The translations under genes and the position numbers were made by a program. The notes below the pieces were generated by a model. The model saw only the letters and a program-made list of their open reading frames with translations. It did no database searches and was not told where the DNA came from. Source: Candidatus Endomicrobiellum incisitermitis (lineage in GTDB: Bacteria > Elusimicrobiota > Endomicrobiia > Endomicrobiales > Endomicrobiaceae). From it: a stretch of 64,000 bases of DNA. Positions 1-64,000 of this stretch are shown here, piece after piece; positions within the stretch are counted from its first letter, which is position 1; the number at the start of each line of letters is the position of its first letter. The stretch spans positions 1 to 64,000 of the forward strand of contig JAISOG010000035.1 in assembly GCA_031275795.1 (NCBI GenBank), given 5' to 3'.

Positions 1-1
1 A

Positions 2-193
2 GAAAAGAGTATTGTGGTAGTAGAGACAAAGTATGGAAAAGATAAACATATAAGTAAAATGTTAAAAGAAGCGATGGAACAAATAAGAAGAAATAAGTAC
101 TATGAGAAGTATATAAGCAGTAATCCAACACTATTAGCAATAGTGTTTAGTGAAAACAAAGATATTGGTTGTAGGTTTGAAAGAGTAAATTGA
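2..193 (+). CDS. C-terminal fragment of AAA-ATPase-like / PD-(D/E)XK nuclease superfamily protein (DUF1703-like), truncated by window start
   Basis: Frame 2 reads EKSIVVVETKYGKDKHISKMLKEAMEQIRRNKYYEKYISSNPTLLAIVFSENKDIGCRFERVN*; resembles the C-terminal nuclease-like domain of that family (…K.Y..KY……I.I.FS…..I…). Confidence 0.6.
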   Translation, partial: EKSIVVVETKYGKDKHISKMLKEAMEQIRRNKYYEKYISSNPTLLAIVFSENKDIGCRFERVN

Positions 194-256
194 GTATGAG
201 ATAAAGATAGGAAAAAAGAAGGAGTAGCAGGTAATACTTCTAATAGGAAATTTAAG

Positions 257-640
257 ATGTTAGTATCTGCTGTTTGTGTATTTTTTGGTGGAGCTTTTGG
301 CGCTTTGAGTAGGTTTTTAATATCAGAGTTGTTTTGTATAACAAAATGGGGAATTCCATTCACTTTAATATTTATAAACTTTTTTGGTTGTTTGTTTATG
401 GGCATTTTTGGTAGTTTGTTTGAGTTGTTTGATCACAGTAATAGCGTTAAGCATTTTTTGCTTGTAGGTTTTTTAGGAGGATTTACAACTTTATCATCTT
501 TTTCGTTAGAGTTTTTTGACTTAATAAAAAATTCTCAAATTTTTTTAGGGTTTTTATATGTGTTTTTGTCAATTGTGTTATCGTTGAGCGGCTTTTATTT
601 TGGATATGCATTAATTAAAGTTGCCATAAAGTGTTGGTAA
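257..640 (+). CDS. crcB: Fluoride ion transporter CrcB/FluC
   Basis: 127 aa, GGAFGALSRF… and FLGGFTTLSSFSLE motifs typical of CrcB. Confidence 0.9.
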   Translation: MLVSAVCVFFGGAFGALSRFLISELFCITKWGIPFTLIFINFFGCLFMGIFGSLFELFDHSNSVKHFLLVGFLGGFTTLSSFSLEFFDLIKNSQIFLGFLYVFLSIVLSLSGFYFGYALIKVAIKCW

Positions 641-661
641 ATTTATTTTGTGGGAATAAAC

Positions 662-2551
662 ATGAAATTTGGTTTTGTAAAAGTTGCAGCAGCTACTCCA
701 CATTTACACGTTGCAGATCCGTTAGCAAATAGTAAGGAAATAATAAAGTTAATAAAACAGGCAAATTCTCATAATGTTGAAGTTTTAGTTTTCCCTGAAC
801 TTTGCACAACGGGCTATACATGTGGAGAGTTGTTTTTATCTAATGTTATTTTAAGTTCTGTTAATAATGCGCTTTTTGACATTTGTAAAACAACTTTAGG
901 TAAAAAGGCTTTAGTTTTTGTGGGTAGCCCTGTATGTGCCAATAATAAACTTTATTCTTGTGCTATTGCTTTACAAAACGGAAAAGTTTTAGGGGTAGTT
1001 CCTAAAACATATTTGCCAGCATATTCTGAATTTTATGAAACTAGACATTTTGCTTCTGGGAACAATATCGCTAGTGAAATTAACATTTGTGGTCAAAACT
1101 GTTTTTTTGGAACAGATATAATTTTTGAAGCAAAAAATACTCAAACATTAAAAATTGCTGTTGAAATATGCGAAGATATGTTTGTCCCTGTACCACCGTC
1201 TAGCAGACATGTAAAAGCTGGAACGTCTATAATAGTAAACCTTTCTGCTTCAAACGAACTTATTGGCAAAAGCGATTATAGAAAAACGCTTATTAAAGCT
1301 CAGACTGGTAGACTTTCTTGTGGATATGTGTACGCTTCTGCAGGAACTGGAGAGTCTGTAAGCGATATAATTTTTTCTGGCCATCGTATAATAGCTGAAA
1401 ATGGGGAAATAATTAAAGAAAGCCCTCTTTTTGAAACAGGTCTTACAATAACAGAAATTGACACGCAAAAATTAGACTATGAACGTCGTAGGTTGAATGT
1501 TTTTAAAACAGGTGTTTTTAATTATAAAGTTGTTAAGTTTGACTTTGATGTTAACACTACAAATTTAACACGCAATATTTCGCCTTTACCTTTTGTTCCT
1601 GACGATAGCAACTCTTTATCTAACAGGGCTGAGCTAATACTGCAAATGCAGTCTCAAGCTTTAGCTCAAAGATTAGAATTTACAAATTTAAATGCTGTAA
1701 TAGGCATTTCTGGTGGGCTTGACTCTGCACTTGCATTGTTAGTTGTTTTAAGAAGTTATAAACTTTTAGAAAGAGATTTAGAAGGTATTATTGCTGTTAC
1801 TATGCCTGGCCCTGGTACAAGCAAAAAAACGCTTGAAAATGTGTATGGCATGTCTAAATCGTTTGGAATAAAAATAAAAGAAATTTCTATACTAGAAGCG
1901 CTAAATAAACATTTAAAAGATATTGGACATGATGGAAATAAAAATATTGTCTATGAGAATGCTCAGGCTAGAGAACGTACACAGATTTTAATGGACATAG
2001 CTAATCAGCAAAAAGGGCTTGTTATAGGTACGGGTGACTTATCAGAAAATGCTTTGGGATGGTGCACTTATAATGGCGATCATATGTCCATGTATGCTAT
2101 AAATGCGTCTATTCCAAAAACGCTTGTAAAATATCTTGTCTCTTATGAAGCCAAACGAGTTAAAAAATATGAAAAAGTTTTAACAGACATTTTAAATACA
2201 GAGATTAGTCCTGAGCTTTTGCCATCTAAAGACGGTAAAATTTTTCAAAAAACAGAGCGCATAGTTGGCCCTTACGAGCTTTGCGATTTCTTTTTATATT
2301 ACACAGTGCGTTTTGGCCAAAGTCCGGATAAAACTCTTTTTCTTGCAGCTAAAACATTTTCTAAAAAATATAGTAAAAAAGAAATAAAGACGCATTTTGT
2401 AAACTTTATAGAACGTTTTTTTTCAAATCAGTTTAAACGCAATTGTATGCCAGATAGTATAAAAGTTGGTACAGTATCTCTATCCTCTAGGGGAGACTGG
2501 AGAATGCCTACAGAAGCTAGCAAAGAGCAATGGTTGAAAAGTTTAAAATAG
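662..2551 (+). CDS. nadE: Glutamine-dependent NAD+ synthetase
   Basis: N-terminal nitrilase-like amidase domain (FPELCTTGY, EICEDMFVP) plus synthase SGGLDSALALLV and GTGDLSENALGWCTYNGDH; likely ATG at 662. Confidence 0.93.
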   Translation: MKFGFVKVAAATPHLHVADPLANSKEIIKLIKQANSHNVEVLVFPELCTTGYTCGELFLSNVILSSVNNALFDICKTTLGKKALVFVGSPVCANNKLYSCAIALQNGKVLGVVPKTYLPAYSEFYETRHFASGNNIASEINICGQNCFFGTDIIFEAKNTQTLKIAVEICEDMFVPVPPSSRHVKAGTSIIVNLSASNELIGKSDYRKTLIKAQTGRLSCGYVYASAGTGESVSDIIFSGHRIIAENGEIIKESPLFETGLTITEIDTQKLDYERRRLNVFKTGVFNYKVVKFDFDVNTTNLTRNISPLPFVPDDSNSLSNRAELILQMQSQALAQRLEFTNLNAVIGISGGLDSALALLVVLRSYKLLERDLEGIIAVTMPGPGTSKKTLENVYGMSKSFGIKIKEISILEALNKHLKDIGHDGNKNIVYENAQARERTQILMDIANQQKGLVIGTGDLSENALGWCTYNGDHMSMYAINASIPKTLVKYLVSYEAKRVKKYEKVLTDILNTEISPELLPSKDGKIFQKTERIVGPYELCDFFLYYTVRFGQSPDKTLFLAAKTFSKKYSKKEIKTHFVNFIERFFSNQFKRNCMPDSIKVGTVSLSSRGDWRMPTEASKEQWLKSLK

Positions 2552-2560
2552 TTTTAGAAC

Positions 2561-3967
2561 TTAACCGTCAACAATTTTCATTTTAATTACGCGCATATGT
2601 TTCCATTTGTCTGTTTTGTATCTTTTATAACAGAAAAACATGAGCATAATACAGTAAATAGTTAGAACACTCCAACATGGATATAACCCTAATTTTAAAA
2701 TTCCAACGATCAAGTACATCAGTGCGCTTATAAATAGTGCAAGTTTTATAACAAGTTGCATTACAAATTTTGTGTCTCCTGCACCTTTGATTGCGGAAGA
2801 AAATACTATACTTACAGCTTCAAACAAAGCAGACGAAGCAAGAAATCGGAATAATATTAATACAGTTGGTCTTATTTGTTCAATAATAAAAGTATCTTTC
2901 CCTCTTGAGAAAGGGTATATAAACATGTCAGGGAATACTAAAAATGCAATAACAAGAATTGTAACATAAGTAAGTGTTATATGCATTACTGATTTTATAG
3001 CTATTTTAGCAATAGAAGCTTTGTTTTTACCTAAATAGTTTCCAACAATTATTGAAGCTGTCACGCCAAAACCCAACAATGGCATATACGCAATATTGTA
3101 TATGTTCATTGCCATGTTTGATGCTATAAGTTCATTTTTGCCTAAAGTCCCTATTACAAGTGTAAAAAGAGTAAACACGGATAAGTCAAAAGACATATGT
3201 ATCCCGTTTGGTAAACCAAACTTTACTAAACGTTTTATTTTATCGATGTTTAGTTTTGTGTTCCTTGTTTTATATAACGTATTATTTTTTTTAGATAGCA
3301 TTGGTATAAGTAGTAACATAAAAGCTACAAAAGAACCTATGATAGTTCCTATTGCAGCTCCAGTTATGCCAAGCTCAGGAAAGCCGCATTTACCAAAAAT
3401 TAGAACATAGTCAAAAACTATATTTACTAATACGCCTGCTATGTTTACAAGCAAAATAACAGTTGTTTTTCCTCTACCTGAATAAAAGCCAGATAGTGCT
3501 GTAAGAGCAAAGTATGTACAGGAACCGTAGCATAATGCATTAAAATATTTAACTTCTTCACATATTATACTTTTTGGATGCCCTATAAAATTAAATATAT
3601 CTTGAGAAAAAAAAGTAAAAATAATAAGCACGAAAGCACTTAAGATTGCTATATAAAAACTTTGCCAAACAGTGTTGCCTATTGAATGGTACTCTTTTTT
3701 GCCATTGTATTGAGCAACAAAAACATCTACATATAGAGTCATTCCAGCAAAAATATTTATAAGGGAACAGTTTAGAAGACCTGCAGGAAGAGATGCTGCA
3801 TAAGCATCTTTAGAGTAGCATACAAGAAAAAATTTATCAATAAAGGATTGAAAAGCCCATGCACTTGTAGAAATTATTAATGGAATTGCTATTTTAAGAA
3901 TTTCTTCATAACCTGCAGTGGCAAAAAAACGTTTTTTTATATTTTTATAAAGTCTATAAATCATCAC
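2561..3967 (-). CDS. MATE family efflux protein
   Basis: 468 aa, ~12 TM segments, MatE-type sequence (IPLIISTSAWAFQSFIDKFFL…GAAIGTIIG…). Confidence 0.9.
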   Translation of the reverse strand: MMIYRLYKNIKKRFFATAGYEEILKIAIPLIISTSAWAFQSFIDKFFLVCYSKDAYAASLPAGLLNCSLINIFAGMTLYVDVFVAQYNGKKEYHSIGNTVWQSFYIAILSAFVLIIFTFFSQDIFNFIGHPKSIICEEVKYFNALCYGSCTYFALTALSGFYSGRGKTTVILLVNIAGVLVNIVFDYVLIFGKCGFPELGITGAAIGTIIGSFVAFMLLLIPMLSKKNNTLYKTRNTKLNIDKIKRLVKFGLPNGIHMSFDLSVFTLFTLVIGTLGKNELIASNMAMNIYNIAYMPLLGFGVTASIIVGNYLGKNKASIAKIAIKSVMHITLTYVTILVIAFLVFPDMFIYPFSRGKDTFIIEQIRPTVLILFRFLASSALFEAVSIVFSSAIKGAGDTKFVMQLVIKLALFISALMYLIVGILKLGLYPCWSVLTIYCIMLMFFCYKRYKTDKWKHMRVIKMKIVDG

Positions 3968-4601
3968 GAGTAAGCATTATCCCATTTGGCTTATAGATTT
4001 GCCTATATTGATCGGGTACTTCTGGAATCAAAGTTTGCATTAAGGTGTGAAGGGTTAACGGGACGACAGTTACACCTTGGCTTATATAATAGCCTTTACC
4101 TCTTGCACCCATATTGTCAATCATAATTCTTAATTCTTCGTCGGAATATTGTTTCCAAAAATCTGTATCTATATAACCACATTGCCCTAAATGTTTTAAG
4201 AGTCTTATTAATGCATAAATTGAGCAATTTGCATAAGTTTGTCCTTCATAACGTTTATCAGTACCATCTACGTAATAGAAATGGCTTCCATTAAATACTA
4301 TATGACCAGGTTCACCTTGATAAACTTCTATTCCTATTTTGGCTCTTGCACGACTTTGAACATCTGAAAGACCTCTATCTTTAAAATCTTTATACAAATT
4401 TTCATATAATATGGTAGCGAATGTGGTATCGGGTATGTTACTATGACTTAGACTGTTTAAATCAGCAGTAGTATTAACTAAATTGGTAGATTTTTTTTGC
4501 TCAACTACACGATCCACCTCTTGCAATAAATTTGAGCCATTTGAGCAGGCTGATAATAAAAATATAGATAATAGTAGAAATAGATGTATGTGTGTATTCA
4601 T
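3954..4601 (-). CDS. Lipoprotein of unknown function
   Basis: Signal peptide with lipobox LLSAC; overlaps the MATE gene by 14 bp; contains NCSIYALIRLL reminiscent of a cysteine-peptidase-like fold (weak). Confidence 0.65.
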   Translation of the reverse strand: MNTHIHLFLLLSIFLLSACSNGSNLLQEVDRVVEQKKSTNLVNTTADLNSLSHSNIPDTTFATILYENLYKDFKDRGLSDVQSRARAKIGIEVYQGEPGHIVFNGSHFYYVDGTDKRYEGQTYANCSIYALIRLLKHLGQCGYIDTDFWKQYSDEELRIMIDNMGARGKGYYISQGVTVVPLTLHTLMQTLIPEVPDQYRQIYKPNGIMLTRDDL

Positions 4602-4718
4602 AATAAAATATTATAGTACATTAAAGTATTTATTTCAAGTAATGAAATGTGAAAAATATGTGTTCTTTACTTTTAAATTTCAAAGAGTTTAACATGTTGT
4701 CAGATACTAAATAATAAA

Positions 4719-4747
4719 TTGATTTTTTGTTTATAGTTTGATAAAAT
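4719..4747 (+). promoter_or_regulatory. Putative sigma70-type promoter upstream of tRNA-Lys/tRNA-Leu
   Basis: TTGATT-N17-TAAAAT. Confidence 0.45.
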
Positions 4748-4781
4748 TCTGCCTGTTGTACACCTTATTTTGTCATTAAAA

Positions 4782-4854
4782 GCGCTGCTAGCTCAATTGG
4801 TAGAGCAAACGACTCTTAATCGTTAGGTTATAGGTTCAATTCCTATGCAGCGCA
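4782..4854 (+). tRNA. tRNA-Lys(CTT)
   Basis: Cloverleaf: acceptor GCGCTGC/GCAGCGC, anticodon loop CTCTTAA, T-loop TTCAATTC. Confidence 0.93.
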
Positions 4855-4891
4855 TATTGTGTTAGTATACAAAATTTTACTATACAAAAGT

Positions 4892-4973
4892 GCGGGCGTG
4901 GCGGAATTGGCAGACGCGTATGGCTTAGGACCATATACCATAAGGTGTGGGGGTTCAAGTCCCTCCGTCCGCA
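4892..4973 (+). tRNA. tRNA-Leu(TAG)
   Basis: Acceptor GCGGGCG/CGTCCGC, anticodon loop CTTAGGA, long variable arm, TTCAAGTC. Confidence 0.93.
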
Positions 4974-5031
4974 TATATTTTTATTATAAATCCATAATAA
5001 ATTACTTGTTATAATATAAAGGGAAAAGTAA

Positions 5032-6360
5032 ATGGCACAAGAAACAAAAACAGTTGAATTTAAATCTAGGGTCGTAGATAGAAAGCCGTGTTCTATAACT
5101 ATTGATGTTGAAGTAGCAGAAAATGTAGCCTCTTGTGAAGTGGAAAATGCGTTTAGTCAGATGCAAAAATATGCAAAAGTGGATGGTTTTAGACAAGGCA
5201 AAGTGCCTATAAGCGTTATAAAACAAAAATTTTTAGAGCAAGCTAAAAATAAAGCAATAGAAAATATTGTTAGAAAAACGGTTTTAGACGCATTAGGTAG
5301 AGAAAATTTTGTACCTATAGATTTTCCTGTAGTAGATGAGTTTGATTATGAATTAGGGCAAGTTTTAAAATATAGTTTTTCTACACAGTGTCATCCAAAA
5401 ATAGAATTAAAAGATTATAAAGGTATTTCCATAAAGAAAGAAGTTTTTAAGATTACTGATGCGAATTTAAACCAAAGTTTAGACGCTTTAAGAGAAAGAA
5501 ATGCAAGACTTGTAGAGTCTAAGTCTCTTGAAGTTAAAAAAGATAGTTTTGTAGGTGTAGATTATGAAGCTTTTGATAATGAAGGTAAACCGTTGCCTGA
5601 AATTACGTCTAAAGGGCACATGTTAGATTTGTCTTCGGGGAACACACTTGAAGGTTTTAAAGATGCGTTAGTTGGCGCAAAAGTTGGTGAAGAAAAAGAT
5701 GCTAAAATAGAATATCCTGCTGATTACCCAAATAAAGCGTTAGCAGGAAAAACGATCTCTTTTAAGGTAAAAGTAATTGAAATTAAAGAAAAACAAGTTT
5801 CAGAACTTAATGATGATTTTGCAAAAGATATGGGTACAGAGAATTTAGAAGATTTAAAAAACAAAGTAAAAGAAACTATGGAAATGCAGGAGAAGCGTCG
5901 TCAGGATATGGACGTTGAAAAACAAATTATAGATTATTTGCTTGAGAAAAATAAATTTGAAGTACCTTCTTCTTTAGTGGCAGAACAGAAAACTGCTCTT
6001 ATAGAAAAAATGAAGTCTTACATGCAAAATCAAGGTGCTCCTAAAGAGTATATTGCAAATCAAGTTGAACTTGGTGATTCAAAGTTTGCTCAAGAAGCAG
6101 AAAATAATGTTAGACTTTCTTATATTTTAAATTCAATATGCAATGCTGAAAATCTTGCAGTAACAAATACAGATATTGAATCAGAAAAAAATAAAATGAA
6201 ATCTTCTAACTCAGGAATAGATACTGATGTGGACAAATATTTTAACGAAAAAAAGGAAAATATATTAGTTTTTTTAAAAGAACGAAAACTTTTTAATTTT
6301 TTAATTGACAATGCAAAAGTAGAAACAGAAGAAAAAGATATGCCTTTAAGTAAAAATTAG
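5032..6360 (+). CDS. tig: Trigger factor
   Basis: 442 aa; [19 protein letters not shown] and [23 protein letters not shown] motifs. Confidence 0.95.
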
Positions 6361-6386
6361 TTACAGTTGATAGTTTGGGAGGAGAA

Positions 6387-6995
6387 ATGCCGTCTGTAAT
6401 GCCGACAGTAATTGAAAGATGGAGTCAAGGTTCTGCTGTAACTTATGATTTATATTCAAGACTTCTTAGAGATAGAATTATCTTTGTAGGTGGTTATGAC
6501 GGCTCTATTGCAACAGAGTCTGCTAACATATTAATAGCACAGCTTTTATATTTAGATTCTGAAGAGCCTGGAAAGGATATAAGTTTGTATATTAATTCGC
6601 CTGGTGGTATGGTTACTGCTGGACTTGCAGTTTATGATACTATGCAGTTTATAAAGAGTCCTATAACTACGATTTGTCTGGGAATGGCTATGTCTTTTGG
6701 CGCTGTGTTACTTGCTTCAGGCACAAAAGGTAAAAGATATGCTTTAACACATTCTCGTATAATGATACATCAGCCTTTGATATATGGTGGAGGTCTTTCT
6801 GGTACAGTGTCTGATATAGATATAGAAACAAAAGAGTTGCTTTCTACAAAAAATAAACTTTCAGAAATACTTGCAAAACATACAGGGAAAACTACAGAAC
6901 AAGTTTTAAAAGATACAGATAGGAATTATTATATGTCTGCTCAGGAAGCAAAAGAGTATGGACTCGTCGATGAAGTTGTTGCTAGTTTAAAGTAA
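6387..6995 (+). CDS. clpP: ATP-dependent Clp protease proteolytic subunit
   Basis: SYDLYSRLL…INSPGG…[14 protein letters not shown]…[12 protein letters not shown]; likely ATG at 6387 after GGAGGAG. Confidence 0.97.
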
Positions 6996-7020
6996 TATTA
7001 TAATTTAAAGTAGGGTTATA

Positions 7021-8277
7021 ATGAGTAAAGAGTTTAATGAACATTGTGTTTTTTGTGAGAGAACTTATCCGGAAAAGCTTGTAGGAGTAAATGGTTTTTA
7101 TATTTGCCAGACCTGCGCTAAAACTTCTTTGGACATGTTTAAAGATTTAAATAAAAACGGTTTTAAAAGTACTGCACTTAACTTGTTGAAGCCAAGAGAA
7201 ATCAAAAGTATTCTTGATAGTTATATTGTAGGGCAAGAACACGCAAAAAAAACTTTGTCTGTGGCAGTGTATAACCACTATAAGAGGCTACAGAACGTTA
7301 TTTTAGATAATAAAGATGATGTTGAGCTGCAGAAATCTAATGTTTTACTTATAGGACCAACTGGTACTGGCAAAACATTGTTAGCGCAAACTTTAGCAAA
7401 GATTTTAAATGTTCCGTTTGCTATTTCTGACGCTACAACTTTGACGGAAGCTGGGTATGTTGGGGAAGATGTTGAAAATATACTTTTAAGACTTATTCAA
7501 AATGCAGATTATGATATAGAAATGGCTCAAAAAGGTATTATTTATATAGATGAAATAGATAAAATCGCAAGGAAATCTGACACACCTTCAATAACAAGAG
7601 ACGTTTCTGGAGAAGGCGTGCAACAAGCGCTTTTAAAAATTCTTGAAGGAACAATTACAAATGTGCCTCCACAGGGTGGAAGAAAACATCCTCAACAAGA
7701 ATATATAAAAATAGACACAACAAATATTTTGTTTATTTGTGGTGGCGCTTTTGATGGTCTTGAAAAAATAATAGAAAAAAGACTGTCTAAAAAAACTTTA
7801 GGTTTTATAACAAATGGCATAGACAATAGAGAAAACTTTAAGACTACTGATTTTGCTTTGTCTAATGTCGAAAGTCAAGATTTAATAAAATTCGGACTTA
7901 TACCAGAATTTGTTGGTAGGTTGCCGGTTGTTAGTAGCCTTAATCATTTATCTGTTTTAGATTTAGTTCATATTTTAACTGAACCTAAAAATGCGCTAGT
8001 AAAACAGTACAAGAAAATGTTTTCTTTAGAAAACGTAGAGCTTGAATTTGAACAAATTGCCTTAGAAGAAATAGCTAAGGAGACTTTAAAAAAAGGCTCA
8101 GGAGCTAGAGGATTGAGGTCTATTATAGAAAATATTTTAATGGATGTTATGTTTAATGTTCCTGAGGATACCTCAATAGGAAAAGTCATAGTTACAGAAA
8201 ATACTGTATTAAAAAAAGAAAGTCCTGAGTTTGTGTATAAAAAAATACAAAGGAGACCAAATGAGCGAATTGGATAG
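7021..8277 (+). CDS. clpX: ATP-dependent Clp protease ATP-binding subunit ClpX
   Basis: N-terminal zinc-binding CxxC…CxxC, Walker [33 protein letters not shown]. Confidence 0.97.
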
Positions 8278-10654
8278 ATTTATCACTGATAAAAGTGAAA
8301 GTCTAAAAATTCCAGATACATTACCTCTTCTCCCAGTAAGAGATATTATTTTATATCCTGCTATGGTGTTACCTTTAGCTGTAGGTAGGGAAAAATCTAT
8401 TAGAGCTTTAGAAGAGTCTATGGCTACAAATAGACTTATTTTTGTTGTAACTCAGAAAAATGTTCAAGCTGAAGATCCAACGCCAGATGATGTTTACAAT
8501 ATAGGCACAATATGCGAAGTTTTACAAATATTAAAAATGCCAGGAGGAACTTTAAAAGCTTTAGTTGAAGGGATTTCTAGAGCTCAGTGGACAGATTTTA
8601 AGCTTAATGATAAAGGGTACATAGAAGTTGGCGTAAACGTTTTTGATGAAAAAACTGAAAAGACACCAGAGTCTGAAGCAATTATGAGAAGAGCTATATC
8701 TCTTTTTGAGCAGTATGTAAAACTTAATCCAAGAATGCCTATGGAAATTTCTGTTGCTGTAAGTAATGTTGTTGACCCTGCAAGACTTGCTGATACTGTA
8801 GCATCGCATCTTGTTATAAAAAATAGTGATAAACAACAAGTTTTAGAGTTAGTTAATCCTATAGAACGTTTGGAAAAAATAGTGCAAATACTTAACTCTG
8901 AAATAGAAATATTAAATATAGAAAGACGTATACAAAATAGGGTAAGAAACCAAATTGAAAAGACTCAAAAAGAATATTATCTTACAGAGCAGATGAAAGC
9001 TATCCAAAAAGAGCTTAAACAAAAGGATGATGTTCAAAAAGATGTAGACGAGCTAAAAGAAAAATTGAACCAGGTGAAAATGCCGCAAAATGCTTTAGAT
9101 GCTGCAGAAAAGGAAATAGCAAGACTAGAAAAAATGATGCCCATGTCTCCTGAAGCGGGCGTTATAAGAAATTATATAGACTGGATTCTAGATTTGCCTT
9201 GGGAGAAATCTACAGAAGATAACTTGGACTTAAAAAGAGCTAAAGAAGTTTTAGATCAAGATCATTATGGTTTAGAGAAAGTTAAAGATAGAGTCTTAGA
9301 GTATCTTGCAGTACTTTCTAGAGTAAAAAAGATTAGAGGACCTATCCTTTGTTTTATAGGACCTCCTGGAGTTGGAAAAACTTCTATTGCAAAATCTGTG
9401 GCTAGAAGTTTAGGTAGAAATTTTGTGAGAATTTCTATGGGAGGCGTTAAAGATGAAGCAGAGATACGAGGCCATAGGCGCACTTATATAGGCTCTATGC
9501 CAGGCAAAATTATACAGTCTATGAAAAAGGCCGGCTCTAATAACCCTGTGTTTATTTTAGATGAAATAGATAAAATGGGTTCTGACTGGAGAGGGGATCC
9601 CTCTGCTGCTTTGCTTGAAGTTTTAGATCCAGAACAAAATTATGCTTTTAGTGACCATTATTTAGATTTAGAGTTTGATCTGTCTAATGTTATGTTTATA
9701 ACTACAGCAAACTCTCTTAGCAATATACCTAACACTTTATTAGATAGACTTGAACTTATACGATTTTCTGGATATACAGACCATGAAAAACGCAAAATAG
9801 CAGAAGATTTTATAATATTGCGACAGTTAAAAGATCATGGATTAAGTGCACAAGAATTAATTTTTGCTCCAAATGCTTTAGATGCAGTAATTAAAAATTA
9901 TACAAGAGAAGCAGGTGTTAGGAATTTGACAAGAGAAATTGCTAACTTGTGCAGAAAAGTTGCAAAAGAGTTAGAGCTTAATAAAGAATTAAAAACAGTA
10001 ACTATTACTACAGAAAATTTGAATAATTATTTAGGGGTACCTCTTTATGAGAGGGAAAGTGTGCCTGCAAATGGTATTGGTGTTGTTACTGGGCTTGCTT
10101 GGACAGAAGTTGGAGGTGAAACTCTAACTATAGAAGTAAATAAAATGAAAGGTAAAGGAATTTTAGTGCTTACAGGAAAGCTTGGAGATGTAATGAAAGA
10201 GTCTGCACAGGCAGCCTTGACATATGTTCGTTCTTCTTCGGTTAAGCTTGGAATAGATGAAAATATTTTTCCAGATACAGATTTCCATGTGCATGTTCCG
10301 GAGGGCGCTGTACCAAAAGATGGCCCTAGTGCTGGGATTGCTTTGGCAACAGCATTAGCCTCTTGTTGTATGGATAAGTCTGTTAAAGAGAAAATTGCTA
10401 TGACAGGTGAGGTTACTTTAAGAGGAAGAATACTTGGTATCGGTGGGTTAAAAGAAAAAACTTTGGCTGCTTATAGGGAAGGTATGAATACAGTTTTATT
10501 CCCAGAAAGTAATAAAAAAGATTTAGCAGATATTCCAGAAGATATAAAACGTAAGTTGAAAATGATACCAGTTGCACATATGGATGAAGTTATTTCTTTA
10601 AGTTTGGGTCAAAAAGTTGTTACAAAAAGTTTAAATAAGAAAAACAAAAAATAA
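8261..10654 (+). CDS. lon: Lon protease
   Basis: [28 protein letters not shown], catalytic [10 protein letters not shown]; likely ATG at 8261, overlapping clpX by 17 nt. Confidence 0.96.
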
Positions 10655-10678
10655 TAAAAGGTGTAGGAGTAGTAGAAG

Positions 10679-11815
10679 ATGTTGAAACAATACCTTTTAA
10701 CGCCTGGCCCGGTTCCCGTCCCACCACAAGTTGCTTTAAAAGAAGCTTTACCTATAGTCCACCATAGGACCGACGAGTTTGTGTCTATTTATAAAGACAT
10801 ATCTGAAGGGTTAAAATACGTTTTTCAAACAAAAAATGAAGTTTATACTCTTGCGTGCTCAGGTACTGGCACCATGGAAATGGCTATTGTAAACTTGTTA
10901 AGTCCAAATGATGAAATTGTGGTAGCTAGTTGTGGAAATTTTGGGGAAAGATGGATTGAAATAGCACAATCTTATGGAATAAAAGTTGTTTCTGTGTCTG
11001 TTGAGTGGGGAGAAGTTGTAAGCCCTTTACAAATAGAAAAGACTTTGAAAGAAAATCCAAACATAAAAGCAGTTTTTACTACATTTGTAGAAACTTCAAC
11101 AGGTGTAGTAAACGATATTAAGTCTATAGGAAAAATTGTTGCAAACACAAATGCAGTTTTTGTTGTTGACGCAATTTCTGGTATTGTAGGGCAAGAATTT
11201 AAAACTGATTTGTGGAAGGTTGATGTTGCAGTATCAGCGTCTCAAAAAGGTTTTATGTTACCTCCTGGACTTGCGTTTATTACATTTTCTCAAAAAGCTA
11301 AAGAAATGGTTAAAATGTCTAAACTCCCTAAATTTTATTTTGACATAAAAAAGTATAAAAAATTTTATCTTAAAAACCAAACACCGTTTACTCCTCCTGT
11401 CACTCTTATTGTTGCTCTTCAAGAAGCGATAAAACTTATTAAAGCCAAAAAACTAGAAAGTTTTTGGAGCGATTGTAAACTTTTTTCTAAAGCAACTAGA
11501 AAAGGTATGCAAGCTTTGGAGTTAAAACTTTTTGCTAAAGTTCCGTGTGAAGTTGTAACAGCTGCTGTTGTGCCAAAAGATCTTGGCGAAAAAATAGTTG
11601 AAATTTTAAGAAAAAAGTATGGTGTGTTTATTGCAGGTGGGCAAGGTAAACTTAAAGGTCAGATTATAAGATTTGCTCATATGGGCTATATTAGCAAGGC
11701 AGATTTACTTGCAGGGTTTGCTTGTCTTGAAATGGCCTTAAGCGAGCTTGACACAAAAAATATTGAAAAAGGTAAAGCTGTTGCAGCTGTCCAGGAAGAA
11801 TTGTATAGAGACTAG
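10679..11815 (+). CDS. Class V aminotransferase (serine-pyruvate/alanine-glyoxylate-like)
   Basis: LLTPGPVPVPPQV…HHRTDEF… and SASQKGFMLPPGLAF PLP-lysine region. Confidence 0.88.
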   Translation: MLKQYLLTPGPVPVPPQVALKEALPIVHHRTDEFVSIYKDISEGLKYVFQTKNEVYTLACSGTGTMEMAIVNLLSPNDEIVVASCGNFGERWIEIAQSYGIKVVSVSVEWGEVVSPLQIEKTLKENPNIKAVFTTFVETSTGVVNDIKSIGKIVANTNAVFVVDAISGIVGQEFKTDLWKVDVAVSASQKGFMLPPGLAFITFSQKAKEMVKMSKLPKFYFDIKKYKKFYLKNQTPFTPPVTLIVALQEAIKLIKAKKLESFWSDCKLFSKATRKGMQALELKLFAKVPCEVVTAAVVPKDLGEKIVEILRKKYGVFIAGGQGKLKGQIIRFAHMGYISKADLLAGFACLEMALSELDTKNIEKGKAVAAVQEELYRD

Positions 11816-11857
11816 TTTTTTTGCCGCATATTTTAATAAAGGGGTTTTTATTTTAAT

Positions 11858-12985
11858 ATGATAAAAGTCTGTTATATTATTACAAAATTAGATCTTGGTG
11901 GAGCACAAAAAGTTGCTTTAGCTATAGGGAACGGACTTAACAAAAACCTTTTTAACGTTTTTTTTATAACAGGAATAGGTGGCATTTTAGATAAAGATAT
12001 TGACAAAACATTTAAAATCTATAAATTAAGACAATTAGTACGAGAAATATCTCCTATAGAAGATTTAAAAGCTATAATTACCATATACAAAATTTTAAAA
12101 ATTGAACGTCCAGACATTGTACATACTCACACGCCAAAAGCAGGTATTTTGGGACGTATCGCAGCAAAACTTGCTGGAGTGCAAACAATTTTCCATACAG
12201 TTCACGGATATGGTTTTAGTGATAAACATAAATGGTACTTAAAATATTTGTTTATATACATTGAAAGATTTTGTACATTGTTCTCAACTAAGCTTATATT
12301 TGTTTCAAAAGAGAATATAAGAAAGGGATTTAAATATAAAATTTCTAAAAAAAACAATTTTACGCTTATAAGGGCTGGTATTGATACAAATTTTTATAAA
12401 AATTTTGCTTTAAAGTCAGATTTTAAAAAAAGTATTGGTATAAATCATAATGCAAAAATTGTTGTTACTGTAGCATCTTTTAAACCTCCAAAAAATCTTA
12501 AAGATTTTATTAATGTTGCACATTTAGTTACTAAGAATATAAAAGATGTTGTGTTTGTTATACTTGGTGATGGTGAGCAAAGGAAAGAGTTGGAATCATT
12601 AATAGAAAAATTTAATTTAACAAATAAAGTTATTCTTCTTGGATGGAGAACAGATATCGCTAATATACTTAAATCAAGCGATATTTTTGTTTTAACGTCC
12701 CTATGGGAAGGGCTACCTTGTAGCATTTTAGAAGCTATGTGTTGTGCTAAGCCTGTTATTGCCAATGCTATTGATGGTATAAAGGAGATTGTGGTAGATA
12801 ATAAGACTGGCTTTCTTATAGAGCCTAACGATTATGAGCAAATGACAAAGAAAATAGAATATTTACTTTTAAATGACAATATTTCAAAAGAAATGGGCAA
12901 AAATGGGTTTAACTTAGTAGGGGAAGAATTTAATATAAATTATGTTATAAAACAGCATGAAAAGTTGTATTTAAACTTTATGTGA
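11858..12985 (+). CDS. Glycosyltransferase family 4-like / group 1
   Basis: CYIITKLDLGGAQKVALAIG…HTHTPKAGILGRIAAKLAG…PCSILEAMCCAKPVIA. Confidence 0.9.
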   Translation: MIKVCYIITKLDLGGAQKVALAIGNGLNKNLFNVFFITGIGGILDKDIDKTFKIYKLRQLVREISPIEDLKAIITIYKILKIERPDIVHTHTPKAGILGRIAAKLAGVQTIFHTVHGYGFSDKHKWYLKYLFIYIERFCTLFSTKLIFVSKENIRKGFKYKISKKNNFTLIRAGIDTNFYKNFALKSDFKKSIGINHNAKIVVTVASFKPPKNLKDFINVAHLVTKNIKDVVFVILGDGEQRKELESLIEKFNLTNKVILLGWRTDIANILKSSDIFVLTSLWEGLPCSILEAMCCAKPVIANAIDGIKEIVVDNKTGFLIEPNDYEQMTKKIEYLLLNDNISKEMGKNGFNLVGEEFNINYVIKQHEKLYLNFM

Positions 12986-13354
12986 CTTATAAAAACCCTT
13001 CACAAATGAGTCTAATAAAACATTGCAAGTTGTATACCATCAAGCTTCTAAAACTTCCCTTAAAACCAGGCGAGTCAGTTAACAAAATATGTCTACCAGT
13101 TTTAAGCTTTGCCATTTATTTTGTCCCTACGAATCTTTGTGTTGATTATACTTAAAATTTTACAATATAGTAAAATTTGTGTACCATACTCTCTACCTAT
13201 ATTTGCACTATATCTTTTTGTTTTGATTACTCTTCCTTTATGTTTGTTGTAGAGGGAAAAATTACAAATGACTTTATGTGCTTATAAATTTAAAATAAGT
13301 AAAATTATATTTTCTGCACGTTACTATTGTATGATAATTTAAGTTTAACATAAC

Positions 13355-14668
13355 ATGAAAAAAATAAACTTTTTAACTAAAACTATCCCTAACCATTTAA
13401 CAGTAGCTGTAAGCGCTTGGGTAAGTAAAATTATTATAGCTTTAGTACAGATTGTAAGTATAAAAATTCTACTAAATTATCTTGGCCAAGATAAGTATGC
13501 TGTTTATGCAATTGCTTATTCTTTAATAGGATGGCTTACTTTAACGGACTTTGGAGTTGGCTTTTCTCTGCAGAATTTTATTTCTGAGTCTCGCGCAAAA
13601 AATGAAAATTACGATAAATATATTGTTGCCGCATTACAAATAATGGCTGTTATGCTTGTATTTAGCGTATCGGTTATAATTTTTATATCTTTTCCAGTGC
13701 AAAATATTGTTTTTAAAAGATTTTCATACATATTAGAATTACAAACTGTAAATATTGTACTTGTTGTAGGCATTGTTGCTTTAGTATCTTGGTTTTTAAA
13801 TATAGTTTCTAAAGTATATTACGCATTGCATAAAGGTTATATAGCTAATTTGATACCTACAATATCTATTGTAATTTCCATGATAGTTCTTGTTGTTGTT
13901 GATAGATATGCCGGCAAGCAAGGGAGCGTTTTGCTTGCTTTACTGGTATTTACAACGCCGCAGCTAATTATTGTTTTATTTGCTTTTATAAAAGTGTTTA
14001 AAAATTATTTCCCAAAGTTGTTAAAATTTAATGTTTCTGCTTTAAAATCTTTAATAGTCAGATCAGTAAAATTTTATGGCATTGTGTTTTTTTCTTTGGC
14101 GTATATGCAAACAGACTATTTAGTAATGTCTCAGACGCTAAAAGCAAATGAAATAGTTGAATATAATATTTTTATGCGGGTCTTTATGTTCTTTTCGTAT
14201 TCGTATATAGCGTTTTTAGCGGCTTTTTGGCCTGTAAGTACTGAAATGTATGTGAATCGTAAATTTAAAGAATTAAAAAATGCAATAAAAAAATATTTAA
14301 CTTACTCAACTGTGTTTACAATTTTAGGAACAATATTTGTGATGTTGTCTTATAAAATTATAATAAATATTTTAGCGCCGAGGCAGAATATTTTACCGAC
14401 ATTTTTATTTATGCTGTTGCTTGGTATATATATTATTGTCAGAGCTTGGAGCGATACTTTTACAGCGTTTTTGCAAAGCGTCAGCGCATTTAGAGTTTTT
14501 TGGATATACATGCCTATTCAACTTGTTGTAAATTTTTTACTTCAGTATTTTTTGTCTAAAGTGTACGGTCTAGAAGGTATTGTGGTAGGTCTTATTATAT
14601 CTACAGCGTTTATTTCAGTGTGGGTATTATTTTTAAAAACACGTAAGGTCTTAAAACAAACTATTTAA
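13355..14668 (+). CDS. Polysaccharide biosynthesis / oligosaccharide flippase-like membrane protein
   Basis: 437 aa, polytopic, Wzx-like organisation, follows a glycosyltransferase. Confidence 0.75.
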   Translation: MKKINFLTKTIPNHLTVAVSAWVSKIIIALVQIVSIKILLNYLGQDKYAVYAIAYSLIGWLTLTDFGVGFSLQNFISESRAKNENYDKYIVAALQIMAVMLVFSVSVIIFISFPVQNIVFKRFSYILELQTVNIVLVVGIVALVSWFLNIVSKVYYALHKGYIANLIPTISIVISMIVLVVVDRYAGKQGSVLLALLVFTTPQLIIVLFAFIKVFKNYFPKLLKFNVSALKSLIVRSVKFYGIVFFSLAYMQTDYLVMSQTLKANEIVEYNIFMRVFMFFSYSYIAFLAAFWPVSTEMYVNRKFKELKNAIKKYLTYSTVFTILGTIFVMLSYKIIINILAPRQNILPTFLFMLLLGIYIIVRAWSDTFTAFLQSVSAFRVFWIYMPIQLVVNFLLQYFLSKVYGLEGIVVGLIISTAFISVWVLFLKTRKVLKQTI

Positions 14669-14879
14669 GTTGCATACGGTGCGTGTTTTTGTGAAAAGAT
14701 ACAAAAGATGTAATGAATAAAAGATAACTGGCTAAGAAATATTGTTTCTTGGTCTTCTTATTAATATATGTAAACAATATCAAGCTGTAAAAGTTTAGTG
14801 TTGTAAAAGTTCAAACACTTGTTCCTTAAAAAAAGAATATAATAAAGCATATAAGGCGTTGGACGATTGATCAAACACA

Positions 14880-14960
14880 GGGCTTAATGCTAAATGTTTA
14901 TTGCTCATAAGCCGCTCTTTAAGGTAACTCCGATAAGGTTCTAAGCTAGACCAACATCCG
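14880..14960 (-). repeat. Partial copy of palindromic-element arm within a degenerate gene 3' end
   Basis: Reverse complement TTGGTCTAGCTTAGAACCTTATCGGAGTTACCTTAAAGAGCGGCTTATGAGCAATAAACATTTAGC matches the left arm of the 57-58 kb elements and reads SLEPYRSYLKERLMSNKHLA…. Confidence 0.75.
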
Positions 14961-14981
14961 CTGACACAGAAATAGTTAGTT

Positions 14982-15180
14982 TGGTCTAGTTTAGAATCTT
15001 ATCTATGTTACTAAGAGCAATCGCAACAAACATTTAATCAAATTAGCAAACTCGCAAAATGAAAAGACAAGAAAGACATAAATGAATTTTGCTTCAGACA
15101 ATGCTAATTTGCAATATTAAATGTTTATTGCTCATAAGCCGCTCTTAGAGGTAACTCCGATAAGATTCTAAACTAGACCA
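14982..15180. repeat. Long imperfect palindromic element (copy 4 of family)
   Basis: Ends TGGTCTAGTTTAGAATCTTATC … GATAAGATTCTAAACTAGACCA; arms GAGCAAT..CAACAAACATTTAAT and ATTAAATGTTTATTGCTC; same as copies at 57.1-58.0 kb. Confidence 0.85.
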
Positions 15181-15299
15181 ACATCCGCCGTATAATTTGT
15201 AAAAGATCAAACACATATTAGACTTTGAAAATATATAATCCTTTGTTAAAGGAAGGATATTCTTGCTTTGACAAAGGCAAAATTTTTGAGGGATTCTAA

Positions 15300-15617
15300 T
15301 ATGAGCTATATTCAAATTTACCACAAAATTGGAGCAAAAGGGGCAATAAAAGCGCTGCAAAAAGCAGTAGTAGAAAGCCAAATAAGCCAAGAAGTCCAAA
15401 GAGTAATGCCTACATAGAGCGTTTCAACAGAACTTTAAGAGAACAGTTTTTTAACAGCTATGAAGGAGATTTAACAGACATAGAAGGAGTAGAAGAAGAC
15501 TTAAAAGACTACTTGTTTTGGTATAATAGCAAAAAGGTTCACCAAGGGTTAAATTGGCAAACGCCTTTTGATTTCATTCAACAGTGCTTAATGCTTCAAA
15601 AGTCTAATATGTTATGA
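15300..15617 (+). pseudogene. IS481/IS3-like transposase remnant (integrase core C-terminus)
   Basis: Reads …SPKSNAYIERFNRTLREQFFNSYEGDLTDIEGVEEDLKDYLFWYNSKKVHQGLNWQTPFDFIQQCL…*; no intact upstream ORF. The start is approximate. Confidence 0.8.
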
Positions 15618-15631
15618 ACGCGTACAAATAC

Positions 15632-15660
15632 TTGACAAAAAATAAATGGTGTGTTACAAT
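15632..15660 (+). promoter_or_regulatory. rRNA operon promoter P1
   Basis: TTGACA-N17-TACAAT. Confidence 0.75.
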
Positions 15661-15769
15661 AGCTCAAACATTTTTTATAAGAAGAGTTTGCTAGGTTTTT
15701 TGAAAAGTAAAAAAGTACTTGATAAAATATTAAGAATAATATAAACTACTTAAGCTACAATAATAAAGC

Positions 15770-15798
15770 TTGACAAAAAATAAAAAGTGTTGTATAAT
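15770..15798 (+). promoter_or_regulatory. rRNA operon promoter P2
   Basis: TTGACA-N17-TATAAT, spacer start identical to P1 (TTGACAAAAAATAAA). Confidence 0.8.
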
Positions 15799-15961
15799 TA
15801 AGTTTCATATAAAGTTCTTTTGTTAAAAAATAAAGTCAAAGTAAAGTCAAAGGATTTAAGCTTCTAAATAAGGACACTTCTAATAAATAATATACTTTAT
15901 AATATTCCTTTGCTGGTTTTGATAATAGTGAAAGGCAAAGGAGAGAATTTTTTTGCTGTAG

Positions 15962-15984
15962 AAGTTCTTTGAAAACTGAATAAC
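15962..15984 (+). promoter_or_regulatory. Putative boxA-like rRNA antitermination leader (16S side)
   Basis: AAGTTCTTTGAAAACTGAATAAC, repeated almost exactly before 23S. Confidence 0.45.
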
Positions 15985-16112
15985 ACGCAGATAAGCGCCT
16001 CATTAAAGAGGCAATTGTATGATTTAAAAGGTAATCTTTAATATTGTTTCGCAAGAAACTTGTATTATAAATAGTATTGTAATTAAGAGCTTATTAACAA
16101 ATCTCTATAAAA

Positions 16113-17633
<1,521 letters not shown>

Positions 17634-17817
17634 TAAGGAGTAAACATGCGTTTTAAGGCTTCTTAAAACGAGATGTTAATGGTCGGTTTTTGAGTCATAA
17701 CATTCGGATTTGCCACTTTGTGGGGCGTTTATCTGTGTGTTGTTTAGTTTAAAATGCGCTGATAACGGACTTGTTTGTAGACTGTATCTTAAGGGCGTGA
17801 ATGGTTGTTGTAGAAGC

Positions 17818-17894
17818 GGGCCTATAGCTCAGTTAGTCAGAGCGCACCCCTGATAAGGGTGAGGTCTGTGGTGCAACTCCACATAGGCCCACCA
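17818..17894 (+). tRNA. tRNA-Ile(GAT)
   Basis: GGGCCTA…TAGGCCCACCA, anticodon loop CTGATAA, in the 16S-23S spacer. Confidence 0.95.
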
Positions 17895-17947
17895 AGATTA
17901 TTCTTTATTGTTATTTGTATTTTGACAAGTGGAAAATATTGGTCAAT

Positions 17948-18020
17948 GGGGATATAGCTCAGCTGGGAGAGCGCCTGCTTTGCAAGCAGGAGGTCGTCGG
18001 TTCAAATCCGTCTATCTCCA
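17948..18020 (+). tRNA. tRNA-Ala(TGC)
   Basis: GGGGATA…TATCTCCA, anticodon loop TTTGCAA, in the 16S-23S spacer. Confidence 0.95.
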
Positions 18021-18070
18021 TAGATAGAATCTTTTTAGACATAAATGTCTAAATTGTATATATTATTTGT

Positions 18071-18092
18071 AAGTTCATTGAAAACTTAATAG
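18071..18092 (+). promoter_or_regulatory. Putative boxA-like element preceding 23S rRNA
   Basis: AAGTTCATTGAAAACTTAATAG, near copy of the 15962 motif. Confidence 0.4.
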
Positions 18093-18189
18093 TAGTAAGG
18101 TAAATCAAGCGTCTTCAAATTAATTTTTGAATAGAATTAAGTAAAGTCATATTAAACATTTCTTCATAGAAATGGGATTAGATAATGTG

Positions 18190-21070
<2,881 letters not shown>

Positions 21071-21151
21071 TTTCTAATTTTTATGATATAATTATGTTAG
21101 CTGGTTTACCTATATTAAGTTTTTAATTGTGTTCTTTGATTTAAAATTATT

Positions 21152-21269
21152 TCCGGTGGTTATTCCGATGGGGTCACACCCGATCTCATTCCGAACTCGG
21201 AAGTTAAGCCCATCAGGGCCGATGGTACTTGGACCGCAGGGTCCTGGGAGAGTAGGTTGCTGCCGGATT
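21152..21269 (+). rRNA. rrf: 5S ribosomal RNA
   Basis: TCCGGTGGTTATTCCGATGGGGTCACACCCGATCTCATTCCGAACTCGGAAGTTAAGCCC…TGCCGGA. Confidence 0.95.
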
Positions 21270-21284
21270 AAATCTTAAATATAA

Positions 21285-21325
21285 CCCTGCAGATTTATTC
21301 TGCAGGGGAAAATTTTTGTGTTTTT
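21285..21325 (+). terminator. rRNA operon Rho-independent terminator
   Basis: CCCTGCAG-ATTTATT-CTGCAGGG followed by GAAAATTTTTGTGTTTTTT. Confidence 0.75.
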
Positions 21326-21410
21326 TGTCAGAGACAGTAAGATGTCAGCAAGATATTAAAATAAGACGAAAGTCTTTTTCTTACCGAGACGAAGAGTTAT
21401 TAGTTTGTCC

Positions 21411-21445
21411 AAGACTTCTCTCAAGAGAAGTCTTTTAGTTTTTTT
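21411..21445 (+). terminator. Second strong hairpin terminator
   Basis: AAGACTTCTC-TCAA-GAGAAGTCTT then TTAGTTTTTTT; preceded by hairpin AAGAC-GAAA-GTCTT-TTT at 21363-21379. Confidence 0.7.
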
Positions 21446-21460
21446 AAGAAGAAATAATTA

Positions 21461-22369
21461 ATGTTCAAAAGACTTAGTTTCTTTACTTTTTTGTTAGCTT
21501 TTAGTGTTCCATGTTTTGGTTTAACTCTTAGTGATGGAACAGAAGTTTTAGATCTTGTATCTCTTGTAGATACTGGATATTCAAGGATATCTTTAGGATT
21601 AGAATTTTCAAATTATAAATATAGGGAGATCTTCCCTGACTCTTATCCAGAGCTCGGCAATGAAGTTATGAATTTGACAGGTTCTAAGAGCGGTCTTGTT
21701 CTTGAGATCTTTATTAAAGCATTTGCTTCTGAAAAAGCACAGCAATTTCTCAATGACATATTTTTTTCTGCGCAGTTTTTGTTAATGCAAGGAGATGTTA
21801 TATATGATGGGCATCTTATGGATGGCACTCCTCTAAAGCTCGAACTCTCAGAGAGAGATGTTTATTCGGATTTTAGATTCTTGTTTGGTAAAGTCTTTTC
21901 TTTCTTTAGTATAAAAAGTATTACTGAGACCTTGTATATGGGTATGGGGTATAGAAGGTTGATTAATAAAGGAACAGACGCTGGAACTTATGATAGAGTG
22001 TCTAGATATTTGTATATTCCTATTGGTTTGACAACAGATATGAAACTTGGAATAGATTGGTCTTTGAGCATCAACAGCGAATTCGATTACCTCATCTATG
22101 GTGTGCAAGAAACTGACAAAATGAACCCACTACGACATCTACAGAATAAAGGACATGGGATAAGAATAGGAATAACAGCTAATAAAAAACTTAAAAAGAG
22201 TAGAATGTTTTTTGGCCCTTTCATCAGATATTGGGATATTGCTTGTTCTGAAAAACTTGATTACTATGATAAAGGAAAAGAAGGAGAAGCAATACTATAT
22301 ACAAGTTGTGAGCCTAGAAATTATACTGTTGAGTATGGTTTAAAAGTCGGTGTAGATTTCAATTTATAG
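21461..22369 (+). CDS. Putative outer-membrane beta-barrel protein
   Basis: Sec signal MFKRLSFFTFLLAFSVPCFG, alternating aromatic strands, C-terminal VEYGLKVGVDFNL barrel-like ending. Confidence 0.55.
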   Translation: MFKRLSFFTFLLAFSVPCFGLTLSDGTEVLDLVSLVDTGYSRISLGLEFSNYKYREIFPDSYPELGNEVMNLTGSKSGLVLEIFIKAFASEKAQQFLNDIFFSAQFLLMQGDVIYDGHLMDGTPLKLELSERDVYSDFRFLFGKVFSFFSIKSITETLYMGMGYRRLINKGTDAGTYDRVSRYLYIPIGLTTDMKLGIDWSLSINSEFDYLIYGVQETDKMNPLRHLQNKGHGIRIGITANKKLKKSRMFFGPFIRYWDIACSEKLDYYDKGKEGEAILYTSCEPRNYTVEYGLKVGVDFNL

Positions 22370-22392
22370 TAGGGGAGTTATGGGAGTATAGA

Positions 22393-22908
22393 ATGCCAAA
22401 TGCGAAAAATCAAGAAACGGTAAAGTTTTTAACTGAGAAGTTTAAATCTATGAAAGGTATGATATTAACAGAGTATCATGGATTAACTGTGGAAGAGGTT
22501 TCAGAACTGCGCTCAAAACTTCGTGCTCAAAATAGCGAGTATGCAATTGTTAAAAACACTCTTAGCCAAATAGCTCTTAAAGAAGCTGGTATTAGTGGTG
22601 GTAATAATTTTTCAGGCCCAACAGCTCTTGTTATTGAAAATGGAGATATTGTTTCCCCTGCAAAAGTTGTTATGGATTTTGCAAAAACACATTCGAATTT
22701 GAAAGTTAGAGCAGGATATTTAGAAGGTAAATTTGTTGATGCGTCTGTTGTTTCTCGGTTGTCAGAACTTCCTTCTAGAGAAGTGCTTATCGCAAAAATG
22801 TTAGGTACCATGCAATCTCCTATATCAGGATTTTTAAATGTGTTAGCAGCAAGTATAAGAGGATTGGTTACAGTATTAGATGCAATAGCAAAGAAGCAAG
22901 TCGCTTAA
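22393..22908 (+). CDS. rplJ: 50S ribosomal protein L10
   Basis: GMILTEYHGLTVEEVSELRSKLR…NYAIVKNTL-like motif. Confidence 0.95.
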   Translation: MPNAKNQETVKFLTEKFKSMKGMILTEYHGLTVEEVSELRSKLRAQNSEYAIVKNTLSQIALKEAGISGGNNFSGPTALVIENGDIVSPAKVVMDFAKTHSNLKVRAGYLEGKFVDASVVSRLSELPSREVLIAKMLGTMQSPISGFLNVLAASIRGLVTVLDAIAKKQVA

Positions 22909-22909
22909 A

Positions 22910-23090
22910 CTTGTCTTTTGAATTTTTGCGTCGCAAAGTCCGCGTTCATTTGCCATAAAAGCAAATTTATCTTGGGTTCGCTTAGTCAAAAATATTTGAG
23001 ATACTTAGTCCTAGATTTTGATAGTTTGTATGCTTTGCCGTTGTAAGCGTTGCCTAAATTTAAAATATTTTGTCTTAGTTTAAAAGTATT
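22910..23090. repeat. Stem-forming intergenic element A (downstream of rplJ)
   Basis: CTTGTCTTTTGAATTT…CTAAATTTAAAATATTTTGTCTTA; shared with the elements after rpsG and secY. Confidence 0.6.
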
Positions 23091-23178
23091 TTGCGTTGAA
23101 ATTTCGTCCAAGTTTTCTTAGCAAAAAGCTGTAAAAATAAGAAATAAAAAAAGAAGTTAATAATTGGAGGATAGTAAA

Positions 23179-23571
23179 ATGGCAGAATTATCAAGAGGTC
23201 AGTTAATTGAAGCAATTTCTTCATTGTCAGTTATTGAGCTTTCAGAACTTGTAAAAGCTTTGGAAGAAAAATTTGGTGTATCAGCGGCAGCTCCAGTAGC
23301 AGTAGCGGCAACTTCAGTAGCAGGTAGTGCAGCTCCAGCAGCAACAGGCGGGGAAGAAAAATCAGAGTTTAATGTTGTGCTTGCTTCAACAGGTGCAAGT
23401 AAAATTAATGTTATAAAAGTTGTAAGAGAAGTTACAGGACTTGGTCTTAAAGAGGCAAAAGATTTAGTTGACGGTGCGCCAAAAACTGTAAAAGAGCATG
23501 TTGCAAAGGCAGAAGCTGAAGAAATTAAAAAAAAGCTTACAGAGGCAGGCGCAACAGTTGAACTTAAGTAA
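23179..23571 (+). CDS. rplL: 50S ribosomal protein L7/L12
   Basis: [46 protein letters not shown] at 23179 after GGAGG. Confidence 0.97.
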
Positions 23572-23602
23572 ACCGAAGAAATTTCACGTTTAGAATAGTA
23601 GG

Positions 23603-23630
23603 TTGACAGATAATATTTATTATGTATAAT
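23603..23630 (+). promoter_or_regulatory. Putative promoter for rpoBC
   Basis: TTGACA-N16-TATAAT in the rplL-rpoB gap. Confidence 0.65.
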
Positions 23631-23681
23631 TAAGTGTTATGGGTCGTTTGTATATAAAATAAAAAAACAGGTTGAAAAATA

Positions 23682-26600
23682 ATGAATAAAGTTAATTTTG
23701 GAAAAATCGGAGCCCCTGTAGATCCACCGCTTCTTTTAAAAATGCAAAAGGATTCTTTTGCTGAGTTTTTGCAGCAAGATGTTGCCCCTGAAAAAAGAAA
23801 GTTCCAAGGTTTAGAGGGTGCTTTTAGAGATATATTCCCTTTAACTAACTCCGATGAGAGTTTAGTTTTAGAATATGTTTCTTATTCTTTTGGTACCCCA
23901 AAATACTCTGTTGAAGAGTCTATTGCTAGAAACGCTACTTATTCGGCTCCTTTAAAAATAAAGTTAAGGCTTATGCATAAGAAAGAAGATGGGAAAGAAA
24001 AAGAACTTTCTGAGCAAGAAGTTTATTTTGGCGATATTCCTTTAATGACAGACACAGCAACATTTATAATAAACGGTGCAGAACGTGTTGTCGTAAGCCA
24101 AATACATCGTTCTCCTGGTGTTATTTTTGAAGAAGATGAAGAAAAAAAGGTTACTGTAACAGGAAAACCTTTATACTTTGCAAGGATAATACCTTACAGA
24201 GGGGCTTGGGTTGAGTTTGAGTTTGACCAAAACGGTATTTTATATGTAAGAATTGACCGTAAAAGAAAAATATACGCAACTACTCTTTTACGTGCTATAG
24301 GGTTTGAGTCAGACGAAGAAATTATAAATCTTTTTAAAGAAAAGAAAGAAGTTGATCTGGATTCTCTTAGTGCGTCTATGAATATTGAATATTTAGCAGA
24401 AGATATTTATGACGCGTCTACAGGTGAAGTAATTTTAGATATTGGCAAAGAATTAAAAGAAGAGTCTATAAAAAAGATTAAAGTTTTAGGTATTGACAAA
24501 GTTAAAGTTTTAAAAGACATATCGATAGTTTTAACTTTAAAAAAAGATACAATTAAGACTCAAAAAGAAGCTGTTAATCATATATATAGAGTTTTAAAAA
24601 CTCAAGAATTTATTATGCAAGAACGAGCACAAGGGTTCTTGGAAGAGTTGCTTTTTAAGTCAGTAAGAAAGTATGACTTGACAAGTGTCGGAAGATATAA
24701 AATATTAAAAAAATTGTTACCCATATTCCAATATTACGAGAAAAAATTTAAATTGTCTATACCTAAAGAAGCGAGCAGGACACTTACTAGGGAAGATATA
24801 GTAGCTACATTAAAATATTTTTTAATGCTTTCTAATGGGGAAACTGAATTTAGTGAAGACAAACAAACTATTAAAATAGGATTAGACGATATTGACCATT
24901 TGGGTAATAGACGTGTAAGGTCTGTTGGAGAATTGTTAGAAAACCAAATTAGGATTGGTCTTGTTCAAATGGCAAGGAGTGTAAAAGAGCATATGAACAA
25001 CCAAGACAAAGATAGTGTGACTCCGAGGTCTATTATAAATATTACACAATTTGTTGCTCAGACAAGAAAATTTTTTGGAACTTCACAGCTTTCTCAGTTT
25101 ATGGACCAAATAAATCCTTTAGCAGAACTTACTCATAAGAGAAGACTTTCGGCTTTAGGGCCTGGAGGGCTAAACAGAAAAAGAGCAGGCTTTGAAGTTA
25201 GAGATGTTCATCATACCCATTACGGGAGAGTTTGTCCTATTGAGACTCCTGAAGGGCCAAACATTGGGTTAATAACATCTCTTGCAACTTTTGCTAGAGT
25301 AAACCCTTATGGTTTAATAGAAACTCCGTACAAAAAAGTAGAAAATGGTAAAGCTTCAGACAAAATTGAATATTTAACTGCAGATCAAGAGGACGAGTTT
25401 TTCGTTGCGCAAGCTAACACTCCTTTAGATTCTAAAGGAAATATTGTTACAGATTCTGTGCAAGGACGTAAATGGGACGACTTTTTATTTCAACCTCCTT
25501 CAAAAGTAGATTATATGGATATTTCGCCTGCACAGGTAATATCTGTCTCTGCTGCTTTGATCCCATTTCTGGAACATGACGATGCAAACCGTGCTTTAAT
25601 GGGCTGTAACATGCAACGTCAAGGGGTACCGCTTTTGGTTACAGAGCCTCCTATAGTTAGTACAGGAATAGAAGAAAAAGTCGCAAGAGATTCTAGAGTT
25701 GTGGTGACAGCTAATACAGCTGGAGAAGTTGTTTCTGTTTCTTCTGATCAAGTAATGATTTACACAAAAAATGGCAAGATAGAAACATACAATTTAAGAA
25801 AGTATGCTCGTTCAAATCAAGATACTTGCATTAACCAAAAACCTTTAGTGGTTTTGGGTGACATTGTAACAAAAGGGCAGATAATAGCAGACGGGCCAGC
25901 TACTAGCCAAGGACAGCTTGCTTTAGGGCAGAACCTTCTTGTTGCGTATATGCCTTGGGACGGTTATAATTTTGAAGATGCAATGTTACTTTCAGAAAAG
26001 TTGATACAGGATGACAAGTTCACTTCAGTGCATATAAGAGAGTTCCAAACTGAAGCCAGAGAGACAAAAAGTCGCCCAGAAGAAATAACAAAAGACATTC
26101 CAAATGTAGGAGTGGAAGATCTTTTAAGTCTTGACGAAGACGGTGTAATTAAATTAGGTTCAACTGTTCAAAGAGGCGATATTTTAGTAGGAAAAACAAC
26201 TCCTAAAGGGGAACAACAGTCAACGCCTGAAGAAAGGCTTTTAAGAGTATTGTTTGGCAAAAAAGCCGAAGATGTGCAAGATGCTTCTTTGCGTGTTCCT
26301 CCTGGAGTGACAGGCAAAGTTATAGCTGTAAGAACTTTTGTAAGGCTTGAAAAACTTACAGAAAAAGAAAGAAGCAAAAAAATAGAATCAATGCGGGAAG
26401 TTTATGAGACAGCAAGAACTAAACTGCGCAAAGATAAAAAAGAACAACTTGCAAATACTAAAAAATCTGATATTTCAAAAGTAGAAGCTTTGTATGAAGA
26501 GAAAGAAAGCATTTTGAGAAATAATTATGAATCTGAAAAAGAAAGGTTTAAAAAAGGCGACGATTTGCCAGTTTCTGTCAATAAAACTGTAAAAGTTTAC

Positions 26601-27425
26601 ATTGCAACAAAACTTAAAGTTCAAGTTGGAGATAAACTTGCAGGAAGACATGGAAACAAGGGTGTTGTGGCAAGAATATTGCCAGTAGAAGATATGCCAA
26701 GACTGCCAGATGGTACGCCAATAGATTGTGTGCTTTCTCCTCTTGCTATACCTTCACGTATGAATGTAGGTCAGCTGCTTGAAATTATGTTAGGTTGGGC
26801 GGGCAAAGAGCTTGACACTCAGATGGAAACGCCTGTGTTTGATGGTGCAAGTGAAGAGCAAATAAAAAGTTATGTGAGAAAAGCAAAAGAAAAGTTGTTG
26901 AAAGATAAAAAGGAAGTGTTGTCTGCTCATGGTTTGAAGGGCAAAGAACTTGAAAGTGCTTTAAATAAATGGGCATCTGAAAGTTTGCCCTCAGACGATT
27001 GTAGGATTACTTTGTACGATGGCAGAACTGGCGAGCCGTTTATGGAAAAGATAACGATTGGTCTTATGTATGTTATGAAACTTAACCATCTTGTAGAAGA
27101 CAAAATGCATGCAAGATCTATCGGTCCCTACTCTCTTATTACTCGCCAACCTTTAGGCGGCAAATCTCAGTTTGGAGGGCAGAGGTTTGGAGAAATGGAA
27201 GTTTGGGCTATAGAAGGTTACGGTGCTGCTCATATTTTGCAAGAGTTTTTAACGGTAAAATCTGACGATGTTGATGGAAGAATAAAAATGTATGACTCGA
27301 TTGTTAGAGGTGGGTCGATATCTAAGCCTGGCGTTCCTGAATCGTTTAAAGTTTTAGTAAGTGAACTTAAAGCTTTAAGTCTTAATGTTGAACTTTTAAA
27401 GAACGACAAGCAAGATAAACAATAA
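23682..27425 (+). CDS. rpoB: DNA-directed RNA polymerase subunit beta
   Basis: 1247 aa; [35 protein letters not shown] motifs. Confidence 0.98.
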   Translation: [1247 protein letters not shown]

Positions 27426-27450
27426 AAAACGAAAGGTGTTAATAAAAATA

Positions 27451-30400
27451 ATGGCTAAAACAAACTTTCAAAATCAAAAGAAAAAAACAGACAGTCTTAA
27501 TTTTACAGATTTTGATGCTGTTAAAATTACTGTTGCAAGTCCTGATGAAATAAAAATGTGGTCTTATGGTGAAGTAAAAAAACCAGAAACTATAAATTAT
27601 AGAACCTTTAAACCGGAAAGAGATGGTTTGTTTTGTGACAGAATTTTTGGACCTACAAAAGATTGGGAATGTCATTGTGGGAAATATAAGTACGTAAAAC
27701 ATAAAGGAACAATTTGTGACAGGTGTGGTGTTGAGGTAACTGAGGCTAAGGTAAGAAGGGAAAGGTTTGGTCATATAGATCTTGCTGTTCCTGTTGCTCA
27801 TTTATGGTTTTTAAGAAAACCTCCATCAAGGATAGGAATTCTTCTTAATATGAAAATTTCTGATCTTGAGAAGGTTGTTTATTATACAGAATATGTTGTA
27901 ACAGAACCTTTAAAAGATAGAGCTGGAGTTGTTTCTATAATAGAAAAAGGCATGCTTTTAAAAAGTGAAGAGTTTGACTTGTTTAAATATGGACTTGACA
28001 GTCCTGTGGTTAAAGAAGAATTTAAACATATAGTAGACGGTATGGTTGCAGAAGAAATATCTTTAGACACTGACTCTCAGAAAGCTTTAAAACAACTTAA
28101 ACTTATGCTTAAAAGTCAGGCTAGTTTGTGTGACATGTCTACAGACGAGGTAGCTAAAAAGATACTTTCAAACATACAAAAAGGTGACACGTACTATAAA
28201 GTTTATTTTAAACCTCATTGTGTATATTATTATAGTGATTTGGACCCTGTAAGTCGCAATGAAATAAAAAGAATTCTTTCTCAACATATCGCAAAAGATG
28301 GAACTTTTTTTATAACAGAACCTGACAAAAAAATTAGAATAGAGTTTTTTGATATAGAAAAAGATAAAATTTTTAGCAGTCTTAGAAAAGATCCGGAATC
28401 TTTAAAAAAATATGAAGGGCATTTGAGGATAGAAATTTCTAGAAACGATATACCTTTTGTAAAGAACTTTTTAAAGTCGGACAATTTTGCTCTTCTTGAG
28501 GAAAGCGACCTTAAAGATATAAAAAATGGTTATGGTGACTCTTTAAAAGTGGATATAGGCGCTTCTGCTATAAGAAAGTTATTAGAAAATATTAACTTGG
28601 AAGAAGAAGTAAAAAATATTCATGTAGAAATAAAAAAAACAAAGTCTGACGCAGAAAGAGCAAGACTTGTTAAAAAGTTAAGAGTGTTAGAAGGGTTCTT
28701 AAGTTCTAATACGAGGCCAGAATGGATGATTTTAACAACTCTTCCTGTAATTCCTCCAGATTTAAGGCCTCTTGTAGCTTTGGATGGCGGAAGGTTTGCA
28801 GCATCTGACTTAAACGACCTGTATAGAAGGATTATTAACAGAAACAACAGGCTTCGTCATATAGAACAATTAAAAGCTCCTGCTGTTATGATAAATAACG
28901 AAAAGAGACTTTTACAAGAAGCAGTTGACGCTTTAATAGATAACGATTCAAGAACAAGACCTGTTACAGGGGCAAGTAACAGGCCTCTTAAATCTTTGTC
29001 AGATACATTAAAAGGCAAGCAAGGTCGTTTTAGACAGAATTTACTTGGTAAAAGAGTAGACTATTCCGGAAGAAGCGTTATTGTTGTAGGCCCAAACTTA
29101 AAGTTGAATCAATGTGGACTTCCAAAAGAAATGGCTTTAGAGTTGTTTAAACCTTTTATTATAAAAGAGTTAATCAAACAGGAAAACACTACGCTAAAAT
29201 CTGCAAGAAGGATGTTAGAAAGAAGTGATGCCAAAGTTTGGAGCATACTTGAACAAGTTACTAAAAATCATCCTGTTTTGTTAAACAGAGCTCCTACATT
29301 GCATAGACTTGGTATTCAAGCTTTTGAGCCAGTACTAATTGAAAGCAAATCTATACAACTTCATCCTTTAACTTGCGCTGCTTTTAACGCTGACTTTGAT
29401 GGAGATCAAATGGCAGTACATTTGCCAATATCTCTTGAAGCTCAACTTGAAGCAAAAGTTTTAATGATGGCTACAAGAAATATTTTGTCTCCATCTTCGG
29501 GAAAGCCGATTGCTATTCCTTCTGAGGATATAGTTTTAGGCATCTCTTATCTTACAAAAGAGAAGCCAGGTGTTAGTGGAGAAGGCAAAATTTTCTCATC
29601 TGTAAGTGAAGTAATTAGTGCTTATCAAGCTAAAAAAGTTGATTTACAAGCAAAAATTAAAGTTTTGGGTATAACAAACATAAGAGACGAAAAACTTAAA
29701 AGTGAGCAACAGAAAGATGTAAGCAAATGGAAAAATTATAAATCTGAAGATGGTAAAGATGTTTTAAATTATACTACTGTTGGAAGAGTTATATTTAATG
29801 AACAACTTCCAAAAAATGAAGACGGTTATTATGCTTTAGGTTATCAAAATAAAAACATTTCTAAAAAGGATTTAGGTGTCCTTGTTGACAGGTGTTATAA
29901 AGAACTTGGCCAATATAGAACTGCTGTTTTTTTAGATGAGATAAAAAAGATGGGTTACAAGTACGCTACTCTTTCTGGTGTGTCCATCTCTATAGATGAG
30001 ATGAAAGTTCCTCCTAAAAAAGAAAAACTTGTAAAAGAAGCAAAAGCAAAAATTAAAGAAATTGAAAAACAAGCAAAACTCGGTTTGATAACGGAGTTGG
30101 AACGCTATAACAAAATTATAGATATTTGGACAAGAGTTACAGACGAAGTTGCTGACATTATGTTTGACGAGATGAGAAAAGAAGAGACACAAGACTATAA
30201 AGAAGGCCAAAGTCGTTTTAATTCTGTGTTTATGATGGCAGATTCAGGGGCTAGAGGTTCTCGTCAGCAGGTAAGGCAGCTTGCTGGTATGCGTGGTCTT
30301 ATGGCTAAACCACAAAAGAAGCTGACAGGAGGTATAGGAGAAATTATAGAAACTCCTATTATCTCAAATTTTAGAGAAGGTCTTTCTGTTTTAGAATACT

Positions 30401-32193
30401 TTATTTCTACTCACGGTGGTCGTAAAGGTTTGGCAGACACAGCTTTAAAAACTGCAGAAGCTGGATACTTAACTAGAAGGCTTGTAGACGTAGCTCACGA
30501 TGTTGTTGTAACAGAAGAAGACTGCAAAACTGTAAATGGTGTGTTTATAGGCACTCTTCACAGTGGCGATGAAGTGGTTGAAAACATAGACGAACGTGTG
30601 GCAGGAAGAATTGCTTTAGATAACGTGGTAGATATTGTTCGTGACGAAATTATAATAAAGAGAGGGGAGCTTATAACCCCTAAAAAAGCTAAAAGGCTTG
30701 TTGAAGTAGGCATAGATAAAATAGGTATTAGAAGCGTATTAACTTGTGAGGCAGAACATGGCGTTTGTGCAAAATGTTATGGAGTAAACCCTGCTACAGG
30801 CAACCAAGTTGACATTGGTGAAGCTGTCGGCATTATTGCTGCACAGTCAATAGGAGAGCCTGGCACACAGCTCACTCTTAGGACATTCCATATAGGTGGA
30901 GCTGCAAGCCGTGTTGTTTCTCGTTCTGAAATTTATGCTGAAAATGACGGTACTGCAGATTACTACAATTTAAGAACAATTGTAAACAGGAATGGCGAAA
31001 CTGTTGTTGTAAGCAGAAATACAGAATTATCTTTTACGGAATCTCCTGTACATCGCCGTCAAGTTTATCAGATTCCTTATGGCGCTATAATAGACGTGCA
31101 AGATGGCCAAAAGGTGGGAGTTAAGATTGATGCTGCAACAGGCGTAAAGAAAAATGTGCTAATGGCTAGATGGGACCCTCATTCAAAGCCTATTATTTCA
31201 GAGTTTGAGGGAACAGTGCATTTTATTGATGTAAAAGATGGCATAACTTTACAAAAAGAAAAATCAAAAATAACAGGGCAAATAGAAAGAGTTATTATTG
31301 AACATCCTTCAGATAGAAAAAGTCCTAGAATTGTCGTAAAAAAAGAGGACAAAACAAATGTAGAATACCCTCTTCCAGTGGACACAACTCTTGTTTGTCA
31401 TGATGGAGACAAAGTTAAAGCTGGCGATGTTTTAGCTAAGATTCCTCAAGAAGTGTCTAAGTCAAAAGATATTACTGGAGGACTGCCTAGAGTTGCAGAA
31501 CTTTTTGAAGGTAGAAAACCAAAAAATTCTGCTGTTGTTTCTGAAATTGACGGCATAGTACATTTAGGTGGAGCAACTGCAAAAGGTAGTATAAAAGTTG
31601 AAGTTGAAAACCCTGAGACAAAAATAAAGAAAAGTTATTTGATCCCTGCTGGCCGTCATTTGGTTGTGTATGAAGGAGATAATGTCAAAGAAGGGGAAGC
31701 TCTTTCAGATGGGGCAGTAAATCCGCATGATATTCTTAAGGTTAAAGGTCCAAAAGAAGTACAAGAATATCTTGTAAACGAAATTCAGCAGGTGTATAGA
31801 CTTCAAGGTGTAACTATAAACGATAAACACATAGAAATTATAGTAAGGCAAATGCTTTCTAACGTAAGAATTATAGACTCTGGAAAAAGTAAATACTTAA
31901 ATGGTGAAATAGTTTCAAGGCACAAGTATGAAATGGACAGAAAAGATTTAAAAGCAAATAACAAAAAAGCGCCAGTAGCTCATCCTATACTTTTAGGTAT
32001 AACTAAAGCTTCATTGTCTTCAGATTCATTTATTTCTGCTGCTTCTTTTCAAGAGACAACAAGAATATTAACTGAAGCTGCTGTGTCAGGGCAAATTGAC
32101 CATTTGATTGGGTTGAAAGAAAATGTTTCTATCGGACATTTGATACCAGCTGGGACTGGTTTAGTTGAAGCAAGAATAGAAAATAACAAGTAA
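27451..32193 (+). CDS. rpoC: DNA-directed RNA polymerase subunit beta'
   Basis: Catalytic [14 protein letters not shown]; likely ATG at 27451. Confidence 0.98.
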
Positions 32194-32218
32194 AATTTAT
32201 TTTAAGGAAAACAAGACA

Positions 32219-32602
32219 ATGCCAACGATTAATCAGTTAATTGGAAGCGGAAGAAAAGACGTTGTTAGAAAAACAAAATCACCGGCACTGAAAAATTGCC
32301 CACAAAGAAGGGGAGTTTGTACAAGAGTTTATACAACTACACCTAAAAAACCTAACTCTGCTTTAAGAAAAGTTGCAAGAGTAAGGCTTACATCTGGCTA
32401 TGAAGTTTCTTCTTATATACCGGGTGTAGGGCATAACCTTCAAGAGCATTCGCTTGTTCTTATTCGAGGCGGACGTGTAAAAGATTTACCAGGGGTTCGC
32501 TATCATATTGTAAGAGGCACTTTAGACTCTGCTGGTGTTGATGGGCGTAAACAAAGTAGAAGCAAATACGGTGCAAAGAAAGGCAAAGCTGCAAAACAGT
32601 AA
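32219..32602 (+). CDS. rpsL: 30S ribosomal protein S12
   Basis: [24 protein letters not shown]…[12 protein letters not shown]. Confidence 0.98.
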
Positions 32603-32746
32603 ATTTGCCTGTAACAAAAAAGACAGCTACTTGATTTGTGATGGTTGGTTAAAACTGAGTGCCATAATTTGTTTGTAGATTGAAAAGATACTAGAATATT
32701 TGTTATTATAATAAAGATGCATTAATTTAACAAAGAGGTATGTGTA

Positions 32747-33226
32747 ATGCCACGTAAAGCGCTAAAACCAAAAGAAAAAAGAGGTTTGCCTGAACCAGAC
32801 TATAAATTTGGTTCAGTTGTAATAGCAAGGTTTGTAAGCAAGCTTAATTTTGAAGGTAAAAAGAGTCTAGCAGAATTGATTATGTATGATTCTTTCGATA
32901 TTATAAAAGAAAAAACTGGAGAAGATCCTACATCAGTTTTTAATAGAGCTATAGAAAATATTAGGCCTCTTTTAGAAGTTAGACCTCGCAGGGTAGGTGG
33001 AGCTACATATCAGGTTCCTATGGAAGTATCGTCAACTCGTTCTATAACGCTTGCTATAAATTGGATAATAGAAAGTGCAAGAAGTAAAACAGGTAAACCA
33101 ATGTGCGAGCGACTTGCACAGGAAATTATTGACGGTAGCAAAAAAGAAGGTGCTACAATAAAGAAAAGGGAAGACACACACAAAATGGCAGAAGCTAACA
33201 AGGCATTTGCTCACTATCGTTGGTGA
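32747..33226 (+). CDS. rpsG: 30S ribosomal protein S7
   Basis: VRPRRVGGATYQVPMEV…EDTHKMAEANKAFAHYRW. Confidence 0.98.
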   Translation: MPRKALKPKEKRGLPEPDYKFGSVVIARFVSKLNFEGKKSLAELIMYDSFDIIKEKTGEDPTSVFNRAIENIRPLLEVRPRRVGGATYQVPMEVSSTRSITLAINWIIESARSKTGKPMCERLAQEIIDGSKKEGATIKKREDTHKMAEANKAFAHYRW

Positions 33227-33260
33227 GGTTGCTTTGATATTTTTGTTATACATAATTAGG

Positions 33261-33367
33261 CTTGTCTTTTGAGTTTATACTTTCTTATGTTTCAACTCAC
33301 GTACCTAAGTGCGTACGTTTCGTTGAAGCAAGCGTCGTCTAAACTCAAAATACTTCGCCTTTAAAAC
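33261..33367. repeat. Stem-forming intergenic element B (downstream of rpsG)
   Basis: CTTGTCTTTTGAGTTTATAC…GTCTAAACTCAAAATACTTCGCC; TTTTGAGTTTA/TAAACTCAAAA perfect inverted repeat, inner TTCAAC/GTTGAA. Confidence 0.65.
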
Positions 33368-33424
33368 GGAGAATCTTTGTATATAGCGAGTTAATATCTT
33401 CGCAAGATGAAGAGAGGTACGTGT

Positions 33425-33877
33425 ATGAAAAATATGTTAATTAGTTTAGTAGTTTCATTCCTGTTTATATCATTTTTGGGTTTAGAATCATATGCTGGTA
33501 AGGGCTTTTTTTCTTGTTGTTGTGATGACGATGAAATCGCAGATGATACGCCGTTACTGTATACTTGTTCTAAAGAAGAGAGAGTTTCTGATTTTGCTTT
33601 GTTTAAGAAGTGCGTTGTTGCAGACGGAGATTGTGATATGAATATAATCAGTTCTTTTCTTATAAAAGAAACTATTACTTCTGGACGAGGAAATAAAAGA
33701 ATTATCTTTAATAGCCAGGCTGGAAAATCGCCAGATGATAAAGTGCTGGATTTTAGCGGCAGACAGGTAACATTTTTTGCAAATTCCGTGGTTCTAAATG
33801 AAGGTACTGATGCTACTCAAAGAATTTTTAACCCTTTGACACATGCTGGTGGATATTCTTTTTCAGAGAAGTATTAA
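33425..33877 (+). CDS. Small exported protein of unknown function
   Basis: Signal peptide MKNMLISLVVSFLFISFLGLESYA-GKG, Cys/Asp-rich start FFSCCCDDDE; 150 aa from ATG at 33425. Confidence 0.55.
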   Translation: MKNMLISLVVSFLFISFLGLESYAGKGFFSCCCDDDEIADDTPLLYTCSKEERVSDFALFKKCVVADGDCDMNIISSFLIKETITSGRGNKRIIFNSQAGKSPDDKVLDFSGRQVTFFANSVVLNEGTDATQRIFNPLTHAGGYSFSEKY

Positions 33878-34002
33878 CCCTTTGACACGTACTTGAGGGT
33901 ATTCTAAAGAAAATTAATTTAAAAGAGGGATAATAAATACAATGTTATTATTGGAATATATTCAATAACTTGGCAATGAAAGTTTTTATATAAGAGGATT
34001 GC

Positions 34003-34155
34003 ATGGAAGATAAAGAAATCAAAGAAAAGAAATGCTTTTTGAAATGGAATAATTGGTGTTCCCCGCTTGGCTTGGCGATTTTAATATTTAGTTGTTCTGT
34101 TTCTGCATTTTTTCTTGCATGTACAATTAGTATAATTAAAAGCGTATTTAAATAA
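34003..34155 (+). CDS. Small single-TM protein (50 aa), not in ORF track
   Basis: MEDKEIKEKKCFLKWNNWCSPLGLAILIFSCSVSAFFLACTISIIKSVFK*; preceded by AGAGGATT Shine-Dalgarno-like site. Confidence 0.5.
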   Translation: MEDKEIKEKKCFLKWNNWCSPLGLAILIFSCSVSAFFLACTISIIKSVFK

Positions 34156-34189
34156 CAGTGAAAATATTAATTAAAAGGTTAAAAAGAAA

Positions 34190-36265
34190 ATGGCTAGAGA
34201 ATATCCTTTAAGCAATATTAGGAATTTTGGTATTGCTGCTCACATTGACGCGGGCAAAACTACCACAACAGAAAGAATTTTATATTATACTGGCAGAACG
34301 CACAAAATTGGCGAAGTGCATGAAGGTGCTGCAACTATGGACTGGATGGAGCAAGAAAAGGAAAGAGGTATAACAATCACCTCTGCTGCAACTTATTGCA
34401 AATGGCAAGAGATGCAGTTTAATATTATCGACACTCCAGGACACGTGGACTTTACTGCAGAAGTAGAAAGATCTTTAAGAGTTCTAGACGGTGCTGTTGT
34501 TGTTTTTGATTCTGGTAATGGGGTAGAACCTCAATCTGAAACTGTTTGGAGACAGGCGGACAAATATGGTGTGCCAAGAATTGTTTTTTCAAACAAGATG
34601 GATAAAATTGGCGCAGATTTTTTTATGGTTATAAACGATATAAGAGAAAAGCTTGGAGCAACTCCTCTTCCTATTCAAATCCCTATTGGAGTAGAATCTA
34701 GTTTTCAAGGAATAGTAGATTTAGTTACAATGAAAGCTTACATTTGGAATGGCGAAGAGCTCGGAGCTAGTTTTGAGATAGTAGACATCCCAAAAGACTT
34801 AGAAGAAAAAGCGCACCACATGCGCAATGAAATGATAGAACTTCTTGCAGATTATAGCGACGCAATAATGACTAACTTTATGGAAGGCAAAGAGTCAACA
34901 GTAGCACAAATAAAACAGGCAATCAGAACTGCAACGCTTCAAATAAAATTAATCCCAACACTTTGCGGAACAGCGTTTAAAAATAAGGGCGTACAACCGA
35001 TGTTAGATGCAGTATGTGATTATTTGCCGTCACCGCTTGACAGAAAAGCGTTTAAAGGTACAAATCCAAACACTGGAGAAGTCGATTCTAGAGATGTTGA
35101 CGATAAAGCTCCTTTTAGCGCTTTGGCGTTTAAACTACAAGCAGATCCGTACATAGGAAAGCTTACATATTTTAGAGTTTACTCTGGCACGTTAGAAAGT
35201 GGTTCTTACGTTTATAATCCTGGCAAAAATGCAAAAGAAAGAATTTCTCGTATAGTGCGCATGCACTCAAACAATAGAGAAGAAATAAAGTCTGTAAATG
35301 CTGGAGATATTGCCGCTGCTGTAGGTTTAAAAAACACGAGCACAGGTGATACTCTTTGTGACGAAGCAAACCCAATTCTTCTTGAGTCTATGGATTTCCC
35401 TGACCCTGTCATAGACGTTGCAATTGAACCTAAATCCAAAGCAGACGAAGAAAAGTTAGGCATTGCTTTAAGCAGACTTGCAGAAGAAGATCCGACTTTT
35501 AGAGTTAAAACAAACGAAGAAACAAATCAGACTATTATTGCGGGCATGGGCGAACTTCATCTAGAAATTCTCGTGGACAGAATGAAAAGAGAATTTAATG
35601 TTCAGGCTAATGTAGGAAGACCTCAAGTTGCTTACAGAGAAACAATCAAAAAAGCTCAAGAAGCAGAATCTAAATATATTAGACAGACCGGTGGGCGTGG
35701 TCAATATGGGCACGTTGTTCTTACAGTGGAACCTCAAGAGCCGGGTAAAGGTTATGAGTTTGTAAACAAAATTGTTGGCGGTGTAATTCCTAGAGAATAT
35801 ATTCCAGCAATTGATAAAGGTATAAAAGAAGCCATGACTTCTGGCGTTTTGGCAGGATATCCTGTAGTTGATATTAAGGTTACAGTTACAGACGGATCTT
35901 TCCACGAAGTTGACTCTTCAGAAATGGCATTTAAAATTGCAGGTTCAATGGCTTTTAAAGACGCTTGCAAAAAAGCAAATCCTGTCATTTTAGAGCCTAT
36001 TATGAGAACAGAAGTGGTGGTACCTGAAGAATATATGGGCGACGTTATTGGTGATTTAAACTCAAGGCGTGGCAAAATTTCTAGCATGGACTCAAAAAAT
36101 AAAGTACAGCATATAAAAGCGAATGTTCCTCTTGCAGATATGTTTGGTTATTCAACATCACTTCGTTCTTTAACTCAAGGAAGAGGAAACTATAGTATGG
36201 AACCTTCTCACTATGAAGAAGTACCAAAACAAATTGCAGACAAGATATTAGAGAAAAAAATATAA
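34190..36265 (+). CDS. fusA: Elongation factor G
   Basis: [40 protein letters not shown]. Confidence 0.98.
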
Positions 36266-36281
36266 GGTAGGCAGACTAAAA

Positions 36282-36419
36282 GTGGCAAAGATAAAATTTG
36301 ACAGGAGAAAGTCCCATGGAAACATATGTACGATAGGGAACCTAGACCACGGCAAGACGATGTTAACAGCGGCGATCACGAGAAGATGTTGGGTGATAAG
36401 CACTTTGCTTGACTTTTAA
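36282..36419 (+). pseudogene. tuf: Truncated EF-Tu (tuf) remnant: N-terminal P-loop portion only
   Basis: GTG-start frame [45 protein letters not shown]; aligns with the EF-Tu N-terminus ([33 protein letters not shown]) then terminates; located between fusA and rpsJ. Confidence 0.88.
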
Positions 36420-36480
36420 ATGTTTTTATTTATGTAAGTTATATAAAGAAAGTATAATCAAATAAAACAGGATTAAAATT

Positions 36481-36822
36481 ATGGGAAATGAAAAGACAGT
36501 ACAAAATCAAGATTTAAGAATCAAGTTGCGGTCCTACGATCATAAAATGTTAGACGATTTTCTTGCTAAAATAGTAGAGACTGTAAGACGTACAGGTGTA
36601 ACTATAACAGGGCCTGTGCTTTTACCTACAAGCATAAAAAAGTATACAGTTAACAGGTCTGTTCACACGGACAAAAAATCTCGTGAACAGTTCGAAATGA
36701 GAATCCATAGAAGGTTAGTAGACATTTGCGACCCTTCCAACAGAACAGTAGAAGAACTTCAAAAATTAGACTCGCCTGCTGGTGTGGATATTGAAATTAA
36801 GTACAAAGAAGTTAGTAGGTAG
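36481..36822 (+). CDS. rpsJ: 30S ribosomal protein S10
   Basis: DLRIKLRSYDHKMLD…GPVLLPTSIKKYTV. Confidence 0.97.
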   Translation: MGNEKTVQNQDLRIKLRSYDHKMLDDFLAKIVETVRRTGVTITGPVLLPTSIKKYTVNRSVHTDKKSREQFEMRIHRRLVDICDPSNRTVEELQKLDSPAGVDIEIKYKEVSR

Positions 36823-36863
36823 GCTCTAATCAATAAAAAATATTTAAACCGTAGAGAGAAAAT

Positions 36864-37535
36864 ATGTTAAAATCAATTATTGGTAAAAAAGTAAGTATGA
36901 CTCAGGTTTTTGACGATAAAGGAAACCTTATACCTGTAACGGTAGTAGAAGCGGGTCCTTGTGTTGTTACAGCTGTACGTACAGCAGAAAAAGACGGTTA
37001 TAATGCTGTACAGCTTGGCTTCGGAAATGTTAAGGAAAAAAACCTTAACAGACCTTTGAAAGGTTTTTTTAAAAAAAATAATGTTGAACCTAAAAAAGTT
37101 ATAAAAGAGTTTAGAGTTCAAGATGTTAAAGACTTTGCAGTAGGTCAGGAAATAAAGGCAGATATTTTCAAAGTTGGAGACTATGTAGATGTTTGTGCTT
37201 TAACAAAAGGTAAAGGTTATGCTAGCGTTATAAAAAGGCATAACTTTGGTATGCAACCTACAACTCACGGTCAATCAGACAGAACACGTGCCAGAGGTTC
37301 TAGCGGTGCACAAGGCCCTCAAAAAGTTTTAAAAGGTATGAGGATGTCTGGACATTTAGGTAATGAATATGTTACAATACAAAAATTATGTGTTGTCAAT
37401 GTTGACCCGCAAAAAAATGTTTTGCTTATTAAAGGGGCGGTACCTGCTGTAAAAACAGGGATGTTGTTTATAAGCAATACAGTTAAGAAAATTCCCGTTG
37501 TTGTGGAAGTAAAAACTAAAGCTAAAAAGAAGTGA
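36864..37535 (+). CDS. rplC: 50S ribosomal protein L3
   Basis: GKKVSMTQVFDDKG…GMRMSGHLGNEYVT. Confidence 0.97.
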   Translation: MLKSIIGKKVSMTQVFDDKGNLIPVTVVEAGPCVVTAVRTAEKDGYNAVQLGFGNVKEKNLNRPLKGFFKKNNVEPKKVIKEFRVQDVKDFAVGQEIKADIFKVGDYVDVCALTKGKGYASVIKRHNFGMQPTTHGQSDRTRARGSSGAQGPQKVLKGMRMSGHLGNEYVTIQKLCVVNVDPQKNVLLIKGAVPAVKTGMLFISNTVKKIPVVVEVKTKAKKK

Positions 37536-37644
37536 TTTAGTTGATATCTGCTTTTTACAGAAAACAGTCGTTTTAAGTATATAGAATTTATTAAATACTA
37601 TAATAGATTTTTTGTTTTTCTAATAAATAAGATAGAGAGAGAAA

Positions 37645-38265
37645 ATGGAAACAATAGTTTATAACGCAAAGGGACAGGAGAAAGGGAAAATAGAGCTTCC
37701 TTCTTTTTTTGGTACAGAGGTTTCTAGTGTGCTTTTGCATGAGATTACAACAGCATACTTGAATAATCAAAGGGCAGGTACGCACAAAACAAAAACAAGA
37801 GGAGAAGTGTCTTTTTCTGGGGCAAAACCTTGGAAACAAAAAGGTACAGGAAACGCCCGTGCAGGACAGAGAAATTCTCCTTTGTGGAGAAAAGGAGGCA
37901 TAATTTTTGGGCCACAACCTAGGGATTATTATACAAAAATGTCAAAACAAAAGAAGAAAGCTTCTTTAAGCATGGCATTTTCTGCTCAGCTTCAAAACGG
38001 CAATGTAATGGTTGTAGATTCTGTAAAATTAGAAGAAGTTAAAACAAAAAGAGTAGTCGAGATTTTGAAAAATCTTAAAGTTGAAGGGAAAAAAATAGTT
38101 TTTGCAATTGCCAATGATGCAGATTTTAAAGTTGCAGCAAAAAATATAAAAAATGTTGTAGTTGAAAACATTAAAAATGTTAACGCATATCAAATTCTTT
38201 GGGCAGATAAAGTGCTTCTTACGCCTGAAGCTATTGATTTAATAAAAGAAAGGCAGTCTGCATAG
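37645..38265 (+). CDS. rplD: 50S ribosomal protein L4
   Basis: RAGTHKTKTRGEVSFSGAKPWKQKGTGNARAGQRNSPLWRKGG. Confidence 0.97.
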   Translation: METIVYNAKGQEKGKIELPSFFGTEVSSVLLHEITTAYLNNQRAGTHKTKTRGEVSFSGAKPWKQKGTGNARAGQRNSPLWRKGGIIFGPQPRDYYTKMSKQKKKASLSMAFSAQLQNGNVMVVDSVKLEEVKTKRVVEILKNLKVEGKKIVFAIANDADFKVAAKNIKNVVVENIKNVNAYQILWADKVLLTPEAIDLIKERQSA

Positions 38266-38298
38266 AATGGATGCCTTTTTTGTTATTTAGGAATAAAA

Positions 38299-38586
38299 AT
38301 GGATATTAGAAACATTATTAAAAGGCCGATAGTGACTGAAAAAGCTTCAATTTTAAAAGAAAAAAATAATAAGTACACTTTTGTTGTAGACAAAGATGCA
38401 AACAAGTTTCAAATAAAGCAGGCCGTAGAATCTTTGTTTAATGTTAGAGTGGCAAGTGTGCATACTGCAAACTGTGCAGGTAAAAGTAAAAGAATAGGTG
38501 CTCACTCTGGCTATAAAAGCGATTGGAAAAAAGCAATAGTAAAACTTAGTGAAGGTCAAGAAATTCAAATGGTCGAAGAAGCCTAG
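38299..38586 (+). CDS. rplW: 50S ribosomal protein L23
   Basis: IIKRPIVTEKASILKE…NKFQIKQAVE. Confidence 0.96.
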   Translation: MDIRNIIKRPIVTEKASILKEKNNKYTFVVDKDANKFQIKQAVESLFNVRVASVHTANCAGKSKRIGAHSGYKSDWKKAIVKLSEGQEIQMVEEA

Positions 38587-38587
38587 T

Positions 38588-38676
38588 TTAGGTAAACCTA
38601 AGTTTTAGTAAAAGTAAATAAATTTGCTTTACTAAAGAAGTAAATATGGGCAAGTAAAATTATTTTATGCTAGCCC
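38588..38676 (+). other. Three consecutive hairpins in the rplW-rplB gap
   Basis: TTAGG-TAAA-CCTAA (38588-38601); TTTAGTAAAAG…CTTTACTAAA (38604-38636); GGGC…GCCC (38648-38676). Confidence 0.45.
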
Positions 38677-38693
38677 GATAACAGGAAAACATA

Positions 38694-39527
38694 ATGCCAA
38701 TAAAAACAGTTAAACCGTATACGCAGTCTAGAAGACAAATGTCTGTATCAGATTTTTCAGATATTACAAAAACAAAACCAGAAAAATCGTTAACAAGAAT
38801 TATAAAGAAAAAAGGTGGTCGCAACAACACTGGGCAAGTAATGGTACGCTTTAGAGGCGGTGGACACAAAAGATTTTATAGAATTATAGATTTTAAAAGA
38901 GATAAGTTTAATATTCCAGCCAAAGTTGTTGCAATTGAATACGATCCTAACCGTTCAAGCAGAATAGCTCTTTTGCAATATCAGGACGGAGAAAAAAGAT
39001 ATATAATACAGCCTGTAGGTGTAAAAGTTGGAGACACCTTGGTTTCCGGACCGGATGCCGAGATAAAACCAGGTAACGCTCTTCCTCTTACAAATATTCC
39101 TGTAGGTACTTTTATACATAACTTGGAGCTTGCAGTAGGTAAAGGTGCACAGCTTGCGCGTTCAGCCGGTGCAGCTGCCCAGCTTTTAGCAAAAGAGGGC
39201 CAATATGCTCACATAAGAATGCCTTCTGGCGAGATAAGGCTTATCCGAGTAAACTGTTATGCTACTGTTGGACAGGTAGGCAATTTGGACCACGAAAATA
39301 TTACGATAGGCTCTGCAGGAAGAAACCGTCATATGGGTAAAAAACCTCATGTGCGCGGAACTGCAATGAACTCTGTTGACCATCCTCATGGAGGCGGTAG
39401 AGGTAGATCTAAAGGTAACAACCAACCTAGAAGCCCTTGGAACCAGCCTGCTAAAGGGTTTAAAACAAGACCTAGAAAGGTTTGGGACTGGGTAATAGTA
39501 AGCCATCGTAATAAAGCTAAGAAGTAA
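38694..39527 (+). CDS. rplB: 50S ribosomal protein L2
   Basis: [22 protein letters not shown]…[18 protein letters not shown]. Confidence 0.98.
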
Positions 39528-39543
39528 GCGGAGGAAATAATAG

Positions 39544-39828
39544 ATGAGTCGTTCAACAAAAAAAGGTCCTTACGTAGACGCAAAACTTTTAAAAAAAATG
39601 CAAAAGCTTAATGAAGAAGGAAATAAAAAAGTTATAAAAACTTGGGCAAGGTCTTGCACTATAACTCCGGAATTTGTAGGACACACAATAGCAATACATA
39701 ATGGGAAGAAGTTTCTCCCTATATTTATTTCAGAACAAATGGTAGGCCATAAGTTAGGAGAATTTTCCCCAACCAGAGTCTTTAAAGGTCATGGCGGGAT
39801 GACAAAACAAGAAACGTCGCTTACGTAA
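39544..39828 (+). CDS. rpsS: 30S ribosomal protein S19
   Basis: [17 protein letters not shown]…[15 protein letters not shown]. Confidence 0.97.
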
Positions 39829-39924
39829 ATAGTATTTGCGACATGTGTTGTTGTGTTTAACAACAAGAAATATCCAACATTTATAAGTTAAGTAATTGTT
39901 GAACAAGAAAAAAAGGATACAAAG

Positions 39925-40320
39925 ATGCAAGCAAAGGCAACAGCGAAATTCGTTAGATATACTCCAAGAAAAGTTAATCAAGTGCTAACGCTTATAAGAA
40001 ATAAAAAGGTAGACAAAGCGTTTGAAGTTCTTTCTTTTCTTCCTAAATCTGCTGCAACGCTTGTCACTAAAGTTTTAAAAAGCGCAACAGCGAATTCGGG
40101 TAAACTTAAAGATTATTCAAATCTTAAAGTAAAAGAAGCTTGGGTAGGTAACGGCCCTATTTTAAAAAGAATGAGACCAGGCCCTCAAGGGCGAGGTCTA
40201 CCTATAAAAAAGAGAACATCTCATCTTACTATAGTAGTTACAGATGTTGATGTTACAGATAAGAGAAAGAAAAAGATTGTCAAAAGTGCAAAGGTAAGTA
40301 AAGAAACGCAAGTAAAGTAA
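39925..40320 (+). CDS. rplV: 50S ribosomal protein L22
   Basis: KFVRYTPRKVNQVL…RMRPGPQGRGLPIKKRTSHLTI. Confidence 0.97.
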   Translation: MQAKATAKFVRYTPRKVNQVLTLIRNKKVDKAFEVLSFLPKSAATLVTKVLKSATANSGKLKDYSNLKVKEAWVGNGPILKRMRPGPQGRGLPIKKRTSHLTIVVTDVDVTDKRKKKIVKSAKVSKETQVK

Positions 40321-40350
40321 GATAAAAATTAGGATAGGAAAGGTATAAAA

Positions 40351-41031
40351 ATGGGTCATAAAGTACATCCCAAAAGTGTAAGATTAGGATATATTAGAGA
40401 TTGGGAATCTAAATGGTTTAGTTTAAAAGAGATGCCTGATTTTATAGAAGAAGATCGTCGTTTAAGAGTTTATTTAAAAAATCAACTCAAGTCTGTGTCT
40501 AAAATTGTTATTGAAAGACCCGGGAAGTACATACGTGTTAACATCTATACATCTCGCCCCGGAATTGTTATTGGCAAAGGTGGCCAAGGCATAGAAAATT
40601 TAAGGAAAGATATTGAATCTATGACGTCAAAGAAAAGTTTTGTAAACGTTATGGAAATAAAAAAACCTGAATTAGACGCTCAACTTGCTGCTGAAGGTAT
40701 TGCTTTTCAGTTAGAAAAACAAATTTCTTTTAGAAGAGCAATGAAAAAGACTATAGAAAAAGCTATGGCTGCAGGTGCTTGTGGTATAAAAGTTATGGTT
40801 TCTGGCAGACTTGGCGGTGCAGAAATTGCAAGGACTGAATGGCTAAAAGAGGGCAGAATTCCTTTGCAGACTTTTAGAGCTGACATTGACTATGGTTTTG
40901 CTGAAAGTTATACGACAATGGGACAAATTGGTGTAAAAGTTTGGATATTCAAGAAAGAACTTTTTAAAAAGACTACCAAAGATTTGATTGAAGAAGCCAA
41001 GCTTGTTGAAGGTGAAGGGCCTTTAGCATAA
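40351..41031 (+). CDS. rpsC: 30S ribosomal protein S3
   Basis: [25 protein letters not shown] domain [13 protein letters not shown]. Confidence 0.97.
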
Positions 41032-41098
41032 ATGAAAGCTGCTAAAAGCAAAAAAGCGCCTAAATAATTTAAGATATAAAGACTAAAGGACGTTGATT

Positions 41099-41512
41099 AT
41101 GTTGATGCCAAAAAGAGTTAAATATAGAAAAACACATAGAGGAAGAATGAAGGGCAAAGCTAAAGGAGGCACTTATTTAGCTTTTGGTAAATATGGTCTT
41201 CAAGCTCTTGAACCTGTATGGATAAATAGTAATCAGATAGAAGCTGCTCGTGTAACACTTACAAGATTTACCAAGAAAGGTGGAAAAGTTTGGATCAGAA
41301 TATTCCCTGATAAACCAATAACTAAGAAACCTGCTGAAACGAGAATGGGTAAAGGTAAAGGCGATCCGCAATTTTGGGTTGCAGTTGTAAAACCTGGTAG
41401 GATAATGTTTGAAATGGAAGGTCTTCCAGAAGCTGAAGCACGTAAAGCTTTAAAGCTTGCCTCAAACAAACTTCCTATACGTACAAAAATTTTAGTTAGG
41501 GCTGATATTTGA
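41099..41512 (+). CDS. rplP: 50S ribosomal protein L16
   Basis: [19 protein letters not shown]…[21 protein letters not shown]. Confidence 0.97.
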
Positions 41513-41519
41513 GGGTATG

Positions 41520-41741
41520 ATGAAAAGTAAAAATTGGAACGAAATAAAAAATATGACAGAGACTGAACTTTCTCTAAAGCTTAGTCAATTACAGGACAAA
41601 CTTTTTAGATTAAAATTTCGTCATCAAACAGCGCCCGTAAAGAACCCTCTAGAAATTAGAGGAATGAGAAGAGATATTGCAAGAATTAAAACTTTGGTTA
41701 ATCAAAAAAGAAAAGAGCCTAAATATAGACTAATAGAATAG
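41520..41741 (+). CDS. rpmC: 50S ribosomal protein L29
   Basis: ELSLKLSQLQDKLFRLKFRHQTAPVKNPLEIRGMRRDIARIKT; position in operon. Confidence 0.93.
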   Translation: MKSKNWNEIKNMTETELSLKLSQLQDKLFRLKFRHQTAPVKNPLEIRGMRRDIARIKTLVNQKRKEPKYRLIE

Positions 41742-41750
41742 GAAGGAATA

Positions 41751-42017
41751 ATGTCACAGGAACGCAATAAACGCAAATGTCGCACAGGTATAGTTGTAAG
41801 TGATAAAAGCGATAAGACAAGACTGGTTTCTATAGAAAGAACGTATCGCCACTCCTTATATGACCGTGTGCTTCGCAGGAAAGTTAAGTTTGCTGTGCAC
41901 GATGAGAAGAACATCTCTCATATTGGCGACACGGTTACAATAATGGAATCAAGACCAATGTCAAAAACAAAAAGATGGGTGTTGATGGAAGTTATAAAAA
42001 AAGCAGCAGAAATTTAA
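41751..42017 (+). CDS. rpsQ: 30S ribosomal protein S17
   Basis: GIVVSDKSDKTRLVSIERTYRHSLYDRVLRR. Confidence 0.96.
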   Translation: MSQERNKRKCRTGIVVSDKSDKTRLVSIERTYRHSLYDRVLRRKVKFAVHDEKNISHIGDTVTIMESRPMSKTKRWVLMEVIKKAAEI

Positions 42018-42044
42018 AAATTAAGTTTATCCAAGGATAACAGA

Positions 42045-42413
42045 ATGATTCAGGAAAGAACTATATTAACCGTAGCAGATAATTCAGGTGCAAAAAAAAT
42101 TCGTTGTTTTAGAGTTACAAAAGGTTTAAAACGTCGTTATGCAAGTATTGGGGACGTAATTCACGCTTCAGTACAGGACGCTTTACCGCATGGAAATATA
42201 AAAAAAGGTGAAGTTGTTAAAGCTGTTGTTATTCGTACAGTAAAAGAAGTACGTCGTGCTGACGGTACGTATATTAAGTTTGACGACAATGCTGCTGTAA
42301 TAATTAATGATGAAGGCGAGCCAAAAGGTACACGTATTTTTGGCCCGGTAGCAAGAGAGTTAAGAGAGAACAATTATCTTAAGATAATATCTTTAGCTCC
42401 GGAAGTAATTTAA
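42045..42413 (+). CDS. rplN: 50S ribosomal protein L14
   Basis: [24 protein letters not shown]…[13 protein letters not shown]. Confidence 0.98.
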
Positions 42414-42484
42414 TCTCTAACTACATTGGTGGGGATAACAGTCAAAGAGATAGTTTTTAAGCGAAAAACAAACAGGATATAAAA

Positions 42485-42796
42485 ATGCTTAACATTAAGA
42501 AGAAAGACAAAGTTGTAGTATTATCCGGTAAAGACAAAGGTAAAAAAGGTGAAGTTCTTGACGTTTTCCCGGATAAAGGTAAAGTTATTGTTTCAAAAAT
42601 AAATTTTGTAAAAAGGCATACAAAACCTACTCAAAGAGATGCAGGTGGAATTCGTGAAAAAGAAGCTCCTATTGCTATAAGTAAGGTTATGCTTATATGT
42701 CCAAAGTGTGAGCAAGCTTTAAGGCCTAAATTTGATAAGCTTTCCGATGGTAAAAAAGTAAGGTTATGCCGTAAATGTGGAGAAATGATAGCATAA
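42485..42796 (+). CDS. rplX: 50S ribosomal protein L24
   Basis: KKKDKVVVLSGKDKGKKGEVL…KRHTKPTQRDAGGIREKEAPI. Confidence 0.96.
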   Translation: MLNIKKKDKVVVLSGKDKGKKGEVLDVFPDKGKVIVSKINFVKRHTKPTQRDAGGIREKEAPIAISKVMLICPKCEQALRPKFDKLSDGKKVRLCRKCGEMIA

Positions 42797-42831
42797 TTGG
42801 AGAATAAAGGCAATAATAAGGAAAGAATAAA

Positions 42832-43389
42832 ATGAATCAACCTCGTTTGAAAAAAATTTATCAAGAAAATGTTGTAAACAAATTAAAAAAACAGTTTAAT
42901 TTAAAAAATATCCATCAAGTCCCTAGACTTAGCAAAATTGTTGTTAATATAGGTTTAAGTGAAGCAAAAGATAATATTAAAGTTTTAGATATTGCATCTG
43001 CAGAACTTGCAGCTATTACAGGCCAAAAACCGTTAGTGTGCAGGGCAAAACAATCTATATCTAACTTTAAATTACGCCAAGGAATGCCAATAGGTATTAA
43101 AGTAACGTTAAGAAATGCAATGATGTATGAATTTTTCGACAGGCTAATAAATGTAGCCATGCCTCGTATAAGAGACTTTAGAGGCATAGAACCTAACGGT
43201 TTTGACAATAAAGGGAACTTAAATCTGGGCCTTTCAGAACAGTATATATTCCCAGAAATTGCCGTTGAAAAGTCAGACAAAGCTAGAGGTATGAACATCA
43301 CAATAGTAACAACAGCCAAAAAAGATGAGCAAGCAAAAGCCTTGTTAGAGACGCTTGGTATGCCTTTTAAAAAAAGAGATAATAAATAG
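42832..43389 (+). CDS. rplE: 50S ribosomal protein L5
   Basis: [16 protein letters not shown]…[23 protein letters not shown]. Confidence 0.97.
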
Positions 43390-43418
43390 AAACGCAAAAG
43401 AGCAAAGGATATTTTTCT

Positions 43419-43604
43419 ATGGCAACAACTTCAGCAGAAGCAAAAATGCGTAAGCCTCAAAAATTTGTAACACGGCACAGAAACAGATGTCGCCTGTGTG
43501 GGAGACCACGTGGTTTTTACAGAGATTTTGGACTTTGCAGGATATGTTTGCGCAAATTAGCGCACAATGGTGAAATACCAGGGCTTACAAAATCAAGTTG
43601 GTAA
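43419..43604 (+). CDS. rpsN: 30S ribosomal protein S14, zinc-binding type Z
   Basis: [43 protein letters not shown], two CxxC. Confidence 0.96.
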
Positions 43605-43627
43605 TAATTTAAAAAGAGGTCGGTTTA

Positions 43628-44023
43628 ATGATTACAGATCCAATTTCCGATATGTTTGCACGTATTCGTAACGCGAATGCAAAATTACACGAAAAAGTAG
43701 ATATCCCATCTTCAAAGATGAAAATGGAAATAGCTAAAATTTTAAAAGATGAAGGTTATATTTCAGGTTATAAGAATATTGAAGACACTAAGCAGGGCGT
43801 TTTAAGAGTTTATCTAAAGTACACTTTAACTGGCAAACAAGTTCTTAAAGGAATAAAAAGAATTTCTAAATCCAGTTTAAGGATATACAGAGGGTATGAA
43901 GATATGCCAAAATCTGTTGGCGGGCTAGGCATTGCTATAGTTTCTACCTCTAAAGGTTTAATGACAGATGCAAATGCAAGGAAAGAAAAAGTTGGCGGGG
44001 AAGTGTTGGGCTTAGTTTGGTAA
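43628..44023 (+). CDS. rpsH: 30S ribosomal protein S8
   Basis: [14 protein letters not shown]…[21 protein letters not shown]…GGEVLGLVW. Confidence 0.97.
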
Positions 44024-44134
44024 AGATTTTTGTCTTTGCAAGAATCTGGTTCAAAGTAGGGACTTGGTTTGAAGTGTAGTTAATAAAATTACAAATTTAT
44101 TACTTTTGTAAAAATTTATATTGAGGGTCAAACA

Positions 44135-44698
44135 ATGAGTCGCTTAGGCAAAAGACCGGTTCATATTCCGGAGAAGGTGAAAGCGGAGTTTAAAAATGGT
44201 GTGTTAGAAATAACAGGTCCCAGCGGGAAACTTTCACAAGTAATTGACAATAAAATAAATGTAAAAGTTGAGAAAGATAATATACTTGTTGAATCGCTTG
44301 GCAGCTCTAGAGAACATAATATGTTTCATGGTCTTACAAGAGGCCTTATTGTAAATATGGTTGAAGGTGTTACAAAAGGATTTAAAAAAGAATTGGAAGC
44401 GATAGGTCTTGGGTTTAAAGTAAATATAGAAGGCGGGAAAAAGCTAGTTTTAGCTGTCGGTTTTTCGCATTTAGTAAACCTTGAAATACCTTCCACAGTT
44501 AAAGTTACAGCTGTTCTTACTCCTGACAAAAACACTTTAATAACTGTAACAGGTATAGACAAATATGAAGTAGGCGCTTTTGCAGCTAAAATTAGAGCTG
44601 TAAAACCGCCAGAGCCATATAAAGGTTTTGGTATAAGATATTTAGGTGAAAAAATTATTAGAAAGGCGGGTAAAGCTGCTGCAAGTGGTAAAAAATAA
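44135..44698 (+). CDS. rplF: 50S ribosomal protein L6
   Basis: MSRLGKRPVHIPEKVKAE…PPEPYKGFGIRYLGE. Confidence 0.97.
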   Translation: MSRLGKRPVHIPEKVKAEFKNGVLEITGPSGKLSQVIDNKINVKVEKDNILVESLGSSREHNMFHGLTRGLIVNMVEGVTKGFKKELEAIGLGFKVNIEGGKKLVLAVGFSHLVNLEIPSTVKVTAVLTPDKNTLITVTGIDKYEVGAFAAKIRAVKPPEPYKGFGIRYLGEKIIRKAGKAAASGKK

Positions 44699-44787
44699 AT
44701 TTTTGTAGTTAGGTTTCTAAAAATAGAAGATTTGTTTTGTCTAATAGTTAACATGGTAAGAACAGACAAAAAAATAGAGGATATTAG

Positions 44788-45147
44788 ATGAAAGGTTCAA
44801 ATAAAAGATTTGATTATCGTGTAAAAAGGGTAAGAAGTAAAATAGAAGGAACTCAAGAAAAACCTCGTTTAAGTGTTTATCGTGGACATAAGCATATTTA
44901 TGCCCAGGTTATAGACGATAGTAAAGGTGCTACTCTTGCAGCTGCGTCAACACTATCTCCGGAACTTAAAGGAAAATTGAAAGTTACAGATACCGTTGCA
45001 GCTGCTAAGTCTGTTGGTGATTTGATTGCAAAAAAGGCAACTCAAAAAGGTATAAAAAAAGTTGTTTTTGATCGTAGAGGTTACGAGTATACAGGTAAAG
45101 TAAAAGCTCTTGCAGACGCTGCTAGGGAAAATGGTTTAGAATTCTAA
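44788..45147 (+). CDS. rplR: 50S ribosomal protein L18
   Basis: [18 protein letters not shown]…[23 protein letters not shown]. Confidence 0.96.
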
Positions 45148-45199
45148 CACAATTTTAAATGGTATATTAACACGGTAGCGTATGTCTTAGGAGGACAAG

Positions 45200-45718
45200 T
45201 TGGCTGAAAAAATAGGTAAACAACAAAATGATGGTGGTTTAAAAGAAACAATTGTGGTCGTCAACAGAGTTTCAAAAGTTGTTAAAGGTGGCAAAAGGTT
45301 TTCTTTTAATGCTTTGGTAGTTGTAGGAGACGAATCTGGTAAGGTTGGTTGTGGTCTTGGCAAAGCAAACGAGGTTCAATCTGCAATACAGAAAGGCAGT
45401 ACTAAGGCAGCAAGACATATGGTTTCTGTACAACTTAAAGGCAGTACCATACCTCATGAAATAATAGGCGTTTCAGGGTCTGGAAAGGTTTTGTTAAAAC
45501 CAGCGGCTCCTGGTACAGGCGTTATTGCAGGAGGAGCTGTAAGAGCAGTTCTTGAAGCTGTAGGAATTAAAGATATCCTTACAAAGTCAATGCGTTCTTC
45601 AAATCCTTTTAATGTGGTTTATGCAACGATAGAGGCTCTTAAAGAACTTCGTTCAGCAGAAGAAGTTGCTGAAATTAGAGGAAAAGGAACGGTAGAGATA
45701 AATGATAGGCTTACATAA
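45200..45718 (+). CDS. rpsE: 30S ribosomal protein S5 (TTG start)
   Basis: [43 protein letters not shown] preceded by AGGAGG. Confidence 0.97.
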
Positions 45719-46148
45719 TTTAAAGCCTCAAAAAGGCTCAAAACATAGAAAGAAAATAGTAGGGCGTGGAGTAGGGTCTGGCCATGGTCGTACATCTACT
45801 CGTGGTTCTAAAGGGCAGAAAGCTCGTTCTGGCGACGGGTCAAAAAAGATAGGATTTGAAGGTGGACAGATGCCTTTATTTAGGAGAATTCCTAAAAGAG
45901 GTTTTAATAATCAGTTCCGTAAAGAATACGAAATTGTAAATGTTGAAAGTTTAAATAAGTTTGAATCTGGCCTAGAGGTCACCCCTACGACCTTAAAACA
46001 AGCTGGCATGGTAAAAAAAGCAAAGTTGATAAAAATTTTAGGTGTAGGGGAGCTTAAAAAATCTTTAACAATTAAAGTTACAGCTTTTTCTAAATCTGCA
46101 ATAGAAAAAATTAAATCTGCAGGCGGCAAAGCTGAAATTATAAATTAA
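45702..46148 (+). CDS. rplO: 50S ribosomal protein L15
   Basis: [28 protein letters not shown]; overlaps rpsE by 17 nt. Confidence 0.97.
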
Positions 46149-46224
46149 ACGTTTTAACTATTAAAGTTGTAGCTCAAAAATTTTAATTTAAAACCCTGAT
46201 AAAATCCAACAGCAGGGGAAAAAT

Positions 46225-47568
46225 ATGTTGAAAAGTTTTTCTGATATTTTTAGAGTGCCAGAACTTAGGAAAAGAGTAATTTTTACATTGCTTATAATTG
46301 TTGCATACAGAATTGGTGCAACTGTGCCTATTCCTGGCATAAATAGCGAAGCAGTAAAATCTTTTTTTGCTGCACAAAGTAATGGGTTACTTGGATTTTT
46401 AGACATGTTTTCTGGTGGCGCTTTAAATAGAATGTCAGTTTTTTCTATGGGTATTATGCCATACATTAACGCTTCTATTATAATGAGCTTGCTACAAGGT
46501 GCTCATATAATACCTTATTTAGACAGACTTGCCAAAGAAGGCGAACAAGGAAGAAAAAAGCTTACACAGATTACAAGATACGGGACACTTATATTAGGGT
46601 CTATACAGTCTTTCGGCTTAACTATGGCGATAACAAAATTGCCTACCCCTTCAGGGCTTCCTATAGTTGTTGATCCTTCATGGTCTTGGATTGCTTTAAC
46701 AGGTACTACACTTGTTACAGGTACAGTGTTAATTATGTGGCTTGGAGAACAAGTTACAGACAGAGGCATAGGTAACGGAATTTCTATTATAATATTTTCA
46801 GGTATTGTAGAAAGACTTCCATACGCTGTTATGAGCATTGTCAAACTTGTTCAAATGGAAGAACTTTCAATATTTTTTGCTTTAACTTTAACAGCTATAG
46901 TAATTGCAGTTTTAATTGCTGTAGTGTGGGTAGAGACAGCTCAGAGAAGAATTCCTGTTCATTATGCAAAAAAGATGGTTGGAAGAAAAACGTACGGTGG
47001 GCAAACTTCCTTTTTGCCTATAAAAGTTGATCAGTCAGGCGTTATAGCTGTTATATTCTCAATGTCTATATTGTCTGCTCCACTTACTATAGCTCAATTT
47101 GCGCCAGAATGGACATTTTTAGGTTATCCTATAGCTAAAAAAATTATGGAATGGTTTAATGGCAGTTCGGTAATGTATAGTGGAATTTATGCATTTTTGG
47201 TTATATTTTTCTGTTATTTTTATAATTCCATATCTTTTAACCCTAAAGATTTGGCAGAAAATATGAAAAAGTCAGGTGGATTTGTGCCAGGCGTAAGACC
47301 AGGGGAACCAACAGCCACTTATATACAAAAAGTTTTAGAACGAATCACTCTTGGCGGCGCATTGTTTGTTGCCGGCATTGCAGTTCTTCCTGACTACTTG
47401 CGTTCTGCAATGAGTGCGCCATTTTTCTTTGGAGGAACATCTTTACTTATTGTCGTAGGTGTTGCTCTTGACACTGTTGGACAGATAGAGTCTCATCTAA
47501 TCATGAGACATTATGAGGGGTTTATGAAAGAGGGACGTATCAAAGGTCGTTGGTTCAATGTTAGGTAA
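46225..47568 (+). CDS. secY: Preprotein translocase subunit SecY
   Basis: RIGATVPIPGIN…FSMGIMPYINASIIMSLLQ…GVRPGEPTATYI. Confidence 0.98.
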   Translation: MLKSFSDIFRVPELRKRVIFTLLIIVAYRIGATVPIPGINSEAVKSFFAAQSNGLLGFLDMFSGGALNRMSVFSMGIMPYINASIIMSLLQGAHIIPYLDRLAKEGEQGRKKLTQITRYGTLILGSIQSFGLTMAITKLPTPSGLPIVVDPSWSWIALTGTTLVTGTVLIMWLGEQVTDRGIGNGISIIIFSGIVERLPYAVMSIVKLVQMEELSIFFALTLTAIVIAVLIAVVWVETAQRRIPVHYAKKMVGRKTYGGQTSFLPIKVDQSGVIAVIFSMSILSAPLTIAQFAPEWTFLGYPIAKKIMEWFNGSSVMYSGIYAFLVIFFCYFYNSISFNPKDLAENMKKSGGFVPGVRPGEPTATYIQKVLERITLGGALFVAGIAVLPDYLRSAMSAPFFFGGTSLLIVVGVALDTVGQIESHLIMRHYEGFMKEGRIKGRWFNVR

Positions 47569-47571
47569 TGG

Positions 47572-47735
47572 CTTGTCTTTTAAATTTATGCTTCTTCACA
47601 CGTCGGTTTACATGCTTGTTGATGTATTCTTTGTCGCTGTGAGTGTAGCCTACTAAATTTAAAATGTTGTGTCTTAAAATATAAACGAACTTCGCTTAGT
47701 TTTGTTGACGATGATTTAAAAGTGTTGTAAAAATT
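47572..47735. repeat. Stem-forming intergenic element C (downstream of secY)
   Basis: CTTGTCTTTTAAATTTATGC…CTAAATTTAAAATGTTGTGTCTTA; TTTTAAATTTA/TAAATTTAAAA inverted repeat. Confidence 0.65.
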
Positions 47736-47779
47736 TTGCGTTATTGAAATAGATGCTATTATAAGAAAGAGATAATAAA

Positions 47780-48406
47780 ATGAACTACATATTAATGGGT
47801 CCTCCAGGTGCAGGTAAAGGTACACAAGCAAAAAAAATTGTAGATAAATTTGGCATAGTTCATTTATCTACAGGGGATATGTTTAGAGAAGACACAAAGT
47901 CAAACGAAGTTATAAGTAAACTTGTTGCTTCTGGTCAGCTTATCTCAGATGAAATAGTTGTAAATATGGTCAAGAATCGTCTTTTGCAAGAGGATGCAAA
48001 AAAAGGGTTTCTTTTAGATGGTTTCCCAAGAACACTAGTGCAAGCGCAAGCTTTAGACGTAATACTTGAGGCAGAAAACATTAAGATAGACGCAGTATTT
48101 TTTATAGATTTAGAGTATAAGGAAGTAATTAAAAGAACATCGGGCAGAAGAGTTTGCTCTTGTGGAGCAAGTTACAACGTATTTTTCATTCCTCCAAAAG
48201 AGGACAATAAGTGTGACTTCTGCAAAAAAGAACTTATTCAAAGAGATGACGATAAAGAAGAAGTTGTAAAAAACAGGCTTACTATTTATGAAACCCAAAC
48301 AAAACCGTTAATTGAATATTATAGACAAAAGGGTGCTCTTGTTAAAATAGACGGTTTAAAATCAGAATTTGAAGTTTTTAATCAAATAAGTGAAAACATT
48401 AAATAA
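47780..48406 (+). CDS. adk: Adenylate kinase
   Basis: [15 protein letters not shown]…LLDGFPRT; lid Cys motif CSCG…CDFC. Confidence 0.97.
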
Positions 48407-48470
48407 AAGTTCTTAAAGATACTTTATATTAAAATTTGAGTATAGTTTAGCTTGTTTTGTGGAGTTTCAA

Positions 48471-49250
48471 ATGTTTTTTAAAAACCTCAATATTGAGTTG
48501 AAAACGGCAAGAGAAATTGAAAAAATGAAAATTGCCGGTAAAGTTGTAGGTGAAATTTTAGATAAACTTTCTGAAATAATAAAACCTAACATAACGACTA
48601 AAGATATAGACATATTTGTAGAAAAGTATATAAGGTCATCAAAAATGGTGCCAGCTTTTTTAGGGGAAAAAGGTATAAGTTATCCTTTTCCAGCTTCAGC
48701 GTGTGTGTCTATAAACAACGAAGTTGTGCATGGGATTCCGAATGTTTCTCGTGTGCTTAAAGATGGCGACATTGTTTCTGTGGATGTAGGTGTTCTTTAT
48801 GAAGGTTATTACAGTGATGCAGCAAAAACCTATGTAGTCGGTAATATTTCCGACATCGCATCTAAACTTCTTAGAGTTACAGAAATGTCTTTAGAAAAAG
48901 GCATTGCACAAGCATTGCCAAACAATCGTCTTGGCGACATTTCTTGTGCTGTGCAAGAAACAGTAGAAAATGAAAATTTCTCTGTTGTAAGAGATTTTGT
49001 TGGGCATGGTATTGGCAGATCTTTACATGAAGATCCACAAATACCAAATTACGGAAAAGCAAATACAGGCATAAAGCTTCTATGTGGAATGGTTTTAGCA
49101 ATAGAACCTATGGTAAATGTAGGAAGTTATGAGGTTGTTATGTTAGATGACGGTTGGACCATTGTTACAAAAGATGGCAGTTTAAGTGCTCATTTTGAAC
49201 ATACAGTTGCTATAAGAGAACATGGTTATGAAATTTTAACAAAGGTATAA
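48471..49250 (+). CDS. map: Methionine aminopeptidase
   Basis: VVHGIPN…[18 protein letters not shown]…[16 protein letters not shown]…EPMVN. Confidence 0.96.
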
Positions 49251-49251
49251 A

Positions 49252-49473
49252 ATGGCTAAAGAAGAAAAAATTATTGTTGAAGGTAAAATACTGGAAGCTT
49301 TGCCCAATGCAGTTTTTAGAGTGAAACTTTTAGAGGGAGGATCCATTATTTTGGCGCATATTTGTGGCAAAATGAGAATACATTACATAAAAATCCTTCC
49401 CGGAGACAAAATCAAAGTGGAACTTTCTCCTTACGATTTGTCAAGAGGCAGAATAGTATATAGAGAAAAATAG
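49252..49473 (+). CDS. infA: Translation initiation factor IF-1
   Basis: [21 protein letters not shown]…[33 protein letters not shown]. Confidence 0.96.
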
Positions 49474-49504
49474 TATATTGTTCTATTTTTTTCAGGGGTA
49501 GAAT

Positions 49505-49560
49505 CTTGTTTAGTTTTGTTCAAAAACAAGATTTAAAAGTTGTTATTTTTGTGGTATAAT
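49505..49560 (+). promoter_or_regulatory. Hairpin (possible terminator) followed by extended -10 promoter before rpmJ
   Basis: CTTGTTT…AAACAAG (49505-49530), then TGGTATAAT at 49552-49560. Confidence 0.4.
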
Positions 49561-49609
49561 ATACACGCTTTGTTGAATTAAAATATATAGAAATATACGG
49601 AGTATCAAA

Positions 49610-49723
49610 ATGAAAGTTAGAGCATCAGTGAAACCTATTTGTCAAAAATGCAAAGTAGTAAAACGTAAAGGTGTAGTACGAGTAGTATGCCAAGATCCTA
49701 GACATAAGCAAAGACAAGGATAA
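49610..49723 (+). CDS. rpmJ: 50S ribosomal protein L36 (not in ORF track)
   Basis: [37 protein letters not shown]. Confidence 0.97.
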
Positions 49724-49810
49724 ATATTTTATTAATTTTATCTGTTGAAAAAACATAACTGCTTTTTTTGAATATATAAAAATAGAGACACAAAATCCGG
49801 AGGATAATAA

Positions 49811-50197
49811 ATGGCTCGTGTAGCTGGAGTAGAGTTACCAAAAAATAAAAGGCTTGATATAGCATTAAGATATATTTATGGTATCGGACCTACAACATCA
49901 AACGAAATTATCGCAGAACTTTCTTTAGATCCTGCTAAAAGAGTTAAAAATTTGACAGAAGAAGAAGTTAATAGAATTAATAATCTTATAACTAAAAACT
50001 TAAAAGTAGAAGGCGATCTTAGAAGAGAAATTCAAACAAACATAAAAAGACTTATAGAAATAGCCAGTTATAGAGGGTCTAGGCACAGAAGAAACCTTCC
50101 TGTAAGAGGGCAAAGAACTAAAACAAACGCACGTACAAGACGTGGTAAGAGAAAAACTGTAGGTGCAGGAAAAGCTCAAGACCAAAAGAAAGGTTAG
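49811..50197 (+). CDS. rpsM: 30S ribosomal protein S13
   Basis: [24 protein letters not shown]…[23 protein letters not shown]. Confidence 0.97.
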
Positions 50198-50252
50198 TTT
50201 TTTTAATAAAACAAAATAAAAATTATAAACATAAATAAAATACGGAGGAAGT

Positions 50253-50645
50253 ATGGTAGAAGAAAAAAAGACCGGTAGTTCTAAGAAAAAGAAATTTACC
50301 GGCTCTGCGGCAAGAGCATATATAATGTCAACATTTAACAACACTATTGTTAATATAACAGACGAAAGAGGAAACACTCTAGCTTGGTCTTCAGCAGGTG
50401 TTTCTGGTTTTAAAGGGACAAAAAAGGGGACTCCTTTTGCGGCACAACTTGCAGCTTCTTCTGTAGGTAAAAAAGCTTTAGATATGGGTGTAAAACAACT
50501 AGCAGTTTTTATTAACGGTCCAGGACCTGGAAGAGAAACTGCCATAAGAGGCTTGCAAAGTGCAGGTCTTGGCATAACAGCTATAAAGGACGTTACTGCG
50601 GTTCCTCACGACGGTTGTCGTCCACAAAAACTAAGAAGAGTGTAA
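50253..50645 (+). CDS. rpsK: 30S ribosomal protein S11
   Basis: [16 protein letters not shown]…[18 protein letters not shown]…[13 protein letters not shown]. Confidence 0.97.
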
Positions 50646-50730
50646 TTAAAACAATATTTGGCACAACGGCTGCTGTTAAATATGTTTATATAAAAAGATT
50701 TTGTAAATAAACCTGGGAGGGTTTTAATAG

Positions 50731-51357
50731 ATGTCACGTTATTTAGGGTCAGTGTGTAAATTGTGTCGTCGTGAAAGAGAAAAGCTTTTTCTAAAAGGGG
50801 AAAGATGTTCTTCTAATTGTACTCTTGACAGAAAAAGAGGAAAGAATGGTCCTGGTCAGCATGGAGCTATCAAAGGTAAAATGTCTGACTACGCCAAACA
50901 TTTGCGTGAAAAACAAAAAGCAAGAAGAGTTTATGATTTAACAGAAGAACAGTTTGTTCATTATTATGAAGTTGCAGAAAAAATGAAAGGTTCTACTGGC
51001 GACAATCTTCTTAAACTTTTAGAAATGAGGTTAGACAATGTAGTTTTTAGGTTAGGGTTTGCATCTTCTAAGAAAATGGCAAGACAAATTGTCAACCATG
51101 GCAATATTTTAGTAAACGACAAAAAGATAGACGTGCCTCGTTATCAAGTTAAAGTTGGCGACGTTATAACAGTACCTGAAAAATATAAAACCAATGCTGT
51201 TATAAAGAATTTGCTTGAAAAAACAGCATCAAATATTCCTGCTTGGCTAAATTTTGACAAAAACAAAATAGCAGGAACAGTTGTAAGTGAGCCGCTTGCA
51301 GGAGAAGCGTCCCACCCTATCAAGAGTCAGCTTATTGTTGAATACTATTCAAAATAA
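50731..51357 (+). CDS. rpsD: 30S ribosomal protein S4
   Basis: SRYLGSVCKLCRREREKLFLKG…LEMRLDNVVFRLGFA. Confidence 0.97.
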   Translation: MSRYLGSVCKLCRREREKLFLKGERCSSNCTLDRKRGKNGPGQHGAIKGKMSDYAKHLREKQKARRVYDLTEEQFVHYYEVAEKMKGSTGDNLLKLLEMRLDNVVFRLGFASSKKMARQIVNHGNILVNDKKIDVPRYQVKVGDVITVPEKYKTNAVIKNLLEKTASNIPAWLNFDKNKIAGTVVSEPLAGEASHPIKSQLIVEYYSK

Positions 51358-51397
51358 ACTAACAACTACAAAGTTGTTTTAGTGAGGTTATAAAATA

Positions 51398-52378
51398 ATG
51401 AACGCACCGGATTTAGAAAAATTACGTAAACTTGTTTTAGATGAAAAAACTTACACTCCGTTCTATGGCTGTTTTACAGCAGGTCCTTTTGAACGTGGTT
51501 ATGGTCATACAATTGGAAATTCGCTAAGAAGGGTGCTTCTTTCTAGCTTAAATGGTGCAGCTATAACTTCTGTAAAAGTTACAGGTGCTTTGCACGAGTT
51601 TGCCGTTATTAAAGGTGTTAAAGAAGATGTTGCCCAAATAGTTTTAAATTTAAAAAAAGTTAGAGTTAAACTTAATAGTTCAGATGGGCCTGAAACACTC
51701 TATCTTAAAGCAACAAATCCAGGGAAAGTAACTGCAAAAGATATTGAAATGCATCTTAATGTTGAAATAATGAACCCAGAACAAGAAATTGCACATATAG
51801 ATAATGGTACAGTCCTTGAAATGGAAATGGAAGTAAATATGGGGAAAGGGTACGTACTTGCTGAAGAGTTAAAATCTTCTAAAGATTCTGTAGGCACAAT
51901 TCTTTTGGATTCTTTGTTTTCACCTGTAACGAAAGTCAATTATGAAGTCGAAAACACGCGTGTAGAACAAACTTTAAATTACGATAGGCTTGTTATAGAA
52001 ATTTGGACAGATGGGTCTATTTCCCCTAAAGATGCTTTAATAAAGTCTGCAAAAATATTTAGAAATAGTTTGGTAACGTTTACTGGTGACCCAGTAGAAG
52101 ATGAAGAGATTGTTGTAGACAATTCTTCTACTGAACAAAATGCAGACGAAGAAGACGTTTTTGGGCAAAATATAAGCACTATGAGACTTTCGAGAAGATC
52201 TTCAAACGGTTTACTAAATGCTGGTATAAGAACTATTGGCGGGCTTGTACAGTTGAGAGAAGACGAAATATTAAACCTTAGGAGGCTTGGACAACGTTCG
52301 TTTGAAGAGATAAAAGGCAAGGTTGAAGCGTTAAACTTAACATTTGGAATGAAAATTAAGAAGGGAGCAAAGAAATGA
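51398..52378 (+). CDS. rpoA: DNA-directed RNA polymerase subunit alpha
   Basis: GPFERGYGHTIGNSLRRVLLSSL…RTIGGLVQLREDEILNLRRLGQRSFEEI. Confidence 0.98.
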   Translation: MNAPDLEKLRKLVLDEKTYTPFYGCFTAGPFERGYGHTIGNSLRRVLLSSLNGAAITSVKVTGALHEFAVIKGVKEDVAQIVLNLKKVRVKLNSSDGPETLYLKATNPGKVTAKDIEMHLNVEIMNPEQEIAHIDNGTVLEMEMEVNMGKGYVLAEELKSSKDSVGTILLDSLFSPVTKVNYEVENTRVEQTLNYDRLVIEIWTDGSISPKDALIKSAKIFRNSLVTFTGDPVEDEEIVVDNSSTEQNADEEDVFGQNISTMRLSRRSSNGLLNAGIRTIGGLVQLREDEILNLRRLGQRSFEEIKGKVEALNLTFGMKIKKGAKK

Positions 52379-52728
52379 TAAAAACTTATAATGGCAGTAA
52401 GCTTGGGGTAACAAGCTCACATAAAAAAGCGTTACTTCGCAATTTAACTGCTCAATTGTTTCTTCATGAAAAAATAACTACTACGCTTCCAAAAGCCAAA
52501 GAGCTTGTAAGTTACGCTGAAAAGCTTGTAACAAAAGCAAAAAAAGCAGATTTAAGTGCTATAAGAGCAATAAATAGTGAAATACATAGCAAAGATATTG
52601 CAAAAAAAGTTTTTGATGTTTTGGTTCCAAGGTACAAAGAAAGACATGGCGGATACACACAAATTTTAAAAGTTGGAACAAGGCGTGGTGATAGCGCAGA
52701 AATAGCTGTAGTCAGATTAGTTGTTTAA
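52375..52728 (+). CDS. rplQ: 50S ribosomal protein L17
   Basis: KLGVTSSHKKALLRNLTAQLFLHEKITTTLPKAKE; ATGA overlap with rpoA. Confidence 0.96.
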   Translation: MIKTYNGSKLGVTSSHKKALLRNLTAQLFLHEKITTTLPKAKELVSYAEKLVTKAKKADLSAIRAINSEIHSKDIAKKVFDVLVPRYKERHGGYTQILKVGTRRGDSAEIAVVRLVV

Positions 52729-52893
52729 CAAATTTTTGTTATAGTCAAACTGATAAATTTATATTTATTTAAATATTAAAGAGCTTAGAGTGTTGATAAG
52801 ATAATAATCCTATAAAGTTTTATGTTGTGTTAGCTTAATTATGTGCATTCTAACTTTGTTATTTACTAATTTTAAATACGGAGAAAACTGTAA

Positions 52894-53922
52894 ATGTTTA
52901 ATTATATTTTTGGTTTATTTTCATACGATATGGGTATAGACCTTGGTACAGCTTCGGTTTTAGTATACATTAAAGGCAAAAATATTGTTTTAAGAGAACC
53001 TTCAGTAGTTGCTATGGATAAAGAGACAAAGCAAATTTTAGCTATTGGCATTGATGCAAAGAAAATGTTAGGCAAAACTCCTGCAAATATTATTGCTGTA
53101 AGGCCTCTTAAAAATGGTGTTATAGCAGACTTTGAAGCCACAGAAAAAATGATCAGATATTTTATAAAAAAAGTGCATAATAAAAGAGCGCTTCTTCATC
53201 CAAGAGTAGTTATAGGTGTACCTTCCGGGATAACAGAAGTTGAACGAAGAGCAGTGAGAGAATCTGCAGAACAAGCGGGTGCAAGAGAAGTATATCTTAT
53301 AGATGAACCTATGGCAGCAGCAATTGGGGCAGGAATTCCTATTGAAGATCCTGAGGGTAGTATGATAGTAGATATTGGTGGAGGCACAACAGAAGTTGCT
53401 GTTGTTTCTTTAGGTGGTATGGTAGTAGCAAAATCTTTAGAAGTTGCTGGTGACAAGATGGATGAAGCTATTGTTCAATATTTTAGACGTAAATATAATC
53501 TTGCAATTGGAGAAAATACTGCAGAATCAGTAAAAATGCAAATTGGTTCAGTTTTTCCTTTAGATCAAGAGTTGTCCATGGATGTAAAAGGTAGAGATTT
53601 GCTTACAGGCCTTCCTAAAACTGTAACAATGTGTTCAGAAGAAGTTAGAATAGCCTTAGAAGATCCTATAAGAAAAATAGTAGAAATAGTAAAATCTGCT
53701 TTAGAAGAAACTCTTCCGGAGCTTTCTGCAGACATTGTAGATAAAGGTATAATACTTAGTGGCGGAGGCTCTTTAGTAAAAGGATTCCCTGAATTGTTAT
53801 CTCAAGAGACACAACTTCCTGTAAATCGTGCAGACGACCCTGTTACTTGTGTAGTAAGAGGAACTGGTGCATATTTAGAAGAGCTTGACAATATAAAAAA
53901 ATCTAAGAAGAAAAATATATAA
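52894..53922 (+). CDS. mreB: Rod shape-determining protein MreB
   Basis: [29 protein letters not shown]…[12 protein letters not shown]…[12 protein letters not shown]. Confidence 0.97.
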
Positions 53923-53950
53923 AACAATTTTTTGGGTTTTTTAAGATGAA

Positions 53951-54790
53951 ATGAATTTATATCAAAAATCAAAATATGAAAATATTGTTTTTGTAATTTT
54001 ATTGCTGATATGTTTTTTGTTTATGTTTGGCAAGTTTTTTTCTACTCTAAAGTGTATAAAACATTTTGTTTATTATATGGCCTATCCCAGTCTAAGTGTA
54101 GCAAGCGACATTTTTAAATTTTCTGGCAACTTTGCTGATAATATTAAATCTTTAATCTATCTGCATCAAGAAAATATATCTTATAAACAAAAAAATCAAG
54201 AATTAACAGACCAACTTCGTAATTACAAGTCAATAACCCGTGAGTACGAGGACTTGGTAAAACTTATCAAGTTAGACAAAATTAACAACACAGAATCTAT
54301 CTACACTAAAATTACAGTTAGAGAACCTAGCTTGTGGTATCAGAGTTTTATAATAGACAAAGGCTTAGAAGACGGTCTTTATAATGGACTGCCCGCTGTT
54401 GTTTTTAGTAAAACAAAAAACAGTTTGTGTGCAATAGGCACTATAGTTGAAACTTACAAAAAATCATCCAAAGTTTCTCTAATAACCAACTCGGAATCTG
54501 TTTTGCCAGCAGAAATTAAAAACAAAGGTGTAAATTGTTTGGTCGAAGGCTTTAACTCGAATTTAGTTAAAGTAACTTATATACCACTAAGCGTAGATGT
54601 TAAACCCGGTGACGAGCTTGTAGTTAGCAACTTAAGTTCTTTCTTTAATGAAGGGATTCCTGTAGGTGTTATTAAAAATATTGAGCAAGACCCATATGTA
54701 GATTTTCAAACTGCCACTGCGGAAGTTTATTTTGATATGGGCTCTTCAAATATAGCGATTATTTTAGTACCTATGGAACAAAAAGAATGA
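53951..54790 (+). CDS. mreC: Rod shape-determining protein MreC
   Basis: N-terminal TM, coiled coil, MreC beta domains (IDKGLEDGLYNGLPAV…GDELVVSNLSSFFNEGIPVGVI). Confidence 0.9.
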   Translation: MNLYQKSKYENIVFVILLLICFLFMFGKFFSTLKCIKHFVYYMAYPSLSVASDIFKFSGNFADNIKSLIYLHQENISYKQKNQELTDQLRNYKSITREYEDLVKLIKLDKINNTESIYTKITVREPSLWYQSFIIDKGLEDGLYNGLPAVVFSKTKNSLCAIGTIVETYKKSSKVSLITNSESVLPAEIKNKGVNCLVEGFNSNLVKVTYIPLSVDVKPGDELVVSNLSSFFNEGIPVGVIKNIEQDPYVDFQTATAEVYFDMGSSNIAIILVPMEQKE

Positions 54791-55275
54791 AAAAACCAGC
54801 ACTTTATTTTTTAATTTATATAGTTTTTTGTTTGCTGCAATTTTTCCTTAATCAATACTTAAACGTTTTTGGAATTTCACCAAACTTTATTTTAGTGTTA
54901 ATTGTTTGTATAGGTCTTATGAAAGGTTCTTTTGACGCACAAATTATAGGCTTTTTGTTTGGCTTTACTTGGGACGTTTTTTCTACAGACATTTTTACAA
55001 CAAGGGCAATGCTGTTTACAATGTTAGGCTATTTTTCTGGAAAATTAGACAAAAAGTTTGACGCTGACAATATTTTTTTTCAGTGTGCTATTGTGCTTGT
55101 TACAAGTTTAGTTTACAACCTAGGAATTTATTTAGTTAGCTGTATTATAATGCAAAACAACGTGTTGTGCAGTTCAAATATTAGTGTGCTTAAAAACATC
55201 TCAAAAATTTTAGCTACAGTGGCTATAACCCCTTTCGTTTTTTATGTTTTACGTCGTGTTTTAAAGGGAGTGTAG
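54787..55275 (+). CDS. mreD: Rod shape-determining protein MreD
   Basis: Polytopic 162 aa between mreC and mrdA, ATGA overlap. Confidence 0.85.
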   Translation: MKKPALYFLIYIVFCLLQFFLNQYLNVFGISPNFILVLIVCIGLMKGSFDAQIIGFLFGFTWDVFSTDIFTTRAMLFTMLGYFSGKLDKKFDADNIFFQCAIVLVTSLVYNLGIYLVSCIIMQNNVLCSSNISVLKNISKILATVAITPFVFYVLRRVLKGV

Positions 55276-57060
55276 ATGGTTTGGCAAAAAAAAGACAAAT
55301 TTGCCTACGAAGCTTTTCTTGTTAAACACAAGGCAATCCTTGTGTTTTTTATATTTTTATTTGCAAGTTTATCTTTTCGTCTTTTTTATTTGCAAGTTAT
55401 AAAGGGTCGCAGGTATAAAAATATTTCAGAACAACAAAGGATTCACAATACTAAAGAATGTGCTAAAAGAGGCATTATATATTCTTTAGACAACCAAGTG
55501 CTTGCAGAAAGCAAAAACTCATACGTTTTATTGTACTATCCTTATCTAGACCACCAAAAACCTTCAGACCAAATTTTGTCAGAGATAAGCGCAATTTTAA
55601 AAAAAGAAATTAAACCTTCCAGTAGCGTTTTTTCTAAGTATGGTAGAAAAGTTATAGTTCTTGCAGAAAATCTAACTCTTAACGACATATTTAAAATTCA
55701 AGAAAAAAAATTTAAACTAAAAGGAGTTTATATAACAAAAGAACCTAAACGTTTATACCATTTTTCTAAACAAACTAGCCACGTAGTAGGTTATGTTAGT
55801 CAGATACAATCAAATGAGATGGAATCTTTGTCTGAACTGGGTTACAAACTAGGAGACTATATTGGTAGAGGAGGTATAGAACAATTCTACGACGAGTATC
55901 TACAAGGTGAGGAAGGTGGTTGGCAAATAGAAGTCAACGCTAAAGGATACAAAGTAAGAACGTCAAACTATATCCCGTCTGAGTCTGGAAATAATGTATA
56001 CTCTACTATAGATTTAAAACTTCAACACTGTGCATACAATGCTTTAAAACATAGCGATACAGGTAGAGGGGCGGTAGTTGTTTTAGACGTAAAAACCGGG
56101 GCAGTAAAAGCTTTAGTGTCATGTCCTGGGTTTGACTCAAACAAAATCTTAAATAAAAAAATTAGCAAGTATTTAAAAGATAAAAAACTTCCACTCTTTA
56201 ACAGAGCACTGCAAGCTTTATACCCTCCAGGATCTACATTCAAGATTGTTACTTTTGCTGCAGCTATGGATTTGCTTGATATTAACCCTTACGAAACTAT
56301 AGAATGCAAAGGCAAATTTGAGCTAGGTGATAGAATCTACATCTGTTATCACAAAACTGCTCACGGTAGATTAAACTTAATTTCAGCTATGGCAGTTTCA
56401 TGTAATGTTTATTTTTATAACTTGAGTTTAAGATTTGGCATAAAGAATTTAGAACTATATACTAGAAAATTTCTGTTCGGACAAAAAACTCTAATAGACT
56501 TGCCAAACGAAAAGCAAGGTTTTATTCCAACACCAGAATGGAAAAAAACAAAATTTAAAATACCTTGGCTACAAGGAGACACATTAGTTTTTGCAATAGG
56601 ACAAGGTGCACTTTGTGTAACGCCTCTACAAATGGCCAACATTATGTCCGTCATTGCAAACAAAGGTGTTGTCCATAAACCTTATGTGGTTGATAAAATT
56701 TTAGACTTAAACGGCAACGAAGTTTATAAATATAAAGAAACACTAAACGAAAATAAAATAGAACTTTCCAACAAAACTTGGGAATTTTTGCACAAATCTC
56801 TTTTAGAAGTTGTTGAAAATGGTACAGCAAGAAGATGCAAAATACCTGGCATAAAAATATCAGGCAAAACAGGCACCACACAAATCCCACACCAAAAAGA
56901 TCATGCTTGGTTTATTTCGTATGCTCCTTCACAGGCTCCAGAAATTGCAATGGCAGTTATTGTTGAAAATGGCGGCGGCGGTGGTTTAAACGCTGTGCCA
57001 ATAGCAAAAAAAATATATGAAACTTATTTTGGAGTTAGCGCGCCTGCAGCTTTGGATTAA
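55276..57060 (+). CDS. mrdA: Penicillin-binding protein 2
   Basis: ARRGIIY-like KRGIIYSLDNQVLAES, catalytic ALYPPGSTFKI (SxxK), SCN, KTGT. Confidence 0.95.
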   Translation: MVWQKKDKFAYEAFLVKHKAILVFFIFLFASLSFRLFYLQVIKGRRYKNISEQQRIHNTKECAKRGIIYSLDNQVLAESKNSYVLLYYPYLDHQKPSDQILSEISAILKKEIKPSSSVFSKYGRKVIVLAENLTLNDIFKIQEKKFKLKGVYITKEPKRLYHFSKQTSHVVGYVSQIQSNEMESLSELGYKLGDYIGRGGIEQFYDEYLQGEEGGWQIEVNAKGYKVRTSNYIPSESGNNVYSTIDLKLQHCAYNALKHSDTGRGAVVVLDVKTGAVKALVSCPGFDSNKILNKKISKYLKDKKLPLFNRALQALYPPGSTFKIVTFAAAMDLLDINPYETIECKGKFELGDRIYICYHKTAHGRLNLISAMAVSCNVYFYNLSLRFGIKNLELYTRKFLFGQKTLIDLPNEKQGFIPTPEWKKTKFKIPWLQGDTLVFAIGQGALCVTPLQMANIMSVIANKGVVHKPYVVDKILDLNGNEVYKYKETLNENKIELSNKTWEFLHKSLLEVVENGTARRCKIPGIKISGKTGTTQIPHQKDHAWFISYAPSQAPEIAMAVIVENGGGGGLNAVPIAKKIYETYFGVSAPAALD

Positions 57061-57088
57061 CAAAATGTAGAAAGAACATTCTCTCTAA

Positions 57089-57276
57089 AGATAGTTTAGT
57101 GTTTTATCGGAATTACCTTAAAGAGCGGCTTATGAGCAATAAACATTTAATGTTAAATTGTATGAAGCTAAATACAGTTATGTCTTTCTTGTCTTATTAT
57201 TTTGCGAGTTTGCTAATTTGATTAAATGTTTGTTGCGATTGCTCTGGTAACGTAGATAAGATTCTAAAGTAGACCA
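57089..57276. repeat. Palindromic element copy 1 (left end degenerate)
   Basis: AGATAGTTTAGTGTTTTATCGGAATTACC…GTAACGTAGATAAGATTCTAAAGTAGACCA. Confidence 0.75.
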
Positions 57277-57363
57277 ACCAAAAAAGTAGTGAGGAGGATG
57301 GAAGTTTGACTGTCTGTGCGGCGTATGAGCGGTTGCTTAATACTTAGGGACAATATACTGTAT

Positions 57364-57560
57364 AGGTCTAGTTTAGAATCTTAACGGAGTTACCTCAAAG
57401 AGCGGTTTATGAGCAATAAACATTTAATATTTCAAATTAGCAGTGTCTGAGCAAAATTCATTTATGTCTTTCTTGTCTTATTATTTTGCGAGTTTGCTAA
57501 TTTGATTAAATGTTTATTGCGATTGCTCTAGTAACGTAGATAAGATTCTAAACCAGACCA
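57364..57560. repeat. Palindromic element copy 2
   Basis: AGGTCTAGTTTAGAATCTTAACGGAGTTACC…AGTAACGTAGATAAGATTCTAAACCAGACCA; inner GAGCAATAAACATTTAAT / ATTAAATGTTTATTGCGATTGCTC. Confidence 0.9.
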
Positions 57561-57653
57561 ACCAAACTACTGAGGAGGAAAGATTGAGTGTCTATACACT
57601 GTATGAGAGGTTGCTTAATGACTTAAGGACAATCGTTGCTAACTATTCTGTAT

Positions 57654-58013
57654 AGGTCTAGTTTAGAATCTTAACGGAGTTACCTCAAAGAGCAGCTTAT
57701 GAGCAATAAACATTTAATATTGCAAAAGGAGTCTCTATAAAAACTCTAATGCCTATAATTGCTGTGAATTTTTTGACAATGCAAGGCAAAAAACACAGGG
57801 ATTATCGTGTCATAAACACAAGTTTTTTAACGCAGCAGTGTCAAAAAAGGCATAGTAAGGATATGCGCTAAGGTTTTTAGAGAGGCCCCATTCAGTGTTT
57901 GAAGCAAAATTCATTTATGTCTTTCTTGTCTTTTTATTTTGCGAGTTTGCTAATTTGATTAAATGTTTATTGCGATTGCTCTAGTAACGTAGATAAGGTT
58001 CTAAACTGGACCA
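57654..58013. repeat. Palindromic element copy 3, with ~165 bp nested insertion
   Basis: Same ends as copy 2; central part replaced or expanded by 57724-57890. Confidence 0.85.
57724..57890. repeat. Nested second palindromic sequence inside copy 3
   Basis: CTCTATAAAAAC … GGTTTTTAGAGAG and TTTTTTGACA (57769) … TGTCAAAAAA (57839) inverted repeats. Confidence 0.6.
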
Positions 58014-58028
58014 ACCACAAACTACTAT

Positions 58029-58205
58029 ATGTGTCAGTTTGAGGTGAAGAAAGCGGCGTATGAGAGCTTGCTTAATGATTTAGAGACTATGCTGGATAGG
58101 TCTGGGTTAGAACCTTATCGGAGTTACCTCAAAGAGCGGTCTATGAGCAACAAACATTTAATATTTCAAATTAGTATGTGTTTGAACTTTTACAGCAAAA
58201 ACTAA
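58029..58205 (+). CDS. Short ORF (58 aa) of unknown function embedded in the repeat array; may be a gene relic
   Basis: MCQFEVKKAAYESLLNDLETMLDRSGLEPYRSYLKERSMSNKHLIFQISMCLNFYSKN*; related degenerate frames occur upstream and at 14.8-14.96 kb (-). Confidence 0.35.
   Translation: MCQFEVKKAAYESLLNDLETMLDRSGLEPYRSYLKERSMSNKHLIFQISMCLNFYSKN
58102..58175. repeat. Partial (left-arm) copy of palindromic element
   Basis: GATAGGTCTGGGTTAGAACCTTATCGGAGTTACCTCAAAGAGCGGTCTATGAGCAACAAACATTTAATATTTCAAATTAG. Confidence 0.8.
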
Positions 58206-59320
58206 TTGCCATTATCACTACAAACACAATTGTACGGAACTAAATGAGCAGACCAACCGCCACATTTTGCACTAAAGTAAGCATCTATTGGATTATCTTT
58301 ATTAGTTAGTAGTTTTATACTTTCTCTTTTACTTTCAGCATAATTTATAAACAAACCAGCTTCTGCCAAAGCTACAAAAGGAGCTGCTTGAGGAAAAGCT
58401 GCGGCTTGCACTAAAGCTTTTGACATTAAAGCAAATTGCATAGCAGATGAGGCTTCTACCAAAGCAGATGTCAATTTTGTAGATCCTGTAAAAGAACTCT
58501 CTTTTTTAGGAAACATTGCTCCTTTTACATTATATGGAGTTGCAGCAGAATAGACTGTAATTTCCGGCAAACATATATTTAAGAATTTTGCAAATAAAGG
58601 TTTTCTGCCTGCTCTTTTGTGTCTTAAAATAACTTTAACTTTTTGTTCGTGAAATTTGTCTCCTTGCACAAACCAAGAATATTTATTTTTTTTATATCTG
58701 CTTCTTAATAATAAGTGTAGATGAGTCGTAGGATCAACATAGTAACAGTAATTTTTTGTAGCATAATATTGTATACCTTTCAAATTGCGTTTTAACCCTA
58801 AACTCTTTTCAGGTTTTACAGGGATAAGAAAAACATTATATTTTTTATTTATCAGCATACTATAATGATATGCTAAATAACTTTTTATAGAAATATCTTG
58901 AACTTTTTGTAATATTTCAACTATTTGTTTAACCCTTTCAACACCATTGTTTCTCTTTGTATTAATCACATCATGCAAAACATCTGAATTTGGATTTTGG
59001 CAGCTAGGGTTCATAATAGCAGGCCACCCACCTACTTTTTCTGACGAGTAAGATGACAATTGTATTATTCTTGGATTTGTACTTAAAGATAAAACAGCAC
59101 CTATCATATAATTTGTTTTAGCTAAAAAGTTTAGGACTCTAGCTTTATAAGTGGCTAAAGATAAAGCCATACAATCTGCTTCGTTTTGCATTTCCATTCT
59201 ATTTCTTATAAGACATGCAATGTTTAGCATCATAGCCCAGCTAATAACCAGAACTATTGTAAAAATTAAAAAGTAATATAAAGTTTGTCCTTTATTATTT
59301 TCTAAAAATTTATTTCCCAA
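58202..59320 (-). CDS. TadG-like Flp pilus-assembly protein (TadE/G-like N-terminus)
   Basis: NNKGQTLYYFLIFTIVLVISWAMMLNIACLIRNRMEMQNEADCMALSLATY; TTG at 59320 avoids the 122-bp overlap implied by the 59431 start. Confidence 0.6.
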   Translation of the reverse strand: MGNKFLENNKGQTLYYFLIFTIVLVISWAMMLNIACLIRNRMEMQNEADCMALSLATYKARVLNFLAKTNYMIGAVLSLSTNPRIIQLSSYSSEKVGGWPAIMNPSCQNPNSDVLHDVINTKRNNGVERVKQIVEILQKVQDISIKSYLAYHYSMLINKKYNVFLIPVKPEKSLGLKRNLKGIQYYATKNYCYYVDPTTHLHLLLRSRYKKNKYSWFVQGDKFHEQKVKVILRHKRAGRKPLFAKFLNICLPEITVYSAATPYNVKGAMFPKKESSFTGSTKLTSALVEASSAMQFALMSKALVQAAAFPQAAPFVALAEAGLFINYAESKRESIKLLTNKDNPIDAYFSAKCGGWSAHLVPYNCVCSDNGN

Positions 59321-59912
59321 ACTTTTTTGCTCCCGGAAATGCTTTAAAATAATAACATTCATCTGGTGATGGAACCACTCTATTTCTTGCAGACTGGTAT
59401 CTTCTATTTTTAACACTACTACCTTTAGCAACTAAACTGCCAAACAAAACGCGTGTAAAATAATAAATTTTTATTGTTTCTTTAGACAACTCTTTGCCAG
59501 AATAATCCTTTGTTTTCTTTTTCCCTTTCCAAAGAGTTATAAAGTTTTTATTATTTGAAAAATCTTCACACAATGTTTGATCTTTTGTATCTTCTATACT
59601 AAAAGCAGAAAGATTTTCTTGGAAATCATTTCTATTTACAAAGACAAAATGAGAAGGGTTAAACTTACTATTTGAAAATATTGCCATAGGGTAAAAGAAC
59701 AATATATAAGACTTAGCTCTATCTTGTGCTTCTTTAAGTCTAAATTTACTTTTTGTCACAGATGCGGACCTAGCAGAAACAAATGCTGCTTCATTTGCAA
59801 TGATATCGTCAACAGTTATAATACATACTTGCAAAAAAGCAAACATTATAACCGTTGTAAAAACAATAACAAACAGTGCTTCTAGTAGAGATTGTCCTTT
59901 GTCAAATTTCAT
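59310..59912 (-). CDS. TadE-like protein
   Basis: MKFDKGQSLLEALFVIVFTTVIMFAFLQVCIITVDDIIANEAAFVSARSASV: GQSLLE N-terminus plus TM. Confidence 0.6.
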   Translation of the reverse strand: MKFDKGQSLLEALFVIVFTTVIMFAFLQVCIITVDDIIANEAAFVSARSASVTKSKFRLKEAQDRAKSYILFFYPMAIFSNSKFNPSHFVFVNRNDFQENLSAFSIEDTKDQTLCEDFSNNKNFITLWKGKKKTKDYSGKELSKETIKIYYFTRVLFGSLVAKGSSVKNRRYQSARNRVVPSPDECYYFKAFPGAKKFGK

Positions 59913-60100
59913 TTAACATAGCTAACTTTGTATTTTGAAACTTTTAAAGCGCTTGCTGTTACTCCTGAAAACATGGAAACTTTTTTATATTTAGATTTCC
60001 AAAAATTTCTATATAAAGACAGTACTCCTGAAGTTACAATAAGAAGTACAGCAAAAACAAGAATAAATTCCAACAAAGTTTGTCCTCTAAATTTATTCAT
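59909..60100 (-). CDS. Short TadE/pilin-like protein
   Basis: MNKFRGQTLLEFILVFAVLLIVTSGVLSLYRNFW, 63 aa; start/stop overlaps with neighbours. Confidence 0.6.
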   Translation of the reverse strand: MNKFRGQTLLEFILVFAVLLIVTSGVLSLYRNFWKSKYKKVSMFSGVTASALKVSKYKVSYVK

Positions 60101-60797
60101 TTTTAATTAGGTTTGTAGTAACAAAAATTAAAACATTTGTTTGTCTATCAATGTAATTTACTGTGCTAAATAGTGCTCCTAACAACGGAATATCACATAG
60201 CAAAGGAATACCTTTTATACGCTTATCTTTTGAAGTTTCTAAAAGTCCTGCTAAAATTATTGTTTGTCCATTTTTTATTTGCAAATGAGAAGAAGCTTGT
60301 CTTGTTGCAATAATAGGGTAACCTGCAACGTTAACAGAATTATCTATCCTTGAAAGTTCTGTATCAATCACAATATCTATTTTATTATTGGGTAAAATTG
60401 TAGGGGTGATGTTCATCATAATCCCATACTTTTTCCACTTAACAGAGGATGTGCCAAGACCTGTTAAAACTATAGGAAATTCTCCGCCAACCATAAAATT
60501 AGCGCTAGTAGCAGATTTTGTAATAAGTTTAGGTTTTGATAAAACTTTTGCAGCTCCATTAGTTTCTAAAGCTTTAAGAGTAGTTGAAAAATTAGTTTTT
60601 CTAAGAAAAGCTCCCGACTCTACTATAGCTGGAATATTGCTTTCTTCAACAGAAATTGCGCTAGGCCATTCTATTCCTAACTCTTTTCTTTTATCTTCAT
60701 TTATTTCTGAGATTTCTACAGAAATTTCAACCATTTGTTCAGCTGAATATGCTACTGGGCCACAAAACAAACCCAAAAGCAAAATTAACTTATTCAT
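60093..60797 (-). CDS. Secretin-core protein (type II/III secretion or RcpA/CpaC-like) lacking N-terminal domains
   Basis: Signal peptide then VEISVEISEINEDKRKELGIEW…LETNGAAKVLSKPKLIT…NFMVGGEFPI…ILAGLLETSKDKRIKGIPLLCDIPLLGALF. Confidence 0.85.
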   Translation of the reverse strand: MNKLILLLGLFCGPVAYSAEQMVEISVEISEINEDKRKELGIEWPSAISVEESNIPAIVESGAFLRKTNFSTTLKALETNGAAKVLSKPKLITKSATSANFMVGGEFPIVLTGLGTSSVKWKKYGIMMNITPTILPNNKIDIVIDTELSRIDNSVNVAGYPIIATRQASSHLQIKNGQTIILAGLLETSKDKRIKGIPLLCDIPLLGALFSTVNYIDRQTNVLIFVTTNLIKNE

Positions 60798-60826
60798 TTT
60801 GTCCTTTATATTTATAACAGTAAATT

Positions 60827-61906
60827 TTATATTTTGTTTATTAGAGACTTTTTATAAAAAGGCTTTGGCACAATTCTTATTTTTCTACTACTATTATTAT
60901 ACAGTAGCACTTCTAACTCTTCTGAAGTTACATTAGAATCTATCAAAGCTAGTCCTATAGCTTTTTTAAGTGTTGGAGAAAACGATCCACTTGTTACATA
61001 ACCTATTTTTTTACCGTACAAAACAACCTCGTTAGAATTTCTTGCTATACCTGATAAACATTCAAAAGCTACTAACTTTCTTAAAGGTTTGTCTTTTATT
61101 TGTAAAAGTGTCTTTTTGCCAATAAAATTGTTGTCCCAATTTACTGTTTTTTGAAATCCTACTTCAAGAGGATTAATATCTTCGCTAATTTCATGTCCAT
61201 GTAAAGGCATACAAGCTTCTAGTCTTAAAGTATCCCTACAGCCAAGACCACAAGGTTTTACTGACATATCTATAAGTTTTTTAAACAGACTTTCTGCCTG
61301 TCCTTTTGAAATAAAAATTTCAAACCCATCTTCTCCGGTGTATCCTGTCCTTGAAACATAACAAAAAGTTGTTTCTAGAGTCTTAAACTTTAATTTTGAA
61401 ATTGTAAAATATTTTATACCTTCTATATCAGTCTCAGCTAAACATTTTAAAACTTTTTCTGCTTTTGGTCCTTGCAAAGCAATAAGACAAATTTCATTAC
61501 TAATATCATCTATCTGCACATCGCCAACTTTATGATCGTTTAGCCAATCAAAATCTTTGTTTAAGTTTCCTGCGTTGACAACTATCATATATTTATCGCC
61601 AATATTATAAACAATGACGTCATCTTTAACACAGCCATATTCATTTAATATCATTGAATATCTTGCCTTATTATCTGACAAACCTACAATATTGCCAAGA
61701 GTTACACTACTTATAAACTTTTCAGAATCTTTACCAGTAACTATAAACGTGCCCATATGAGAAGTGTCAAAAACACCAACATTTGTTCTTACTGCATTAT
61801 GCTCTTCTATAACAGAAGAGTATTGTACAGGCATACTCCAACCACTAAACTCTATAAATTTTGCGCCAAGTTCTTTATGGAAATTATATAGCGGAGTCTG
61901 TTTCAT
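60827..61906 (-). CDS. gcvT: Glycine cleavage system aminomethyltransferase (T protein)
   Basis: MKQTPLYNFHKELGAKFIEFSGWSMPVQYSSVIEEHNAVRTNVGVFDTSHMG. Confidence 0.95.
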   Translation of the reverse strand: MKQTPLYNFHKELGAKFIEFSGWSMPVQYSSVIEEHNAVRTNVGVFDTSHMGTFIVTGKDSEKFISSVTLGNIVGLSDNKARYSMILNEYGCVKDDVIVYNIGDKYMIVVNAGNLNKDFDWLNDHKVGDVQIDDISNEICLIALQGPKAEKVLKCLAETDIEGIKYFTISKLKFKTLETTFCYVSRTGYTGEDGFEIFISKGQAESLFKKLIDMSVKPCGLGCRDTLRLEACMPLHGHEISEDINPLEVGFQKTVNWDNNFIGKKTLLQIKDKPLRKLVAFECLSGIARNSNEVVLYGKKIGYVTSGSFSPTLKKAIGLALIDSNVTSEELEVLLYNNSSRKIRIVPKPFYKKSLINKI

Positions 61907-63258
61907 AAAATGTCCTTTTTAAACTTTTTTACAGTTTCTGTACATGCCCCTAAAGCATCTTCATAAGCGTTTAACAATCCTTCGCTAAGAGATGGATGAA
62001 AAAACATTTCTCTTTTTATATCAATGCCACCATTCTTCAAAATTTGACAAGCTGTGTGAATAAGTTCGTCGCTACAGGCACCTACAACCCAAAAAGCAAG
62101 AGGCCTTTTAGTTAAAATATCTACAGCACATTTAACAAACCCTGTTCGTTTGTTTTCTATAAAAGCTCTACTGTTTGCTGTAAACAAAAACTTGCCAAAA
62201 GATAAATCTTTATAACTTGACAAGTTTTTCACTTTTACCCAAGCTGTCTGAGGCATAGAAAAAACAACTTGAGGAATAATATCATTTTCTACTATTTTAA
62301 AGTTACCACTAACTATATTTTCTGCAACAACTTTACCTTCATTTTGGGCTGTATAGGCAAGTAAATTTTTCCCATTTATATCACCAACTGCATAAATATT
62401 ATCTACATTTGTTTTGCAAAAATTGTCTGTCTTAATAAAACCATCTTTATCAATTTCAACTTTTAAAATTTCTAAACCTAATTTGCTGTTTGGCGTTCTT
62501 CCAGTAACGATTAACACTTTTTCATATTTATTGATATCGTTGAGTGCAGTTGTACATCCTGTCATTACTTCTAGGCCTTGTCTAGACAGATTTTTTTGCA
62601 CTTCCATAGACACTTCTGTATCTTCTTTTTCAAGCAAACAGGTTTGGCATTCTGCTAAAGACACCTGACTGCCAAACCCTGCAAAAATAGTAGCCATCTC
62701 TATACCTATAGCACCACCGCCAACTATAAGCATACTTTCTGGAATAGTTCTAAGATTCAAGATATCTGTTGAACTAATTATTTTATTGCCATCAAACTTG
62801 AAATCTTTTATTTCTTTAGGTTTTGTTCCTGTTGCTATAACAATTTTACTTGCAAAAATTTCTATTATTTTATCTTCACTTGAAACTGCTAAAGTGTTTG
62901 TGTCTTTAAATAAAGCTTCCCCTTTAACAATGTCCACATTATAAGAACAAAGTATTGACTCCACACCTTTTCTTAAATTCAAAATGTTTTTGTTTTTCTT
63001 TTCAACAATGTCAGAAAAAACTACAGGCTCTAAATTAGCCTTTAGTCCATACGTGTTAGATTTTTGTATTTCTTGTTTTATTTTTAAGGTTTGCCACAAA
63101 AATTTTGTAGGTATGCAACCACAGTTTAAACAAGTGCCACCTATAAAAGTTTTCTCTATTAATACAACTTTTGCTCCAAGTTGAGCTGCCCTAACTGCAC
63201 AAGTAAATCCTCCAGGACCTGAGCCTATTACAGCCACATCATATCCATTTGAACTCAT
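61903..63258 (-). CDS. lpdA: Dihydrolipoyl dehydrogenase
   Basis: VIGSGPGGFTCAVRAAQLGAKVVLIEK…GGTCLNCGCIPTK. Confidence 0.95.
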   Translation of the reverse strand: MSSNGYDVAVIGSGPGGFTCAVRAAQLGAKVVLIEKTFIGGTCLNCGCIPTKFLWQTLKIKQEIQKSNTYGLKANLEPVVFSDIVEKKNKNILNLRKGVESILCSYNVDIVKGEALFKDTNTLAVSSEDKIIEIFASKIVIATGTKPKEIKDFKFDGNKIISSTDILNLRTIPESMLIVGGGAIGIEMATIFAGFGSQVSLAECQTCLLEKEDTEVSMEVQKNLSRQGLEVMTGCTTALNDINKYEKVLIVTGRTPNSKLGLEILKVEIDKDGFIKTDNFCKTNVDNIYAVGDINGKNLLAYTAQNEGKVVAENIVSGNFKIVENDIIPQVVFSMPQTAWVKVKNLSSYKDLSFGKFLFTANSRAFIENKRTGFVKCAVDILTKRPLAFWVVGACSDELIHTACQILKNGGIDIKREMFFHPSLSEGLLNAYEDALGACTETVKKFKKDIL

Positions 63259-63262
63259 TAAT

Positions 63263-64000
63263 TTATCCTCTAATAGCCATTATAATGAAGTTAATTAAAA
63301 ATAATAATGACGTGCCTGCCAAAATTGGGGGTATGTCTTTTACTTTTTTTTGAGCTAGTTTTACTATACAATGAAATATAAATCCTGCAGCTATCCCATA
63401 ACTTATATTAAAGGCAAAAGTCATGATACTTAACGTGAAAAAAGCAGGAATTGCTTCTTGATAATCTGTCCATTTAATTCTTAAGGCAGAAGACATCATA
63501 AGCACACCTACTATAATTAAAGCAGGTGCTGTAGCTTCTGGAGGAACTATATTAAACAAAGAAGAAAAAGGTAGACACAATAAAAACATTATAGCTACAA
63601 CAAAAGATGTAAGGCCAGTTTTTCCACCTGCAGAAATACCAGAAGCACTTTCTACATAAGTTGTGACACTACTTGTGCCAAATATGCCGCCTATACAAGA
63701 TGCAACACCGTCAGCAAAAAAAGCTCTTTCGAACTTTGAAGAAAACCCTTTTTGACAAGTCAATTGAGCTTCTTTTTTAGTATCAAAAATACCGCTAATT
63801 TTACCTGCTCCTATAAATGTGCCTATAGCGTCAAAAGTCACAGACAGTAATAAAGCAAACAGTGCTGTAAGAGTAAGGATTACTTTATTTATATCAGAAA
63901 AAAGCATGCCCATACCATTAGAGCTAAATGCACAAAAAGAAATATCTTTAATTGATATGATAGAATGAAAATCAAAAAATTTTATTTTAGAACCGTCAAC
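63263..64000 (-). CDS. NCS2 / AzgA-type purine permease (5' end beyond window)
   Basis: LFDAIGTFIGAGK-like VTFDAIGTFIGAGKISGIF…GTSSVTTYVESASGISAGGKTGLTSFVVA; frame stays open to 64000. Confidence 0.88.
   Translation of the reverse strand, partial: VDGSKIKFFDFHSIISIKDISFCAFSSNGMGMLFSDINKVILTLTALFALLLSVTFDAIGTFIGAGKISGIFDTKKEAQLTCQKGFSSKFERAFFADGVASCIGGIFGTSSVTTYVESASGISAGGKTGLTSFVVAIMFLLCLPFSSLFNIVPPEATAPALIIVGVLMMSSALRIKWTDYQEAIPAFFTLSIMTFAFNISYGIAAGFIFHCIVKLAQKKVKDIPPILAGTSLLFLINFIIMAIRG

Follow-up and report, generated by a model that had tools for sequence, protein, structure and literature searches.

Between mrdA and a cluster of Tad-like genes, the 64,000-nucleotide stretch analysed here (the window) carries a tandem array of imperfect long palindromes, raising the question of what these palindromes are and how they came to lie there. 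The array spans 57,092-58,185 and is made up of three full units followed by a fragment of a left arm; its parts, together with a second array in the window, are as follows.

57092-57275, + strand: unit 1, a short-form outer palindrome with a degenerate loop; the site after mrdA matches that of an element in two relatives (G017 and G023)
57276-57364, + strand: spacer 1, similar to the other spacers and to decayed repeat-protein gene fragments elsewhere
57365-57559, + strand: unit 2, a short-form outer palindrome, the reference copy
57560-57654, + strand: spacer 2
57655-58012, + strand: unit 3, the long (composite) form, in which outer arms flank a core
57729-57888, + strand: core palindrome within unit 3, 160 bp, with ends GAGTCTCTATAAAAAC / GTTTTTAGAGAGGCCC (family consensus GGGTCTGTCTAAAAAC)
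58013-58098, + strand: spacer 3
58099-58185, + strand: unit 4, a left-arm fragment
14889-15179, - strand: second array, a left-arm fragment plus one short-form unit of the same palindrome family

The unit boundaries in the initial annotation were right to within about 3 bp (57092-57275, 57365-57559 and 57655-58012 for the complete units, 58099-58185 for the fragment), and its description of the spacers as mutually similar is borne out by comparison of the array spacers, which are about 85-95 bp long and related to one another. The direct-repeat spacings measure 277, 290 and 444 bp; composite unit 3 is longer because the 160-bp extra palindrome sits in its left arm (57729-57888). The units had also been described as folding back on themselves, and computed folding agrees, since 57364-57560 (unit 2) gives -72.6 kcal/mol against -35.2 +/- 3.8 in shuffled sequences (z -9.7). 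The window has 10 occurrences of the motif GAGCAATAAACATTTAAT, where chance would give 0.33. Past unit 4 lies the Tad-like gene flank, and the same flank in G017 bears an element remnant. The extreme end of the array (58175-58195) resembles a small stretch, TGTAAAAGTCCAAACACATGTTGGAC...ACTTGACACA, that abuts outer copies in two relatives (L038 and L044) and is element-like there, with inverted TGT/ACA ends.

The array might have been a one-off local duplication, in which case no further copies would be expected, but the outer palindrome is present at dozens of places in this genome (G000, a 1.24-Mb draft in 49 contigs) and at more in relatives. There are roughly 50 places per genome; in the stretches read around copies in G000, left arms number 49 and right arms 55, both counts being approximate. 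Similar numbers occur in 2 of 35 sampled Candidatus Endomicrobiellum relatives (G017 and G023), while one further relative in the genus gave a 23-nt match alone, taken as chance, and none of 24 genomes outside the genus contained the outer family. Named records bearing the core belong to Candidatus Endomicrobiellum species and one Endomicrobium sp. (Elusimicrobiota). In G000, contigs C19, C29, C35, C48 and C49 start in or beside an element and C8, C33 and C44 carry one at or near their ends; palindromic elements would help explain breaks in these assemblies. PMC11257099, which describes symbionts of termite-gut flagellates from this group, reports a random distribution of transposons, and the available part of its text makes no mention of a palindromic family. 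The palindromes thus appear to be a previously undescribed, dispersed, hairpin-shaped repeat family of endosymbionts of termite-gut flagellates.

The second array of the window (14889-15179) lies about 0.9 kb upstream of the 16S rRNA gene. Beside it, upstream of the rRNA operon, is a truncated insertion-sequence transposase (15270-15600), in which a piece that looks N-terminal is followed immediately by the C-terminal part of an rve_3 integrase core (Pfam E 7e-13). Similar fragments adjoin other arrays (L021, L071 and L081), and nothing ties the ends of the gene fragment beside the second array to the palindromic elements.

Two forms of the palindrome exist, a short one of about 197 bp and a composite of about 360 bp with a second palindrome of about 160 bp, the core, in its left arm. 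The insertion point of the core is always identical among composites: short copies read CAAATTAGCAGTG and composites read CAAA, then the core, then ATTCAGTG, or close variants of this. In the short form CAAATTAGCA pairs with the right-arm TGCTAATTTG, a pairing that is broken in the long form, so the simplest account is that the core inserted into a short palindrome that was still intact. The same core junction is common to about 18 long copies, which indicates that the composite multiplied after one nesting event. The left flanks of several outer copies (L055, L058, L060, L070, L083 and L105) contain a degenerate repeat, CTGACTTGACTGGTTTTAAG...AAAGTGTTATA, possibly an older, third palindromic layer.

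Judged by its sequence, the core is an independent MITE-like family across the genus, because it has GGGTCTGTCTAAAAAC inverted ends and 4-bp target duplications. The 4-bp flanks are exactly identical in 8 of the 23 solo core copies with both ends present, against a shuffle mean of 1.1; none of 20,000 shuffles scored as high, and the peak occurs at offset 0 only, with the ends abutting exactly. Around nested core copies no target duplication was found (0 of 18). For the core, the MITE suggested by the initial annotation is thus well supported. The core occurs without outer arms in G020 (41 matches), and a few core matches each were found in G004, G009, G016, G024 and G027. The GGGTCTGTCTAAAAAC ends are present on core copies of G000, G017 and G020 and also in G010 and G013; they are found with other interiors in G010, G013 and G032, and they bound other palindromes as well as bare 37-38-bp hairpins in G010, G013 and G020. 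The bare hairpins comprise little beyond the inverted ends of the core (L304 1479-1516; L308 680-716; L315 565-601) and are apparently minimal elements.

The outer palindrome behaves differently. Its many dispersed copies are non-coding and mostly intergenic, which makes a MITE plausible for this part too, but a fixed-offset target duplication is absent: no peak rose above shuffles at any offset pair. For this reason it is dispersal that points to mobility of the outer palindrome, and its exact ends, which vary among dispersed copies, are presumed. The three best candidates for clean empty sites of outer copies proved to be decayed shared insertions. Copies cluster by genome beyond expectation (for G000, 6 changes against 16.5 when shuffled, on a tree that is mostly unresolved), as concerted evolution would give. 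Some outer copies sit in decayed repeat-protein genes, a family judged by eye, and the array spacers resemble those fragments, suggesting that the arrays may have begun as a copy in such a gene with its flank carried along.

An outer palindrome with no fixed ends or target duplication, found in arrays that carry flanking spacer DNA, as copies that look homogenised within genomes and that are commonly partial or inverted, could also be a recombinogenic repeat rather than a transposable one. It would then have spread in the manner of a satellite, by recombination copying and hairpin template switching, leaving the core alone as a true MITE. This is considered unlikely, as the copies occupy dozens of unrelated intergenic sites, many of them common to several species, and such a pattern is hard to reach through homologous recombination alone.

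Long hairpins invite a functional explanation, in which the palindromes would be conserved structured RNAs or regulatory hairpins, such as terminators or processing sites. The folds are very stable, copies are mostly intergenic, and the core shows a slight excess of paired changes (25 pairs against 18.3 +/- 2.5 in shuffles, counted on the mapped consensus structure). Relatedness, hairpin-templated repair or weak constraint might each account for that small excess, which leaves some room for structural constraint; RNAalifold consensus folding of the core alignment returned no pairs, probably owing to gaps. The outer form, however, has no compensatory excess: across 49 copies, 91.9% of cells hold standard pairs, versus 91.6 +/- 0.2% with shuffled partners, and the covariation score is 0.064 versus 0.059 shuffled. 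As a consensus, the core forms a near-perfect hairpin (-82.9 kcal/mol) around which single copies have decayed (fold z from -10 to +0.3), and many copies of the family now fold poorly. Furthermore, shared sites show copy loss or truncation, and a search of the catalogued RNA families in Rfam produced no match at or near the gathering score (best E 0.17, sub-threshold chance matches). Retention for function is therefore very improbable.

A Rickettsia-palindromic-element-like invader, adding in-frame peptides to proteins, had been put forward in the initial annotation. The similar size and palindromy, and a host that is likewise intracellular with a reduced genome, speak for it, but none of the 49 outer copies has an open frame in any frame and their lengths modulo 3 are random (13/17/19), so that this reading can scarcely be credited. 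A protein-coding origin was rejected as well: the left arm is partly readable (RSYLKERxMSNKHLI), yet no copy is open throughout. Signs of selection, whether on structure or on coding, are absent from the outer form.

A mobilising enzyme is presumed for both layers, and searches for Y1, IS66 and DDE_Tnp_1 found no transposase matching the core or the outer palindrome. There was no match to Y1 (RAYT, PF01797) in G000 or G023, and a RAYT/Y1 origin was rejected because Y1 is absent from G000. Neither IS66 nor DDE_Tnp_1 matched in G000. DDE_Tnp_1 was discarded as a partner of the core, the genes in G004, G020 and G013 being without core ends, and so was IS66: it was considered for a QPGHKG-like fragment beside the inverted end in G010, but Pfam and plasmid searches gave no support and the IS66 domain was found in 0 of 36 genomes. 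Also in G010, a core-type inverted end (L309, 1501 onward) adjoins remnants of at least two reading frames without assignment; the fragment gave no match and is a possible trace of an autonomous relative of the core. A phage origin was also rejected, the array having no match in phages and the outer and core patterns none in viral contigs; the sole phage hit to the inverted end falls inside a phage coding gene.

How the array came to lie between mrdA and the Tad-like genes can be approached by comparison with relatives. Most sites in G000 that are comparable on both flanks are common to G017 or G023, and across the three species shared sites display losses, decay, changes between short and long forms and changes in unit number. 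At one insertion site the palindromic element lies in opposite orientations in G023 (L038) and G017 (L044). mrdA and rodA are widely paired genes. In G017 and G023 mrdA is followed by an element and then by rodA, so the description of the palindromes as lying between mrdA and a Tad-like cluster holds for G000 but not for these two relatives, where an element separates mrdA and rodA. The mrdA-rodA gap contains a core-like element in G020, and no element was seen in that of G004. Two gene orders occur in G000, one being mrdA, the array and the Tad-like genes, and the other ribF, another array and rodA (the names ribF and Tad-like were assigned by reading the sequence). Elements in G023 and G017 join ribF to a different neighbour than in G000, and in G017 a tRNA gene and a remnant of an element adjoin the Tad-like genes. 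Another site in G000 (L076) joins flanks found on separate G017 contigs.

mrdA and rodA, adjacent in relatives, are separated in G000 exactly at two arrays, and the G000-specific junctions carry two arrays and one further element, which is what recombination between copies predicts. We infer that recombination between arrays caused the separation, and the palindrome arrays are a probable rearrangement hotspot. The G000 assembly is a draft in 49 contigs, however, and sequences wrongly joined at these repeats could give the appearance of rearrangement. The recombination-prone array envisaged at the outset gains support from the changes in unit number, form and orientation and from the gene-order changes at arrays.

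The explanation preferred here, held with a probability of about 0.7, sees in these palindromes a family of non-autonomous, MITE-like elements of Ca. Endomicrobiellum that is built in two layers. By its sequence, the core (about 160 bp) moved as a MITE, with GGGTCTGTCTAAAAAC inverted ends and a 4-bp, AT-rich duplication of the target. In the common ancestor of the three species one core copy would have landed in the left arm of the outer palindrome of about 197 bp, after which both the short form and the composite would have multiplied to about 50 places per genome. Once inserted, copies would drift, with base pairing under no selection, and would also lose parts and recombine with one another; a founder structure followed by drift is proposed because outer pairs match shuffles and core copies decay around a stable consensus. 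Recombination between copies would create tandem arrays such as 57092-58185, with flanking DNA carried along as spacer, and would invert elements and join distant genes, and recombination between arrays would have parted mrdA from rodA in G000. A tentative extension, possible but short of likely, is that palindromes grow by nesting, with hairpin elements inserting preferentially into each other's arms (the core in the outer palindrome, and the outer palindrome in an older, palindrome-like repeat of the flank). Composite hairpins would thereby become the unit that is amplified and, in these endosymbionts, the chief cause of chromosome rearrangement.

REP/BIME sequences are dispersed extragenic palindromes, sometimes clustered, that go with RAYT transposases. 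The family described here shares their dispersal, extragenic position and occasional clusters, but its palindromes are much longer and no Y1 transposase is present in G000 or G023. Bacterial MITEs (PMC10969869) resemble the core in being short, non-coding and numerous, with inverted ends and target duplication, whereas here a single hairpin accounts for nearly the whole element, no autonomous partner was found and a nested composite has been amplified as a unit and arranged in tandem arrays. Rickettsia palindromic elements, as outlined in the same source (PMC10969869, citing Ogata et al.), are likewise palindromes of about 150 bp dispersed in the reduced genome of an intracellular bacterium, but they encode an ORF, often in frame in genes, and the palindromes here have no open frame. 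The closest published case found, likened by description, is that of the pithovirus M1/M2 elements (PMC10664404), MITE-like palindromes of about 140 bp in regularly spaced intergenic clusters, of which two kinds move together, no transposase is clearly identified and recombination is discussed as an alternative means of spread. Clustered MITE-like long palindromes of two kinds with no settled transposase are common to both systems; M1 and M2, however, lie next to each other in alternation and have a putative TA duplication, whereas here the two kinds are nested, the core has a 4-bp duplication and the host is bacterial.

The present case is set apart by the nested two-palindrome composite and by the junctions specific to G000 that lie at arrays. 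Loss of repeats and a frozen gene order are the usual expectation for endosymbiont genomes. The reduced genome studied here holds about 50 copies of a nested palindromic element, and gene order differs among close species at these copies. If the junctions hold, closely related symbionts preserve in this family a comparable record of how elements inserted and nested and how genomes were rearranged.
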